From assembly GCA_947488615.1 (NCBI GenBank), contig CANKZU010000001.1, forward strand, positions 463,031-527,030: a DNA stretch of 64,000 nt. The letters run 5' to 3'. Below the pieces are notes generated by a model that saw nothing but the letters and a program-made list of their open reading frames with translations, was not told where the DNA came from and made no database searches. The position numbers and the translations under genes were made by a program. This DNA comes from an uncultured Aurantimonas sp. (GTDB taxonomy: Bacteria > Pseudomonadota > Alphaproteobacteria > Rhizobiales > Rhizobiaceae). Shown piece by piece: positions 1 through 64,000 of the stretch. The first letter of the stretch is position 1. Each line of letters begins with the position of its first letter.

Positions 1-19
1 GCGGGGCACATGGCGCGAT

Positions 20-1405
20 ATGTTCCGCGGGTTCCAACTGACGGCGATGGCGGTGGCTCTCGCCTTCTTTGCGCCGGCGCAGTCCTCTTCGAGCGAGCGG
101 GAATGGCCTCAGCGCCTGGTCGGCCATGGCGGTCCCGTCATGGCGATAACCCTGTCCGATGACGGCTCCGAGGCGCTGACCGCATCCTTCGACTATTCGA
201 TCATTCGTTGGCGAATGCAGGGTCCTGAGGGCACGATCGTCGCGCGGCTGATCGGACACGATGCCGCCGTCAATGACGTCGCTTTCGTCCCTGGCGCCGA
301 AAAGGCGGTTTCCGTATCAGACGACGGCGCGTTCGCGATCTGGGATCTGCGGGAGAATCGTCTCGAAACCCTGATCGAGGATACCAAGGACAAGGTCCAG
401 GACGTTGCGGTGAGTCTCGACGGCCGGTTCGCGGCCGCCGCCCGCTGGGACGGCACGGCGCGAATTTTCGATATCGCCGCGGGGCGTGAAATCGGCCGCA
501 CCGAGGGACATCGCGGCAATGTGAATGCTGTTGCCTTCTCGTTGGACGGCAGGCAGCTCTTTACCGCGGGTTACGACGGCACCGTTCGCGAATGGCCGCT
601 TCGCGATGGCCAGATCACCGGACCCTCCCGCCTGCTGTATTCCCACGGTTGGGGCGTCAACGTGCTGGCAGCCCTCCCCGGCGGTTCGTTGCTGGCCTTC
701 GGTACGCTGAACGGCGTGACCGGCGTCATCGATCTTCCGACCGGCGAAGTCGCCGAATTGGCATCGAATGAGCACCCGGTCCTGTCGATCGCTTCGTCGC
801 CGCGCGCGGGGTGGTTCGCCACGGGCAGTGCCAACGGTCGTGTCCGTGTCTTCGATGCCGATTCGGGAAACCTCGTGGAGGAATACGGAGATATCTACGG
901 CCCGGTCTGGGGACTTTCGTTCACGCCCGAAGGCACCCAGTTGTATCGCAGCGGGCTGGACGATTTCGCGATCCGTTGGCAGGTCGCGCCGCGCCATCCG
1001 CTCGAGCCCGTCCAGTCCGTCTATCCGCGCCGGTTTCAGACTGTTAACCGGGCCGGCCCCGGCGAGATCGAGTTCTTGCGCAAATGCTCGGTCTGCCACA
1101 CGCTCACGCCGGATGACGCCAACCGCGCCGGGCCGACGCTGTACGGTCTATTCGGCAGGGTTGCCGGGACGGTGCCAGGCTACAAATATTCTCAGGCCCT
1201 GGTGGAATCAGATATTGTCTGGACTCCGGAGACGGTTTCGCGGCTATTCGACGATGGACCGGATATCGTGACGCCGGGGACGAAAATGCCGGTCCAGCGG
1301 CTCAAGAGCGTCGAACGGCGGGACGCACTGATCACCTACCTGCTGCAAGCCACGGCGGCGAACGGACAAGCGCCGTTGCCGGGCGAGCGGCATAGCAAGA
1401 ATTGA
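20..1405 (+). CDS. WD40-repeat beta-propeller protein with C-terminal class I cytochrome c domain, secreted
   Basis: 461 aa ORF; N-terminal signal-like hydrophobic stretch; repeated GH...W-D type WD40 blocks; C-terminal CSVCHT (CxxCH) heme motif and KMP..L distal region. Confidence 0.85.
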   Translation: MFRGFQLTAMAVALAFFAPAQSSSSEREWPQRLVGHGGPVMAITLSDDGSEALTASFDYSIIRWRMQGPEGTIVARLIGHDAAVNDVAFVPGAEKAVSVSDDGAFAIWDLRENRLETLIEDTKDKVQDVAVSLDGRFAAAARWDGTARIFDIAAGREIGRTEGHRGNVNAVAFSLDGRQLFTAGYDGTVREWPLRDGQITGPSRLLYSHGWGVNVLAALPGGSLLAFGTLNGVTGVIDLPTGEVAELASNEHPVLSIASSPRAGWFATGSANGRVRVFDADSGNLVEEYGDIYGPVWGLSFTPEGTQLYRSGLDDFAIRWQVAPRHPLEPVQSVYPRRFQTVNRAGPGEIEFLRKCSVCHTLTPDDANRAGPTLYGLFGRVAGTVPGYKYSQALVESDIVWTPETVSRLFDDGPDIVTPGTKMPVQRLKSVERRDALITYLLQATAANGQAPLPGERHSKN

Positions 1406-1421
1406 CGGAGTCGGACTGATA

Positions 1422-1547
1422 ATGAAAGCCTTCCTCTTGAGCATCGTAATCCTGCTGGTCGTCGCCCTTGGCGTCGGGTTTCTCCTTGATGAGCCCCTCG
1501 AAACCCCGGCGAGCCAGGCCTATTCGACGGAGAACGTCCGGCTGTAA
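1422..1547 (+). CDS. Small single-pass membrane protein (41 aa), hypothetical
   Basis: ATG at 1422 to TAA at 1547, MKAFLLSIVILLVVALGVGFLLDEPLETPASQAYSTENVRL; stop overlaps next start (TAATG). Confidence 0.55.
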   Translation: MKAFLLSIVILLVVALGVGFLLDEPLETPASQAYSTENVRL

Positions 1548-2533
1548 TGCGTATCACTCGCGGCCTCGCGGCTCTCATTGCGCTGGCCCTCGCGGGATTT
1601 GCGGCCGTGGCTGGCCAAGCGGAGGAGCTATCCGCCAAGAATTGGCGCACGGCCATTGCAACCGTCGCGACGCAATCCGTGGTCGCTGTCATTCCGGTGT
1701 TACCAAAGCACCAGATCAACCAGGAAGAGCCCGAGGGCACCGGTTTCGCGGTCCGCGACGGCCGCACCATCGTGACGGCGGACCATGTGCTCGGGCGCAC
1801 CAACACGGTGCGGTTGCGGCTGTCCTCGGGAGCCGTCCGGGAGGCGGACATCGCGCTGCGTGACGCCGATACGGATATCGCCTTGTTGCATGTCAGCGAT
1901 GCCCTTCCGCCCCTGGTGTTCTCCGCTGACGTGCGGACAGGCGCTGATGCCTGCGTCCTCGGAAACGCATTCGGCCTCGGGATCAGCTTGGCCTGCGGCG
2001 TGATTTCGGCGACCGACCGGCGCGGCGTCGGCTTCAACCGCATCGAGGACTTCCTCCAGACCGACGCGGCGATCAATCCTGGCATGTCCGGAGCGCCGCT
2101 CATCACCGCGGACGGCAACGTCGCCGGAATGGCCAGTGCGATTTTCACCAAATCGTCCGACGGCAATCTCGGCGTGAATTTCGTCGCCTCCGCGCGGTTG
2201 CTCGAGGCTGTTCTCGATGACGGCGAGGATGGTCGTATCGAACGGCGCGCGGCGGGGATCATCCTGCGCCCGCTTCCCACGCCTGGCGAAACCGGAGAAC
2301 CCGGCGCTGAAGTCGTGCGCGTGGCACCGGGATCGCCGGAAGATCAGGCTGGAATCGCCATGGGCGACCGCATCCGCGCCATCGGCGATCTGGCCGTACG
2401 TGGCCAGCCCGACTATCTCAGCGCGATCGTCCTCGGCGCCGGGCAGGATACGCTCACCTTTTCGATTGAACGAGCCGGCGAATTGTTGGACATCCTCGTC
2501 CAGGACAAAAGCGAAAAAGGAAAAGACCGATGA
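1547..2533 (+). CDS. Trypsin-like serine protease with C-terminal PDZ domain (DegP/HtrA-like), exported
   Basis: Signal peptide; DTDIALL and INPGMSGAPL protease motifs; PDZ-like APGSPEDQAGIAMGDRIRAIGD. Confidence 0.85.
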   Translation: MRITRGLAALIALALAGFAAVAGQAEELSAKNWRTAIATVATQSVVAVIPVLPKHQINQEEPEGTGFAVRDGRTIVTADHVLGRTNTVRLRLSSGAVREADIALRDADTDIALLHVSDALPPLVFSADVRTGADACVLGNAFGLGISLACGVISATDRRGVGFNRIEDFLQTDAAINPGMSGAPLITADGNVAGMASAIFTKSSDGNLGVNFVASARLLEAVLDDGEDGRIERRAAGIILRPLPTPGETGEPGAEVVRVAPGSPEDQAGIAMGDRIRAIGDLAVRGQPDYLSAIVLGAGQDTLTFSIERAGELLDILVQDKSEKGKDR

Positions 2534-2721
2534 GCGAAGAAGCCTTCAACATGTCGCTGAGAAAATTCCTCAAGCAGGTCGGGGTAACCTCGCAGCACGA
2601 AATCGAAGATCTGGTGCGCACGGGAAAGGCGGGTTCGGGCTCGCTGAGGGTCAAGATCGTCCTGACCGCCGAGGGCGCCCCGCTTAATCATGTGGTCGAG
2701 GGCGAAATCCAACTGCCGTGA
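2530..2721 (+). CDS. Small conserved protein (DUF6494-like)
   Basis: 63 aa, FNMSLRKFLKQVGVTSQHEIE; overlaps previous CDS by 4 nt. Confidence 0.65.
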   Translation: MSEEAFNMSLRKFLKQVGVTSQHEIEDLVRTGKAGSGSLRVKIVLTAEGAPLNHVVEGEIQLP

Positions 2722-3482
2722 TGCCCGCGGCGCCTGAGGTCCAGCAACTGGCCGATCCGGAATTTCCGCCTGTCTTTACTGGTCACGCGGTCGCTGCGGA
2801 CGCGGATCCTTTCGCCGTCGCGGTGGAGGGTGCAGCGTCCGGTTCGTATGGGGCTGGAGATGTCGTCTGGAGCGAGGATCGGCGCCGCGCCGCGGCCGCA
2901 TTCATTCTCGAACCGGAGACGCCTCTTGTCGTTGCGGCGCAGATGGTCCCGGTCATGATGGTCGCGCTCGGTGACGCGCTCGGCGCCATCGGTCCGCCCA
3001 ATCTGGCATTGACCTTCCGCTGGCCCGGCACAATTCTGGCCAATGGCGGGATCGTCGGCAAGGTTGCGTTCCGCGCTCCCGACAACGCCGTCGTTGCCGA
3101 TATTCCGGACCACATCGTCGTCGGATTCGAGCTGGCGCTCGACACGTCGGCCAATTCGCGTGGCGAACCCGGCCTCGACCCGAATGTGACAGCGCTTTTC
3201 GAGGAAGGTTGCGGCGAATTGGACCGAACCAGCATCATCGAGGCCGTCGCCCGGCACTTCCTGTCATGGATCGACGGGTGGACGCATGATGGATTTCGCG
3301 CCGCCCACCAGTCCTGGTTGTCGCGCGCCAACGATCTGGACCCGCACATCGACGTATCTGTCGATGGCGGCGCCCGCTCTGGCAAGATGGTCGGCATGGA
3401 CGAGGATGGCGGCCTGCTTGTTCAGGCGGAAGGGCAGACGGTGCTGGTCCCTCTTTGCACAGCCTTGGGAGTCAGTGCCTGA
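2721..3482 (+). CDS. Biotin/lipoate--protein ligase-like protein (DUF4444-type C-terminus)
   Basis: LplA/BirA-like core (RWPGTILANGGIVGKVAFRAP); ATG 2721 overlaps previous stop. Confidence 0.65.
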   Translation: MPAAPEVQQLADPEFPPVFTGHAVAADADPFAVAVEGAASGSYGAGDVVWSEDRRRAAAAFILEPETPLVVAAQMVPVMMVALGDALGAIGPPNLALTFRWPGTILANGGIVGKVAFRAPDNAVVADIPDHIVVGFELALDTSANSRGEPGLDPNVTALFEEGCGELDRTSIIEAVARHFLSWIDGWTHDGFRAAHQSWLSRANDLDPHIDVSVDGGARSGKMVGMDEDGGLLVQAEGQTVLVPLCTALGVSA

Positions 3483-4531
3483 TGGACGCTCAACCCGCCA
3501 ATTCCCGTGACGAACAGCGCATTATCTGGAAATCCGCCGGGCTACATTTGACGCACCGCCTCGAAAGCGGCTGGCTGGCCGTGACACCGGACTTCCTGCG
3601 CGCCTATTACACCCGCCCGGAAATCCATCCGATCGAGGAGAGCTGCGAAAACGAGCATCGCCTGTTCGAAAAGCTGATGGAAACTCCGACCGCGCCGATC
3701 CCTGACGCAGAGCTCGCGGCAATCGCTGATACGGACGCGGCCGACAACTATCGACTGGTCCTCGGCTATCGCGATCACCTGCTGAAGCATGGCTCGATCG
3801 AAGCGGGCTATCTGGCGCTGTTTCAGCCGGGCGCACCGCAAGTGCCGCCGGTCTTCATCGAACAGATGGTTCATCTCGTCTTGTCCGGCCTTTTGGCGGA
3901 TGAGCGCGATCCGTTCGTGCTGCGCGCCGCCGAACTATTCTTTCGCGATCAGAAGGCGACGACGAGCGACGGCCAGCTCATGCTCGCGGATGCGGAAGTG
4001 GTCGAGATGTATTCGGAATCCGGCGGTTTCGGTGGCCTCGGAGCCTTGCTGGCCGAGGCCGGAACGCCGATGCGCGAGGTCTCGCTCGATGTGATGACCG
4101 AGGACAACGCGGCCGCCTATTGGGAGCGCGCCGATCAGTTCAACTTCGCGCTCGACTTCCGCTTTACCCAGTCGGGACAGGACGCGCTGGCGCGCGTCAT
4201 CGAACGATGGGTGGGCCATTTCATGCGGCTGCCGGTCCGCGTACAGGCCATGCAGGCGATCACCGACGAGCGCTGGACCTGGCATATCGGCCTCGATGCG
4301 GAATCAACGCTGATACTGAACGGGCTTTATGACGGGGAGTCGGTCGACGAGAACCGTCTCGACCGCATTGCCGCGCTGTATCGCATGGAGTTCCTGGAAC
4401 CCGACCGTCTCATCGAGACGATGCGGGGCAAGCCGGCTTATCTGGGCCTCGCGGCGTCGGGCGATAATCTCATTCGACTGAAACCGCAAAACCTGTTGAC
4501 GAACCTTCCCCTGACACCGGGCCTACAGTGA
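3482..4531 (+). CDS. Conserved protein of formate dehydrogenase loci (DUF6352-like)
   Basis: In-frame ATG at 3482 (MDAQPANSRDEQRIIWKSAGLHLTH...), overlaps preceding stop; family named from recall only. Confidence 0.6.
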   Translation: MDAQPANSRDEQRIIWKSAGLHLTHRLESGWLAVTPDFLRAYYTRPEIHPIEESCENEHRLFEKLMETPTAPIPDAELAAIADTDAADNYRLVLGYRDHLLKHGSIEAGYLALFQPGAPQVPPVFIEQMVHLVLSGLLADERDPFVLRAAELFFRDQKATTSDGQLMLADAEVVEMYSESGGFGGLGALLAEAGTPMREVSLDVMTEDNAAAYWERADQFNFALDFRFTQSGQDALARVIERWVGHFMRLPVRVQAMQAITDERWTWHIGLDAESTLILNGLYDGESVDENRLDRIAALYRMEFLEPDRLIETMRGKPAYLGLAASGDNLIRLKPQNLLTNLPLTPGLQ

Positions 4532-4544
4532 GCAAGGAAACGAT

Positions 4545-4844
4545 ATGACGACCTCATCGACAAAAATCGTAAACACCCCGTGGATGCGGTTCGTGGCGTT
4601 GCTGCTCGCGGTCCTGCTCGCAATCGGCGCCTTTTTCCTCTGGCTGAACACCGAGGAATGGGTGTCGACCGTCGGAGAACGGGCCGAGCGACTTCAGGAA
4701 TTGACCGTTTCGGACGAGGTGGTCGCCTGCATCGACAAACGGGTCGCCGATATCGACGCGATGGTCGATCAGGGCATGATCAGCGCGGACGCCGCCGAGC
4801 AGTCCCGCTCGCAGGCGCGCTCGCTCTGCTACGACCGCAACTGA
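4545..4844 (+). CDS. Small membrane-anchored protein, hypothetical
   Basis: 99 aa, N-terminal TM segment WMRFVALLLAVLLAIGAFFLW, two Cys in the soluble part. Confidence 0.6.
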   Translation: MTTSSTKIVNTPWMRFVALLLAVLLAIGAFFLWLNTEEWVSTVGERAERLQELTVSDEVVACIDKRVADIDAMVDQGMISADAAEQSRSQARSLCYDRN

Positions 4845-4853
4845 GGAATCCGG

Positions 4854-6896
4854 TCAGTCCTCGTTGAAGAAGTCGTCGATCGACAGTCCCCGCTTGCCAG
4901 CCTCGAGATAGTCGTCGGTGGTGCGAATCCGGGACCGGTGGGCGATCGCGAAGGGATCGCCGCCGTCGGCGGCCAAGGCTTCCAGACGGCAGCTTTCGCA
5001 CATCTGCAACAGCGCAACACGCTCCTCGGTCTGGAACATCCAGTGCGTGCCGCCAAGTTTCTCCTTGACCTTGTCGAGCATGCCGCGTGCGGCGAAGGGC
5101 GTTCCGCAACGGATGCATTCGGCCGGCTCGTCCTCGTTCAGCGTCATCGGCTGCATGACAGTCGGCGCGAAATTATAACGCGGCTCCAAAGAAATCGCGG
5201 TTTCCGGGCAAGTAGCCGCGCAGATCCCGCACTGGACGCAGGCCGATTCGACGAACCGCAATTGCGGCTTGTCAGGATTGTCGCGCAGCGCGTCGGCGGG
5301 GCAGGCCGATACGCAGGCCATGCACAGCGTGCAGCGTTCCTGGTCAACATTGATCGCGCCATAGGGCGCGGATTCGGGCAGCCGGATGAGGTCGGACTCC
5401 GCATGTCCCGCCTTGGCGAGGATCGCAATGGCGGCCCGGGCCACCTCGCGCTTGCCGCCCACCGGCGCAAAAGCCGTGCGCGCGATCTCCGCTGCCGACT
5501 GCAGATCGTAAAGTGCCGATTCCACAATATCGGGATCGCCTGCGTCGACGACCAGGACTCGGCCGGCTCCGAGAGCCATCCCGCCGGTCAATGCGTCGAC
5601 GAGAGAGATCTCCTCATTCAACGCATCCAGCTCGCCGGCCTTGCGCGGATCCGTCAGCACCACCACCGAGCGGAACCCGGCGGCCAGCGCTGCGGCCATC
5701 AGATCATGTCCAACGCCGCTCGCCGAGTGCAGTTCGAGCGGGATGACGTTGGCCGGCAGGCCGCGCCCGAGCCGCGCTATGGCATTGATCAGCGGCGCGC
5801 CATGCTGGCGATCGTGAACCAGGAGGACCGGCGATTTCCCACCCGCGGCGAGATAGGTCTGCGCCAGCGTCTGGACGCGCTCGACCAGTTGGGCACGCGC
5901 CGGATAATCGTAGGAGACGGCGCCCGTCGGGCAATGGGCGGCGCAATTGCCGCAGCCGCCGCAGATATCGGCGTCGATCAGGACCTCGTCGCCCGCCGGC
6001 GTGATCGCGCTCGGCGGACAATTGTCGATGCATTTCGTGCAGCCGGTCTTTTTCGACCGTTCATGTGCGCAGATCGAGGCGTCGTACGAGACATAGATCG
6101 GCTTTTCGAACTCGCCCTCATAGGCGCTCGCCTCGAACACGGCGCGCATGACGGCTGCCGGATCACGCGGGTCCGGGCGGAAATAGCCGTCGCGGCCCGC
6201 CGGACGCGGGAACAGGGCGGCGTCGCCGGTCATGTCGAACAGGACGCTGCAATTCGACTTTGCGCCGTCGCGGGCGAGGCCGAACTGCGGCTCGTCGCGC
6301 GAGGAGGGCAGCATCGCCGCATAGCCATCGACGACGACGTCGAACGCCCCGAGCGAACCGTGCGCCATGGATACCTTGCCGCGGAACACCGGAAAATCGA
6401 GAACAGCCGGCAGCAGAATATCGTCGCTTCCAGTCAGGAGCAGCGTGACCGAAAGCGTTCGATTGAGCATCGCGGCGGCGTCGAAGGCCGCCTGCCCCTC
6501 GCCCATGACGAGGCACAGGCCATCGCTGGAGATCGTGCGCAGACGGGCCGGCTTGATCGGCAGAGAGGCAGCGGCGAGCAGCGCGGCCATCTTCGGCGCG
6601 GTCGACGTCTTGTCCGTCGTCCAGCCGGCGGTCTCGCGAATATTGACGAAGGCCGCGACCTCGCGTCCCGCCTCTTCCGCGACTTCGGCAAAGAGTGGGC
6701 TTTCCTGCGTGCAGGCGACGACAATCTCGTCGCCTGACTCCAGTGCGCCTTCAAAAACGCCGATCTGGTTGCGACAGAGATTGGTATGAACGGTCAGTTC
6801 CGTCTCGCCAAACGCGCGCGCAATGGCTTTCCCATCCATTTTCATGGACTTCTCGCAATTGCAGATCAGGACCCGTTTACTCGTTGCAGTCATGGC
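4854..6896 (-). CDS. 4Fe-4S binding protein with multiple ferredoxin-type clusters
   Basis: Multiple CxxCxxCxxxC motifs (CTKCIDNCP, CGGCGNCAAHCP, CTLCMACVSACP, CVQCGICAATCP); ORF extends to 6923, start chosen at MTATSKRVLICNC. Confidence 0.85.
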   Translation of the reverse strand, partial: AMTATSKRVLICNCEKSMKMDGKAIARAFGETELTVHTNLCRNQIGVFEGALESGDEIVVACTQESPLFAEVAEEAGREVAAFVNIRETAGWTTDKTSTAPKMAALLAAASLPIKPARLRTISSDGLCLVMGEGQAAFDAAAMLNRTLSVTLLLTGSDDILLPAVLDFPVFRGKVSMAHGSLGAFDVVVDGYAAMLPSSRDEPQFGLARDGAKSNCSVLFDMTGDAALFPRPAGRDGYFRPDPRDPAAVMRAVFEASAYEGEFEKPIYVSYDASICAHERSKKTGCTKCIDNCPPSAITPAGDEVLIDADICGGCGNCAAHCPTGAVSYDYPARAQLVERVQTLAQTYLAAGGKSPVLLVHDRQHGAPLINAIARLGRGLPANVIPLELHSASGVGHDLMAAALAAGFRSVVVLTDPRKAGELDALNEEISLVDALTGGMALGAGRVLVVDAGDPDIVESALYDLQSAAEIARTAFAPVGGKREVARAAIAILAKAGHAESDLIRLPESAPYGAINVDQERCTLCMACVSACPADALRDNPDKPQLRFVESACVQCGICAATCPETAISLEPRYNFAPTVMQPMTLNEDEPAECIRCGTPFAARGMLDKVKEKLGGTHWMFQTEERVALLQMCESCRLEALAADGGDPFAIAHRSRIRTTDDYLEAGKRGLSIDDFFNED

Positions 6897-6982
6897 TTCT
6901 CCCTTGTGAGCGAGCCTTAACACGTTATTCTACCAACGAAAGCGGGCAAATGCGCCCGTCTCATACGAAAGGATGACCCTGT

Positions 6983-7528
6983 TTGGCCCGGGAGTTGACG
7001 ATCATGTTGGGAGTGCTCGCCGAGAAGCGGCGATCGGTCTCGAAATGGGCGAAGGAGTACTGGATACCGGTCGGCGTAACGCCCGCCTCCGGCAGCTTTT
7101 CGGCCGGCGATGAACTCCTGCGCGACCACACTATGACGCGCTATTTCATGGGCGTCCACAATCTCACATGCCACGCCGCGGACACCGAGGCCTATGTCCA
7201 TAACTTCAACAGCCAGACACCGGCCCTTTTCGTCATCCTGCGGCGCTCTGAAGACGATACCCATCCCTTGCCGTGGTTCGTCCATTCGGTGACGGCCTCG
7301 CCCTATCTGGCGCAGGACTACGACGACAGCGCCGAAGACATCGTCGAACGGGTCGCGATGCCGCCTGAAATTGCCGGGGCGATCATGGATTTCGTCGATC
7401 GCTATCACAAGGAGGAGGTGTTCAAGAAACGGCGGCGCGACAAGCTCGATACGGACGCGCACAAATTCGGCCAGGAGCCGATCTTCCTTCATCGCGAGCG
7501 ACCGGGTGGAGGCAAGTACGATGGTTGA
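6983..7528 (+). CDS. DUF3305-like protein
   Basis: 181 aa; W.P.GV / YFMGVHNLTCHAADTEAY.HN; adjacent to DUF3306-like ORF. Confidence 0.8.
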   Translation: MARELTIMLGVLAEKRRSVSKWAKEYWIPVGVTPASGSFSAGDELLRDHTMTRYFMGVHNLTCHAADTEAYVHNFNSQTPALFVILRRSEDDTHPLPWFVHSVTASPYLAQDYDDSAEDIVERVAMPPEIAGAIMDFVDRYHKEEVFKKRRRDKLDTDAHKFGQEPIFLHRERPGGGKYDG

Positions 7529-8213
7529 CGAGGCCGGCAAGAACGAAGGCTTCCTGTCGCGCTGGTCGCGGCGCAAGCGCGAGCCCGGCGAGGTCGAACC
7601 AGCGGTGGAGATCGCGCCAGACGATGCCGCGCCGGTCGTCGAAGCCGACACGCCCGATCCGGAAGCGGAGGAGAACCGCATCGCCGCCGAATCGATCGAC
7701 ATCGATTCGCTGGTACAGGGTGACGATTTTTCGCTCTTCCTGAAGCGCGGCGTTCCCGAGCTTTTGCGCAAACAGGCCTTGCGAAAGTTGTGGCGAACCA
7801 ATCCCGTTTTCGCCAATCTCGACGGCCTCAACGACTATGACGAGGATTTCCGCAATCCCGCGCACAATGCCTACAAGTCCCTCTGGCAGGTCGGGCGCGG
7901 CTTTCTGAGCGTCGAAGAGCAGGAGACCCAGCAGGCGACGGGCCGCATGTCGCGCGACGTCGTGGTTGACGAGCCGGTCGCCGGTGAAGCCGATCCCGCG
8001 GAGGAGGTGCGCGACGCCGAAGCTCCCACGATCGCTGGCGACGAAGAAGACCCGGCGGCGGCGTCAGTGGACGAAGAAGAATCGCCCGTCGAGATCGCCA
8101 TCGAAAGCGACGAGGCGGATGAACTCGCTTTCGCGCCTGGGCAATCGATCGAGCCGGACGAGGCCGAGCAGCCGCGACGGCGCGTGTCTATACGCAGCCG
8201 CCTGGAGGGTTAG
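7521..8213 (+). CDS. DUF3306-like protein
   Basis: MVDEAGKNEGFLSRWSRRK...FLKRGVPELLRKQALRKLWRTNPVFANLDGLNDYDEDF; acidic low-complexity C-terminus. Confidence 0.8.
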   Translation: MVDEAGKNEGFLSRWSRRKREPGEVEPAVEIAPDDAAPVVEADTPDPEAEENRIAAESIDIDSLVQGDDFSLFLKRGVPELLRKQALRKLWRTNPVFANLDGLNDYDEDFRNPAHNAYKSLWQVGRGFLSVEEQETQQATGRMSRDVVVDEPVAGEADPAEEVRDAEAPTIAGDEEDPAAASVDEEESPVEIAIESDEADELAFAPGQSIEPDEAEQPRRRVSIRSRLEG

Positions 8214-8248
8214 GACTTCAGGCCCCGCGACGCGGCCTGCCCTTTCGT

Positions 8249-8539
8249 TCAAACGTCCGGATCGGCCAGATGGGTGCGCAGCATTTCCTTGTAGATGCCC
8301 GCCATTTCCTCGACATACACCTCGTGGTCTGCGACATCGCGGACATTGCGCCCGACATGGGCGTTGTAGCGCGCCGCGGCGTAGAGAAAGGCCATGTGAA
8401 TATCCGTCGCGGGGACCTTGCGGTTGGCGCGATTGGCGACATCGATGAACCGGTCGGCCAGCCTGACGAACGCCTCCGGGCTGGACGTTTCCAGCGGATC
8501 GGTCGCTTGTTTTTGCGTGCCATTTCCCTGCGACGGCAT
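8249..8539 (-). CDS. DUF3144/DUF5076-like small protein
   Basis: FVRLADRFIDVANRANRKVPATDIHMAFLYAAARYNAHV; start chosen at MPSQGNGT. Confidence 0.65.
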   Translation of the reverse strand: MPSQGNGTQKQATDPLETSSPEAFVRLADRFIDVANRANRKVPATDIHMAFLYAAARYNAHVGRNVRDVADHEVYVEEMAGIYKEMLRTHLADPDV

Positions 8540-8661
8540 ATCCGTGTCTCCTCCTGGCGCGTCCCGGCGGTCGCCATTATCTCCAATCACGAAGCGCGAT
8601 TGGCCGCGCACCGCATTTGCCGTATGTGACGGTCCAGACTTCCATAACAGCGAGAGTTCAG

Positions 8662-9825
8662 TTGGCAATCAGCAAGGACAACATTCTGGAGCAGCTCAAG
8701 CGGGTCAAAGGACCCGACTTGAGCGGTAACATCGTCGATCTCGGCCTGGTCTCGGAAATTTTCCTCGCCGACGGCAAGGCGTTCTTTTCGCTGACGGTGC
8801 CGGCCGACCGGGCAGAGGAACTGGAACCCTTGCGCGCCGCCGCCGAAAAGGCGGCTATGAATGCCGAGGGCGTCGAGAAGGCAGTCGTCGCGCTGACCGC
8901 CGAGCGCAGCGGCTCCTCCGCGTCGGCCGTGCGCCCGGCACCGAGCGCCGAGCAGGCCGCCGCCGTGCCCCCGCCGATGGCGGCCCACGCCGCTCACGCC
9001 AGACCAACTCCGCCGGCAAAGGCCGGGGTTCCCGGCATCGGCGCAATCATAGCCGTCGCCTCCGGCAAGGGCGGCGTCGGCAAGTCGACCACGTCGGTCA
9101 ATCTGGCGCTCGGCCTTCAGGCGAACGGGTTGAAGGTCGGCATTCTGGATGCCGACATCTACGGTCCCTCCATGCCCCGTCTGCTGCATATTTCCGGCAG
9201 GCCGCAGACGGTGTCCGGACGCATCCTCAAGCCGATGGAGGGGTATGGCCTGAAGGTCATGTCGATGGGCTTCCTCGTCGACGAGGAAACCCCGATGATC
9301 TGGCGCGGGCCGATGGTCATTTCGGCGCTCACCCAGATGCTGCGCGAAGTCGAATGGGGCGAACTCGACGTGCTTGTCGTCGACATGCCGCCCGGCACCG
9401 GCGACGCCCAGCTGACCATGGCCCAGAACGTGCCGCTGGCCGGCGCGGTCATCGTCTCGACGCCGCAGGATCTCGCTCTGATCGACGCGCGCAAGGGCCT
9501 CGCCATGTTCCGCAAGGTCGATGTCCCGATCCTCGGCATCGTCGAGAATATGAGCTTTTTCATCTGCCCGAATTGCGGCAGCCAGCACGATATCTTCGGC
9601 CATGGCGGAGCGCGCAAGGAAGCCGATCGAATTGGCGCGCCGTTCCTCGGCGAAGTGCCGCTCGACATGGCGATCCGCGAGACGTCTGACGGCGGCACGC
9701 CGATCGTCGTTTCCGATCCGGACGGAGCGCATGCGAAAATCTATCGTGAGATCGCCGAGAAGGCATGGACCAGGGTGTTGGAGGAGCGCCAGATGAGCGG
9801 CGCACCGTCGATCGTCTTCGAGTAA
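8662..9825 (+). CDS. Mrp/NBP35 family Fe-S carrier P-loop ATPase
   Basis: VASGKGGVGKSTTSVNLALGL deviant Walker A; CPNCG; PPGTGDAQLT; TTG start at 8662 assumed (ORF extends to ATG 8617). Confidence 0.9.
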   Translation: MAISKDNILEQLKRVKGPDLSGNIVDLGLVSEIFLADGKAFFSLTVPADRAEELEPLRAAAEKAAMNAEGVEKAVVALTAERSGSSASAVRPAPSAEQAAAVPPPMAAHAAHARPTPPAKAGVPGIGAIIAVASGKGGVGKSTTSVNLALGLQANGLKVGILDADIYGPSMPRLLHISGRPQTVSGRILKPMEGYGLKVMSMGFLVDEETPMIWRGPMVISALTQMLREVEWGELDVLVVDMPPGTGDAQLTMAQNVPLAGAVIVSTPQDLALIDARKGLAMFRKVDVPILGIVENMSFFICPNCGSQHDIFGHGGARKEADRIGAPFLGEVPLDMAIRETSDGGTPIVVSDPDGAHAKIYREIAEKAWTRVLEERQMSGAPSIVFE

Positions 9826-9895
9826 GGCCTCCGCGCGGCGCCCGAGCCGGGCCGGGAGCGGGTGCCCCCTGTCCAACTGGTCCGGTTTTCGCGCC

Positions 9896-10144
9896 CTAGC
9901 CCGCCACCGCGGCTTCCTGGCGCTTTTCGATCAGGAACACGACGCGGTCTTTGCCCCGATCGGTGATCTCGACGCTATCGCCAGTCTCGCGGATCAGATT
10001 CGGGATATCGATCGTCGCCAGCGGATCGCTGCAATGGACTTCGAGGCGATCGCCCGCGGCGAGGCCGCCGAGCGCCTTGCGGGTTTTCAGGGCCGGCCAG
10101 GGGCATTTCAGACCGACGAGATCGAGTTTGGTTGTAACGGACAT
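9896..10144 (-). CDS. TusA-family sulfur carrier protein
   Basis: LDLVGLKCPWPALKTRKAL CPxP motif; start at MSVTTKLD. Confidence 0.85.
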   Translation of the reverse strand: MSVTTKLDLVGLKCPWPALKTRKALGGLAAGDRLEVHCSDPLATIDIPNLIRETGDSVEITDRGKDRVVFLIEKRQEAAVAG

Positions 10145-10189
10145 GGCGGGCAAGTTGGCCGAGCCGACCGACGGCGTCAACGATCTTTG

Positions 10190-11446
10190 TCAGTAGAGGC
10201 TCGCATAGGGAATGAATCCGACGATATCGCCCGGCTGAACCGCAGTCACGTCCTCGCCAAGTTCGACAAGCCCGTCCGTCTCGACCAGCGACGACAAGAG
10301 GCCAGCCCCCTCACGGGGAAACTTCACGGCTTCCACCGAACCATTTGCGGCGGGGCGTAGGCTGACACGCACATACTCGCGCCGGTCTTTCTTTTTCTTG
10401 TAGGAAAACCCCGCGCGAATCGGCGTCGCGGCGACCGTCTCCGGCGTCGCGCCGGCGAGCGCCAGGATCGACGGCCGCGCGATATGGGCAAAGGTGACGA
10501 AGCTCGCCACCGGGTTGCCGGGCAATCCGATGAACGGTGTCCCGCCGATGACGCCCATCGCCACCGGGCGGCCCGGCTTGATCGCGACGCGCCAGAACAC
10601 CAGCGATCCGGCGCTTTCCACGGCGCCCTTGACGAAATCCGCTTCGCCGGTCGACACGCCCCCGGATGTCAGAATGAGATCGTGAGCTGACGAGGCATTG
10701 CGCAGCGTCTCAGCGATTGCCGCGCGATTGTCCGCCAAAATGCCGAGATCGGTAATCTGGCAGCCGAGCCGCGCCAGCATCGCCATCAGCATGAATCGGT
10801 TGGAATCATAGAGCTGCGTCGACCCGCGCGGCGTCCCTGCCCGAACGATCTCATTGCCCGTCGAGAACACCGCGACCCGGACCCGCCGACTGACGGCGAG
10901 CCGGGTCTCGCCCAGTGCGGCGGCCAGGGCGATGTCCTGCGGCCGCAAGCGCCGGCCTGCCGTCAGGACGATCGCCCCCGTCTGCACGTCCTCGCCGGCT
11001 GGACGCATGTTGGCGCCCGCCTTGAGGCCGGCCGGAAGGACCACCGCGCCCGTATCGTCGACGCGCACATCCTCCTGCATGAAGACCGTATCGGCGCCAA
11101 CCGGCATCGGCGCACCAGTGAAGATGCGGACCGCCTGACCAGAGGCCACGGAAAGATTCGCGCCCGGACCCGCCTGCACCCGCCCGCTGACCTGGAAAGC
11201 CCGCTCGCCGGTTGCCGGAAGGTCGGCGCCACTGACGGCGTAGCCGTCGACAGCGGAATTGGCGAAGGGCGGCAGCGCCATCGACGCGATCAGGTCGCGG
11301 GCGAGAATTCGCCCGTCGGCGTCGCCGAGCGGAATCGATTCGGACTCCGCCAGCGGCTGCAACCGCGATGCGATAAGGGCAATCGTCTCGGCGACCGTCA
11401 TCATCGGTCCGCCGAATGCGAAGCAATCGTCCGAAAGTTGAGCCAT
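10190..11446 (-). CDS. moeA: Molybdopterin molybdotransferase
   Basis: FANSAVDGYAV, GDEIV-like FSTGNEIVRAGTP, SGGVSTGEADF, GLPGNPVASFVTF; start at MAQLSDDC. Confidence 0.92.
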   Translation of the reverse strand: MAQLSDDCFAFGGPMMTVAETIALIASRLQPLAESESIPLGDADGRILARDLIASMALPPFANSAVDGYAVSGADLPATGERAFQVSGRVQAGPGANLSVASGQAVRIFTGAPMPVGADTVFMQEDVRVDDTGAVVLPAGLKAGANMRPAGEDVQTGAIVLTAGRRLRPQDIALAAALGETRLAVSRRVRVAVFSTGNEIVRAGTPRGSTQLYDSNRFMLMAMLARLGCQITDLGILADNRAAIAETLRNASSAHDLILTSGGVSTGEADFVKGAVESAGSLVFWRVAIKPGRPVAMGVIGGTPFIGLPGNPVASFVTFAHIARPSILALAGATPETVAATPIRAGFSYKKKKDRREYVRVSLRPAANGSVEAVKFPREGAGLLSSLVETDGLVELGEDVTAVQPGDIVGFIPYASLY

Positions 11447-11600
11447 CGTCACAACCAATATCCGTCGCCGGTCGCCGAGGATGACCGGACGTCCTGCGAT
11501 CGGCACTATATGACAAGCGATCGACACTCTACCCTTGTCCTGGAATCTTCTGTGCTGGCCCCCGCCGCCGCACACGCGACAAAATCATGATGGGAGCACC

Positions 11601-12494
11601 ATGCAAGAACTGAACAATCGGGCGACCGTCGGCGTCGTCATGCCGGATCCCGGCAATTCGCGCCTGACGGAGCGGGTGGAAGGCGTCGACCAGGCCGGCG
11701 CGCCGGTGGAACTCAGCGTCCCCGTCGAGCGCGCCCTGACGCTTTATCTCAACGCCCAGGAGATCGTCACGATGATGACGATCAACGACTATCCGGATTA
11801 TCTGGCGCTCGGCTACCTGCTGAACCAGAACATGCTGAAGCCCGACGATGTCGTTACCAGCGTCGAATATGACGAGGATCTCGAGGTGGTGGTCGTCAGG
11901 ACGGAGCGCGGCACCAATTACGAGCAGAAGCTGAAGAAGCGGACCCTGACATCGGGATGCGCGCAGGGCACCGCATTCGGCGACCTGATGGAGGCGCTGG
12001 AAGAAATCGATCTGCCAACAGCGGAACTGCGCACCTCATGGCTCTACGCGATGACGAAGACGATCAACACGACCCCCTCGCTGTATCTGGAGGCCGGGGC
12101 GATCCACGGCTGCGTGCTGTGCGTGAAGGGCGAGCCGGTTTGCTACATGGAGGATGTCGGGCGGCACAACGCGGTCGACAAGATCGCCGGCTGGATGTTC
12201 AGCCACAAGATCGATGCGGCGGACAAGATCCTCTACACCACCGGCCGTCTCACTTCGGAAATGACGATCAAGACCGTGCGGATGGGCATCCCGATCCTGG
12301 TTTCGCGCTCCGGCTTCACCGCATGGGGAGTGGCGCTGGCGCGGCAGGTCGGCTTGACGCTGATCGGCCGGGCGCGGGGCAAGCGTTTCGCCGCCCTGTC
12401 GGGTCAGGACCGGATCGTCTTCGACCAGGACATCGCGACCGTGGAGGACGAACCCTCGCGCAGCAAGCGAAAGGGCGCCGGCCATGACGAGTGA
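11601..12494 (+). CDS. fdhD: Formate dehydrogenase accessory sulfurtransferase FdhD
   Basis: [64 protein letters not shown]. Confidence 0.93.
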
Positions 12495-13113
12495 TCGGGC
12501 ATTGCCGATTGGCGTCATCCTCGCCGGCGGTCTGGCGCGGCGTATGGGCGGCGGCGACAAGCCGATGCGGACGATCGGCGGACGCCCGATCCTTTCGCAT
12601 GTCGTCGATCGCCTCGCGCCGCAATGCGCCGAACTCATTCTCAACGCCAATGGTGACCCGGCCCGCTTTGCGGCCTTCGGCCTGCCGGTGGTCGCCGACA
12701 CGCTCGAAGACTTCCCCGGACCGCTCGCCGGTATCCTGGCGGCCCTCGACTGGACTGCGGAGAACCGGCCCGACGCCGCATGGGTCGTGAGCGTGGCGGG
12801 CGACTGTCCGTTCCTTCCGCGCGATCTCGTGGCCCGTCTCGAAGGGGCGCGCGAAGCCGAGAACGCCGATCTGGCGGTCGCCGCCTCCGGCGGCTGGTCG
12901 CATCCCGTCATCGGCCTCTGGAAGGTGGCCTTGCGCGACGAATTGCGCGATGCCCTTGTCGGCGAAGACATGCGCAAGATCGACCGATGGACGGCGCGCT
13001 ATCGCCTCGCCACCGTTTCCTGGCCAAACGAGCCCGTCGATCCCTTCTTCAACGCCAATACGCTGGAGGATCTTGGCGAAGCAGAGGCTCTGGCGACCCG
13101 TCTCGCCGATTGA
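12484..13113 (+). CDS. mobA: Molybdenum cofactor guanylyltransferase
   Basis: [30 protein letters not shown]; overlaps fdhD end. Confidence 0.92.
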
Positions 13114-13116
13114 CGA

Positions 13117-15087
13117 TCAGGCGGGCCGGAAACCCGCCTGTTTCAGCGCTTCGAGGCCTTCCGGCGCGTGGAGCGCCGACAGGAACGCTTGGACGGCGCT
13201 CCGCTGTTTGCGCGCCGAAACCAGCACGAAATCGTAAGACTCCTCGGTGAGCGCGATAAAGCCGAGCCCCGCCGCTTTCGCCACCGGCTCGATCGTCACG
13301 CCCCAGTCGGCACGCTTCTGCGCGATCGCAGCCGCCACCGCGTTGTGCGAGCGCGGCTGGTTCCAATAGCCACCGGGGCGGTGCTGGCCCAGCAGCCGGT
13401 CGATCAGAATGCGCGTGCCCGCGCCCTGGTTGCGGTTGACCATCAGGCATTCCGGATCGGCGAGCGCGTTGGCGACGGCCTCGTCCGCGCCAGCGCTCTC
13501 GAAACGCGGGTCGCCGGTGCGAAACGCGATCCCCTGCATGCGCCGCCAGCCGGGAACCAGTTCCAGGCCTTCGGCCAGAAACGGCGTGTTGTAGCTATCG
13601 GTTTCAGGATCATAGAGGTGGATCGGCGCAAGATCGCACTCACCGCGTTTGGCCGCCGCGAGGCCGCCCAGACTGCCGACCGCGAGCGAGCGGACCGTCA
13701 GCCCGTCGCGGGATAACGGCGTCAGGACCGGGTCGAGGCCGATGCAGTGGCTGCCGATGATGACCAGATCCGGAATCCGCACATGCGGCGTAAACAGCGT
13801 GACCTCGGCTTGCGCCCCCGCGGGCAGATGGTCGGCCAGCGCTTCGATGCGCAGAAACCCGTCAGCTTGCGAAAACGAGGTGATGGCACCGGACCCCTTG
13901 CCGGTCGGATAGGCGATCAACCCGTCATCGCCCTGGACCAACGATACCATCGCGAACTCGGTGCGGCCGAGTTCGGACGCGATCCGCACGGGAACGCGCG
14001 CCGAGACACGGGTTTCGGCGCGCGGCGGCTGCCCGGCCATGCGGCGAAGGATCGGCGCGATCATGTCGTGAAAGGTGAACATCGCGGATGTCGGGAACCC
14101 CGGCAGGATCACCACCGGTTTTGCGTCGCAGACGGCCAGACAAAGCGGCTTCCCCGGCTTCAGCGCGACGCCGTGCGCGACGATCCCCGGCTGGCCCAGC
14201 CGGTCGACGATGCGATGGCTGACGTCGCCGGCGCCCTTCGACGTACCACCGGACAGAATGACCATATCGTGCGTTTCCAGCGCCGCGCGCATCGCGGCTT
14301 CCAGCTTGTCCTCGTCGTCGGGAAATGCGCCGAGGAAATCCGGCACGCCGCCATTCTCGAAAATGGCCGCGGCGACGATCGCGCCATTGGTATCGTAGAC
14401 CGAAGCCGGACCGAGCGCCTGTCCGGGCTGCACGAGTTCGTCGCCGGTCGACAGGACCGCCACCTTGACCTTCCGCACCATATCGACGCGGGCAATCCCA
14501 CAGGCTGCAAGCATGCCGATTTCGCGCGAGCCGATGACGGTGCCGGCCCGCAGCAGCAATTCGCCACGCGCGATGTCCGAGCCTGCATAGGAAATGAACT
14601 GGCCGGCCGAGGCCGCGCGGCGGACTTCGACCGCGCTGGCTTCAAGGGGTTGTGTGTGCTCGACCATGACGATCGCATCGGCCCCGCGCGGAACCATTCC
14701 CCCCGTCGAGATCGGCGTAGCCGTGCCGCTCGGCACTGGCAGCGTCGGAGCAACGCCGCAAGCCAGCGTCTCGGGATTGAGCGCCAGACGCGCGGGCGAA
14801 GCTTGGCCGCAGGTCGCCAGATCATTCGACTGCACCGCAAACCCGTCGACGTTGGATCGATCGAAAGACGGCACGTCGATAGGCGAGACGATATCGGCCG
14901 CAAGCACCCGACCCAGCGCGTCCTCAAGCGCGCATTCCTCGCTCGCGGGCGGGCGTGGGAACACGGCTGCCTCGAACCGGCGAAACGCCTCTTCGCGTGA
15001 AAGGATCGACAGGAACTGTTCCTGGTCCACGCCCCCGTTGCTGGCGGCGGCCGGGGCGTTCGACGTGATCGAGAAATTCTTCGTCAT
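13117..15087 (-). CDS. MoeA-like molybdopterin biosynthesis protein fused to a periplasmic-binding-protein-like domain
   Basis: 656 aa; MoeA core (FDRSNVDGFAVQ, LSTGDELVQPG, SGGTSKGAGDVSH, LPGFPTSAMFTFHD) followed by PBP-like domain (GSHCIGLDPVLTPL..., NRNQGAGTRILIDRLL); start at MTKNFSITS. Confidence 0.88.
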   Translation of the reverse strand: MTKNFSITSNAPAAASNGGVDQEQFLSILSREEAFRRFEAAVFPRPPASEECALEDALGRVLAADIVSPIDVPSFDRSNVDGFAVQSNDLATCGQASPARLALNPETLACGVAPTLPVPSGTATPISTGGMVPRGADAIVMVEHTQPLEASAVEVRRAASAGQFISYAGSDIARGELLLRAGTVIGSREIGMLAACGIARVDMVRKVKVAVLSTGDELVQPGQALGPASVYDTNGAIVAAAIFENGGVPDFLGAFPDDEDKLEAAMRAALETHDMVILSGGTSKGAGDVSHRIVDRLGQPGIVAHGVALKPGKPLCLAVCDAKPVVILPGFPTSAMFTFHDMIAPILRRMAGQPPRAETRVSARVPVRIASELGRTEFAMVSLVQGDDGLIAYPTGKGSGAITSFSQADGFLRIEALADHLPAGAQAEVTLFTPHVRIPDLVIIGSHCIGLDPVLTPLSRDGLTVRSLAVGSLGGLAAAKRGECDLAPIHLYDPETDSYNTPFLAEGLELVPGWRRMQGIAFRTGDPRFESAGADEAVANALADPECLMVNRNQGAGTRILIDRLLGQHRPGGYWNQPRSHNAVAAAIAQKRADWGVTIEPVAKAAGLGFIALTEESYDFVLVSARKQRSAVQAFLSALHAPEGLEALKQAGFRPA

Positions 15088-16211
15088 GGCTCCTCGTGGA
15101 GAGAAAATCCCGCAACGGGCGTGCCGGCGGCATGGCCTTCGCTCATCGCGGGGATCAGGCACCATGCGTCGGCCAGCACAAGTTGCGCCGGCGACAGGGC
15201 ACCGACCGAAAGCGGCGTCCAGGCGCGGTCCGTCTGCTTCAGTAAAACGATCTCCGTCACTCCGATTCCCGACGATATCTTGCGCGCCAGCGGCATGGAT
15301 ACCGGGTCTCGCGGTCTTGCTCCAGCCAAAACGAGGAGGATCGGCTCGACAAGGGTCAGCCAGACCGCCAGCGCCTGATCCGGCTGCCCCGGCAAGGCGA
15401 TCACCGGGATTTTGCCGACCCTGCCGAATGCGGCGGTGCGCCCGGGTTGCAGCGCGATCCCGTGGGCGAAGCGTTCGCCGGCCTGCGCGATGGCCGCCGC
15501 CGTTTCGTCGCTGCGGCCCGCGCCCGTGCCCCCGACGACGACGATCAGGTCCGCAGTGTCCTTCAGAATGCTGCTTGCAATGGAGGCCGCATCGCGCTTG
15601 CAAGAAACGCGCGCGACCTCGGCGCCCGCCGCTCTCGCCCTCGCCGCAGCGACATCGGCGGTAAACCGCGCGTCACCGGCGGAGTCCAGATCAATCAGCC
15701 GAACCCGCGGCCGTCGGACGGGCAAGCACGTGAGGTCGCCCCGACGCGCGCAAAGTATGTCGAAGGCGGAGATCCGACGGCCAGGGGTTGCAGGCAGCTG
15801 CCCCACCGCGATGTCCTCACCGGCGCGGCGCACGCCTTGGCCCGGAATGGCCTCGGTGAGGACCTGGACCAACGGTCCTTGCGCATCGACACCTTGCGCG
15901 TCGACAACGCAGTCGCATCCGTCCGGCATGGCGTCGCCGACCTCCACCCAGACCGGAGGAGTGCTTGGCACGGCGGGCGCGAATGACGAGGCGCCGATCA
16001 GATCCCGAGACACCAATGCCCAGCCGTCGACCGCCGCTTCATCGCGCGACGGCGAGGCATGCACAGCCGGTGCGGGCTCCGCGGCGATCACGCCGAGCGC
16101 GTCATCGAGCGGCACATCGACCGGCGCGACGGGCGTCAGCCCACCCAAAAGCCAGTCGCGGACCACATCGAAAGCGGCCAGAGCCCCGCTGGTTGTCTCG
16201 AGAGCCGTCAT
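15084..16211 (-). CDS. MoeA-like molybdopterin-binding protein
   Basis: 375 aa; PSRDEAAVDGWALVSRDL, VVGGTGAGRSDET, ALPGQPDQALAVWLTL; overlaps downstream CDS. Confidence 0.8.
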   Translation of the reverse strand: MTALETTSGALAAFDVVRDWLLGGLTPVAPVDVPLDDALGVIAAEPAPAVHASPSRDEAAVDGWALVSRDLIGASSFAPAVPSTPPVWVEVGDAMPDGCDCVVDAQGVDAQGPLVQVLTEAIPGQGVRRAGEDIAVGQLPATPGRRISAFDILCARRGDLTCLPVRRPRVRLIDLDSAGDARFTADVAAARARAAGAEVARVSCKRDAASIASSILKDTADLIVVVGGTGAGRSDETAAAIAQAGERFAHGIALQPGRTAAFGRVGKIPVIALPGQPDQALAVWLTLVEPILLVLAGARPRDPVSMPLARKISSGIGVTEIVLLKQTDRAWTPLSVGALSPAQLVLADAWCLIPAMSEGHAAGTPVAGFSLHEEP

Positions 16212-16363
16212 TTTCCCCGCGTCTCAGATAGCGACCCGCCCATATAACAGCGATCGTCCACCGGGATATCCCAATCACCGCGATTTCCGGGAAGCGCTGA
16301 CGAAGGCCGTGAGAAGCCGGTTTGGGACCAGACGCCGTCGGCGTCCGGAATGAACATCAGGCG

Positions 16364-17143
16364 TCAGACCATCATTTGCGCATCTCCATCGATGCTCAGG
16401 GCCTGTCCCGAAATGCTCGAACCCTGCGGAGATGCCAGGAACACCGCCATCGCCGCGAGATGCTGCGGTGGAATGAGTTTCCTCAGCGACGTCACCGCGA
16501 GAGCCGCCGCCTCGACCTCCTCGTAACTCCTGCCGAGCGCGGTCGCCTTGTTGGCGAACACCGATTGGATGCGCGGTCCGTCGACGGAGCCGGGCAGGAT
16601 CGCGTTGACGCGAATGCCGAACTCGCCGAGTTCGATGGCCAGCGATTTGGTGAAGCCGACGACGGCCCATTTCGACGCCGCGTAAGGCGTGCGCATGGAA
16701 AAGCCGAGCCGCCCGGCCAGCGACGCGAGGTTGACGATGCTGGCGTTCTCGCTCCGCTTGAGCAACGGCACGGCCAGCCGGGTGCAATTGAACTGACCGG
16801 TGATGTTGACGTTGAGGGTCTGGTCCCACGCCTCGGGATCGATGTCCTCGACCCGCCCCGTCGGCCCGGCGATGCCTGCATTGTTGACCAGAACGTCGAG
16901 CCCGCCGAGCGTCTTCTCCACTTCCGCAAACAGCCGCGCGACATCGCCGCGATCCGAGACGTCGGCCCTCGAGGCGGTGACGCCATCGAGATCGTCGGTT
17001 TCGGCCCCCTCCCCGTCACTGATGTCGCAGTAATGCACCCGCGCGCCGCCGGCCTGGAAGGCCCGCACCATCTCCAGCCCGATGCCCGACGCACCCGCCG
17101 TCACCAACACCCGCAAACCGGCTATGTCCGATACCATCGTCAC
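16364..17143 (-). CDS. SDR family NAD(P)-dependent oxidoreductase
   Basis: TAGASGIGLEM, NNAGIAG, YAASKWAV catalytic motifs. Confidence 0.92.
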   Translation of the reverse strand: MTMVSDIAGLRVLVTAGASGIGLEMVRAFQAGGARVHYCDISDGEGAETDDLDGVTASRADVSDRGDVARLFAEVEKTLGGLDVLVNNAGIAGPTGRVEDIDPEAWDQTLNVNITGQFNCTRLAVPLLKRSENASIVNLASLAGRLGFSMRTPYAASKWAVVGFTKSLAIELGEFGIRVNAILPGSVDGPRIQSVFANKATALGRSYEEVEAAALAVTSLRKLIPPQHLAAMAVFLASPQGSSISGQALSIDGDAQMMV

Positions 17144-17865
17144 TCTCGTTCTCGGATTGAAGCGGACGGCAGATCGCCGTTCGCCAGGATGAAATCCGCC
17201 GCGTCCCGGATGTCCGCCGCGACGGCGGCGCGGGCCTCATCGGCCTGCCTTGCCTTCAGCGCCGCGATGAGCCGAGCATGGTGCTTGTGGGCCTCGACCT
17301 CTTTCAGCCGGCGCCCGCTGGCGCGCAGATCGAGGTTGATGACCGGCCCGACCTGTAGCCACAACCCGTCGATGATCTGCTGCAATTGCGGCATGCCCGC
17401 CGCCGCATAGACGGCGAAATGCAGCTCCTTGTTGGCCTTCAGTGCGACCGCCCCGTCGGGGTCGCGGTGCCGGCTCTCGGCGGCGAAGCGTTCGTGATGG
17501 GCGCAAGCGACGGCAATCTGCGCGGCGTCGGCCCGTTCCGCCGCGAACTGAGCGGCGAGACCTTCGACTTCCATGCGGATGATCGTCAATTCGCCGAACC
17601 GTTCGCGGGTCATGATCGGCACCCGGATCGCCCGGTTCGGCAGGATTTCCAGCGCCCCCTCCGCCGACAGTCGGCCGACCGCCTCGCGCACCGGCATCGG
17701 GCTGGTGCCGACGGCCTCGGCCAATCCGCGAAGCGTGAACTTCTCGCCGGGCGCCACCTGTCCCGCCAGGATCAGCTCCCGCAGATCACGGTAGACGTGC
17801 TCCCCGAGCGTCACCCGCGACACCCGCAGCACCTTGTCGGCGATACCCGTCTCGACGACGTTCAT
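17140..17865 (-). CDS. GntR family transcriptional regulator (FadR-type C-terminal domain)
   Basis: wHTH LRGLAEAVGTSPMPVREAVGRLSAEGALEILPNRAIRVP; 4-nt overlap with SDR gene. Confidence 0.92.
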   Translation of the reverse strand: MNVVETGIADKVLRVSRVTLGEHVYRDLRELILAGQVAPGEKFTLRGLAEAVGTSPMPVREAVGRLSAEGALEILPNRAIRVPIMTRERFGELTIIRMEVEGLAAQFAAERADAAQIAVACAHHERFAAESRHRDPDGAVALKANKELHFAVYAAAGMPQLQQIIDGLWLQVGPVINLDLRASGRRLKEVEAHKHHARLIAALKARQADEARAAVAADIRDAADFILANGDLPSASIRERE

Positions 17866-17931
17866 GAAATAAATTCCTCATTCGCCAACCTTACGGCTGG
17901 ACTCAAGCACGAAAGCACGTTTTCCTAGATG

Positions 17932-17955
17932 TGTCATGTGTGATCACAAATGACA
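17932..17955. promoter_or_regulatory. Near-perfect 24-bp palindrome, candidate GntR operator
   Basis: TGTCATGTGTGATCACAAATGACA, 11 of 12 symmetric pairs, in the divergent intergenic region. Confidence 0.6.
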
Positions 17956-18048
17956 ATCTGAGTGGAGGGACGGCAGGCCGTCTCCGCGGGTCCCGCGGAT
18001 TACGGGCTGAGGGAGCCCCTTCTGACAGGTCCATTGGGAGGAAGAAGA

Positions 18049-19308
18049 ATGTCCAGTTCGCATATCCGGCCCCACCGCAGACAGGTCATCAAGGGCATCG
18101 GCACGGCGGCACTCGTCGCCGGTCTCGGCACGCCCTTTATCGCCCGGGCACAAAGCGAGGTCGTCAAGATCGGCCATTTGACGCCGCTGACCGGCTTCCT
18201 CGGCCCCCTCGGCGAATACGCCCAGCTCGGCGTCCAGCTGGCGGTCGAGGAACTCAACGCCGCCGGCGGCATCGACGGGCGCCAGATCGAGCTCCTGATG
18301 GAGGACAGCGTCAATCCGGCCACGGCATCGACCAAGGCCGAGCGCTATATCACCCGCGACAACGTCGCCTGCATCATCGGCGAAATCAGCTCGGCGTCCG
18401 GCCTCGCGATCGCGCAGGTCGTCGAACGGAACAAGAAGCTGTTCTTCAACACCGGCTGCAACTCCGATGCCCTGCGTGGCAGCGACTGCAGCCGCTACAT
18501 GTTCCATGTCGAGGCATCGAACTCGCAATATGTGAAGGGTGTTGGCTCGGCTTTCCTGCGCGACGGCCTCATCGACGGGAAGAAGATCTACTTCCTCACC
18601 GCCGACTACGCCTACGGCCAGGATCTTTCCCGCGTCGGCAAGAACTTCATCGAGGCCAACAACGGCACGGTCGCATGGGAGGATCTGGTTCCGACCGACG
18701 CCACCGATTTCAGCGCCTACATCCTGAAGATCCGGCAAGCGCAACCCGATCTCATCATCTCCAACCTTGCCGGCAATCAGATCACCAATTTCGTCAAGCA
18801 GTATACCGAGTACGGCCTCGATTTTCCCTATGGCGGGTTCGGCTTCGACACCGCCGTCGCCTGGGGCGCCGGCAAGGGCAATTTCGGCGGCGAATGGCCG
18901 GTGGTCTGGCATCACAAGCTGGAAAACCCGGGCGCGCAGGCGTTCGTCCAAGCCTTCACCGCGAAGTGGGGCAAACCGCCAGACAACCAGGCCTGGGGCG
19001 ATTATCTCGCCACCAAGCTGGTCGCGCAGGCGATGACCGAGACCAAGTCGATCGAGACCGACGCCGTTCTGGAGTATTTCGAGGGCGAGCCGAAACTCGA
19101 CATCCTGAAGGCGCGCGAGGGGTATTTCCGCAAGCGCGACCACCAGCTCATCCAGGAAATGTACACGATGACGGCCAAGCCGATCGATCAGTTGGAGGAC
19201 GAGTGGGATCTGATGCTGCTCGGCGCGGCCGTGCCGGGCGAAGGCGAGGATCTGGAGGCGATCGCACCGACCGAGGCCGAGAACGCCTGTAGCTTCGACG
19301 CCGCATAG
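18049..19308 (+). CDS. ABC transporter substrate-binding protein (Liv/AmiC type), Tat-like signal
   Basis: RRQVIKGIGTAALVAGLGTPFIARAQ leader; GHLTPLTGFLGPLGEYAQLGVQLAVEELNAAGGI. Confidence 0.9.
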   Translation: MSSSHIRPHRRQVIKGIGTAALVAGLGTPFIARAQSEVVKIGHLTPLTGFLGPLGEYAQLGVQLAVEELNAAGGIDGRQIELLMEDSVNPATASTKAERYITRDNVACIIGEISSASGLAIAQVVERNKKLFFNTGCNSDALRGSDCSRYMFHVEASNSQYVKGVGSAFLRDGLIDGKKIYFLTADYAYGQDLSRVGKNFIEANNGTVAWEDLVPTDATDFSAYILKIRQAQPDLIISNLAGNQITNFVKQYTEYGLDFPYGGFGFDTAVAWGAGKGNFGGEWPVVWHHKLENPGAQAFVQAFTAKWGKPPDNQAWGDYLATKLVAQAMTETKSIETDAVLEYFEGEPKLDILKAREGYFRKRDHQLIQEMYTMTAKPIDQLEDEWDLMLLGAAVPGEGEDLEAIAPTEAENACSFDAA

Positions 19309-19325
19309 GCTCGTCGTAGCGGGTT

Positions 19326-19356
19326 CGTCGGCGCGGCGCCGCTCGTCGCGCCGACG
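19326..19356 (+). terminator. Intercistronic hairpin, candidate partial terminator or mRNA-stability element
   Basis: CGTCGGCGCG-(11 nt)-CGCGCCGACG perfect 10-bp stem followed by GGTTTTG. Confidence 0.5.
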
Positions 19357-19394
19357 GGTTTTGAAGTCTTCCGATCACCGCTGAGGGTCGTACC

Positions 19395-20273
19395 TTGCCC
19401 CTGGAAGCCATCTTTGTCCTCGAACAGGTCGTCAACGGCCTGTTCGTCGGCGTCAATTATCTGCTGATCGCCCTCGGCCTGTCGCTGATCTTTTCGCTCG
19501 GCGGCATCGTCAATCTGGCGCATGGCGGTTTCTACGCGATCGGCGCGTATCTGGTCGTCCTGCTGTTCGACACACTCGGCTATCCCGCCTTCGTGGCCGC
19601 GCCGCTCCTGGTGGCGGTTATCGGCGTGGGGGTCGAACGGGTCTTCCTGCGGCCCTTCTACAAAGCAGATCCGGCGTTGAGCCTGTTGCTGACCTTCGGG
19701 CTCGCCATGGTCATCGAGCAGTCGCTCCGCATGATCTTCGGCGCGAGCCCGCGTCCCTTCTCGATCCCGCAATTTCTCAGCGGCCAGATCTTCATCGGCG
19801 ACTTCATCTATTCGCGCTATCGCTTCGCCATCCTGGTCGTCGCCACCGCCGCCGTGGCCGGCCTCTGGCTGCTCTTGCAGCGAACGCCGTTCGGCCGGAT
19901 CGTGCGGGCCGGCATCCAGGCGCCCGACATGGTCGGCGCGCTCGGCATCTCCCTGAAGCCGTATCTGACCGCCGTCGCTGCCCTTGGTCTCGGCCTCGCC
20001 GGACTGGCCGGAACGATGATGGCCCCGATCACGGGCATTCATCCGGCCATGGGAGCCGAGATCCTCATCCCCGCTTTCGTGGTCGTGGTGATTGGCGGCC
20101 TGGGATCGTTCTGGGGCGTGATCGTCGCCGCCCTCCTCGTCGGCGTGGTCCGTGGCCTGACCATCTATTTCTATCCGCCGGCGGCCGAAGCCTCGATGTA
20201 CATCTTGATGCTGCTCGTGCTGCTCGTCAGGCCCCGTGGCCTGTTCGGCGAGCGGATCGCCAGGTTCGAGTAG
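19395..20273 (+). CDS. Branched-chain-type ABC transporter permease (LivH-like)
   Basis: LFVGVNYLLIALGLSLIFSLGGIVNLAHGGFYAIGAY; multiple TM segments. Confidence 0.92.
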   Translation: MPLEAIFVLEQVVNGLFVGVNYLLIALGLSLIFSLGGIVNLAHGGFYAIGAYLVVLLFDTLGYPAFVAAPLLVAVIGVGVERVFLRPFYKADPALSLLLTFGLAMVIEQSLRMIFGASPRPFSIPQFLSGQIFIGDFIYSRYRFAILVVATAAVAGLWLLLQRTPFGRIVRAGIQAPDMVGALGISLKPYLTAVAALGLGLAGLAGTMMAPITGIHPAMGAEILIPAFVVVVIGGLGSFWGVIVAALLVGVVRGLTIYFYPPAAEASMYILMLLVLLVRPRGLFGERIARFE

Positions 20274-20282
20274 GGCGCTCCC

Positions 20283-22802
20283 ATGCTGTCACGGTCTCTC
20301 AACATCGTCATCGCATTGGCGGCGCTTGTCATCCTGCCGTTCTTTATGGAAGCGATTGGTCTGACGGTCGATTCCGCCATCGACGTGATCGTGCTCGCCA
20401 CGGCCGCGCTCGCGTTGAATCTTTTGTTCGGCTACACCGGGCTGATCTCCTTCGGCAACGGGCTGTGGTTCGGCATCGGCGTCTACGCCGCCGCGCTGGC
20501 CCATCTGAACTGGTTTCCCGACCAGATGCTGCTGCCCGCGCTGATCTCGGTCGCCACCGTCGCGGTCATGGCCACCGTCCTCGGGTTCCTCATCTTGCGG
20601 CGCAAGGGCGTCTATTTTTCGCTTCTGACCTTGGCTCTCACGGCCCTCGGCTACGCCATTGCATTTCGCTGGACGGAGGTGACCGGCGGTGAAAACGGCC
20701 TCGGCGGCATCACCCGCCCGGCCCCGTTCGGCCTCTCGACAGTAAACAGCGACTCCTATTACGTGCTCGCCGCCATCGTGGTCTTCGCCGTATTCTTCGC
20801 CCTGCAACGCTTCGTCCGCTCGCCGATCGGCACGGTCCTCGTCGCGATCCGGGAAAACGAGGAGCGGGCGCGCTTCCTCGGCTACGCGACACCCTCCTAC
20901 AAGCTGATCTGTTTCGTCGTCTCGGCGACCGTCACGGCCCTTGCCGGCGTTCTGTTCCTTTTCCATCACCGCTTCGCCTCGGCCGACCCCGTCTCGCCGG
21001 CCTTTTCCGGCGAGCTCCTCGCTATGGTGTTGATCGGCGGCTCGCGCAGCTTCCTCGGCCCGGCCCTCGGCGCGCTGTTCTACGTCCTGTTCCGCGAGTT
21101 CCTGTCGCAATGGACCGGCGACTGGCTGTTCTATTTCGGCCTGCTCTTCGTCGGCTTCATCATGTTCTCGCCGTCCGGTCTCGTCGGCGTGGCCGGGCGC
21201 ATCATCGGCCCGTTTCTGCCGAAGCGCACGGGCGCCGCCGCGATGGCCAATCGCAGCACCGCCGAGGGCGAACCGCTGCCCGCCTTTCTGCGCCGCAAGG
21301 ATGCCGGACAGGAGCCGCTGCTTCGCATCGACGGGCTCGCCAAGAATTTCGGCTCCGTCCAGGCGGTGCGCGACGCAAGCTTTACCGTTCGCAATCGGAC
21401 CCTGCATGCGCTGATCGGTCCCAACGGCGCCGGCAAGACCAGTGCGTTCAACCTCATCTCCGGCATGTTCGCGCCCAATCGCGGCAAGGTGACCCTTGGC
21501 GATGAGAGCATCGCGGGCTTGCCGCCCGAATCCGTGTGCCGCCGGGGTTTGGCCCGCTCCTTCCAGATCACCAATCTCTTCCCGACCCTCAGCGTCGAGG
21601 AGAACCTGCGACTGGGCGTTCAGGCCACCCATGCCAGCCGATTCAATCCGTGGATCGGCGCGAAAGGGATCGCGGCGATCAATCAGGAAACCGCCGAGAT
21701 CATCCGCTTTCTCGGCGTCCGCGGCATGGAGAGCGCCGAGGCGGGGGCGCTGTCCTATGGCGGACAGCGGGTGCTCGACATGGGGCTCGCCATCACCTCG
21801 AAGCCGCGCATGCTGCTGCTGGACGAGCCGTTGGCCGGACTGGCCGCGGCGGAGCGCGAACGGATCGGTCGCCTGATTCGCCAGATCGCCGACGATATCC
21901 CGGTGCTCCTGGTCGAACATGACATCGACCGCGTCTTCGACCTGGCGGATGCCGTTACCGTGATGAATGGCGGTGAGGTCCTCGTCGACGGGAGCGCGGA
22001 TGAGGTTCGCACCGACAAGCGCGTGCAGGACATCTATATCGGCTCGGGCGTCGCCGCCCTGGCCGCGCGCGAACTCGTCTCGGCCGCCCGACCGGAACTG
22101 CTGCTCGGCCTCAAGGGGATCGATACCTTCTATGGTAAGAGCCAGATCCTTTCGGACGTGTCGCTGGACGTCCATCACGGCGAGATCGTCGCCCTGCTCG
22201 GCCGCAACGGGGCGGGCAAGACCACCTTGCTGAAGACGTTGATCGGCATCGCCCCGCCCGCGACCGGCGAGGCGACCTTGGCTGGCGAAAACATCGCAGG
22301 TCTTGCCTCCGCCGACATCGCGCGCCGTGGAGTGGGATATGTCCCGCAGGGCCGGGGACTGTTTTCCGGCATGTCGGTGCGCCAGAACCTCGAATTGGGG
22401 CGCCTGCGGCGGTTGACCGGCAATGGCCGCCACTGGACCGAGGAGCGGGTGCTCGAATTCTTTCCCCGGCTTCGCGAACGGCTCGACATCGATGCCGACC
22501 GCCTGTCGGGCGGCGAGCAGCAGATGGTCGCGGTGGCCCGCGCACTCGTCGGCGACACCCGCCTGTTGCTGCTGGACGAACCCTTCGAGGGATTGTCCCC
22601 GGCGATCACCGAAGAGTTGTTCGACGCCTTCGACAAGCTGCGCAGCGAGGTTTCGATCCTGATCGTCGATCATCATCTCGATCTCGTGCTCAATCTCGCC
22701 GATCGGGTGACGGTGCTCGAACGCGGTCGCGTCGTGCATGAAGGACCCGCCCGGCCGCTGGCGCGCGATCTCGATCTGCGCCGGGAGGTCCTTTGGCTCT
22801 GA
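20283..22802 (+). CDS. Single-chain ABC transporter: LivM-like permease fused to LivG-like and LivF-like ATPases
   Basis: 839 aa; N-terminal LivM-like TM domain; two NBDs with Walker A GPNGAGKTS / GRNGAGKTT, signatures LSYGGQ / LSGGEQ, Walker B LLLLDEP twice. Confidence 0.93.
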   Translation: MLSRSLNIVIALAALVILPFFMEAIGLTVDSAIDVIVLATAALALNLLFGYTGLISFGNGLWFGIGVYAAALAHLNWFPDQMLLPALISVATVAVMATVLGFLILRRKGVYFSLLTLALTALGYAIAFRWTEVTGGENGLGGITRPAPFGLSTVNSDSYYVLAAIVVFAVFFALQRFVRSPIGTVLVAIRENEERARFLGYATPSYKLICFVVSATVTALAGVLFLFHHRFASADPVSPAFSGELLAMVLIGGSRSFLGPALGALFYVLFREFLSQWTGDWLFYFGLLFVGFIMFSPSGLVGVAGRIIGPFLPKRTGAAAMANRSTAEGEPLPAFLRRKDAGQEPLLRIDGLAKNFGSVQAVRDASFTVRNRTLHALIGPNGAGKTSAFNLISGMFAPNRGKVTLGDESIAGLPPESVCRRGLARSFQITNLFPTLSVEENLRLGVQATHASRFNPWIGAKGIAAINQETAEIIRFLGVRGMESAEAGALSYGGQRVLDMGLAITSKPRMLLLDEPLAGLAAAERERIGRLIRQIADDIPVLLVEHDIDRVFDLADAVTVMNGGEVLVDGSADEVRTDKRVQDIYIGSGVAALAARELVSAARPELLLGLKGIDTFYGKSQILSDVSLDVHHGEIVALLGRNGAGKTTLLKTLIGIAPPATGEATLAGENIAGLASADIARRGVGYVPQGRGLFSGMSVRQNLELGRLRRLTGNGRHWTEERVLEFFPRLRERLDIDADRLSGGEQQMVAVARALVGDTRLLLLDEPFEGLSPAITEELFDAFDKLRSEVSILIVDHHLDLVLNLADRVTVLERGRVVHEGPARPLARDLDLRREVLWL

Positions 22803-22818
22803 ACGGCAGGGAGAATCC

Positions 22819-23766
22819 ATGACCAAGATCGCCATCGTCGGCTGCGGCTTGATCGGCCGCGCCTGGGCCATCACCTTCGCCCGCGCCGGCCACGACGTCG
22901 CGCTGTTCGACCGCCAGGATGGGGCTCCCGAAAGCGCGCGGGCCTATATCGCCGAAATCCTGCCGTCCCTGGCCGAATTCGACCTCTTGAATGGAGCGAT
23001 GCCCGAAGCCGTGCTCAGCCGTATCGCTCTGGCGCCGTCCCTGCCCGCCGCACTCGACGGCGCAGTGCATGTCCAGGAGAACACGCCCGAAGATCTGGCG
23101 ATCAAGCGCTCTGTCTTCAGCGAGCTCGAAGGGTATGCCGACGCCGACGCGGTGCTCGCCTCGTCGACCTCGGCGATCCTGCCCTCCTTGTTCAGCGAAC
23201 ATCTTCGCACCCGCGAGCGGTGCCTCGTCGCCCATCCGATCAACCCGCCCTACCTCGTGCCAGCAGTCGAGGTCGTCCCGGCGCCCTGGACCAGCGTCGA
23301 CGCGCGCGATCGGACCGCGAGCTTGATGCGCGAGGCCGGCCAGTCGCCGATCGTGATGAAGCGCGAGATTGACGGCTTCGTCATGAACCGTATGCAGGGG
23401 GCGCTGCTCGAAGAGGCGTTTCGCCTTGTTCACGATGGCTTCGCCGACCCCGAGGACGTCGACATCGGCATCAGGGAAGGCCTGGCGCTGCGCTGGAGCT
23501 TCATGGGGCCGTTCGAGACGATCGATCTCAACGCCCCCGGCGGCGTCCGCGACTACGTCACCCGCTACCAGGGGATCTATGAGACCATCGCGCCATCGCA
23601 GCGCCGCCGCGTCGATTGGGCCGGCCCGGTCATCGAGACCGTCGAAAAGGACCGCCGCGAGCGCCTGCCGGAAGACCAGCTTGGCGCCCGGCAGCAATGG
23701 CGCGACCGCCGCCTGATGGCTCTCGCCGCCCACAAGCGGCGATCCAACCGCGACATCAAATCCTGA
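22819..23766 (+). CDS. 3-hydroxyacyl-CoA dehydrogenase superfamily, lambda-crystallin/L-gulonate 3-dehydrogenase-like
   Basis: IAIVGCGLIGRAWAITFARAGHDVALFD; AHPINPPYLVPAVEVVPAPWTS; DGFVMNRMQGALLEEAFRLVHDG. Confidence 0.85.
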   Translation: MTKIAIVGCGLIGRAWAITFARAGHDVALFDRQDGAPESARAYIAEILPSLAEFDLLNGAMPEAVLSRIALAPSLPAALDGAVHVQENTPEDLAIKRSVFSELEGYADADAVLASSTSAILPSLFSEHLRTRERCLVAHPINPPYLVPAVEVVPAPWTSVDARDRTASLMREAGQSPIVMKREIDGFVMNRMQGALLEEAFRLVHDGFADPEDVDIGIREGLALRWSFMGPFETIDLNAPGGVRDYVTRYQGIYETIAPSQRRRVDWAGPVIETVEKDRRERLPEDQLGARQQWRDRRLMALAAHKRRSNRDIKS

Positions 23767-23777
23767 AGGAGACGGCC

Positions 23778-24707
23778 ATGGCCCAACGCAAAGTCATCAT
23801 CACCTGCGCCGTGACCGGCGCGATCCACACGCCGACCATGTCGCCGCATCTGCCGGTCACGCCCGATGAGATCGTCACGGATGCCGTGGCCGCCGCCGAA
23901 GCCGGCGCGGCGATCCTGCATCTCCATGCCCGCGATCCCGAGACCGGCAAGCCCGACCAGACGGTCGAGGCCTTCGCGCGCTTCCTGCCGCGGATCAAGC
24001 AACAGACCGGGGCGGTCATCAACATCACGTCCGGCGGCAGCCCCTACATGAAGGTCGAGGAACGCATCATGCCGGCCGCCCGGTTCAAGCCGGAGGTCGC
24101 CTCCCTCAACATGGGCTCGATGAATTTCGGCCTGTTTCACCTGCTCGACAAATACAAGGAATTCCAGCATCCGTGGGAGAAGGAGCACCTCGCCAACACC
24201 CGCGATCTCGTCTTCCGCAACACCTTCAAGGACATCGAGTACATCCTTGAGACCTGCTACGATAACGGCACCCGCTTCGAGTTCGAGTGCTACGACATCG
24301 GGCATCTCTACAATCTGAAGCATTTCCTGGATCGGGGTCTGGTGAAGCCACCGCTGTTCGTGCAGTCCGTCTTCGGCCTGCTCGGCGGCATCGGCCCGCA
24401 CCCGGAAGACGTCATGCACATGAAGCGGACCGCCGACCGGCTGTTCGGCGACGATTATCGCTGGTCGGTGCTCGGCGCCGGCCGCCACCAACTGGCCATC
24501 GCCGCGCAGGCCGCGGCCATGGGCGGAAATATCCGGGTCGGCCTGGAGGACTCGCTATGGGCCGGCGCCGGCAAGCTGGCGACCTCCAACGCCGATCAGG
24601 TTCGCCTGGCCCGCTCCATCATCGAGGGTCTGGGGCTGGACGTGGCCTCGCCCGACGAAGCGCGCGAGATCCTGCAGCTCAAGGGCGGCGACAAGGTCGA
24701 CATCTGA
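23778..24707 (+). CDS. Beta-keto acid cleavage enzyme (BKACE, 3-keto-5-aminohexanoate cleavage family)
   Basis: IITCAVTGAIHTPTMSPHLPVTPDEI, AAILHLHARDPETGKP, GLEDSLWAGAGKLATSNADQV. Confidence 0.92.
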   Translation: MAQRKVIITCAVTGAIHTPTMSPHLPVTPDEIVTDAVAAAEAGAAILHLHARDPETGKPDQTVEAFARFLPRIKQQTGAVINITSGGSPYMKVEERIMPAARFKPEVASLNMGSMNFGLFHLLDKYKEFQHPWEKEHLANTRDLVFRNTFKDIEYILETCYDNGTRFEFECYDIGHLYNLKHFLDRGLVKPPLFVQSVFGLLGGIGPHPEDVMHMKRTADRLFGDDYRWSVLGAGRHQLAIAAQAAAMGGNIRVGLEDSLWAGAGKLATSNADQVRLARSIIEGLGLDVASPDEAREILQLKGGDKVDI

Positions 24708-24739
24708 TCCCTGCACCCGCCCGAGGGACAGTCTGGCGT

Positions 24740-26512
24740 TCAGACCTTCGGGCGTTTGGGACGGCGCGGCTTGCCCTGGGGTCTATCCGAGGTTGGCGCG
24801 CCGTCCTGGCGCTTGCCTTGATAGGGTTTCTTGCCGCGCGGCTTGCCCGATGGCCCCCTGCCCGCGCGCGCTCCCCCATCGCCGGGTGAATCCGTCATCG
24901 AGATCGTGATGTCGTCGCCGTCGCTGACCTCGGCCGCGGCAGCGAATTTCTTGGCGACGTTCTCGCTGATCTCGACCTTGGTCTCGCGGTCGAAAATCTT
25001 GATGGCGCCGATCTCCTCGCGGGTGATCTTGCCGCGCCGGCACAGAAGCGGCAGAATCCATTTCGGATCGGCATTGTTGCGCCGGCCGACATCCATGTGG
25101 AACCACACCGTGGGACCGCCGCGCGCGTGCTCCTTGCCGCGCCCCGGGGTCCGGTCCCGACCGGCCGCGTAGTCCTTGCCGGCCTTCGGATCGGGGCCGA
25201 AGCCAGGATCGAAGACGTCCTCCGGCGACGGCAGGCGCGACCGATAGAGCCGCGCCAACGCCGCCGCGATCTCCTCGGGCGAACGGGTCGCCAAAAGGTT
25301 GCGGGCGGCGGCCAGATCGTCCTCGCTGGCCTCCTGGGTCAGGATCGGATCGGACAACAGACGCTGCTCGTCGAGCCTGCGAATGTCGTCGGCGGATGGG
25401 GCCCCGCCCCACGTCGCCTGGATACGGGCCTCGGCCAGCAGACGCTCGGCCTTGCGCCGCCGCGAGATCGGCACCAGCAGCACCGACACGCCCTTGCGAC
25501 CGGCGCGGCCGGTTCGCCCGCTGCGATGCTGCAGCGTCTCCGCGTCGCTCGGCAAATCCGCGTGGACGACGAGGCCGAGGCTCGGCAGATCGATGCCGCG
25601 CGCCGCGACGTCGGTTGCCACGCACACCCGCGCCCGCCCGTCACGCAGCGCTTGCATCGCCTGATTGCGCTCGCTCTGGCCAAGTTCCCCGGACAGCGTC
25701 ACCGTCGAAAAGCCGCGCTCCAGCAACCCCGAGGAGAGATGACGCACCGCCTCTCTGGTGTTGCAGAAGACGATCGCGCTCGGCGCGTCCGCCTGCCGCA
25801 ATACATTGACGATCGCATGCTCCATCTCGTTCGGCGCGATGCGGATGGCTCGGTACTCGATGTCGACATGGCCGGCGGCGCCGCGCGTCGCCTCAATGCG
25901 CAGCGCGTCGCGCTGATAGCGCTTGGCCATGGTCGTGATCGTCTTCGGCAGGGTCGCCGAGAACAACAGGGTGCGGCGCTCGCGCGGCGTCGCCTCCAGC
26001 AGGAATTCCAGATCCTCGCGGAAGCCGAGATTGAGCATCTCGTCCGCCTCGTCCAGGACCAGGGCCTTGAGCCCGCCGATCCGCAGCGCGCCGCGCTCCA
26101 GATGGTCGCGCAGGCGGCCGGGCGTTCCCACCACGATGTGGACGCCCTGGGCCAGCTTCCGTTTCTCGGCCCGCGGGTCCATGCCGCCCACGCAGGTGAC
26201 GATCTGCGCGCCGGTCTGGGCGTAGAGCCAGGTCAGTTCGGTCGTGACCTGCATCGCCAGTTCGCGCGTCGGCGCGACGATCAGTGCCATCGGTTCGCCG
26301 GCCGGCCCCAGCCGCTCCGCGTCGCCGAGCAGCGTGGAGGCGATCGCCAGACCATAGGCGATGGTCTTGCCCGATCCGGTCTGGGCCGAGACGAGGAGAT
26401 CGCGTTCTGCCGCCTCCGGCTCCAGAACCGCGTCCTGGACCGGCGTCGGGTCTTCATAGCCGCGATCCGCGAGAGCGCGGGCCAGCGGAGGGCTCGTCGG
26501 GCGAAACGCCAT
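24740..26512 (-). CDS. DEAD-box ATP-dependent RNA helicase
   Basis: AQTGSGKTIAYGLA, PTRELAMQV, DEADEMLNLGF, SAT, HRSGRTGRAGRKG; basic C-terminus. Confidence 0.93.
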   Translation of the reverse strand: MAFRPTSPPLARALADRGYEDPTPVQDAVLEPEAAERDLLVSAQTGSGKTIAYGLAIASTLLGDAERLGPAGEPMALIVAPTRELAMQVTTELTWLYAQTGAQIVTCVGGMDPRAEKRKLAQGVHIVVGTPGRLRDHLERGALRIGGLKALVLDEADEMLNLGFREDLEFLLEATPRERRTLLFSATLPKTITTMAKRYQRDALRIEATRGAAGHVDIEYRAIRIAPNEMEHAIVNVLRQADAPSAIVFCNTREAVRHLSSGLLERGFSTVTLSGELGQSERNQAMQALRDGRARVCVATDVAARGIDLPSLGLVVHADLPSDAETLQHRSGRTGRAGRKGVSVLLVPISRRRKAERLLAEARIQATWGGAPSADDIRRLDEQRLLSDPILTQEASEDDLAAARNLLATRSPEEIAAALARLYRSRLPSPEDVFDPGFGPDPKAGKDYAAGRDRTPGRGKEHARGGPTVWFHMDVGRRNNADPKWILPLLCRRGKITREEIGAIKIFDRETKVEISENVAKKFAAAAEVSDGDDITISMTDSPGDGGARAGRGPSGKPRGKKPYQGKRQDGAPTSDRPQGKPRRPKRPKV

Positions 26513-26681
26513 GGGGCAGTCCTTGCATAGTGTCGGTCGCGGCATCGCATGGAGCATGCGACGCGCGCCCCGGCGCGTTTGCGCGCTCTCCTATGGCACA
26601 GGCCGTTACCAGGCTCAATCGACGCGATACTCGCTCTCCCGCACAATCAGGCAGGAAGCCGCCGACTCTCGGACGATGCGA

Positions 26682-27053
26682 TCAGCTCAGATAGCGTTTG
26701 ACATCCTCAGCCAGCGACATTGGGTCGAACGGCTTGGCGATCAGGCCGGCCGCCCCGAGCGAGAGAAAGCGCTCGACCTCATAGCTCTGGGTTCTGGCGG
26801 TGATGAAGACGACCGGGCACGAGGCCGTCCTGTCGTCGCTCCGGAGGGCCTTGAGGGTTTCGGGACCGTCCATTCCAGGCATCATCACGTCGAGCAGGAT
26901 GAGGTCGGGCTGCCACGCCGGCGCCGCCATGAGCGCATCGGTCCCGGAGGAACAGGTTTTCACTTCGAATGCCGGATCCAGCTCCAGCGACATTTCCGCG
27001 ACTTCGCGGATATCCGCCTCGTCGTCGACATAGAGAATGCGGTATTTCGACAT
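26682..27053 (-). CDS. Single-domain response regulator
   Basis: ILYVDDEADI, LILLDVMMPGMDG, VFITART, KPFDP. Confidence 0.92.
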   Translation of the reverse strand: MSKYRILYVDDEADIREVAEMSLELDPAFEVKTCSSGTDALMAAPAWQPDLILLDVMMPGMDGPETLKALRSDDRTASCPVVFITARTQSYEVERFLSLGAAGLIAKPFDPMSLAEDVKRYLS

Positions 27054-27057
27054 TGGC

Positions 27058-29523
27058 TCACGCGGCCCCCTGCTTGATGAGATCATTTTGCTTCGACCGC
27101 TCGAAGGTCAACGACGCGATCAATTTCGCGATCGATACCTCTGACGTCTTCGTTTTTGTCAACGCGGCATGCACTCTCGACGCGAGATCGTCGTCGATCT
27201 CGTAGGCCGAGAAGATGACGATCGCCGTGTTGGCCGGGATGTCGCACAACAGACTTGCGCCCGATCCATCCGGAAGAGAGAGGTCGAGAATAACGAGATC
27301 GAAGTGCTCGGCATCGAGTTTCTGTCGGGCTTCCGCGATTGTCCCGGCGCCGGTGATATCGACCCCGTCGCCGAGGCTGGCGGAAATCACCTGCAGAACT
27401 CCCTCGTCGTCTTCCACATGCAGGATTTTCGCGCCGCCCCTCGAATCGTCCGCCGCGACATCTCGGATGACGGACGTCAGGCGATCGGAGTCGATCGGCT
27501 TCGCGAGCCAGTCAACGATGCCGACAGCCTGGCCGTTCAGCGTTTTCCGTGTCTCGTCGGCGACGGCTGAAACGACGATGACCGGCAGATCGGCGCATCG
27601 ATGCATCGATCGCAGTTCATGGTAGAGCGCAATGCCGGACCCATCGCCGAGCTTGATGTCGAGCGTCATCGCCATGTAGTGATTCCTGGCCAGAAAGGCT
27701 CGCGCTGTCGCCACATCCGGCGCGATGTCCGTCGCTAATCCCAGCTCGTCTATCATGTGCGCGATGACGGTCGCGACATCGGGGTCGTCCTCGCAGATGA
27801 GGATGCGCTTTTCTCCGGTCTTCGGGTCCGCTGCCTGGCCGACATCCACTCCAATGTTTTCTGCGCCGCGAGCCTCGGGCAGATCCACATGAAAAATGGT
27901 GCCCACTCCGACCTCGCTGTCGAAGGAAATCTGACCGCCGAGCCGTTCGACGATCGCCTTGACGATACTCAGGCCCAGTCCGGTTCCACCCTGCGCCCGG
28001 GTGTCGGAGGCGTCCGCCTGTTCGAATTTGCCGAAGATTCGATCTCTGAAGGCTTCGGGAATCCCGGCTCCCTCATCCTTGACAGAGACACGAAGATAAT
28101 CCGCCGAACGCGTCAGGCGCACCTCGACATGGCCGTTCTGCGGTGAAAACTTGATGGCGTTGGAGAGCAGATTGGCGATCAATTGGTGGAAGCGGTCCGG
28201 ATCGACGACGGCCACGGCTCCAGGCGCCTCATCTTTTATCTCGATGGAAACGCCGCGCTCGGTGAGATAGTCCCGGCTCGCTTCCACCCCTTCCTCGGTC
28301 AGCGAGCGAAGCTGCGACGGGCGGGGAGCGAACGGCATGTTCCCGGTTTCGATCTTCTCGATGTCGAGAATGTCGTTGATCAACCGGACGAGGCGCTCGC
28401 TGTTCGAATGGGCGATGGCGACGAGTTTTGCGGCCTTGGACGACATTTCGCCGGCCGCCCCGGCGGCGACCAGGCCAAGCGAACCACGAATAGAGGTCAA
28501 GGGTGTGCGCAGCTCGTGACTGACGGTGGAAATGAAATCGTTACGGAGCTGTTCGTTGCGCTTTTCCTCTGAGATGTCGAACAGCGTTCCGTCCCAAACC
28601 AGCGCTCCTGTCTGGTCCCGGCGCGGCTCGGCCGCCGCCCGCATCCACAGGACCCTGCCATCCGGTCGGGTGAACTCGGTCTCGATCGTCCAGGGAGAAC
28701 CGCTTTCCGCCGAGTGCGCGAGCAACACGGCAAGCCGCTGCATGGTCTTCGAAGGCACCATACCGGTCAGCATCTCCGGCTTGGCGAGAGCCTCCTCCGC
28801 CGAGATGCCGATAACGCGCTTCGCGCCACCCGACAGATATCTCAGGCGCGGCGTGTTCCTCGACGTGAGCGCCATTTGAAAGAGGACGCCGGGCGCGTTG
28901 TTGGCCACAGCTCTCAGTTGAGCCTGGCTGTCGAGCAACTCGGAAAGAGCCCAACGCCGCTGCTGATCCCTCAAAAACAGAAACCCGAAGAGAATGACGC
29001 CGAAAAAATTCGTCGGCATGACGTATGACAAGACATTTACGATCAGTTCATCGTTGCGAACCGGCAATACGACAATCACCGAAAAGATCGGGACAGCGGC
29101 CGCGATGACCGCGGCCGTTACGATGCTCGCGAAATTAACCCGCTCTTTGTCGTGATAGTAAAGCCAGAGCCATACCAGACTGCATAAGATCGCGGTGAGG
29201 GTGATACTGGTTATCCCGGCGGAAACTCCCGCCCCGCCATGCCAGGCGCGAATCGCCGACAGTGAAAGTGCGGTGATGAAGGCGCTGACGGGGCCGCCGA
29301 TGATGGCGGATAAGGCGACGACGACATTGCGGGCATCGATGAAAATCCCCGGAGCAGGGCTGACCGGAGACAACATGCTGATGAAGCCGGTCAGGCTAAA
29401 AACGACACCGAACAGAGTGCTTCTGATCCAGAATATTCTATCGAGCTTGCCGCCAATGAAGTTGACGCACAAAACCGCAAGCGTAATGACTGCGGCGCTT
29501 TCGATCATATTCACGACTGGCAT
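27058..29523 (-). CDS. Hybrid histidine kinase: 5TM(LYT-like)-PAS-HisKA-HATPase-REC-REC
   Basis: FISTVSHELRTPLTSIRGSLGL H-box, NLLSNAIKFSP N-box, two REC domains (MTLDIKLGDGSG; LVILDLSLPDGSG). Confidence 0.9.
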   Translation of the reverse strand: MPVVNMIESAAVITLAVLCVNFIGGKLDRIFWIRSTLFGVVFSLTGFISMLSPVSPAPGIFIDARNVVVALSAIIGGPVSAFITALSLSAIRAWHGGAGVSAGITSITLTAILCSLVWLWLYYHDKERVNFASIVTAAVIAAAVPIFSVIVVLPVRNDELIVNVLSYVMPTNFFGVILFGFLFLRDQQRRWALSELLDSQAQLRAVANNAPGVLFQMALTSRNTPRLRYLSGGAKRVIGISAEEALAKPEMLTGMVPSKTMQRLAVLLAHSAESGSPWTIETEFTRPDGRVLWMRAAAEPRRDQTGALVWDGTLFDISEEKRNEQLRNDFISTVSHELRTPLTSIRGSLGLVAAGAAGEMSSKAAKLVAIAHSNSERLVRLINDILDIEKIETGNMPFAPRPSQLRSLTEEGVEASRDYLTERGVSIEIKDEAPGAVAVVDPDRFHQLIANLLSNAIKFSPQNGHVEVRLTRSADYLRVSVKDEGAGIPEAFRDRIFGKFEQADASDTRAQGGTGLGLSIVKAIVERLGGQISFDSEVGVGTIFHVDLPEARGAENIGVDVGQAADPKTGEKRILICEDDPDVATVIAHMIDELGLATDIAPDVATARAFLARNHYMAMTLDIKLGDGSGIALYHELRSMHRCADLPVIVVSAVADETRKTLNGQAVGIVDWLAKPIDSDRLTSVIRDVAADDSRGGAKILHVEDDEGVLQVISASLGDGVDITGAGTIAEARQKLDAEHFDLVILDLSLPDGSGASLLCDIPANTAIVIFSAYEIDDDLASRVHAALTKTKTSEVSIAKLIASLTFERSKQNDLIKQGAA

Positions 29524-29826
29524 TATGAAGATCTCACGTAATCAATTGTCGAAGCAGGCGTAAACGCCGTCGGGCTTGCGGGGACCCATCGGTCATTTCG
29601 ACTGCGTCGCCGTTAGGTTGGTATGCTGCTCAGCGTTCCGGAGCATTGGGTAGAGATGATCCGCCCCGTGTAATCGCGCGGGATCAGACAGGTCCATCTC
29701 TGCCACGAACGAATTCACCGACGATCATGCTGCCCCCTTGTAAACACGCTATTACAGATCGGCCGCCGCTCTCTGTCAGGGATTGTCGAACCGGGTGGCG
29801 CGGTAGGCAAATGCCATTGCTGTCGA

Positions 29827-32800
29827 TCACCCTCTCGCGCCGCCGTAATGCGCCACTTCCGAACCCACACCACCTTCCGCGATCGTCAGAATCGTGTCCA
29901 CGATTTCATCGTCCGGCGTTCTGGATTTCACCAGGCTGCGCAGTACGCGCGGATCGTTTTTGGAAAGATCGCTGGCCGACAAAATGACAACCGGGACGCC
30001 CTTGCCGGCGAGACGCTCGTGATCGAGCAACCCGAGGCCATCGCCGTCCGGCAGCTCCAGATCGATGATCACGAGGTCGAATTCCTGTTCGTCAAGTCGG
30101 CGCCTTGCACCCGCGCAAGTTGCCGCGTTTATCAGCAGCACGCGGTCCTTCAGCGAGGCGGCCAGCACTTCGCTGAAGTCTTTATTATCCTCGACATGAA
30201 GTGCTTTCGGCAGATTCCGAGTGACGTCTGTCAACGCGCTGTTCTCAATGGCCACAACATCTTCATGCGACCGCGTGTCGAGAGCGGGAAGCTCGATCCA
30301 AAATGTGGAACCCTCGCCCGCTTCACTGTCGAACCCGATGGTTCCGCCCATCTTTTCGATGATCTGCCTCGAGATGTGCAAGCCGAGGCCCGTGCCGCCC
30401 TTCTCGCGCGTCGCCGAACCATCGGCCTGCGAGAATCGGCTGAAAATCCGCGACCGAAATTCCGGCAAGATCCCGGAGCCATGATCGACGACCGAGACGC
30501 GCACGGTCTCGCCGAGGACCTCGATGCGAGCATCGACCGTGCCGGAACGGGGTGAGAATTTGGCGGCGTTTGACAGGAGATTAGACAGGACCTGCTGGAG
30601 TCGCGCCTGATCCACATCGACAAAAAGCTCGGCTTTCGGCCGCTCGAACTCCAGGGAAACATCGAACTGTTCGGCGTAGGCCTCGTTCGCTTCGATCGCC
30701 TGGGCGACCAGGGATCCGAGCTCCTCGGCCTGTGTTTCGATACGCATGCTCCCGTCCGCGATCTTTTCGAGATCGAGAATGTCGTTGATGAGAAAGATCA
30801 GCCGCTCACAGTTCTTGTGCGCGATCGTCAAGAGCCTCAGCACGTTGACGGGAAGATCTTTCGACATCGCGCCGACAACCAGACCGAGAGACCCGCGGAT
30901 CGAGGTCAGCGGCGTTCTCAACTCGTGACTGACGGTGGCGATGAACTCGGTCTTCACCCGGTCCATTTCCTTGCGATCGCTGATGTCCTGGATCTGGGAG
31001 ATGAAATATTCCGGCTTGCCCTCGGCGTCCTTCGGCAGGGAGACGCTCAACTGCCCCCAAACCGAATGGCCATCCTTGTGGATATACCGTTTCTCGAGCT
31101 GATAGGTCTCGATGTCCCCGTTCAGAAGCTGATCGACGAGCACGAGGTCGGCTTCCAGGTCGTCGGGATGGGTGATGGACTGGAAATCCAGCTGCCGGAG
31201 TTCATTTTCGCTATAGCCGAGCAGCTTGCACAGCGCCTCATTGACCCTGAACCATTGTCCATTGAGGTCGACCAGCGCCATCCCCACCGGCGCATGCTCG
31301 ATGGCCGAGCGTAGCTTCTCTTCGCTGGCTCGCATCGCGGCTTCGGCGGACTTCAACTGGGTGATCTCCGTCTGCGTGCCGATCATGCGCAAAGCAGTTC
31401 CATCGGGAGCGCGTTCGATCACGATCGCATCGGACCGTAACCAGATCCATTTGCCCTCCCTATGGCGAATCCGGTACTCGGACTGGGACCGCAGCGCGCG
31501 GCTCTCGATGCAGGCGTTATCGGCGGCCTTTACCGTAGCAATATCGTCGGGGTGGATACGAGACAGCCATTCCTGTTGCGCATCGATGTCTTCTTGGCGA
31601 TCGAATCCGAGCATCGCCTTCCAGGTATCGGAGACGAAGGACGTCCCGCGCGTCAGATCGATATCGAAGACCCCGATAGCGGCACCCGCGAGCGCCAGGT
31701 TCCATCTTTGCTCTGCTTCTTCCAGCGCCTGGGTGACGCGCTGCTGCACGGTGACGTCGCGGATGATGGCCGTGTATCGCAATTCGCCGGCTTCGGTGAA
31801 CCACTCGTTGAGCTGCACATCGAGAAACAGTTCGGAGCCATCTTTCCGCCAGGCCTCTACCAGATTGAGTAGCCGGTCGGTTTCCGGTTCTTGCTCGCCG
31901 CGCTGGTGAAACTGGGCGAGGCTGCTCGCGTCGAAGCCACCGAGCAAACGCGTAATCGGACCGCCGACGACCTCCTCGCCCAAATAGCCGAAGATCAGCT
32001 CGGTGGCGCGATTGACCGAGCGCACCTCGCCGTTTTGGTCCAGCAGGATGATCGCGACAACGGCGGTGTCGACGATGGAGCGGTTCTCATGTTCGCGGGC
32101 TGCGATCTCCCGGGTCTTCGAGGCGACAGTCCGCCGGATCGAGGCTTCGCGACGGAGATAGGAAATCTGCAATGCGCCGAACAGCGCCGACAGAGCGATG
32201 CCGCCGAGAAGGACCAGCAACGGTTCCCCGCGGGTCACGCTCGCCTCGAACGCCGGCGTGCTTTCCCAGACCACGGTCCAGCGTTGCTCCATCGCCGAAA
32301 TGACCTTCGTGATCTTGTAGGCCGCAGGCGCCGCGGAGCTGTCACCGGCTTTACTGGAGAAGATAAGCTGATCTTCGTCCGCGACCTCGCCGTCATAGAC
32401 CGTCAGGTGAAGGTTGCTCCCCTGGTTCGACGTCAATTCGCCGAGAAACCGGTCGCTGATGAAGGGAGCGTATATCCAGCCTCGAAAAGCTTGCCTGCGG
32501 GCCGCCACTGAATCGAGGGTCGCGCCATTGCGATAAAGCGGTCGCAGCAGCAGAAATCCGGCACTTTTGGTCGAATCCTGAACCAGAAAAATCCGCTTGG
32601 TGATCGTCGCCTTCCCAGTATCGCGAGCGGCGAGCGCACCGTTTCGGCGATTCTCCTCGAAGGCGATGTTCAGACCGAGCGCCTTTCTATTTGGCGCGAG
32701 CGGCTCGATGAAGGTGATCGCGAAAACGTCAGGTGACGGCGAATCCGGATGGATAGTGAATTCGGGCACGCCCTCGCGCTGCATACGTGCTTCGAACGAA

Positions 32801-33750
32801 GCGACATCTTCCAGGCCGATCGGCTCGATATAGCCGATCCCGTTGATCCCCGGCAAGGTCCTTTCCATGTCGAGCTCGTCGACATAGGCCCGCCATTCGT
32901 CGAGAGAGACGGTCTCGGATGCCGCGAACAGGCCGGCGCCGCCGTCCAGACTGCGCTTGTAGGATTCCAGCCGATCCCGCAAAGCGTGGGCGCTGTCCTC
33001 CGCCAGCGTTTCAAATGCCGCGTGATTGCGTTCGTGGGTGATTTCGCTCGTCAGCTTCCACGCATAGAAGGTCACCCCCAACGGAACGATCAGGCTCAGC
33101 ATCGCAACCACCGCAATGCCGGCGACCGGACCACCGGACCACCGCACGTTCCATGGGCGCCACGGATTCAGAAGTCCGATCGGCAGGAAAATCAGAACGC
33201 CGAAGATGTCTCCTATCCACCATGTCAGCCAATTGCCGAACAACGCGTCCGATGAAAGAACGCCGCTGACATAAAGCGTCGCCACGCCAACGCTGGCGGC
33301 GACAAGACAGGATAGCGGACCACAGATCGCGGCCAAACGCATGAGGTCTTTAAGACCGGACACTTGCATCGGAATGCCAAAATACCAGCGAACAAGACTA
33401 GCGGCCAGAACTGCCTGCAATGTCGATCCGGCCGCGATAAGCCCCGCGACCGAAAGCGCTTGACTTCCCAGGCCTCCTTGATCGGACGTGCCGGCGAAAA
33501 TTACGCTCAATACGAAGGATCCGAGGAAGACGCCTGGCCAGAGCGCTCTTCCATAGAGCAAGAGTCCCACCGTCGCGATTCCCGATGCCGGCGAGATGAT
33601 CGTTGCGTATGAGTGTGGAACGGCAAGCAGGAGACCAAGCGCCCCGCCGAGGACATACAGCAGCGCCATCAGCGCCACGAGGCCCAGTCTTCGCCTGCTC
33701 GAGCTCGAGATATCGTTTAGCGTGCGCATAAGCGGGGTACTCGATTGCAA
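29827..33750 (-). CDS. Hybrid histidine kinase: MASE1-CHASE-PASx3-HisKA-HATPase-REC
   Basis: 1307 aa; MASE1-like TM N-terminus, CHASE region, three PAS/PAC modules, FIATVSHELRTPLTSIRGSLGL, C-terminal REC. Confidence 0.9.
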   Translation of the reverse strand: MQSSTPLMRTLNDISSSSRRRLGLVALMALLYVLGGALGLLLAVPHSYATIISPASGIATVGLLLYGRALWPGVFLGSFVLSVIFAGTSDQGGLGSQALSVAGLIAAGSTLQAVLAASLVRWYFGIPMQVSGLKDLMRLAAICGPLSCLVAASVGVATLYVSGVLSSDALFGNWLTWWIGDIFGVLIFLPIGLLNPWRPWNVRWSGGPVAGIAVVAMLSLIVPLGVTFYAWKLTSEITHERNHAAFETLAEDSAHALRDRLESYKRSLDGGAGLFAASETVSLDEWRAYVDELDMERTLPGINGIGYIEPIGLEDVASFEARMQREGVPEFTIHPDSPSPDVFAITFIEPLAPNRKALGLNIAFEENRRNGALAARDTGKATITKRIFLVQDSTKSAGFLLLRPLYRNGATLDSVAARRQAFRGWIYAPFISDRFLGELTSNQGSNLHLTVYDGEVADEDQLIFSSKAGDSSAAPAAYKITKVISAMEQRWTVVWESTPAFEASVTRGEPLLVLLGGIALSALFGALQISYLRREASIRRTVASKTREIAAREHENRSIVDTAVVAIILLDQNGEVRSVNRATELIFGYLGEEVVGGPITRLLGGFDASSLAQFHQRGEQEPETDRLLNLVEAWRKDGSELFLDVQLNEWFTEAGELRYTAIIRDVTVQQRVTQALEEAEQRWNLALAGAAIGVFDIDLTRGTSFVSDTWKAMLGFDRQEDIDAQQEWLSRIHPDDIATVKAADNACIESRALRSQSEYRIRHREGKWIWLRSDAIVIERAPDGTALRMIGTQTEITQLKSAEAAMRASEEKLRSAIEHAPVGMALVDLNGQWFRVNEALCKLLGYSENELRQLDFQSITHPDDLEADLVLVDQLLNGDIETYQLEKRYIHKDGHSVWGQLSVSLPKDAEGKPEYFISQIQDISDRKEMDRVKTEFIATVSHELRTPLTSIRGSLGLVVGAMSKDLPVNVLRLLTIAHKNCERLIFLINDILDLEKIADGSMRIETQAEELGSLVAQAIEANEAYAEQFDVSLEFERPKAELFVDVDQARLQQVLSNLLSNAAKFSPRSGTVDARIEVLGETVRVSVVDHGSGILPEFRSRIFSRFSQADGSATREKGGTGLGLHISRQIIEKMGGTIGFDSEAGEGSTFWIELPALDTRSHEDVVAIENSALTDVTRNLPKALHVEDNKDFSEVLAASLKDRVLLINAATCAGARRRLDEQEFDLVIIDLELPDGDGLGLLDHERLAGKGVPVVILSASDLSKNDPRVLRSLVKSRTPDDEIVDTILTIAEGGVGSEVAHYGGARG

Positions 33751-34070
33751 TTGGCGCCGACCGTAACCCTACAATACTTAAAGACTTCTCATCATACCGC
33801 GATGATCCTAGTGATATCGATTTGGGATCGACAGACCGTATGCTTCCGTTACGAATAATATTCCCATTTCACCTTGTGTATTACGTGAATCGTCGCGAAT
33901 TCGCGAGATCGAATCGAGACGCTTTCAGGCGCACGGCCTGATCAGACGTCGACCTGCCGGAGGAATGCTCCCGCCGTCTCCACATGACGGTCGGCCAGTT
34001 GGCATTGTAGGGAGCCGCGCCCCTCTGCTTTCGGTCGGCCGCCATGCGGTGTCCTGCTCGCCATACCGAT

Positions 34071-34089
34071 TTGCAACCGGTTGCAAAAC
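34071..34089. promoter_or_regulatory. LacI-type palindromic operator, copy 1
   Basis: TTTGCAACCGGTTGCAAAA upstream of the sugar ABC substrate-binding gene; identical to 41590-41608. Confidence 0.8.
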
Positions 34090-34169
34090 TGCCTCGCTTG
34101 TGCTTGTCTTGGATCAGCGATCCGAACCGGTTGGCCGTTTCCGTTCGCGAAAAGGGAGGACCATCATCC

Positions 34170-35123
34170 ATGAAAAAACTCATCTCGAAATTTCTCGGCG
34201 CGACCTTCGCCGCTTCGCTGGCGGCGACCGCCATGGTCGGGACGGCGCAAGCGGAAGGCGAGCGTTTTGTGCTCGTCAGCCATGCGCCGGACAGCGACAG
34301 CTGGTGGAACACCATCAAGAACGCGCTGGCGCTAGCCGGCGAGCAGATGGGCGTCGAAGTCGAGTACCGTAATCCGACCACGGGCGACATCGCCGACATG
34401 GCCCGGATCATCGAACAGGCCACGGCCACGAACCCCGACGGCATCATCACCACGCTGGCTGATGCAGACGTCCTGAAGGGGCCGATCGAGGACGCCGTCG
34501 CCAAGGGCATTCCGGTCATCATCATCAACTCCGGCACACCGGAGCAGGCAGCGGAATTAGGCGCCCTGATGTATGTCGGCCAGCCCGAATACGATGCCGG
34601 CCTTGCTGCAGGCCAACGGGCCAAGCGGGACGGCATCGAGTCGTTCCTTTGCGTGAATCATGTGGTCTCGAACCCGGTCGTGGGCGAACGCTGCCGCGGA
34701 TTCGCCGACGGCCTCGGGGTCGAGCTCGGCGACTCGATGATCGATTCAGGCCAGGACCCCGCCGAGATCAAGAACAAGGTCATGGCCTACCTGTCGACCA
34801 ATCCGGATACCGACGCGATCCTGACCCTGGGGCCGACGTCCGCCGACCCGACCATCGAGGCGGTCAAGGAAAACGGCATGGCCGGCGAGATCTATTTCGG
34901 GACGTTCGACCTCGGCGCCGAGATCGTCAAGGCGATCAAGGACGGCACGATTCAGTGGGGCATCGATCAGCAGCCCTTCCTGCAGGCTTATCTACCGGTG
35001 GTTGTTCTGGCCAACTACAAGCGTTACGGCGTTCTGCCGGGCAATAACATCAATTCCGGCCCGGGCTTCGTCACCAAGGATGCGCTGGAAAAGGTCGAGG
35101 AATTCGCCGGCGAGTACCGGTAG
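34170..35123 (+). CDS. Sugar ABC transporter substrate-binding protein (RbsB/FrcB-like)
   Basis: Signal peptide; FVLVSHAPDSDSWWNTIKNALALAGEQMGVEVEYRNP; periplasmic-binding type I fold features. Confidence 0.88.
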   Translation: MKKLISKFLGATFAASLAATAMVGTAQAEGERFVLVSHAPDSDSWWNTIKNALALAGEQMGVEVEYRNPTTGDIADMARIIEQATATNPDGIITTLADADVLKGPIEDAVAKGIPVIIINSGTPEQAAELGALMYVGQPEYDAGLAAGQRAKRDGIESFLCVNHVVSNPVVGERCRGFADGLGVELGDSMIDSGQDPAEIKNKVMAYLSTNPDTDAILTLGPTSADPTIEAVKENGMAGEIYFGTFDLGAEIVKAIKDGTIQWGIDQQPFLQAYLPVVVLANYKRYGVLPGNNINSGPGFVTKDALEKVEEFAGEYR

Positions 35124-35277
35124 AGCTTAGGCTGGCGCGGCTCTCGAGCCGCCTCGCGACGCACCGCATCGCGGCGCTGAAACCGGCGCCGCGATCTCAC
35201 CAGATCAAAGGAACAATCGGAAGCACGCCATCCGTGCTCCATCGGTTCGGCCGCGTATGCGGCCGGGGGGGAGAAAC

Positions 35278-36414
35278 ATGGCCGACCAGATTTCGCCGCA
35301 AGCACAGGCTGACCCGGAGGTTGATGAGCGGATACGCAAGCGCTCGCCCTTTCGAACGGCCCTCGTCCGGCCGGAGCTCGGCGCGATCTGCGGCACCATC
35401 CTCGTTTTTGCCTTCTTCCTCGGCGTTGCCGGCGATAGCGGCATGTTTGCCCCAGAGGGCATCGTCAACTGGGGCGTCGTCTCGGCCCAGTTCGCCATCA
35501 TCGCCGTCGGCGCCTGCCTGTTGATGATCGCCGGCGAGTTCGATCTCTCGGTCGGCTCGATGATCGGCTTTTCCGGCATCGTCATCGCGCTAGTTTCGGT
35601 GACGGGAGGATATCCGCTCTGGCTCGGTATTCTGGTGGCCTTCGCCTGCGCGATCAGTATCGGCGCGCTGAACGGCTATCTGGTGGTCAAGACCGGCCTG
35701 CCGTCCTTCATCGTCACCCTGGCCTCGCTCTACATCCTGCGCGGCCTGACGATCTTCGCGGCGGTCGTGACCACCCGCAAGACCATCATCGGCGGCGTTC
35801 GGGACGTGACCGAAGGCGATCCGGTCGCCTGGCTGTTCGGCGGCACCTTGTTCAAGGGCCTGTTCGTCTGGCTGGCCGATATCGGAATCGTCGGCAAATT
35901 CGTCGCCGGCAGCCGGGCCGGCCAGCCCGTCGTCGAGGGCCTTCCGATTTTGATCGTCTGGGCGCTCGGCCTGATCCTCTTCGGCCATATCCTGCTAACC
36001 CGCACCAAATTCGGCAACTGGATCTTCGCGTCGGGCGGCGACGCCCAGGCGGCACGCTATGTCGGCGTACCGGTGAACCGGGTGAAGATTCTGATGTTCA
36101 TGTTCTCGGCCTTCTGCGCCACGGTGTTCGCCACCTTGCAGGTGATCGAGTTCGGATCGGCGGCGGCCGACCGTGGCCTGTTGAAGGAGTTCGAGGCGAT
36201 CATCTCGGTGGTCATCGGCGGTGCGCTTCTGACGGGCGGATACGGCTCGGTGGTCGGCGCGGCGCTCGGCGCGCTGATCTTCGGCGTGGTGCAGCAGGGC
36301 CTGTTCTTTGCCGGCGTCGAGAGTTCGCTGTTCCGGGTCTTCCTCGGCGGCATCCTGCTGATCGCCGTGATCCTCAACACCTACATCCGCCGCATGATCA
36401 CGGGGGAGCGCTGA
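35278..36414 (+). CDS. Sugar ABC transporter permease (RbsC/FrcC-like)
   Basis: [16 protein letters not shown]; multiple [25 protein letters not shown]. Confidence 0.92.
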
Positions 36415-36416
36415 CC

Positions 36417-37196
36417 ATGACGACACCATTGATCGAACTCGTCGATATCGAAAAGCACTTCGGCCCGGTCATCGCGCTGGCCGGCGTGTCGCTGTCGATC
36501 ATGCCGGGCGAATGCCATTGCCTCTTGGGCGACAACGGCGCCGGCAAGTCGACCTTCATCAAGACCATGTCGGGCGTTCACAAACCGTCGGCCGGAAAGA
36601 TCCTTATCGCCGGCAAGGAAGTCCACTTCGTCAGCCCGCGCGACGCCATGGCCGCCGGCATCGCCACCGTCTACCAGGATCTGGCGATGATTCCGCTGAT
36701 GTCGGTCACCCGCAATTTCTGGATGGGTCAGGAGCCTGAAAAGCGCGTCGGCCCGTTCAAATTCCTGGACTTCGACAAGGCGAATGCCATCACCATGCAG
36801 GAGATGGCGAAAATGGGCATCCGGCTGCGCGAGCCGACCCAGGCGGTCGGCACGCTCTCCGGCGGCGAACGCCAGACGGTGGCGATCGCCCGCGCGGTCT
36901 ATTTCGGCGCCGAAGTGCTGATCCTCGACGAGCCGACATCGGCGCTCGGCGTGCGCCAGACCTCCAACGTCCTGGCGACGGTGGACCGGGTCCGCAAGTC
37001 GGGAATCGGCGTCGTGTTCATCACCCACAACGTCCGCCACGCGATGGCGGTCGGCGATCGCTTCACGGTGCTCAATCGCGGCAAGACGCTCGGCACCGCC
37101 AAGCGCGGCGAGATCAAGGCCGAAGAGCTGCAGGACATGATGGCGGGCGGCCAGGAATTGGCCGAACTGGAAGGCACGCTGGGCGGCACGGTATAG
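36417..37196 (+). CDS. Sugar ABC transporter ATP-binding protein
   Basis: [44 protein letters not shown]. Confidence 0.93.
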
Positions 37197-37361
37197 GACC
37201 GCGCCCCCCAACCCTGCTTCGGCGGCACGGATGATGGTAACCCGCGCCAGCCTGCCCATATAAAGCCCGTCCACCGGCATTTGCGGGCGTCGGTGCGGCG
37301 GTGTTGAGCCGGTTCCGGCCGGCCGGACAATCCCGCCTGCGACAATGGAAACAACCGCTGG

Positions 37362-38378
37362 ATGGCAGTAACCCTCAAGGAAGTGGCGGAACGCGCCGGG
37401 GTCTCACGCTCGGCCGTGTCGCGCGCCTTCACGGAAGGTGCCTCCGTGTCCGTCAAGACCCGCCGCAAGGTCGCCAAGGCTGCGGCGGAACTGGGCTACA
37501 GCCCGAATTTGTTCGCCAGCAGTCTGACGACCCGGCGCACCAAGCTGATCGGGTTGGTCTCCAACAACTTCCACAACCCGATCTTCCTGCAGGTCTTCGA
37601 TCTCTTCACCCGCGGGCTTCAGGATCGAGGGTTGCGCCCGCTGCTTGTCAATCTGACGGACGAGACGGACCCGGAGAATTCCGTCCGGATGCTGCGGCAG
37701 TATTCGGTCGATGGCGTGGTCGTCGCCTCGTCCACATTGCCGCCCCGCTTCGCCCACGCCTTTCGCGAAGCCGGCGTGCCGGTGGTTCATTCCTTCGGCC
37801 GCTATTCCAGCACGCCCGAAGTGCATGTCGTCGGTATCGACAACCGCTACTGCGGCAAGATGGCGGCGGATTTGCTGGCCGCCCGGGGATACCGCCGGAT
37901 CGGCTTCATGGGCGGTCCGGAAACCGCCACCTCCACGCAGGATCGCCTCGCCGGCTTCCTCGCGGCGATGCAGGTCCATCCCGACATTGCTGTCAGTTAC
38001 AGCTACGCCGCCGCCTATTCCTTCGACGCCGGGCGGCAGGAGATGGCACGACTGATCCGGGACGGACCGGCGGAAGCCTATTTCTGCGGCGACGACGTAT
38101 TGTCGATCGGGGCGTTGAGCGCGATCCAATCCGCCGGCCTGTCTGTGCCCGACGACATCGGCATCATCGGCCTCAACGACATGGAGATGGCGCGGTGGGA
38201 GAACATCAACCTCACCACCATCCACCAGCCGGTCCGCCAGATCATCACCTCGTCGATCGAATTGATCGTGGCGATGCTCGAGGAGCCGGACCGCTATCCC
38301 GAGTCGCGGCTTTTTCCCTGCCGGATCGTTGAGCGGGGAACGCTCAGACCGCCTGCGACAGGGGCACACGAAACATAG
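37362..38378 (+). CDS. LacI family transcriptional regulator
   Basis: MAVTLKEVAERAGVSRSAVSRAFTEGASVSVKTRRKVAKAAAELGYSPN. Confidence 0.95.
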   Translation: MAVTLKEVAERAGVSRSAVSRAFTEGASVSVKTRRKVAKAAAELGYSPNLFASSLTTRRTKLIGLVSNNFHNPIFLQVFDLFTRGLQDRGLRPLLVNLTDETDPENSVRMLRQYSVDGVVVASSTLPPRFAHAFREAGVPVVHSFGRYSSTPEVHVVGIDNRYCGKMAADLLAARGYRRIGFMGGPETATSTQDRLAGFLAAMQVHPDIAVSYSYAAAYSFDAGRQEMARLIRDGPAEAYFCGDDVLSIGALSAIQSAGLSVPDDIGIIGLNDMEMARWENINLTTIHQPVRQIITSSIELIVAMLEEPDRYPESRLFPCRIVERGTLRPPATGAHET

Positions 38379-39522
38379 GCGGGCGGGCGTCGACCCAGGC
38401 CCCCTGCCGGCCGGCCGAGGCGACCGCGCCATGCACGGCGGCCATGGAGCGCAGACCATCCTCGGCCCGCGGATAGAGATCGGCGGCCAGATCGGGCACC
38501 CGGCCTTCCTTCTCGGCGCGGATGATCTCCGCCAGATCCGCATAAATGTTGGCGAAGGCCAGCGGCATTCCTTCGGCATGGCCGATCGTCACCCGCGACG
38601 CGCGATCGGCTTCCGGCGACAATCCGGCCTCGCCGCGTTCGATCGTCTGCACCCGGCCGCCGAGCGGGGTCCAGTAGAGCTGGTTGGGCTGCTCCTGCGC
38701 CCAGCGCAGGCCGCCGGTCTCGCCGAACACCTGCAACGTCAGCCCGTGCTGCCGGCCGATGGCGACCGACGATGTCCACAGCCGGCCGACCGCGCCGCCA
38801 TCCATGCGGAAATTGACCATGGCGTCATCCTCGAGCGTCCGGCTCTCGATGCAGGAGGCAAAATCCGCCGACAGCGACGCGACCTCCTGACCGGTGACGA
38901 AGCTCGCCATGTGCAGCGCATGGATGCCGCAATCGGCGAACTGCGCCGAAACCCCGGCCTGCGCCGGATCGTAGCGCCAGCGCACGCGCGGATTGTCGGC
39001 ATCGGCCGCGTTGGCGTGATGGCCGTGGGCGAATTCGGCGACGACGAGGCGCACCCGGCCGAGATCGCCGCGCGCCACCATCGCCCGCATGTGCCGCACC
39101 AGCGAATAGCCAGTGTAGCCGTAATTGACCGCGCAGATCCGTCCCGTCGCGCGGGCGGTCCGGACAATCTCCTCCCCCTCCTCGACCGTCATCGTCATCG
39201 GCTTTTCGCACAGGACGTGGAAGCCGGCTTCGAGAAAGGCCTTGGTGATCTCGTAATGGGTGGCATTGGGCGTTGCCACGGTGACGAGGTCGACCCGGTC
39301 GTCGCGATCGCGCTCACCCGCCAGCATCTCCCGCCAGTCGCCATAGGCGCGGTCCGGAGCTATACCGAGGGTCCGCGCGTAGGCTCGCCCGGCATCCGGT
39401 ACATGGTCGAGCGCGCCGGCGGTGAAGACGAAGGCGCCGTCGAGCCCAGCCCCCAGCCGGTGTGCCGGCCCGATCTGACTGCCCGCGCCGCCGCCGACCA
39501 TGCCCCAGTTCAGCTTGCTCAT
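38344..39522 (-). CDS. Gfo/Idh/MocA family oxidoreductase
   Basis: MVGGGAGSQIGPAHRLG; VTVATPNATHYEITKAFLEAGFHVLCEKPMTMT; start at MSKLNWGM. Confidence 0.9.
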   Translation of the reverse strand: MSKLNWGMVGGGAGSQIGPAHRLGAGLDGAFVFTAGALDHVPDAGRAYARTLGIAPDRAYGDWREMLAGERDRDDRVDLVTVATPNATHYEITKAFLEAGFHVLCEKPMTMTVEEGEEIVRTARATGRICAVNYGYTGYSLVRHMRAMVARGDLGRVRLVVAEFAHGHHANAADADNPRVRWRYDPAQAGVSAQFADCGIHALHMASFVTGQEVASLSADFASCIESRTLEDDAMVNFRMDGGAVGRLWTSSVAIGRQHGLTLQVFGETGGLRWAQEQPNQLYWTPLGGRVQTIERGEAGLSPEADRASRVTIGHAEGMPLAFANIYADLAEIIRAEKEGRVPDLAADLYPRAEDGLRSMAAVHGAVASAGRQGAWVDARPPMFRVPLSQAV

Positions 39523-39532
39523 GGCGTGTTCC

Positions 39533-40426
39533 TCAATTGAAACCGATCGATTCCAGATAGGCGCGGTTCGCCGCCGCGTCGTCGATGGGCGAGGTATCGC
39601 CCGCCGGGTCGCAGTCCTGCTCGACCGTGCACCAGCCTTCGAAGCCAGCATCCAACAACACCTGACGCACGGCGGGAAAATCCACGTCGCCCTCGCCGAG
39701 ATTGCAGAAGATGCCTTGCCCGCAGGCGTCGTAGAAGCCGGTGCGATTGGCGATCGCGTCGGCCTTCACCTGCGGGTCGATGTCCTTGAAATGCATGTAG
39801 GAGATGCGGCCGATATGCCGCCGCATGAACGCCACCGGGTCGAAGCCGGCATAGGAATGATGGCCGGTGTCAAAGCAGATCTTCAAGATGCCCTCGTCCA
39901 CCTCGTCCAGGAGACGCTCCAGCTCCGGCTCGAAGTCGATGAAGCCGGCCGCGTGGGCGTGCATCCCGACGGTCAGGCCGTATTCCTCCGCGCCCATTCT
40001 GGCGATGGTGCGGATTCGGTCGACGAAGGCCTTCCACTCGGCGGCGTCCATCTGCTCGGCCTCGCTCGCGCGACCCGCTGTCGGCGCCCGGCGCGGCGAA
40101 ATCGAATCGATCAACACCAGATGGCGGGCGCCATGGGCGGTGAGCGCCTTGCAGGTTCGCACGGCGCCGTCGCGCACATCGTCCCACTGGTCGGGGTCGT
40201 GGAACGCCCGAAACACGACGCCGCCGATCAGTTCCAGATCGTGGGTCGCCAGCGCGTCGGACAGCAAGGCCGGGTCCTCGGGCATGAAGCCCACCGGGCC
40301 GAGCTCGATGCCCTTGTAGCCGGCCTCGGCGCATTGGCTGAGCACTATCTCCCAGGCCGGATTGCGCGGATCGTTGGCGAATTCGACGCCCCAGGAACAG
40401 GGGGCATTGCCGATACGGATGGTCAT
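39533..40426 (-). CDS. iolE: TIM-barrel protein, IolE-like (myo-inosose-2 dehydratase)
   Basis: RIGNAPCSWGVEFANDP; GIELGPVGFMPED; CFDTGHHSYAGFDPVAF; YMHFKDID. Confidence 0.75.
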   Translation of the reverse strand: MTIRIGNAPCSWGVEFANDPRNPAWEIVLSQCAEAGYKGIELGPVGFMPEDPALLSDALATHDLELIGGVVFRAFHDPDQWDDVRDGAVRTCKALTAHGARHLVLIDSISPRRAPTAGRASEAEQMDAAEWKAFVDRIRTIARMGAEEYGLTVGMHAHAAGFIDFEPELERLLDEVDEGILKICFDTGHHSYAGFDPVAFMRRHIGRISYMHFKDIDPQVKADAIANRTGFYDACGQGIFCNLGEGDVDFPAVRQVLLDAGFEGWCTVEQDCDPAGDTSPIDDAAANRAYLESIGFN

Positions 40427-40449
40427 GGTCGGATTAGCCTTTGCCAAAC

Positions 40450-41565
40450 TCAGAAACTGTCGAGCGACTGCCAGGATTTCGCTTGGGCAGACGCCATCGC
40501 CGCCGCAACGACGCGGTTGACGTCCATGCCGTCCCGAAAGGTCGGAAAGACCGGTTCGCCCGTCGCGATCGCGGTGAGAAAATCCTTGGCCTCGATGATG
40601 ATCTGATCCTGATAGCCGGTGCCGTGCCCCGGCCCCTGGCAGAACCCCGCATAGTCGGGATGCTCGGGACCGGTCAGGATCTTCGTAAACCCGCGCCGCT
40701 CCTCCGGGTCGTCCATGCGATAGAGCCAGAGCGCGTTCTGGTCCTCCTGATCGAAACGGATCGCGCCCTTGGTGCCGGTGATCTCGTAGGCGTAGCCCAT
40801 CTTGCGGCCGGTCGCGACGCGGCTGAAGAACAGATGCCCCATGGCGCCGCCCTCGAACCGGCACATGATCTGCGCCTGATCGTCATTGGTCACAGCCTCG
40901 TCGCCGGCCGGACCCGGACGGCTGGCGTGGACTGTCTCGACCTCGGCGATGAGGTCGCGGATCGGCCCGGCCAGCGCCAGCGCGCCATTGATCATGTGCG
41001 GCGCCAGATCGCCCATCGTGCCGTTGCCCGCTCCGCGCGTGCGCCAGGTCGCCGGAGCCTTGGGGTCGGCGTAGAAATCTTCCGCGTGCTCGCCCCGGAA
41101 CCAGGTGATGTCGCCGATCTCGCCGGTCCCGATCAGCTGGCGAGCAAATTGCGAAGCCGGCGTGCGGATATAGTTGAAGCCGACCATGTTCGCCGCCCCG
41201 CAGGCCTCCGCCGCCGCGACCATGGCCCGGCTTTCCTCCAGCGACGCGCCGAGCGGCTTTTCGCAGAACACCGGCTTGCCGAGGGCGAAGGCCGCCTCGG
41301 CGATGGCGCGATGGGTCTCCTGCGGCGAGGCGATGATCACCGCCTCGACCGCCGGATCCGTCACCAATTCGCGCCAATCGGCGGTGCAGCGCGCGAATCC
41401 GAACGCCGCGCGATAGCGCTCCGCCGATCCGGGGCTCGTGGCGCAGACCATCTCCAGCCGCGGGCGCAGCGCCGTCTGGAAAACCGCGCCGACGGCTTGC
41501 ATGGCGACCGCGTGCGCCTTGCCCATATAACCGCCGCCGACGATACCGATGCCAATTGGGGTCAC
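40450..41565 (-). CDS. Gfo/Idh/MocA family oxidoreductase (inositol dehydrogenase-like)
   Basis: IGIVGGGYMGKAHAVAMQ; IIASPQETHRAIAEAAFALGKPVFCEKPLG; GTG start 41565 assumed. Confidence 0.85.
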   Translation of the reverse strand: MTPIGIGIVGGGYMGKAHAVAMQAVGAVFQTALRPRLEMVCATSPGSAERYRAAFGFARCTADWRELVTDPAVEAVIIASPQETHRAIAEAAFALGKPVFCEKPLGASLEESRAMVAAAEACGAANMVGFNYIRTPASQFARQLIGTGEIGDITWFRGEHAEDFYADPKAPATWRTRGAGNGTMGDLAPHMINGALALAGPIRDLIAEVETVHASRPGPAGDEAVTNDDQAQIMCRFEGGAMGHLFFSRVATGRKMGYAYEITGTKGAIRFDQEDQNALWLYRMDDPEERRGFTKILTGPEHPDYAGFCQGPGHGTGYQDQIIIEAKDFLTAIATGEPVFPTFRDGMDVNRVVAAAMASAQAKSWQSLDSF

Positions 41566-41589
41566 GGGCGATCCTGCCTCAAAAAGAGG

Positions 41590-41608
41590 TTTGCAACCGG
41601 TTGCAAAA
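41590..41608. promoter_or_regulatory. LacI-type palindromic operator, copy 2
   Basis: TTTGCAACCGGTTGCAAAA in the divergent intergenic region between the IolG-like gene and iolD. Confidence 0.8.
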
Positions 41609-41693
41609 CACGTAACCTCAATAGCGGCCGGCCGGTCGTTCGACAATCGGCTTCTGAAGAAAATTTCACGCCGGCCCACCAACGGAGGAAAGC

Positions 41694-43565
41694 ATGAGCG
41701 CAGGAAGCGAAACGGTCCGTCTGACGACAGCGCAGGCCGTCATCCGCTATCTGGCCAACCAGTACATCGATATCGACGGCAGTGAGAAACGTCTGTGCGG
41801 CGGTGGCTTCGCCATCTTCGGTCATGGCAACGTGACGTGCCTCGGCGAGGCGCTCTACGACCATCGCAAGGAACTGCCGCTCTATCGCGGCCAGAACGAG
41901 CAGAGCATGGGCTTTGCCGCGGCCGCCTATGCCAAGCAGCAATTGCGCCGGCGCTTTATGTTCTGCACCGCCTCGGCCGGGCCGGGAACCAGCAATCTGT
42001 TGACCTCCGCCGCGCTCGCCCACGCCAACCGGCTTCCCGTGTTGATGCTGTGCGGCGATACCTTCATCACCCGCCTGCCCGATCCGGTGCTGCAGCAGCT
42101 GGAGCATTTCGGCAATCCGTCGCTGGGGCTCAACGACGCATTCAAGGCAGTCTGCCGCTATTGGGACCGCATCACTCACCCGGCGCAGATCATCCAGTCG
42201 CTGCCCGCCGCCATCGCCACCATGCTCGATCCGGCCGATTGCGGCCCGGCCTTCCTTGCCCTGCCGCAGGATGTTCAGGGCTGGACCTACGACTATCCAG
42301 CCGAATTCTTCGAGAAGACGGTGCATCGCATCCGGCGCGTGGCGCCCGACGCGAACGAGACCGCCGATGCCGCGGCGCTGCTCAAATCGGCGAAACGGCC
42401 GATGATCATCGCTGGCGGCGGCGTGCAATACTCCCGCGCGGTCGCGGAGCTGACCGCCTTCGCTGAGGCCCACGCCATCCCCGTGGTGGAAACCATCGCC
42501 GGGCGCGCCAACATGCTGGCGACGCACCCGCTCAATATCGGCCCGATCGGGGTGACCGGGTCCAGTTCCGCCAACGCGATCGCCGAAAAGGCCGATGTGA
42601 TCCTCGCCGTCGGCACGCGGCTGCAGGATTTCACCACCGGCTCCTGGACGGCCTTCGACAAGAGCGCCCGGCTCATCTCCATCAACGCCGCGCGGCACGA
42701 CGCCGGCAAGCATCGCTCGTTGCCGGTCGTGGGCGACGCGAAACTTGCCCTGACGGCGCTGGGCGACGCGCTTGCGGAGTATCAAGCGCCAGACGCATGG
42801 ACCGACGCGGCCAAGGCCGAGCGCCACGCCTGGGACGCCTATGTCGCCGACAATGTGCGGCCCGGCAACCGGCCGAACTCCTACGCCCAGGCGATCGGCG
42901 TCGTGAACGATCTCTGCGACCCGCGCGACCGGATCGTCACCGCGGCCGGCGGCCTGCCGGCGGAGATAACGGCGAACTGGCGCACTCTCGACATCGGCAC
43001 CGTCGATGTCGAGTTCGGCTTTTCCTGCATGGGCTACGAGATCGCCGGCGGCTGGGGCGCGCGCATCGCCCAATCGGAGACCGAGCCGGAGGCAGACACC
43101 ATCGTCTTCGTCGGCGACGGGGCGTATCTCCTGATGAATTCCGACATCTATTCCTCGGTGCTGACGGCCAAGAAGCTGATCATCCTGGTGCTGGACAATG
43201 GCGGCTTCGCGGTGATCGACAAGCTGCAGAACAACACCGGCAACACCTCGTTCAACAACCTCATCGCCGACTGCAACATCGCGGTCGAGCCCTTCCCGGT
43301 GGATTTCGAGGCACACGCCCGCGCCATGGGCGCCGAGGCCGAGACGGTCGCCAAGGCGGCCGAGCTGGCGGAAGCCTTCGAGCGCGCCAAGGCGGCCGAG
43401 CGGACCTTTGTCATCGTCATGCAGGTCGACCCCCATGACGGCTGGACCGCCGAAGGCCATGCCTGGTGGGAGGTCGGCACACCCCATGTCACCGACAACC
43501 AGCGTGTCCGCGCCGCCCATGTCGAGCAGGAAGCCGGCCGGACGCGTCAGCGCAGGGGCATCTGA
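41694..43565 (+). CDS. iolD: 3D-(3,5/4)-trihydroxycyclohexane-1,2-dione acylhydrolase (ThDP enzyme)
   Basis: VRLTTAQAVIRYLANQYIDIDG...FAIFGHGNVTCLGEALY; ThDP motif GDGAYLLMNSDIYSSVLT. Confidence 0.93.
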   Translation: MSAGSETVRLTTAQAVIRYLANQYIDIDGSEKRLCGGGFAIFGHGNVTCLGEALYDHRKELPLYRGQNEQSMGFAAAAYAKQQLRRRFMFCTASAGPGTSNLLTSAALAHANRLPVLMLCGDTFITRLPDPVLQQLEHFGNPSLGLNDAFKAVCRYWDRITHPAQIIQSLPAAIATMLDPADCGPAFLALPQDVQGWTYDYPAEFFEKTVHRIRRVAPDANETADAAALLKSAKRPMIIAGGGVQYSRAVAELTAFAEAHAIPVVETIAGRANMLATHPLNIGPIGVTGSSSANAIAEKADVILAVGTRLQDFTTGSWTAFDKSARLISINAARHDAGKHRSLPVVGDAKLALTALGDALAEYQAPDAWTDAAKAERHAWDAYVADNVRPGNRPNSYAQAIGVVNDLCDPRDRIVTAAGGLPAEITANWRTLDIGTVDVEFGFSCMGYEIAGGWGARIAQSETEPEADTIVFVGDGAYLLMNSDIYSSVLTAKKLIILVLDNGGFAVIDKLQNNTGNTSFNNLIADCNIAVEPFPVDFEAHARAMGAEAETVAKAAELAEAFERAKAAERTFVIVMQVDPHDGWTAEGHAWWEVGTPHVTDNQRVRAAHVEQEAGRTRQRRGI

Positions 43566-43566
43566 C

Positions 43567-44406
43567 ATGAAGCAGTTCGCGGCCGACGCCATCGAACCGG
43601 ATGTCATCGTCGAAGAGCTTTTGCGCGGCGACGGCGCCGTCCGCATTACCGGGTTGTTCACGCCGGACCAGATTGCCGAGGCCCGCGCCATCGTCATGGC
43701 GCATTCCGAGGCGGCCAGCGAAAAGGTGACCCATTTCCAGGGCGCGGCGGCGGCCGAGGGCACGATCGCTCTCCAGCGCCGGGTCTGGAACCTCTTGGCC
43801 AAGGGTGAAATCTTCTCCCGCATGGCCGCGCATCCGGAGTTGATGCGCATCCTGCGTCGTTTTCTCGGCACCGAGTTCATCATGGGTTCGATCGCGGCCA
43901 ACCGCATCCTGCCGGGCGGCCCGGGCCAGGAGCCGCATGTCGACTATCCCTATTGGGATTTCCACAAGCCGGAGACGCACCCGACGGGGCTGAACGGCAG
44001 CTTTCCGATGAACGCGCAGGTCTCGATCCTGCTCGATCCGTTCACCGAGGCCTCCGGCGCCACGGCCTATGTTCCCGGCAGTCAGAAGGAACTGCGCTAT
44101 CCCACCGAGGAGGATCGCTTTCATGAGCGCTCGGAGCGGATGCTGGGCGATCCCGGCGACGTCGCGCTGTTTTACGGCGTCGCCTGGCACTGCGCGATGC
44201 CAAACCGTTCGGGCCACGACCGAAGCGCGATCCTGATCCAGTATCTGCCGAAATGGGTGAAACCCATGGAGGATATGCCGGCGGCTCTGCCGCAGGCGTT
44301 TCTGGACAACGCCAGTTCCGACATGCGGCAATTGCTCGGGTTGAACTATCCCTATCCCGAAGTGCTGGACGCCGCGCGGGCCGGCAACACCGAGGGGCGC
44401 GCATGA
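43567..44406 (+). CDS. Phytanoyl-CoA dioxygenase (PhyH) family protein
   Basis: EPHVDYPYWDF (HxD), AYVPGSQKELRYP, WHCAMPNRSGHDRSAILIQYLP. Confidence 0.85.
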   Translation: MKQFAADAIEPDVIVEELLRGDGAVRITGLFTPDQIAEARAIVMAHSEAASEKVTHFQGAAAAEGTIALQRRVWNLLAKGEIFSRMAAHPELMRILRRFLGTEFIMGSIAANRILPGGPGQEPHVDYPYWDFHKPETHPTGLNGSFPMNAQVSILLDPFTEASGATAYVPGSQKELRYPTEEDRFHERSERMLGDPGDVALFYGVAWHCAMPNRSGHDRSAILIQYLPKWVKPMEDMPAALPQAFLDNASSDMRQLLGLNYPYPEVLDAARAGNTEGRA

Positions 44407-45383
44407 CATCGCTTGCCGGCATCGCCCGGAACGACTTCGTCATCGTCGGGCGGGCGGGCATGGACTTTTACCCCGACCCGCCGGGCACGAAGACCGAAGA
44501 GGCGGAAAAATTCGTCGCCTGCCTCGGCGGCTCCTCGGCCAATATCGGTGTTGCGATCACCCGGCACGGCGGCCGGGCGGCGCTGGTGACCTCGGTATCC
44601 GACGACGCGATCGGGCGGTTCTGCCTCAACGAGCTGGCGAAATACGGCATCGATGCCCGCCACGTCCGCTCGGTCGGCGGCGAGGCGCGCAATTCGCTGG
44701 CCGTCGTCGAAAGCCGGGTCGAGGACCACCAGTCGGTGATCTACCGCAACGGCGCCGCGGATTTCCAGATGACGGCGGAGGACGTCGCGGCGGTGGATTA
44801 CGAAGCCTATGGCGCGCTGATCACGACGGGCACCGTCTTCGCTGCCGAACCGTCGCGCGGCGCAGCGTTTCACGCCTTCGACCTGGCCAGGAAGGCCGGG
44901 CTGCCGTTGATCTTCGACATCGACTACCGCCCCTATTCCTGGCCCTCGCCCGAAGTCGCTTCGGACGTCTATTCGCGCGCCGGCCGGCTCTGCGACATCG
45001 TCATCGGCAATGACGACGAGTTCGGCTTCATGGCCGGCGGCAAGGACAAGGGCCTCGCCAAGGCGCGGGAACTTGCGGGCAGCACCGCCAGCATCGTCGT
45101 CTACAAGATGGGCGAGCACGGCGCGATCACCATCACGCCGAACGAGGAATTCCGCTCCGGGATCTATCCCGTCACGGCGCTGAAGCCGACCGGCGCGGGC
45201 GACGCCTTCATGGGCGGCTTCGTCGCTTCGCTCGCCCAGGGCCATGAGTTGCGCGACTGCGTCATGCGCGGTTCCGCCTCCGCCGCGATAGTCGTGTCGC
45301 GGGTCGGCTGCGCCCCCGCCATGCCCACCACGGCCGAATTGGAGGCGTTCCTCGCCGACCATCCCGGCCCGACACAGCCTTGA
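44403..45383 (+). CDS. iolC: PfkB family kinase, 5-dehydro-2-deoxygluconokinase
   Basis: GRAGMDFYPDPPGTKTEEAEKFVACLGGSSANIGVAI; PTGAGDAFMGGFV. Confidence 0.88.
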   Translation: MTSLAGIARNDFVIVGRAGMDFYPDPPGTKTEEAEKFVACLGGSSANIGVAITRHGGRAALVTSVSDDAIGRFCLNELAKYGIDARHVRSVGGEARNSLAVVESRVEDHQSVIYRNGAADFQMTAEDVAAVDYEAYGALITTGTVFAAEPSRGAAFHAFDLARKAGLPLIFDIDYRPYSWPSPEVASDVYSRAGRLCDIVIGNDDEFGFMAGGKDKGLAKARELAGSTASIVVYKMGEHGAITITPNEEFRSGIYPVTALKPTGAGDAFMGGFVASLAQGHELRDCVMRGSASAAIVVSRVGCAPAMPTTAELEAFLADHPGPTQP

Positions 45384-45394
45384 AAGGAACGCCG

Positions 45395-46237
45395 ATGCAT
45401 ATCGCGCCCTACGACAACCGCAACGAACCGATCGTCGATGTCGACGACGCGCTGGTTCCGCTGAACTATTTCAACATCGTCAAGCTGACCAAGGGCCAGG
45501 CTTTCGAATATCGCGTGCCGGGCTATGAGACCTGCATCGTGCCAGCCACCGGCACCGTCGACGTGACGGTCGAGGGCGAAGCCTTCGCCGTGCTCGGGAC
45601 ACGCGGCGTCGACGTCTGGGACGGCGAGCCGGAAGGCGTCTACGTGCCGACTGGCGCGACCGCCCAGATGGTCTGCGTATCGGACGCGGCGGAAGTGTTC
45701 GTCGCGGGGGCGAAATACGACAAGGTCCTGTCGCCCTTCGCCGTGCGCGCCGACGAGTTGGACAAGGTGCAGTATGGTTCCGACGACACCAAGACCCATC
45801 GCAAGATCAAGCACATTCTCGGCCAGAAGCAGCACGACAAGGTCGGCCGGTTGCTGGTCTCAGAGCTCTACACCGTGGGCAAGGGCGGCTGGTCGGGCTT
45901 TCCCAGCCACAAGCACGACACCGACCGCCTGCCTGACGAGACGCGGCACGACGAGACCTACAATTTCCGCTTCCGCCCCAATCACGGCACCGGCGTACAG
46001 ATGCTCCAGCGCGAGGACGGCAAGCCGGGCGACGCCTACCACATCGTCGACGGCTCGACGATCTGCCTCGACAAGGGCTATCACCCCTGCGCGGTGCTGC
46101 CCGGCTACGAGATGTACTATTTCACCATTCTTGGCGGCCTCAGCCAGCGCAGCCTGGTGCAGTATTTCCAGCCGAGCCACGCCGACCAACTCGAAACCAT
46201 TCCCGGCATCAAGGACATGATCGCGAAATTCAAATGA
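45395..46237 (+). CDS. iolB: 5-deoxy-glucuronate isomerase
   Basis: GGWSGFPSHKHDTDRLPDETRHDETYNFRF; position in iol operon. Confidence 0.9.
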   Translation: MHIAPYDNRNEPIVDVDDALVPLNYFNIVKLTKGQAFEYRVPGYETCIVPATGTVDVTVEGEAFAVLGTRGVDVWDGEPEGVYVPTGATAQMVCVSDAAEVFVAGAKYDKVLSPFAVRADELDKVQYGSDDTKTHRKIKHILGQKQHDKVGRLLVSELYTVGKGGWSGFPSHKHDTDRLPDETRHDETYNFRFRPNHGTGVQMLQREDGKPGDAYHIVDGSTICLDKGYHPCAVLPGYEMYYFTILGGLSQRSLVQYFQPSHADQLETIPGIKDMIAKFK

Positions 46238-47073
46238 CCCTGGCGACCCTTTCCGACGTTCTGCAACCGGCCCTCAGGGAGGGTTACGCGGTCGGCGGTC
46301 TCGTCGTCCTTGGCTGGGAGGACGCCCGCGCCTATGTGGCGGCGGCCGAGGCGGAGAACGCGCCGGTAATCCTGCAAGCGGGTCCCGGCTGCCGGGCGCA
46401 CACCCCGCTTCGCGTCCTCGGCGCGATGTTCCGGACGCTGGCCGAAGGCGCCAGCGTTCCGGTCGTGGCACATCTCGACCACGGCTACACGGAAGACGAA
46501 TGCCGCGAGGCGATCGACTGCGGCTTCACCTCGGTGATGTTCGACGGCTCGCGCAAGCCGCTCGGCGAGAACATCGCCGCGACGGCCCGGATCGCCGAAA
46601 TGACCCATGCCGCCGGCGTCTCGATCGAGGGCGAGATCGGCTTCGTCGGTTATGCCGAAGGCGAGGCATCCGCCGGCACATCGTCCGAAGAGGCCGCCCG
46701 CTTCGCCGCCGAAAGCGGCGTCGACGCGATGGCGGTTTCCATCGGCAACGTCCATCTGCAGCAGGAAAAGGCGGCCGAGATCGACCTCGACACGCTGCGC
46801 GCCATCGAGGCCGTCACGAACCTGCCGCTCGTCATCCACGGCGGCTCGGGCGTTCCGGTCGCCACGCGCAGCCGGCTGGCGCGCGAATCGAAGATCTGCA
46901 AGTTCAATATCGGCACGGAACTGCGCATGGCCTTCGGACAGGCGTTGCGCGAGGCCATCGACCGCGACCCCAAACGCTTCGACCGTCTGGCGATCCTGAA
47001 GGAGACCGAAGCGCCGGTCCGCGACGCCGCCCGCGCCGTCATCCGGTCGCTTCGCGGCCCGTCGCCGGGATAG
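46234..47073 (+). CDS. Class II aldolase (fructose-bisphosphate/IolJ/GatY-like)
   Basis: VVAHLDHGYTEDECREAIDCGFTSVMFDGS; GEIGFVGYAEGE; LVIHGGSGVP; FNIGTELR. Confidence 0.88.
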   Translation: MTLATLSDVLQPALREGYAVGGLVVLGWEDARAYVAAAEAENAPVILQAGPGCRAHTPLRVLGAMFRTLAEGASVPVVAHLDHGYTEDECREAIDCGFTSVMFDGSRKPLGENIAATARIAEMTHAAGVSIEGEIGFVGYAEGEASAGTSSEEAARFAAESGVDAMAVSIGNVHLQQEKAAEIDLDTLRAIEAVTNLPLVIHGGSGVPVATRSRLARESKICKFNIGTELRMAFGQALREAIDRDPKRFDRLAILKETEAPVRDAARAVIRSLRGPSPG

Positions 47074-47175
47074 AGACGCACGACGAACGGGTTCCTATCG
47101 CCGCCGGTTTGTGTAACGTCCGGTCGGCTTTGCCTGGGGGGCGGAGCCGAGTCGCGTTGCAGGGGAGAGGCAGGC

Positions 47176-48222
47176 ATGACCGCAAGCGAGGACACCGCGC
47201 CGGAGGCCGCCGAAAAGCCCGCGCCAACCTTTGCGAACCGCCTGCGGGACTATGCGCCGGGGGTGCTGGTCGCGGCGACGGTCGCCGTCGCGGCGAAATT
47301 CCTGTCCGAGCATTACGGCGCGCCGGCCATGCTGATGGCGCTGCTCCTGGGCATCGCCCTGAACTTCCTCACCGAGGAAGGCAAATGCGCGGCCGGCATC
47401 AACTTCACCGCCAGGACGGTCCTGCGCGTCGGCGTCGCGCTCCTGGGCGTGCGCATCTCCGTCGCCCTGTTGATCGGCCTCGGCCCCGGCCTGATCGCGC
47501 TGCTCGTCGCCGGCGTCGTCGCCACCATCCTGTTCGGCTTTGCCGCGGCGAAGCTGCTCGGTCGCGGCTGGCGGCTGGCGCTCCTGACCGGCGGATCGGT
47601 GGCGATCTGCGGCGCCTCGGCGGCGATGGCTATCGCCGCCGTCCTGCCGAAGAACCAGTACTCCGAGCGCAACCTGATCTTCACCGTGCTCAGCGTCACC
47701 GTGCTCAGCACCCTGGCGATGATCGTCTATCCGCTGCTGATCCCGGTCTTCGGGCTGAAGGACCAGGCGATCGGCGTGTTTCTCGGCGGCACCATCCACG
47801 ACGTCGCCCAGGTCGTCGGCGCCGGCTTTTCGGTCTCCGACGCGGCCGGCGAGACCGCCACGCTGGTCAAGCTGATCCGCGTCACCATGCTGGCGCCGGT
47901 GGTGCTGGTGTTCACGCTGGTGTTCCGCGCCACCCACAAGAGCGAGGCCGAGGCCGGCAAGCGGCCGCCGCTGATCCCCGGCTTCGTGCTCGGCTTTCTG
48001 GCGCTGGCAGCGCTCAATTCCTTCGGCCTGATCCCCAAGCAAGCCGCCGACATCACCGCCGACGTCTCCGGCTGGGCGCTCCTGTTCGGCATCGCCGCCG
48101 TCGGCATGAAGACCGCGCTGAAGAGCATCCTTTCCGTCGGCCGCGAGGCCGTCCTCCTCGTCGTCGCCGAGACCGTCTTCCTCGCCGCCTTCATCCTCAT
48201 CGGAATTGCATATCTGAACTAA
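47176..48222 (+). CDS. YeiH/UPF0324 family putative sulfate exporter
   Basis: Polytopic; LLGIALNFLTEEGKCAAGINFTARTVLRVGVALLGVRIS; GGSVAICGASAAMAIAAVLP. Confidence 0.88.
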   Translation: MTASEDTAPEAAEKPAPTFANRLRDYAPGVLVAATVAVAAKFLSEHYGAPAMLMALLLGIALNFLTEEGKCAAGINFTARTVLRVGVALLGVRISVALLIGLGPGLIALLVAGVVATILFGFAAAKLLGRGWRLALLTGGSVAICGASAAMAIAAVLPKNQYSERNLIFTVLSVTVLSTLAMIVYPLLIPVFGLKDQAIGVFLGGTIHDVAQVVGAGFSVSDAAGETATLVKLIRVTMLAPVVLVFTLVFRATHKSEAEAGKRPPLIPGFVLGFLALAALNSFGLIPKQAADITADVSGWALLFGIAAVGMKTALKSILSVGREAVLLVVAETVFLAAFILIGIAYLN

Positions 48223-48317
48223 CGGCGACGGGCTCCTTTTCCAGCAAGTACTGCCTTTTCCAGAACGATTCACCCCCACCGTCAGCAAGGCGGTTTCGTT
48301 TCCGGAAGGACCAAACG

Positions 48318-48698
48318 ATGAGCCCTTTGACCGACATTCGCCTGCCGATCCACAACGCCCTCATCTACGTGCGGAACACCGGGGACTGGGATGTGCCGGC
48401 GATCGATGGCATCGGACATCTGTGGACGAGCAAGACCTGCGTCGCGGTCGGATGCCTGCCGGACATCGACGGCGCGACACGGATCATCATCGGCGACGTC
48501 ATCGACGTTCCGCGAACCGAGCACGAAACCTTCGATAGGCGGATTGAGACGCCGTCGAAATCCGTGACCGTCGAATCTGTCTATGATCATGACCTTGCGG
48601 TCGTCACGACAGGGACATCGTCAACGCGCGTTCGGATATGGACAGACGGAACGTCGCTTTCCTCGATCATTATCGTCGGCGTGCATCGACATGACTGA
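48318..48698 (+). CDS. Small protein of unknown family, tandem paralogue 1 of 4
   Basis: 126 aa, MSPLTDIRLPIHNALIYVRNTGDWDVPAIDGIGHLWTSKTCVAVGC...VRIWTDG; lies in frame inside the long open frame 46500-48698. Confidence 0.8.
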   Translation: MSPLTDIRLPIHNALIYVRNTGDWDVPAIDGIGHLWTSKTCVAVGCLPDIDGATRIIIGDVIDVPRTEHETFDRRIETPSKSVTVESVYDHDLAVVTTGTSSTRVRIWTDGTSLSSIIIVGVHRHD

Positions 48699-49071
48699 GA
48701 TCATTCACTGGACCGCCCGTCATCCCATTCAGAACTCCCTGATCTTCATCCACGATGACGGGGATTATGATTTTCCCGAGATCGATGGAATTGGGGCCCA
48801 TTGGGCGACGCCGACATGCGTCGCGGTCAGTTGCAGCCCCGGCTGTGACGCGGACACGATCATCGACGTCGGCGATCCTTCCGATGTCCGGCAGTCCGAC
48901 CAGCAAATCTTCGACGGCTGGCTGAACACGCCCTCAAGACGGATCAAGCTCGACGCCGTCCATATCGAGACGATCGGCGAACTGGCCGTTCCCTGCACCA
49001 TGACTCGCCTGTGGATCTGGACGGACGGCCATCAGGATAGCGAATTCGTGTCGATCGGCGTCAGCCAATGA
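48691..49071 (+). CDS. Small protein of unknown family, tandem paralogue 2 of 4
   Basis: 126 aa, MTEIIHWTARHPIQNSLIFIHDDGDYDFPEIDGIGAHWATPTCVAVSC...LWIWTDGHQDSEFVSIGVSQ; overlaps paralogue 1 by 8 nt. Confidence 0.82.
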   Translation: MTEIIHWTARHPIQNSLIFIHDDGDYDFPEIDGIGAHWATPTCVAVSCSPGCDADTIIDVGDPSDVRQSDQQIFDGWLNTPSRRIKLDAVHIETIGELAVPCTMTRLWIWTDGHQDSEFVSIGVSQ

Positions 49072-49119
49072 GGCACGATAGAGCCTCCACCCTTGTCTGC
49101 ATCAGCGATAGCCGACCCG

Positions 49120-49500
49120 ATGAGCAATCGATTCTTCCGCCACATCCTCGCGAACGGCCTCATCTTCATTCACGACGGCGGCGAGTGGACAGCCCCGGAC
49201 GTGGACGGGATCGGTACATATTGGCGCAGCGACACGTGCGTCATCGTGAGTTGTCTGCCGCATTCCGAAGGCGCGACTTCCATCGAGGTCGGGGAGAGCG
49301 ACGAGGTCAGGCATTCGCCTCATAAAATCTTTGACGATTGGCTGGACACGCCCAGCGGAAAGATCAGGATCGAGGGTGTTGAGATCGACGAGATCACGTC
49401 ATTTGCCGTATCTGCGGCGCGAACCCGACTGACGATTTGGACAGACGGACAGAAATGCTCCGAATTCGTGTCGATCGGCGTCAGCCTCAGACAGGAATAG
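49120..49500 (+). CDS. Small protein of unknown family, tandem paralogue 3 of 4
   Basis: MSNRFFRHILANGLIFIHDGGEWTAPDVDGIGTYWRSDTCVIVSC...LTIWTDGQKCSEFVSIGVSLRQE; alternative TTG start 49093. Confidence 0.82.
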   Translation: MSNRFFRHILANGLIFIHDGGEWTAPDVDGIGTYWRSDTCVIVSCLPHSEGATSIEVGESDEVRHSPHKIFDDWLDTPSGKIRIEGVEIDEITSFAVSAARTRLTIWTDGQKCSEFVSIGVSLRQE

Positions 49501-49541
49501 CGAACGGGAACGATATCGGCACCGCAGGAAGGAGGGCGGCA

Positions 49542-49919
49542 TTGGCGGATTCCATTCAACTCGCTCCTCCAAACTCCCTCTTCTTTCTGTCGGACATAGA
49601 GGATGACGGGATAGGGCCGGAATTCATCCCGGATCGCCTGATCCTGTCGACCCCATCCTGCATCTCGATCGGATGTCTCGCCTTTGTCGACGGCAAGACG
49701 ACGTTGACGCTGGCGGCATCGACGGAACTCGATCTGAAGCTGCCGCCAGTGTTCACCGGCTTCCTGAAAACACCCAATCGTGGTGTGCGTATCTCGACGA
49801 TCGCGCATCCCTCGCTGCTGAGACTGACAACGGGCACACTGTCGAGCAAAGTCCGAATCTGGGTCAATCGGCCCATCGAGCCGGACCGCATTCTCATCGG
49901 AATCGGAGGGGCTTCCTGA
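49542..49919 (+). CDS. Small protein of unknown family, tandem paralogue 4 of 4 (divergent)
   Basis: TTG start at 49542 preceded by AGGAAGGAGGG; MADSIQLAPPNSLFFLSDIEDDGIGPEFIPDRLILSTPSCISIGC...KVRIWVNRP. Confidence 0.7.
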   Translation: MADSIQLAPPNSLFFLSDIEDDGIGPEFIPDRLILSTPSCISIGCLAFVDGKTTLTLAASTELDLKLPPVFTGFLKTPNRGVRISTIAHPSLLRLTTGTLSSKVRIWVNRPIEPDRILIGIGGAS

Positions 49920-49948
49920 GAAATGCTCCCCCGCGTGACCCGGCCGCC

Positions 49949-51268
49949 TTACGCCCCGCTCTCCGGCACGAATGCCTGCTCCATCTCGCGGCGCAGATCG
50001 TAGGCCCTGGAGCCGGTGGGCGCCGCGATGTCGGCGTAGGTCACCGGCGAGCCCGCTTCGACCGGCCGGGTCAGCGTCACGCGATGGGCGAGGCCAATCG
50101 GCAGCGCGCCGTTCGCCAGGCTCCGGGCCGCCGGTATGGCCTTGCCATAGACCGTGTAGCCGCCTTCCCCGTCGAGAACCTCGCCGGCGCGAAGGTCGCG
50201 CTTGGCGATCGCCACCGCGTCGCCGCGCCAGGTTTCCGACACGCCGGTCGCCTCGCCGCGCAGCGCCGCGTTGAGCACCGAGATCGACAGTTCCAGCCCG
50301 ATCAGATGAAACGGCTTGTACATCGCGGCATAGCGGCCGGTGGCGTCGGTCGGCAGCCCATACTGCTTGAAACAGGCAGCGGCGTAGTCGTTCGGCGCTT
50401 TCAGGACGACATAGACGCCCCAGCGCAGATCCCGATAGACCGGCCGGCCGTCCCGCTCCAGCGAGGAGACGACCTCGACCATGCCGTCGCGGTCGAGCTG
50501 CCCGCCGACATCGCGGGGACGCAGGATGTGGGCGAGATCATCGACGCCGCAGGGCGGAAATGTCAGCCCGTCTTGAGGCACCGACAGGTCGCAGGCATTG
50601 GCGATCGCGGCCATCTCGATCGCCGACTTGGTACCGTCGAGAAAGGAGTTGAACATTTGCGGGTTCATGCCGGCCGCTGCCGCCTCCTCCGGCGACAGAC
50701 CATAATGGGTCCAGACGTCGTCGGGCGTCACCTGGTGATAGGCCGGCAGATATTTCGTGCCCTTGCCGGCCGCCGCGATAATGAAGCCGGCCGACCGTCC
50801 CCAGTCGACCATCTCGGCGACCAGCGCCGGCTGGTCGCCATAGGCCATGGAATAGACCACACCGGCCTCGCGGGCTCGCCGGGCCAGAAGCGGGCCGCAG
50901 AGAACGTCCGTCTCGACATTGACCATGACCAGATGCTTGCCCGCGGCGATTGACGCCAGCGCGTGGGTAACGCCGGCCTCCGGCATCCCGGTCGCCTCGA
51001 TCACGACCTCGACGCCCTCGGCCGAACAGGCTTCGACGCCGGATTCGACAAACCGCGTTTTGCCGATCCGCGCCGCGTCCCAGCCCACGTTCCGGCAGGT
51101 CTGGCGCGCCCTGTCGGTGTCGAGGTCGGCGATGACCGCGACCACGAGGCCCGGTATCGTCGGCACCTGCGACAGGAACATCGAGCCGAACTTGCCGGCG
51201 CCGATCAGCGCGACCGTGACCGGCCGGCCATCCTCACGGCGACGGCGAAGCAGATATTGCAGATTCAA
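49949..51268 (-). CDS. NAD(P)-binding oxidoreductase with C-terminal SAF domain (homoserine-dehydrogenase-like/DRL-like)
   Basis: VALIGAGKFGSMFLSQVPTIPGLVVAVIADLD; VVIEATGMPEAGV; C-terminal SAF-like LRAGEVLDGEGGYTVYGKA; exact start uncertain (ORF to 51310). Confidence 0.75.
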   Translation of the reverse strand: MNLQYLLRRRREDGRPVTVALIGAGKFGSMFLSQVPTIPGLVVAVIADLDTDRARQTCRNVGWDAARIGKTRFVESGVEACSAEGVEVVIEATGMPEAGVTHALASIAAGKHLVMVNVETDVLCGPLLARRAREAGVVYSMAYGDQPALVAEMVDWGRSAGFIIAAAGKGTKYLPAYHQVTPDDVWTHYGLSPEEAAAAGMNPQMFNSFLDGTKSAIEMAAIANACDLSVPQDGLTFPPCGVDDLAHILRPRDVGGQLDRDGMVEVVSSLERDGRPVYRDLRWGVYVVLKAPNDYAAACFKQYGLPTDATGRYAAMYKPFHLIGLELSISVLNAALRGEATGVSETWRGDAVAIAKRDLRAGEVLDGEGGYTVYGKAIPAARSLANGALPIGLAHRVTLTRPVEAGSPVTYADIAAPTGSRAYDLRREMEQAFVPESGA

Positions 51269-51379
51269 GCGGTAAGCTCCTCTCCTCCCGGCGCGCGGCT
51301 CGACCTCCATCGAACCAGGCGCCTGTCTTCACCGGCCGGACGGTACGCGGCGCTTATGGTTCAGGCAACGGGTCGCGGT

Positions 51380-52072
51380 CTAGCCGAACCGCGCCGCCAG
51401 TTCCGCCGCGAGCGCACTGTCCTCCGCATCCCGTTCCACCCTGTTTGAGCGCACCAGACAGGCTTCCGACTTCAGGATCACCCCGTCGGTGAGGATCTTC
51501 AGATGGTTGGCGGTCAGCGTCGATCCGGTCGAGGTGATGTCGACGATGATGTCGGCCGAGCCGGCCGCCGGCGCACCTTCGGTGGCGCCCAGGCTCTCGA
51601 CGATCCGGTAGCTCTGGATACCATGCAGGCGGGTGAAGAAGCTTTGGGTCAGCCGCCAGTATTTGGTCGCGATCCGCAAGCGCCGCCCGTGCCGGGCGCG
51701 GTAGGAGCCGGCGACGTCGTTCAGATCCTCCATCGTCTCGACATCGACCCAGGCGTCCGGCACCGCGACGACGACGTCGGCATGGCCGAAGCCGAGCCGC
51801 GCGACGATCTCGACGGCGGCGTCGGGCTCGGCAATCGTCTCGCGGACCAGATCCTCGCCGGTGATGCCGAAATCGATCGCCCCGTCGCGCAGCTCGCGCG
51901 CGATTTCCGAGGCAGACAGAAGCAGCACCTCGAGCCCCGGCGCGCCGCTGACCACGGTGCGGTAGCTGCGGGCGTTCTCGGCCGACGCGACACTGATGCC
52001 GGCCGCCGCCAGCGCCGCGATCGCCTTTTCGTTCAGCCGCCCCTTGGACGGGATCGCCAGCGACACCGTCAT
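51380..52072 (-). CDS. hisG: ATP phosphoribosyltransferase, short form
   Basis: [47 protein letters not shown]. Confidence 0.93.
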
Positions 52073-53211
52073 GACTTGTCTCCCGCATGGCCGGTCGCGG
52101 CGCCGATGCGGTCGAGCCAGAGCGCGAAGCCGACGGCAGGGACCGGCGCGGCGGCGCCCAGCATCGTCAGCAGACGGTCGTAGCGCCCGCCGCCGGCCAG
52201 CGTCTCGTCGGACCCCTTTTGCCGCGCCTCGAAGACGAGGCCGGTGTAATAGTCGATCGGCCGGCCGAAGGCGGCGCGATAGCGCACCGAGGCGAGGTCG
52301 ACGCCGGCGGCACGTAGCGCCAGATTGCGGGTCTCGAAGAACAGCGCCGCACGGCCGAGATCGAGATCGGCCGATTCCGCCAGACCGCGCAGCCTGTCGC
52401 CGGCTTCGCCGAGCGGGCAGTCGATGGCAAGGAACTGGCGCAAGAGGTTGAGTGGCGCGTCGTCCAGCCGCGCTTCGGCGACGGCGAGCTTTTCGATCAG
52501 CCGCACCGCGACCTCGCCGGGCGAGCGGCCGGCATGGGGCGGCAGGCCCGCCTCTTCCATGCGCGTGCGGATCATCCGGGTCAGCGCACCCTCCTCGCGG
52601 CGGCGCGCGAGATCGGCAAGCTCCGGATCGAGCCGCTCCAGCGTGCCGGCACCGCCAGTCGCCAGCGCGTTGAGCGCCGCGTCGAGCAGCCCGTCATGGC
52701 CGAAGGTGCGCACCAGCCGGCGCTGCCAGCCATCCGGCAGGCCGAGCGCCTTCAGGAACGCCTCGAACAGACCCTGATCGCCGAGCACGATGTCGAGGCC
52801 GGCCGGATCGACGCCGCAAGCCGACAGTCCGGCCAGAGCATCGGCCAGCGCCCGCGCGTCGGCGGTAGCGCGGTTCGCCTCGCCGAGATCCTCGATACCG
52901 GCCTGGAAGAATTCGCCGGGCCCGCTCGGGCGCTGGCGGAAGACGAGGCCGAGATAGGAATAGCGGCGCGGCAGCGCCTCGCCGGTGGCAATGTGGGAAA
53001 GGCACACCGGGATGGTGAAGTCCGGGCGCAGGCACAGATGCTCGCCGGCCTCGCCACGGGTCAGGAAGATGCGGCGGCGGAGCGCCTCGCCGGCGGTATC
53101 GAGATAGGGGTCGGCCGGCTGGATGATCGGCGCGTGGACGCGGCGCGCCCCGCGTGCCTCGAACAGGGCGCCGAGCGCGGTCTGGAACGGAGCGGGCGCG
53201 GTGTCGCTCAC
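52069..53211 (-). CDS. hisZ: ATP phosphoribosyltransferase regulatory subunit
   Basis: Class II aaRS-like ([30 protein letters not shown]), 4-nt overlap with hisG; GTG start 53211. Confidence 0.9.
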
Positions 53212-53215
53212 TGGC

Positions 53216-54835
53216 TCAGGCTCCGGAAGCGCCGGACGCGCGATCTTCGGCGTGGCGCGCGAGAATGCGGCGAACGGCCTCGACCATCGCAGCTTCGTCC
53301 ACCATCTCCTGCCCAGCGCGCGCCTCGCGCCATTCGGCATTGTCCTCGATGGTTTCGGCGATGCGCTTGCCCTCGATCAGATCCTTGATCTGAACCTTTC
53401 CGGCCGCCTTTTCGTCCGCACCTTGAATGATCACCACGGGCGCGTTGCGGCGGTCGGCATATTGCAGCTGCTTGCCGAACTGTTTGGGGTTGCCCTGGAA
53501 GACCTCGACCGGCACTGGCGGCTTCGACGGATCGTCGTTCAGCGCATCGCGGAGCCTGGTCGCCATCGCCTGATAGTCGGCCATCCGGTCGCGATCCATG
53601 ACCGTGACCACCACCGGGCCAGGGCGTTCCGACACATCGAGACGGCCGAGATTCTTCAACGCCGTCTGCAACCGCGAGACGCCGATGGAAAAGCCGGTCG
53701 CCGGTACCGGCTGGCTCATGAAGCGCGAGACGAGGCCATCATAGCGCCCGCCGCCGCCGACCGAGCCGAACTGTACCTTCTGGCCCTTCTCGTTGACGAC
53801 GTCGAACAGCAGCTCGGCCTCGAAGACCGGGCCGGTGTAGTATTCGAGGCCGCGAACGACCGAGGGGTCGATTAGAATTCGCCGTGAGCCGTAGCCGGCG
53901 GCTTCGGTAAGCTCCACAATCTGCATCAGCTCTTCAGCGCCTTGCTTGCCAACTTGATTTCGAGCAGTGGCATGGAAGTAACGTGCCGCAGCGACGTTAT
54001 CGTAAAAACGGCCCTCACCGTCTTTGCGCATGTCATCAAGCGGACGATGTTTCGCAGAATTTTCTTCAGCAAGGTCAAAGGCCTGAATAGTGGAGGCGAG
54101 AACAAACGTCTGCTCGTCCACGGGCAACCCCGCCCCCGGGGTAAAGTCGCCGCTTTCGTCCTTGCGCCCCTCGCCCAAGAGTAGCCGAACCCCCTCGGCG
54201 CCGAACTTATCGAGCTTGTCGATCGCCCGCAGCACCGTCAGCCGCCTTCCGGCGTTCTCCTCGCCGCCGAGGCCGATGGCCTCCAGCACGCCGTCGAGCA
54301 CCTTGCGGTTGTTGACCCGGATCACATACTGACCGCGCGGAATCCCCAGCGCCTCCATCGTGTCGGCCATCATCATCGCCATTTCGGCGTCGGCCGAAAC
54401 GTTCGGCGCGCCGACGATGTCGGCATCGAACTGCATGAACTGGCGGAAGCGGCCCGGCCCCGGCTTTTCGTTGCGGAAGACATGGCCCGCCCGGTAGCTG
54501 CGATAGGGCTTCGGCAGCGTCTCGTAGTTTTCCGCGACATGGCGGGCGAGCGGCGCGGTGAGGTCGTAGCGCAGGCTCAGCCACTGCTCGTCGTCGTCCT
54601 GCAGCGAGAACACGCCTTCGTTCGGCCGGTCGGCATCAGGCAGGAACTTGCCGAGCGCGTCGGTATATTCGAACGCCGGGGTCTCGACGGGCTCGAAACC
54701 ATACGTCTCGTAGACGCGCCGGATGGTGGCGAGCATGTCGGCCTCGGCGCGCAGATCGTCGGCGGTGCGGTCGGTAAAGCCGCGCGGCACCCGCGCCTGG
54801 ACCTTGGTCGGTTTTTTCTTCTTCTTTTCAGCCAT
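53216..54835 (-). CDS. hisS: Histidine--tRNA ligase
   Basis: [52 protein letters not shown]; start [11 protein letters not shown]. Confidence 0.95.
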
Positions 54836-55059
54836 GATGACGCAGCGATCCGGATGGGTTCGACGGGGCTGGAAAAGCCCCGACTTATGCGGGCGTTCCC
54901 GTAACCCGTGCGGGAAATTTCGGCAAGGCGACGGGTTTGCGAGAAAGAGGCCGCGCGGCATCGCCCGCACCGCTTTCACGGCCGGTCGCTCAATCTCCAA
55001 AGATGGCGTCTCCTCCCTTCTTCTTATTCAGCCAATCCTCAATTCCGCCCTCACGAGCG

Positions 55060-55124
55060 GCGGGACGCCGGAGGCGAACCCTCCGACTGTTTTAAGTCAA
55101 TACGGTCCGCCTCCGGCATCCCGC
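55060..55124 (-). other. Long stem-loop in the region upstream of hisS, candidate structured RNA element
   Basis: 21-nt arms 55060-55080 and 55104-55124 with two non-Watson-Crick positions, both G:U wobbles if transcribed from the minus (hisS) strand. Confidence 0.5.
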
Positions 55125-55152
55125 ACGGTGTTGACCCAACCCCTTGAACACT

Positions 55153-55196
55153 GTGCCCCGCCCCTCAGCTTCGGCTGCGCCTCGCTGGCGGGACAC
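55153..55196. other. Second stem-loop, nested with an inner CAGC/GCTG stem
   Basis: Arms 55153-55162 and 55187-55196, 9 of 10 pairs; inner CAGC-TTCG-GCTG at 55166-55177. Confidence 0.4.
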
Positions 55197-55561
55197 CCCC
55201 GCTGCGATGCGACACCCTCGGCCTTCAAGCGGAACCCTCGTGCGCTGCCGGATCTTCACGCCCCTTGCGGGACGTTCAAGTGGACCGATCCACAGACCCC
55301 TCCTATTGGGGGACGGTCCGGCGGGCGCTCGGGGCCGTCCGGGCCGGGTCTTCTCCGGAAGAAGCCCCGTCGCGGACACCGCCCGCCAGCCCCCGAACGA
55401 TCCCGGTGATCATTCGCGCCCGTTCCGTGGGCCGGCGGTGAGGGCAGTATGCGGGAGGGGAATAGGGTGGGGATAAATTTTTTGGACGCCGCGATTGTCT
55501 CGGACGCACGCGGACCTTTCGTTCACCGTCGAAGATGAGGGCGCCGGCCTTCGAGCTTCGC

Positions 55562-55670
55562 CATCCCGGCCTTGAGCCGGGGCCCATGCCGCGACATTTA
55601 TCCTACCCTCTCCGGCGACGGATTGGTGGTTCCAACGGCTTGGCATGGATCCCGGCTCAAGGCCGGGATG
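55562..55670. repeat. Inverted repeat element, intergenic palindromic type common in Rhizobiales
   Basis: CATCCCGGCCTTGAGCCGGG (55562-55581) and its exact reverse complement CCCGGCTCAAGGCCGGGATG (55651-55670). Confidence 0.75.
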
Positions 55671-55773
55671 ACGACCGCGTTGAACGGTTTCGCCAACCGC
55701 CAAGGCTGAGGATGACGCACGGCACAGCGGCTCGGCGCCTTTTCTCCCTCCTGAGACCGTCGAAGGGGAACGG

Positions 55774-55903
55774 ATGGTACCATAGACGAAATTCGGATTT
55801 CGATGGACTGTCGCCGCGCGATTATCTGCGCGGCAGAAGTTGGAACGAGCGGTTCGAAGTCGGCCTAGAGGCGCTTGTTGAACAAGGAGTTCTGAAACCG
55901 TGA
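55774..55903 (+). pseudogene. Possible truncated C-terminal fragment of an unknown protein, stop overlaps first DUF2019-like gene
   Basis: Protein-like segment NGWYHRRNSDFDGLSPRDYLRGRSWNERFEVGLEALVEQGVLKP at the end of ORF 55535-55903, upstream part runs through the inverted repeat and looks non-coding; no in-frame start identified. Confidence 0.4.
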
Positions 55904-56283
55904 CGCGAGTGTCAGAAAAGAATCTCGGCGGGATGGCAGTTGATGAGCTTTTGGCAGCCTACGTCGCTTTGTGTCTGCGGCAGTTCGATGCAAACGAGGT
56001 CGAGGATTCTCGCCGCTACAACGCGACATTTCCCATCATGATGGCGATCGAGACGGAACTTGAGAGCCGCGCAGGCGATCAAAGACGGGCGCTGATGGGC
56101 CTGTTCGATCATCCGAACATCCAGGTGCGCCTCCAGGCCGCGCGCGCATGCCGCTCAGTCGCCCCCGTAGCTGCCGCCGAATTGTTAGAGGAAATCAGAG
56201 CCTCCCAACGTTTCCCACAAGCAGCCGACGCCGGCATGTGGCTTCGCGGCGCTCGGGGAGATTCGGCCAAGCGGAAGCACTGA
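55900..56283 (+). CDS. DUF2019-like (HEAT-like) protein, tandem paralogue 1 of 3
   Basis: GTG start; GDQRRALMGLFDHPNIQVRLQAARACRSVAPVAAAELLEEI. Confidence 0.8.
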   Translation: MTRVSEKNLGGMAVDELLAAYVALCLRQFDANEVEDSRRYNATFPIMMAIETELESRAGDQRRALMGLFDHPNIQVRLQAARACRSVAPVAAAELLEEIRASQRFPQAADAGMWLRGARGDSAKRKH

Positions 56284-56287
56284 CGCC

Positions 56288-56659
56288 ATGACACGGGCGA
56301 AACGCGGCGAAATGACGATCGAACAGTTGGTCGCCCGCTACTCCGAAATCGGAGTGGCACAGGACGAGGCCCTGCTGGATAATTCCGTCGGTCAGTTCAA
56401 CCGGCTCTATCATGAGGCGCAGGCGGTTGAGGACGAACTGAAACGCCGCGAAGGCGACCAGCGCCGCGCGCTGCTTGCGCTCTATGGCCACCCCAATTGG
56501 CAGGTCCGTCTCAATGCGGCTCAGGCTACGCGACCGGTTGCCCCGCAGACCGCACGCCAGATGATCGAGGAGATCGCAGAATCGCGGCACTTTCCGCAGG
56601 CAGGCCATGCCGGCATGGCGCTCTATGCTATGGACAAGGGTATCTACAAGCCGGAGTAA
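56288..56659 (+). CDS. DUF2019-like (HEAT-like) protein, tandem paralogue 2 of 3
   Basis: GDQRRALLALYGHPNWQVRLNAAQATRPVAPQTARQMIEEIAESRHFPQAGHAGMALYAMDKGIYKPE. Confidence 0.83.
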   Translation: MTRAKRGEMTIEQLVARYSEIGVAQDEALLDNSVGQFNRLYHEAQAVEDELKRREGDQRRALLALYGHPNWQVRLNAAQATRPVAPQTARQMIEEIAESRHFPQAGHAGMALYAMDKGIYKPE

Positions 56660-56663
56660 GGGA

Positions 56664-57041
56664 ATGCCGCTGTCACTCCAACGCCTGGGCTCAGCCAAGC
56701 TCTCCGAACTCCTCGATGACTATATCCGGATGAGCCTCGCCCAGTACGAATTCAAACTTGACGACGACTTCCGCGCCTACAATGCCACCGTGCCCCGGCA
56801 GATCGCGCTCGAAGCCGAATTGAAACGCCGGGAAGGCGATCAGCGAGGGGCCCTGCTGTCGCTGTTCGAACATCCGAACATGCAGGTTCGCCTCAATGCC
56901 GCCCGCGCCGCCCGGTCCGTGGCCCCGGAGGCGGCGCGCAAGATGTTGCAGGAGATCGCCGCCTCACGCCATCTTCCCATGTCTGCCGACGCCGGAATGT
57001 CGATCCGGGCTTGGGATCAAGGCATCTGGAAGCCGGACTGA
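56664..57041 (+). CDS. DUF2019-like (HEAT-like) protein, tandem paralogue 3 of 3
   Basis: GDQRGALLSLFEHPNMQVRLNAARAARSVAPEAARKMLQEIAASRHLPMSADAGMSIRAWDQGIWKPD. Confidence 0.83.
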   Translation: MPLSLQRLGSAKLSELLDDYIRMSLAQYEFKLDDDFRAYNATVPRQIALEAELKRREGDQRGALLSLFEHPNMQVRLNAARAARSVAPEAARKMLQEIAASRHLPMSADAGMSIRAWDQGIWKPD

Positions 57042-57087
57042 AGACGAAAAAGGACTTGGTCGAGCGACGACAGCCATCGCTTCTATC

Positions 57088-57777
57088 CTACCCCCGCCCC
57101 GGCCGCGCGAAGGCGGCGCGCTCGGCCGCGCAGGCGTCTCGCATGCAGCAACCCTCGACATGGTCGTTGACGAAGCCCATCGACTGCATGAAGGCATAGA
57201 CCGTGGTCGGGCCGACGAAGCTGAAGCCGGCCTTCTTCAGAGCTTTGGAGAGGCGCGTCGAGGCCGGCGTCACCGGGTTCGCGGCAAGCCAGGCGCCGGT
57301 CAGTGCGGCCGGACGCTCGTCGGAACCGGGTTCATGCGCCCAGAGGAAGGCCGCGAGCGAACCGTGCTCGGCGCGGATATCGCGGGCACGGCGGGCGTTG
57401 TCGATCGCCGAGACGATCTTGCCGCGATGCCGGATGAGACGGGCGTCGAGAACGAGGCGTTCGACATCGGCCTCGTCCATCGCCGCGACCCGGTCGATGG
57501 AAAAGCCCTGGAAGACCTCGCGAAAGGCATCGCGCTTTCTGAGGATGGTCAGCCAGGACAGACCCGCCTGAAAGCCTTCCAGGCAGAGCTTTTCGTAAAG
57601 CCGGTCCTCGTCGGCCGAGGGACGTCCCCATTCGCGGTCGTGATAGATGCGATAGGCGGCGTCGCCGCCGTGCCAGGCGCAACGCAAAAGGCCGTCCTCG
57701 CCCCGGATCAGGCCGGCGGGAACGGGCGCGTCGGAGGCGGACGGGTGTGGATTGGCGGCGCTCATTGGCGCAGTCAT
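57088..57777 (-). CDS. tag: DNA-3-methyladenine glycosylase I
   Basis: RCAWHGGDAAYRIYHDREWGRPSADEDRLYEKLCLEGFQAGLSWLTIL; start MTAPMSAAN assumed. Confidence 0.92.
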   Translation of the reverse strand: MTAPMSAANPHPSASDAPVPAGLIRGEDGLLRCAWHGGDAAYRIYHDREWGRPSADEDRLYEKLCLEGFQAGLSWLTILRKRDAFREVFQGFSIDRVAAMDEADVERLVLDARLIRHRGKIVSAIDNARRARDIRAEHGSLAAFLWAHEPGSDERPAALTGAWLAANPVTPASTRLSKALKKAGFSFVGPTTVYAFMQSMGFVNDHVEGCCMRDACAAERAAFARPGRG

Positions 57778-57977
57778 CGCAGCCCTCATTGTGGGTGGCA
57801 AGTACGCTCTTGTGCGCTTCTGCCAACCTGCGGCGATAAGGAAGCGTTAACCCTACCGCGATCTTGCTGAACGTCCGCATTCGATCCGTCCGCGAGTTTA
57901 CGGTTTTCTCGTTCTTTCCGGCCAGTCTGGGCACCAAGGGGCCTCGTGCCCCGCGACCGATCAACGGAACGAGTCCC

Positions 57978-58799
57978 ATGATGCGAACGAAAGCCTGCTT
58001 GATTCTCGCGGCCTTGGTGGCGGCGTTGGCGGCCCCGTCGGCCAGCTTGGCCCATGACACCTATAACAATCCGGCCGCCGTGCCGCTGCCGCCGCATCTC
58101 AGCGCCGAACGGGTGTTGCAGCTGACACCCGGCAGCGGCGTCGTGCCGGGTTATTACGGCGCCGCCGTGCGGCGCCCGGCTGTCGCCCGCTCCGGTGTGA
58201 TGCTCGCGACGACGCCGGTGCTGATCGAACAACCCGTCCGCGTGCCCACCGTCTATGCGGCGCCGGGCGCGGTCGTCGCCGCCCCCCGTGGCGTCGTTCT
58301 GGCGCGGACCCAGGGCCGGCCGGTAGCGCCGCAACGCGCGTTCGACCCCGTGTATTTGCCGCGCGACGTCGCCTATGGCGGCAAGGAGGCCCCAGGCACG
58401 ATCATCGTCGATACAAAGGCGAAATTCCTCTATCGCGTCGGCAAGAACGGCACGGCCCGCCGCTACGGCGTCGGCGTCGGCAAGCAGGGTTTCAGCTGGC
58501 GCGGCACCGAAAGGATCAGCCGCAAGGCCCAATGGCCGAGTTGGACCCCGCCGAAGGAAATGATCGCCCGTGAGCGCAAGAAAGGCCGCATCCTGCCGGC
58601 GCGCATGGAAGGCGGCGAGGCCAATCCGCTTGGCGCGCGGGCGCTCTATCTCGGCTCGACGCTCTACCGCATCCACGGCACCAACCAGCCCTGGACGATC
58701 GGCCAGGCCGTGTCCTCCGGCTGCATCCGCATGCGCAACCAGGACGTGGTCGAGCTTTACAGCCGGGTAAAGGTCGGCACCAAGGTCATCGTCCGCTAA
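57978..58799 (+). CDS. L,D-transpeptidase (YkuD), copy 1
   Basis: IHGTNQPWTIGQAVSSGCIRMRNQDVVELY (HxGT...SSGCIRM) catalytic motif; signal peptide. Confidence 0.92.
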   Translation: MMRTKACLILAALVAALAAPSASLAHDTYNNPAAVPLPPHLSAERVLQLTPGSGVVPGYYGAAVRRPAVARSGVMLATTPVLIEQPVRVPTVYAAPGAVVAAPRGVVLARTQGRPVAPQRAFDPVYLPRDVAYGGKEAPGTIIVDTKAKFLYRVGKNGTARRYGVGVGKQGFSWRGTERISRKAQWPSWTPPKEMIARERKKGRILPARMEGGEANPLGARALYLGSTLYRIHGTNQPWTIGQAVSSGCIRMRNQDVVELYSRVKVGTKVIVR

Positions 58800-58940
58800 A
58801 GGCAACGCTCGCCGGACCACCGGATAGGACGCAGGCCCGAATATGTGATGCGACCTTTCCGAAACCGACCCGAATGACATAACCTAGCGGCAGGATCTGC
58901 CTGGGACGCGGCATCCGCACTGGAAGAGGGAACCCAAGCA

Positions 58941-59663
58941 ATGAACAAATGGACGCAATGGGCGGCGGCCGGCCTGGCAGCGGCCTTGGCGCTCGTGCTG
59001 ACCGTCGAGGCCGGCGCACAGGAGAACCGGCGCTACGATTACGCCACCAATTCGTGGGTGAGTGTCGATGCGAACGCGCCGCGGGGACGGCAACTTTCGC
59101 AGCGGCGCCCGGCGGCCAAGTTCATGCGCACCCAGGTCCGCATCGACACCAAGGAAAAGCCCGGCACGGTGATCGTCGATTCGAGCAAGAAATATCTGTA
59201 TTTCGTCGAGGCGAACGGCATGGCGACCCGCTACGGCGTCGGCGTCGGCAAGGAAGGCTTCGGCTGGTCCGGCCGCATGAGCGTCGGCCGCAAGGCCGAA
59301 TGGCCGGGCTGGACGCCGCCCGCCGCGATGATCGCGCGCGAGCGCAAGAAAGGCCGCATCCTGCCGGCTCACATGAAGGGCGGCCCGGCCAATCCGCTCG
59401 GTGCGCGGGCGCTGTATCTTTATCGCGGCGGTCGCGATTCGATGTTCCGTATCCATGGCACCAACCAGCCCTGGACGATTGGCCAGAACATGTCGTCGGG
59501 CTGTATCCGGATGATGAACGAGGATGTCGAACACCTGTATAGCCGGGTGCCGCGCGGCTCCAAGGTCGTTGTGATCGGGCCTCGCGGCGAGGGGTCGAAG
59601 GGCGTTTACGCCGAGCGCGGGCCGGTCGGCACCAACGTTCTGTCGGCGCTCTTCGGCGGCTGA
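58941..59663 (+). CDS. L,D-transpeptidase (YkuD), copy 2
   Basis: IHGTNQPWTIGQNMSSGCIRMMNEDVEHLY; signal peptide. Confidence 0.92.
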   Translation: MNKWTQWAAAGLAAALALVLTVEAGAQENRRYDYATNSWVSVDANAPRGRQLSQRRPAAKFMRTQVRIDTKEKPGTVIVDSSKKYLYFVEANGMATRYGVGVGKEGFGWSGRMSVGRKAEWPGWTPPAAMIARERKKGRILPAHMKGGPANPLGARALYLYRGGRDSMFRIHGTNQPWTIGQNMSSGCIRMMNEDVEHLYSRVPRGSKVVVIGPRGEGSKGVYAERGPVGTNVLSALFGG

Positions 59664-59694
59664 TCGCCGGACCCGATAGCGATCGAAATATCTC

Positions 59695-59716
59695 GGCCCG
59701 CCGGTGACGGCGGGCC
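59695..59716. terminator. Hairpin between convergent genes, candidate terminator
   Basis: GGCCCGCCG-GTGA-CGGCGGGCC perfect 9-bp stem followed by GTTTCG. Confidence 0.55.
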
Positions 59717-59738
59717 GTTTCGCGTTCGGGCAAACGCC

Positions 59739-61082
59739 CTATTCGGCGGCGGTGAGCACCGGCTGCGCCAGCGGCTCGACCCCGGCAAGGCTCGCCGGCT
59801 TCTCGCCGCCGAACGCCCAATCGAGCAATTCGACCGTGTGCAGGATCGGGATTGCCGTCGCCGAGCCGATCTGCGTCATGCAGCCGATATTGCCGGTCGC
59901 GATCGCCTGCGGTGCGGTGCTCTCGATGTTCTTCACCTTGCGGTCGCGCAGCGTCGCCGCGATCTCCGGCTGCAGGATGTTGTAGGTGCCGGCCGAGCCG
60001 CAGCACAGATGCCCCTCCGGCACGTCCCTGACAGTGAAGCCGGCCTGCGCCAGCAGCACTTTCGGCGCCCTGGTGATCTTCTGGCCATGCTGCATCGAGC
60101 AGGCCGAATGGTAGGCGACGACGAGGTCCGTCGCGTTGACCGGCAGCGGCAGTGCGAGGTCGGACAAAAATTCGGTGACGTCCTTGGCCAACGCCGAGAC
60201 CGTCGCGGCCTTTTCGGCATAGGCGGGGTCGAGCCGCAGCATGTGGCCGTAATCCTTGATCGTCGTGCCGCAACCGGACGCCGTAATCAGCACCGCATCG
60301 AGCCCGTCTTCCTCCGCGGTGCGCGTCCAGACGTCGACATTGCGGCGGGCGAAGCCGAGCGCCTCGTCCTCCTGGCCCATGTGATGGACGAGCGCGCCGC
60401 AGCAGCCCTCCCCCTTCGGCACCACGACCTCGACGCCGAGGCGGTTCAAGAGCCGCACCGTCGCCTCGTTGATCTTCGGGTCGAGCACCGACTGGGCGCA
60501 GCCGGTGAGCAGCGCGACGCGTTTTTGCCGTGGTCCCTCGGCGGTGTGGACGGCCGGATCGTTGATCGCGGCCTTCGCGGGCACATTCGACGGCGCGAGC
60601 CGAAGCATCGCGGCGAAGGGTTTCAGCGGCTTGATCGCGGCAAAGAGTGGAGCGAGCGGGCGGCCGAGCCGCGCCATGGTCAAGCTGGCGCGGAAGCGCG
60701 CCGGATAGGGCAGCGTCATCGCCAGGACGCGGCGGATCATCCGGTCCATGAACGGCCGGCGATAGGTCTTGGCGATATGGACCCGGGCGTGATCGACGAG
60801 ATGCATGTAGTTCACGCCCGACGGGCATGTCGTCATGCAGGCAAGGCAGGACAGGCACCGGTCGATATGGGTGACGGTCTTCGCGTCCGCCGGCCGGTCG
60901 TGCTCCAGCATCTCCTTGATCAGGTAGATGCGCCCGCGCGGACTGTCGAGTTCGTTGCCGAGCGTGACATAGGTCGGGCAGGTCGCCGTGCAGAAGCCGC
61001 AATGCACGCATTTGCGGATGATTTGCTCGGAATGCGCCGTATGCGGATCGTCGAGCTGGGCGGGCGTGAAAGTGGTTTGCAT
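59739..61082 (-). CDS. glcF: Glycolate oxidase iron-sulfur subunit
   Basis: CVHCGFCTATCPTYV, CLSCLACMTTCPSGV, CCGALVHHMG, CCGSAGTYN. Confidence 0.93.
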   Translation of the reverse strand: MQTTFTPAQLDDPHTAHSEQIIRKCVHCGFCTATCPTYVTLGNELDSPRGRIYLIKEMLEHDRPADAKTVTHIDRCLSCLACMTTCPSGVNYMHLVDHARVHIAKTYRRPFMDRMIRRVLAMTLPYPARFRASLTMARLGRPLAPLFAAIKPLKPFAAMLRLAPSNVPAKAAINDPAVHTAEGPRQKRVALLTGCAQSVLDPKINEATVRLLNRLGVEVVVPKGEGCCGALVHHMGQEDEALGFARRNVDVWTRTAEEDGLDAVLITASGCGTTIKDYGHMLRLDPAYAEKAATVSALAKDVTEFLSDLALPLPVNATDLVVAYHSACSMQHGQKITRAPKVLLAQAGFTVRDVPEGHLCCGSAGTYNILQPEIAATLRDRKVKNIESTAPQAIATGNIGCMTQIGSATAIPILHTVELLDWAFGGEKPASLAGVEPLAQPVLTAAE

Positions 61083-61104
61083 GGCGATACGTCTCTCGCG
61101 GCGG

Positions 61105-61464
61105 TCAGGAGGAGGTCCCGATGCCCAGCGTCAGCCGGCCGTCGAAACCGAGCAGGCTGAATTGCCCGATCATGATATCATCAATGATGGCAGCGAGATG
61201 CGCGGCGATGACGGAGATACGCTTTCGGTCCGCGCTGGACACGACTACGACGCTGATCCGTCGTCCGGTCAGCACCTGCTGATACGGCATGTTCTTGTCT
61301 GTCGTCACGAGGATCTCGTAGCCGTCTTGCTCCATCCGATCCAGAAGACTGCCGTCGGCAAGTTGCTTCCAAGCGTTCGGAAAGGCCGTGGCATCCACGT
61401 TCCATCGCCTCAATTCCTTTGCAAGACCGCGCGGCACTCCCTCGTCCAGAAGTAGCCTCGTCAT
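61105..61464 (-). CDS. DUF5615-like (PIN-like) putative toxin
   Basis: MTRLLLDEGVPRGLAKELRRW...DGYEILVTTDKNMPYQQ; 4-nt overlap with antitoxin gene. Confidence 0.78.
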   Translation of the reverse strand: MTRLLLDEGVPRGLAKELRRWNVDATAFPNAWKQLADGSLLDRMEQDGYEILVTTDKNMPYQQVLTGRRISVVVVSSADRKRISVIAAHLAAIIDDIMIGQFSLLGFDGRLTLGIGTSS

Positions 61465-61676
61465 GCGGCCGTTCGGTGCAGTCCCTGGGCGGCCAGCAGG
61501 ATTGCGGCTTCAGCCCGTTCGCGTCCGATCGCGGGAAAATCCTCCAGAATCTCGTCCAGTGATGAACCGCCGGCCAGATTTTCGAACAGGGCATCGACGG
61601 GAATCCGGGTTCCGCGGAACACAAGCGCCCCGCTGACCACATCCGGACGGGATTCGAAAAGTTCGTCCTCGGTCAT
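61461..61676 (-). CDS. DUF433-like putative antitoxin
   Basis: MTEDELFESRPDVVSGALVFRGTRIPVDALFENLAGGSSLDEILEDFPAIGRERAEAAI. Confidence 0.85.
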   Translation of the reverse strand: MTEDELFESRPDVVSGALVFRGTRIPVDALFENLAGGSSLDEILEDFPAIGRERAEAAILLAAQGLHRTAA

Positions 61677-61707
61677 TTTCACACTCCTCTCGACCGTCCG
61701 CGTCATC

Positions 61708-62949
61708 CTACCCCATCTTGCCCGGATTGAGCACGCCGGCCGGGTCGAACTGCTCCTTGAGCCGGCGCGACAGCGCCGCGAGCGGCGCGGGCTGCGGCTG
61801 GAACACCTCCGTCGCGGTCCTGACGCTGTCCGAGGCCCGCACCAGCGTCGCGTGGCCGCCGCCGAAGCGGGCGATCGTCTCCCGGACCAGCGCCGCTTCC
61901 GGCTCGCCCTCCAGGCGCATCCAGATGAGACCGCCCTGCCAGTCATAATAGGCGTCAACGCCGGTCTGCATCCTCAAACTCATGACGATCTCATGGCCGC
62001 GCGTCGGCATCACTGACAGGCGCCAGACCGACTTGGACGTGCCGTCGACGAAGGGCCGCACGTCGCGGACATCGCGCCAGACCGCACGGGACGCCTCGGC
62101 CTCGAGCGTCTCCAACGGCGCCACCTTGGCGAGCGCCGTGCCGAGATAGGCGGCGCGCGCCTTGACCGAAGGGCCGAAGCCTTCTAGCCGGATCAGCGTC
62201 GCCGCGTCCCTGCCGAGTGAACCGTCCGCGACGCGCCCCGCCACATAGGCCGGCAGATGCGCCGCGCCCGAGGCCTCGGCGGAGGAGCCCATCGCCGCCG
62301 CCATGGCGCCGGCCGCCGCGTCATCGTCGAGACCGCGCAGCACCAGCGTCGTCTCGGTCTCGGTTTTCGGCAGCACCTTGATCGTCACGTCGGTCAGCAC
62401 GGCGAGCGTGCCATAGGAGCCGGTCAGCCCCTTGGACAGATCGTAGCCGGTGACGTTCTTGACCACCCGGCCACCGGACTTGAACATCTCGGCGCGACCG
62501 GAGACCGCGTGAACGCCGAGGATGTGGTCCCTCGCCGCGCCCTGTTTCAGGCGGCGGGGACCGGCGAGATTGCAGGCGATAACGCCGCCAATCGTCCCCT
62601 GCCCCGGCTCCAGCCCATGCAGCGGACCATAATCCATCGGCTCGAATTCGAGGCGCTGGTTGTTGTCGTCGAGCAGGCGCTCGATCTCGGCAAGCGGCGT
62701 GCCGGCCCTGGCCGACAGCACTAACTCCTCCGGCTCGTAGAGGGTGACGCCGGTCATCCCAGCCAGCGACAGTGTACGCGCCGCCTGCACGGGACGGCCG
62801 AGGCCGCGCTTGGAGCCGGAGCCCTCGACGACGAGCGGCGCTTCCGCCGACACCGCCGCCGCGACGATATCGCGGAGATCGCCAGGCGTTTCGGGGCGAA
62901 GCGTAGCGTGCGCGAGGTCGATCGCCTTTGGGGATTGCGTAACGGTCAT
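61708..62949 (-). CDS. glcE: Glycolate oxidase FAD-binding subunit
   Basis: FAD-binding 4 features: LVVEGSGSKRGLGRP; GTIGGVIACNLAGPRRLKQGAARDHILGVHAVSG; GRVVKNVTGYDLSKGLTGSYGTL. Confidence 0.93.
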   Translation of the reverse strand: MTVTQSPKAIDLAHATLRPETPGDLRDIVAAAVSAEAPLVVEGSGSKRGLGRPVQAARTLSLAGMTGVTLYEPEELVLSARAGTPLAEIERLLDDNNQRLEFEPMDYGPLHGLEPGQGTIGGVIACNLAGPRRLKQGAARDHILGVHAVSGRAEMFKSGGRVVKNVTGYDLSKGLTGSYGTLAVLTDVTIKVLPKTETETTLVLRGLDDDAAAGAMAAAMGSSAEASGAAHLPAYVAGRVADGSLGRDAATLIRLEGFGPSVKARAAYLGTALAKVAPLETLEAEASRAVWRDVRDVRPFVDGTSKSVWRLSVMPTRGHEIVMSLRMQTGVDAYYDWQGGLIWMRLEGEPEAALVRETIARFGGGHATLVRASDSVRTATEVFQPQPAPLAALSRRLKEQFDPAGVLNPGKMG

Positions 62950-63524
62950 GCCAAATCCGTCCGTGCGTAGAGGTCGCGGACGGTGCAGGCAAAGCCGAAT
63001 TCGGGCAATTCGATGCGGTCGCCTAGATCGGCATAAATAGTTTCAGCCCAATCGCTCTGACGCGACCAAAGCCGCAGGCGCACCCGATCGACGTCAATTG
63101 CGATGACGTGATTACAGTCTGGGAATGCTCGATATCGTGGAAGCTTTCTGTATTCATCAATCGCGGCGGACTCGGCTGAGACAACCTCAGCGGCGAGAAA
63201 GCAGTGATCGAAATAGAAGTCGCTTCCCCTGATTCTCCACTCATCGCCATCAATGATCGCCACGTCTACGATTGGTCGGAAATACGCATCAGTCGGATGC
63301 CGAAGTGCGGCAGCAAAAAGCGCATCTAGTTTAACTGAATGCCGATCCAGTGATTTGCAGAGTAAACGTTCAAAGCTTTGTGCAATAAGTTGATGGCGCA
63401 CCGGCTGCACGGCACGGCGAATCGCCTCTCCATCAATCAACTCCCAGCGGCGATCGTCTACGAGATTACTCGTAAAATGGAGGAAAGCGGACTCATCCAA
63501 ATGAGGGGAATTCAAAGATTCCAT
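62946..63524 (-). CDS. Uma2-like (DUF820, PD-(D/E)XK-type) putative endonuclease
   Basis: DRRWELIDGEAIRRAVQPVRHQLIAQSFERLL; PIVDVAIIDG; FLAAEVVSAESAAIDEYRKLPRYRAFPDCNHVIAIDVDRVRLRLW; overlaps glcE start by 4 nt. Confidence 0.7.
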   Translation of the reverse strand: MESLNSPHLDESAFLHFTSNLVDDRRWELIDGEAIRRAVQPVRHQLIAQSFERLLCKSLDRHSVKLDALFAAALRHPTDAYFRPIVDVAIIDGDEWRIRGSDFYFDHCFLAAEVVSAESAAIDEYRKLPRYRAFPDCNHVIAIDVDRVRLRLWSRQSDWAETIYADLGDRIELPEFGFACTVRDLYARTDLA

Positions 63525-63907
63525 TTCTTAATTACCCCTTCTATATCCCCAAGCTTCTCGGCCTCAGATTTCTGAAAAGAGTTGTTCATATAAGGATTTA
63601 GGTCAATGACGTGTCGGCTGACTCTCTGAGACCCATCAAATTCGTATGCCGCAGTCAATTTCAGGATCTTTGGAGTCAAGTCTAGTGATTCTCGAAAATT
63701 TTCTAAATTAAAGCCCTGAGATAGGATAAAATTAAAGTGCTCTCCTGGCGAAAATTGAGGAATTTCATGCTGAAATGCATGAAAATTCCTTATGTTGTTT
63801 TCTTCCCTATATTCTCCAAATCGATAAAAATCCCGATCCAACGATAATCTCAGATTTACAGTCGGAGATCTACCTAGATTTTCTATTTTGAGACTCTGAC
63901 CTGCCAC
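63512..63907 (-). CDS. Hypothetical protein, AT-rich, possibly N-terminally incomplete
   Basis: GTG-initiated 131 aa ORF with low GC relative to flanks. Confidence 0.4.
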   Translation of the reverse strand: MAGQSLKIENLGRSPTVNLRLSLDRDFYRFGEYREENNIRNFHAFQHEIPQFSPGEHFNFILSQGFNLENFRESLDLTPKILKLTAAYEFDGSQRVSRHVIDLNPYMNNSFQKSEAEKLGDIEGVIKKWNL

Positions 63908-64000
63908 TGAACTGTCATCCAGCGGCGATTAGAGCCTTTGTCGTTTTTGTTACGCCCTGATGCGTGGGTTGATCAACCGGCGGAGGCGCGGAGCCTTCGA

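What the first reader, a model, noticed from the sequence alone, without database searches (positions are those of the whole stretch)
48318..49919. Four tandem paralogues of a small protein family with no family I can name
Seen in the sequence: four consecutive same-strand ORFs of about 125 aa share one motif pattern, N-x-L-(I/F)-(Y/F)-(V/I/L)..., G-(D/E)-(W/Y)..P.(I/V)DGIG..W, (T/S)C(V/I).(V/I).C, a TP...(V/I) block, and a C-terminal (R/T)(V/L).IWTDG...(V/I).IGV. Copies 1-3 are clearly related; copy 4 keeps the N.L, C...GC, TP and IW blocks but loses DGIG and TDG. Inference: tandem amplification then divergence of compact, probably beta-rich, cytosolic proteins (no signal peptide or TM). That pattern is typical of immunity genes, anti-defence factors or specificity modules and not of housekeeping enzymes. 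This is my best candidate for an undescribed system.
Basis: partly seen in the sequence, partly recalled or inferred. Interest (0 to 1): 0.82.

Follow-up and report, generated by a model that had tools for sequence, protein, structure and literature searches.

The report
Orphan immunity array, HNH toxin lost
Four small side-by-side genes in an Aurantimonas-type bacterium most likely make antidote proteins against a DNA-cutting toxin that a related species still carries next to them and that has been deleted here except for its last 12 codons.

Summary
In detail: four tandem same-strand ORFs (c1-c4) encode one small family that Pfam, NCBIfam, PHROGs and PADLOC do not name. They are best explained as an orphan immunity array. 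In related genomes and viral contigs the family sits directly downstream of an HNH-type nuclease whose motifs (CxxC, DH, CxxC, Q) match the published NGO1392-like polymorphic toxin. In the genome collection all 38 nucleases found are followed by one of three immunity families: this one (17), Imm33-like (11) or Imm21 (10). A. marianensis keeps an intact toxin upstream of the same array; the window keeps only its last 12 codons and stop. A confident AlphaFold2 model of c2 is all-beta and its best PDB match is ComJ, a protein inhibitor of a DNase. c1-c3 form one clade (local amplification); c4 is a separately acquired member whose decayed toxin survives in another species of the genus. Polyimmunity arrays are a known kind of locus; the immunity family and its delivery context appear new. 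The toxins share a QPRxPAGxPDGGQWT linker, and many are fused to or beside portal genes of phages and gene transfer agents. Neutralisation and delivery are inferred, not tested.

The parts
48283..48321 (+). 3' remnant of the deleted HNH nuclease toxin gene: last 12 codons QQGGFVSGRTKR plus TGA; the stop overlaps the c1 start by ATGA
   Evidence: Window 47001-48215 and 48279-50200 align at about 95% to A. marina (G002) 7447-8660 and 9463-11385, leaving about 800 bp missing in the window; remnant translation; intact gene in G005
48318..48698 (+). c1, predicted immunity protein, 126 aa; first gene after the toxin slot
   Evidence: dN/dS about 0.3 against two relatives
48691..49071 (+). c2, predicted immunity protein, 126 aa; starts 8 bp inside c1
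   Evidence: AlphaFold2 pLDDT 89.1; ComJ-like fold
49120..49500 (+). c3, predicted immunity protein, 126 aa; closest to c2 (53%)
   Evidence: the orthologue in G005 is frameshifted
49542..49919 (+). c4, divergent predicted immunity protein, 125 aa, TTG start behind GGAGG; separate lineage
   Evidence: in G007 its orthologue (frameshifted there) follows a degenerate copy of the nuclease

Best explanation
c1-c4 are cytosolic immunity proteins of one unnamed family with a ComJ-like beta fold. Each most likely binds and blocks a variant of an HNH (beta-beta-alpha metal) DNase toxin of the NGO1392-like class. Upstream of c1 there was once a toxin gene (242 residues in A. marianensis: short N-terminal part, linker YDPNQPRVPAGNPDGGQWT, C-terminal HNH domain), coupled to c1 by an ATGA overlap. 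In the window's lineage the toxin gene was deleted almost completely and the antidotes stayed. c1-c3 arose by local duplication and divergence; c4 is the antidote of an older, now lost toxin at the same site. The array would protect against toxins of kin or of phage/GTA particles that carry related HNH domains. Shown: homology, genomic linkage, toxin scar, predicted fold, coding constraint. Inferred: nuclease activity, physical binding, protection, and which copy matches which toxin.
For: (1) Linkage found, then tested on new genomes. In the first nine genomes with the family, an intact, broken or fragmentary nuclease lies next to it in seven, and the window carries a scar. Of 18 further genomes found with the family profile alone, 11 have the nuclease or its remnant directly upstream and one has it nearby. 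(2) The reverse search with the nuclease: all 38 complete nucleases in the genome collection are followed by this family (17), Imm33-like (11) or Imm21 (10), with 17 of the 21 Imm21/Imm33-like cases confirmed by Pfam itself; 18 of 22 in viral contigs are followed by this family. (3) Specificity: among proteins with the same linker, the family flanks 8 of 9 with the HNH domain and 0 of 20 with other C-termini (Fisher p 2e-6). (4) Fold: c2 model pLDDT 89.1, pTM 0.84; best PDB match ComJ 4mqd, E 2.5e-5, probability 1.00, TM 0.68. (5) Toxin scar and array comparison of three species. (6) The partner's motifs match the published NGO1392-like class and two of its published immunity partners, Imm21 and Imm33. 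(7) dN/dS 0.23-0.48 for c1-c3.
Against: Nothing was tested at the bench. The nuclease model had no significant PDB match and no Pfam or NCBIfam family; HNH identity rests on motifs, a beta-beta-alpha pattern in the model and a weak PHROG match (E 0.0026). G001, G309, G328 and G365 carry the family without a detectable toxin, and in G124, G133 and G127 the nearby toxin-like gene has another C-terminus or is RHS. Some orthologues are frameshifted (c3 in G005, c4 in G007), so individual copies are dispensable. The ComJ match is at 11% identity, and ComJ inhibits a different nuclease class.
Confidence: 0.87

Rival explanations
1. The copies are decaying leftovers with no present function: after toxin loss the antidotes simply await deletion.
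For: The toxin is gone here; G002's toxin is frame-broken; c3 in G005 and c4 in G007 are frameshifted; dN/dS of c4 reaches 0.5-0.7; no sigma-70-like promoter was found upstream.
Against: All four frames are open in the window; c1-c3 dN/dS 0.23-0.48 against two species; the four-gene order is kept in three species. Relaxed constraint is also usual for real immunity genes (general knowledge).
Confidence: 0.25
2. They are physiological nuclease regulators like B. subtilis ComJ, acting on a DNA-uptake or housekeeping nuclease.
For: ComJ-like fold.
Against: Variable copy number, low G+C (58% against 68-69% in the flanks), sporadic occurrence (20 of 397 genomes of the order), and linkage to HNH domains at the C-terminus of RHS and portal-linked toxins.
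Confidence: 0.04
3. They are phage or GTA-derived anti-defence factors that block host restriction or defence nucleases.
For: Many homologues lie between terminase and portal genes of phage/GTA-like clusters.
Against: The immediately upstream gene is itself a nuclease with a toxin architecture; the family also follows RHS toxins outside phages (L121, L124, L109); no PADLOC match.
Confidence: 0.04
4. The nuclease-antidote pair is an addiction (toxin-antitoxin) module of phages or GTAs rather than a delivered toxin; the array would then be leftover antitoxins.
For: ATGA or TAATG overlaps in about half of the pairs; the toxin in Aurantimonas is short and lacks a known secretion domain.
Against: The same nuclease is the C-terminal tip of RHS proteins and is fused in frame to portal proteins, and linker proteins carry many different toxin ends, which is the polymorphic-toxin pattern.
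Confidence: 0.12

Closest known systems
Homogeneous polyimmunity loci and displaced immunity arrays (PMC3482391; V. cholerae T6SS arrays, PMC5361080; S. aureus esaG strings, PMC9484751)
   Same: Tandem related immunity genes downstream of one toxin slot, older antidotes pushed to the back, toxin replaced or lost.
   Different: Different immunity family; no T6SS or T7SS genes noticed at this site; here c1-c3 look locally amplified, whereas the V. cholerae arrays are read as successive acquisitions.
ComJ / Imm-ComJ (4mqd; PMC3482391)
   Same: Predicted all-beta fold and a role as protein inhibitor of a nuclease encoded upstream.
   Different: No sequence-profile match; partner is an HNH CxxC-DH-CxxC-Q domain, not the ComI/NucA competence nuclease.
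NGO1392-like (Tox-SuFu-Nuc) HNH toxins (PMC3482391)
   Same: Partner nuclease has CxxC, DH, CxxC, Q and, in other taxa, the published partners Imm21 and Imm33.
   Different: Here paired with an unnamed immunity family and mounted on a QPRxPAGxPDGGQWT linker or a portal protein.
MuF polymorphic toxins of temperate phages (PMC5576092; Bxa, PMC11699363)
   Same: Toxin domains tied to the portal/terminase region of tailed phages with a small immunity ORF behind.
   Different: No MuF domain detected; the carrier is a portal C-terminus or a short linker protein, often in gene-transfer-agent-like clusters.
Tde5-Tdi5a/b (PMC13392607)
   Same: Beta-beta-alpha metal DNase toxin neutralised by structurally unrelated immunity proteins.
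   Different: T6SS effector; its sequences were not compared with this family here.

Membership tests
Polymorphic-toxin immunity protein | Small protein encoded directly downstream of a toxin domain | tested here: met
   17 of 38 genome and 18 of 22 viral nucleases followed by the family; the other 21 genome cases have Imm21 or Imm33-like in the same slot
Polymorphic-toxin immunity protein | Tracks one toxin domain rather than the carrier | tested here: met
   8/9 HNH-type against 0/20 other linker proteins
Polymorphic-toxin immunity protein | Neutralises the toxin | not testable with these tools
   needs co-expression and binding assays
Homogeneous polyimmunity locus | Tandem paralogous immunity genes, usually without an associated toxin gene | tested here: met
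   four copies; toxin reduced to 12 codons
ComJ / Imm-ComJ | ComJ fold | tested here: met
   Foldseek E 2.5e-5, probability 1.00, TM 0.68, on a predicted model
ComJ / Imm-ComJ | ComJ sequence family | tested here: not met
   no ComJ match for c1-c4 in Pfam at E<=1; no PDB sequence match for profile A5
ComJ / Imm-ComJ | Partner is a ComI/NucA nuclease | tested here: not met
   partner is CxxC-DH-CxxC-Q
Imm21 | Sequence homology to PF15589 | tested here: not met
   no Pfam match for c1-c4; profile comparison probability 0.4%
NGO1392-like HNH toxin (the partner) | CxxC, DH, CxxC, Q | tested here: met
   alignment of 42 sequences against Table 2 of PMC3482391
NGO1392-like HNH toxin (the partner) | Match to a named sequence profile | tested here: not met
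   no toxin or HNH family in Pfam or NCBIfam; weak PHROG 960 HNH, E 0.0026
NGO1392-like HNH toxin (the partner) | DNase activity | not testable with these tools
   needs purified protein
MuF toxins | MuF domain | tested here: not met
   Pfam scan of the A. marianensis toxin and of a portal-toxin fusion shows no MuF; the fusion shows Phage_portal

The most novel reading that the evidence does not exclude
The array is the residue of an unrecognised class of polymorphic toxins. Interchangeable toxin domains sit behind a conserved [YF][DN]P[ND]QPRxPAGxP[DE]GGQWT linker, are fused to or inserted beside the portal gene of HK97-type phages and gene transfer agents of Hyphomicrobiales, and may be carried in or with the particle head and injected with its DNA. 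The array would then be immunity against kin phage or GTA particles.
Probability: 0.4. Interest if true: 0.78.

Novelty: new member of a known kind. Interest (0 to 1): 0.55.

Why it matters
It gives a role and a predicted fold to an unnamed protein family found across Hyphomicrobiales and their viruses. It adds a third, apparently unrelated immunity family seen behind one HNH toxin domain, and it puts a ComJ-like nuclease inhibitor in bacterial or phage conflict. It also points to phage and GTA portal proteins as carriers of exchangeable toxin domains. A domesticated DNA-delivery particle that also carries a DNase with a matching antidote would be directly testable.

Tried and rejected
Two alignment-based collection scans failed for lack of conserved stretches; a closer five-sequence nuclease set worked. 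The first nuclease profile contained one wrong-frame row (G002); it was rebuilt without it, and the later counts use the rebuilt profile. Imm21 as a distant homologue was rejected. Potato-inhibitor similarity of c1 (E 0.016) was rejected as below cut-off and confined to one copy. The phage record collection had no match and the plasmid collection one weak partial match. BFVD had no significant structural match, and the nuclease model had no PDB match. A single origin of all four copies by duplication is disfavoured (AU p 0.028). No further toxin remnant was detected between the copies. No paper in the library prints the string QPRVPAG, and none was found that ties gene transfer agents to polymorphic toxins in this way; subscription papers are not held, so absence there is weak evidence.

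Full report
OBSERVATION. The window holds four + strand ORFs in a row: c1 48318-48698, c2 48691-49071, c3 49120-49500 and c4 49542-49919. Pairwise blastp gives E 1e-42 to 2e-29 among c1-c3, and 3e-14 for c4 against c1. The own genome has no other copy. No family is named by Pfam, NCBIfam, PHROGs or PADLOC. The array has 58% G+C against 68-69% in the flanking genes and 65% in the window, which suggests imported DNA. The flanks look like ordinary metabolism: a YeiH-type membrane protein upstream and an oxidoreductase on the other strand downstream (named by me from the sequence, not searched).

LINK TO A TOXIN. Searching 100 related genomes gave eight others with the family. Reading their neighbourhoods showed a small protein ending in a zinc-type HNH pattern directly upstream in several. 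This was then tested on new data. A profile of the family found 20 genomes among 397 of the order. Of the 18 not used before, 11 have the nuclease or its remnant directly upstream; one (G353) has it on the far side 0.8 kb away; G124 and G133 have a linker-bearing toxin-like protein with another C-terminus nearby; G127 has an RHS protein; and G309, G328 and G365 show none.

REVERSE TEST. A nuclease query found 37 loci in bacterial genomes, from Hyphomicrobiales to Streptomyces, Xanthomonas and Chryseobacterium, and 21 in viral contigs. It is the C-terminal end of RHS proteins in many of the distant genomes and of portal proteins in several phage/GTA-like loci. The gene that follows is this family in 17 genome cases, Imm33-like in 11 and Imm21 in 10, which is all 38 nucleases counted. 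In viral contigs it is this family in 18 of 22; of the four others, two are cut by the contig end, one reads nuclease and antidote in one frame, and one is divergent. The Imm21 and Imm33-like profiles used for that count were built from such genes, so Pfam was run as an independent check; it agreed for all 17 tested (8 Imm21, 9 Imm33-like). The unnamed family thus occupies a slot that is otherwise held by annotated immunity proteins.

SPECIFICITY. The toxins in Hyphomicrobiales share a linker, QPRxPAGxx[DE]GGQW. Its coding pattern occurs in 23 of 297 genomes, against none for the reversed control. Behind it lie varied ends, including deaminase-like, HNH-like of another type and DIKTG-bearing sequences (these labels are my reading of motifs, except a sub-threshold MafB19 deaminase match for L088). 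The window family flanks 8 of 9 linker proteins with this HNH domain and 0 of 20 with other ends (Fisher p 2e-6; loci not phylogenetically independent, flanks of 1.5 kb).

THE SCAR. Window 47001-48215 and 48279-50200 align at about 95% to A. marina (G002, record NZ_JADDXW010000001), but the 800 bp between them in G002 are missing from the window (names). What remains is CAGCAAGGC...AAACGATGA at 48283-48321, which reads QQGGFVSGRTKR-stop, the end of the toxin, with the c1 ATG overlapping the stop. A. marianensis (G005, NZ_JALHBS010000018) keeps an intact 242-residue toxin; in G002 the frame is broken. In G007 the same site has no c1-c3 but a degenerate nuclease end followed by c4. c4 is therefore likely the antidote of an older toxin, and c1-c3 belong to a later one.

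TREE AND CONSTRAINT. c1-c3 of three species form one clade (99/92), while c4 groups elsewhere. Forcing all copies into one clade costs 42.8 log units, AU p 0.028, on only 122 columns. dN/dS is 0.23-0.48 for c1-c3 and 0.39-0.72 for c4, against about 0.1 in the flanks: coding constraint, weaker than for the neighbouring genes. c3 in G005 and c4 in G007 are frameshifted, so copies do decay.

STRUCTURE. AlphaFold2 on a 40-sequence alignment gives c2 an all-beta model, pLDDT 89.1, pTM 0.84. Foldseek finds ComJ, the protein inhibitor of the B. subtilis NucA DNase, as the best PDB match (E 2.5e-5, probability 1.00, TM 0.68, 11% identity), then CgnJ of crocagin synthesis. The nuclease model (pLDDT 93.8) shows strand-strand-helix around the DH and second CxxC but has no significant PDB match. 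PMC3482391 lists NGO1392-like toxins as HNH/EndoVII fold with CxxC, DH, CxxC, Q and immunity partners including Imm21 and Imm33, which agrees with the alignment and neighbours seen here. The same paper reports ComJ homologues as immunity proteins of ComI-type toxins.

MECHANISM. Inferred: the toxin's HNH domain cuts DNA in the target cell; each antidote binds it and blocks cleavage; the array keeps antidotes to past or foreign variants. Such arrays are known from V. cholerae T6SS clusters (PMC5361080) and from S. aureus esaG strings (PMC9484751). Delivery is unsettled. In Nitratireductor the portal-toxin ORF lies with Terminase_6, DUF6107 and GTA-gp10; in L142/L143 and Mesorhizobium soli portal and nuclease are one ORF; and in several genomes the pair sits between terminase and portal. 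This resembles MuF toxins of temperate phages (PMC5576092), but no MuF domain was detected. The Aurantimonas toxin itself is short and not beside portal genes.

VERDICT. The finding is real and useful: a new immunity family in a known kind of locus. The most novel part, portal- and GTA-linked polymorphic toxins, lies outside the window and needs particle experiments.

Noticed in passing
L142 4459-6468, L143 4471-6468, L101 4498-6456: Phage/GTA-type portal protein and HNH toxin domain in one uninterrupted ORF, followed by the immunity family.
   Followed up: partly
L099 3244-6818 and 11306-11785: Portal-toxin ORF and immunity gene inside a cluster with Terminase_6, DUF6107 and GTA-gp10 (Nitratireductor arenosus): a gene-transfer-agent-like cluster carrying a toxin pair.
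   Followed up: partly
L155-L184, for example L162, L165, L166, L171, L173: QPRxPAGxPDGGQWT linker proteins with several unrelated C-terminal ends and no match to the window family beside them; their own immunity genes were not identified.
   Followed up: partly
L160 1474-2916: A portal protein that ends in the linker motif with no toxin domain behind it, perhaps an empty acceptor.
   Followed up: no
L144 4400-5338: Nuclease and immunity domain read in one continuous frame (313 aa), either a true fusion or a lost stop.
   Followed up: no
L032 7872-8927: G079's nuclease gene between terminase and portal has one in-frame TGA, so it is probably inactive while two immunity genes behind it are open.
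   Followed up: no
L082 7240-7626 and 9015-10406: In G127 the family lies downstream of an RHS-type protein with another small ORF between.
   Followed up: no
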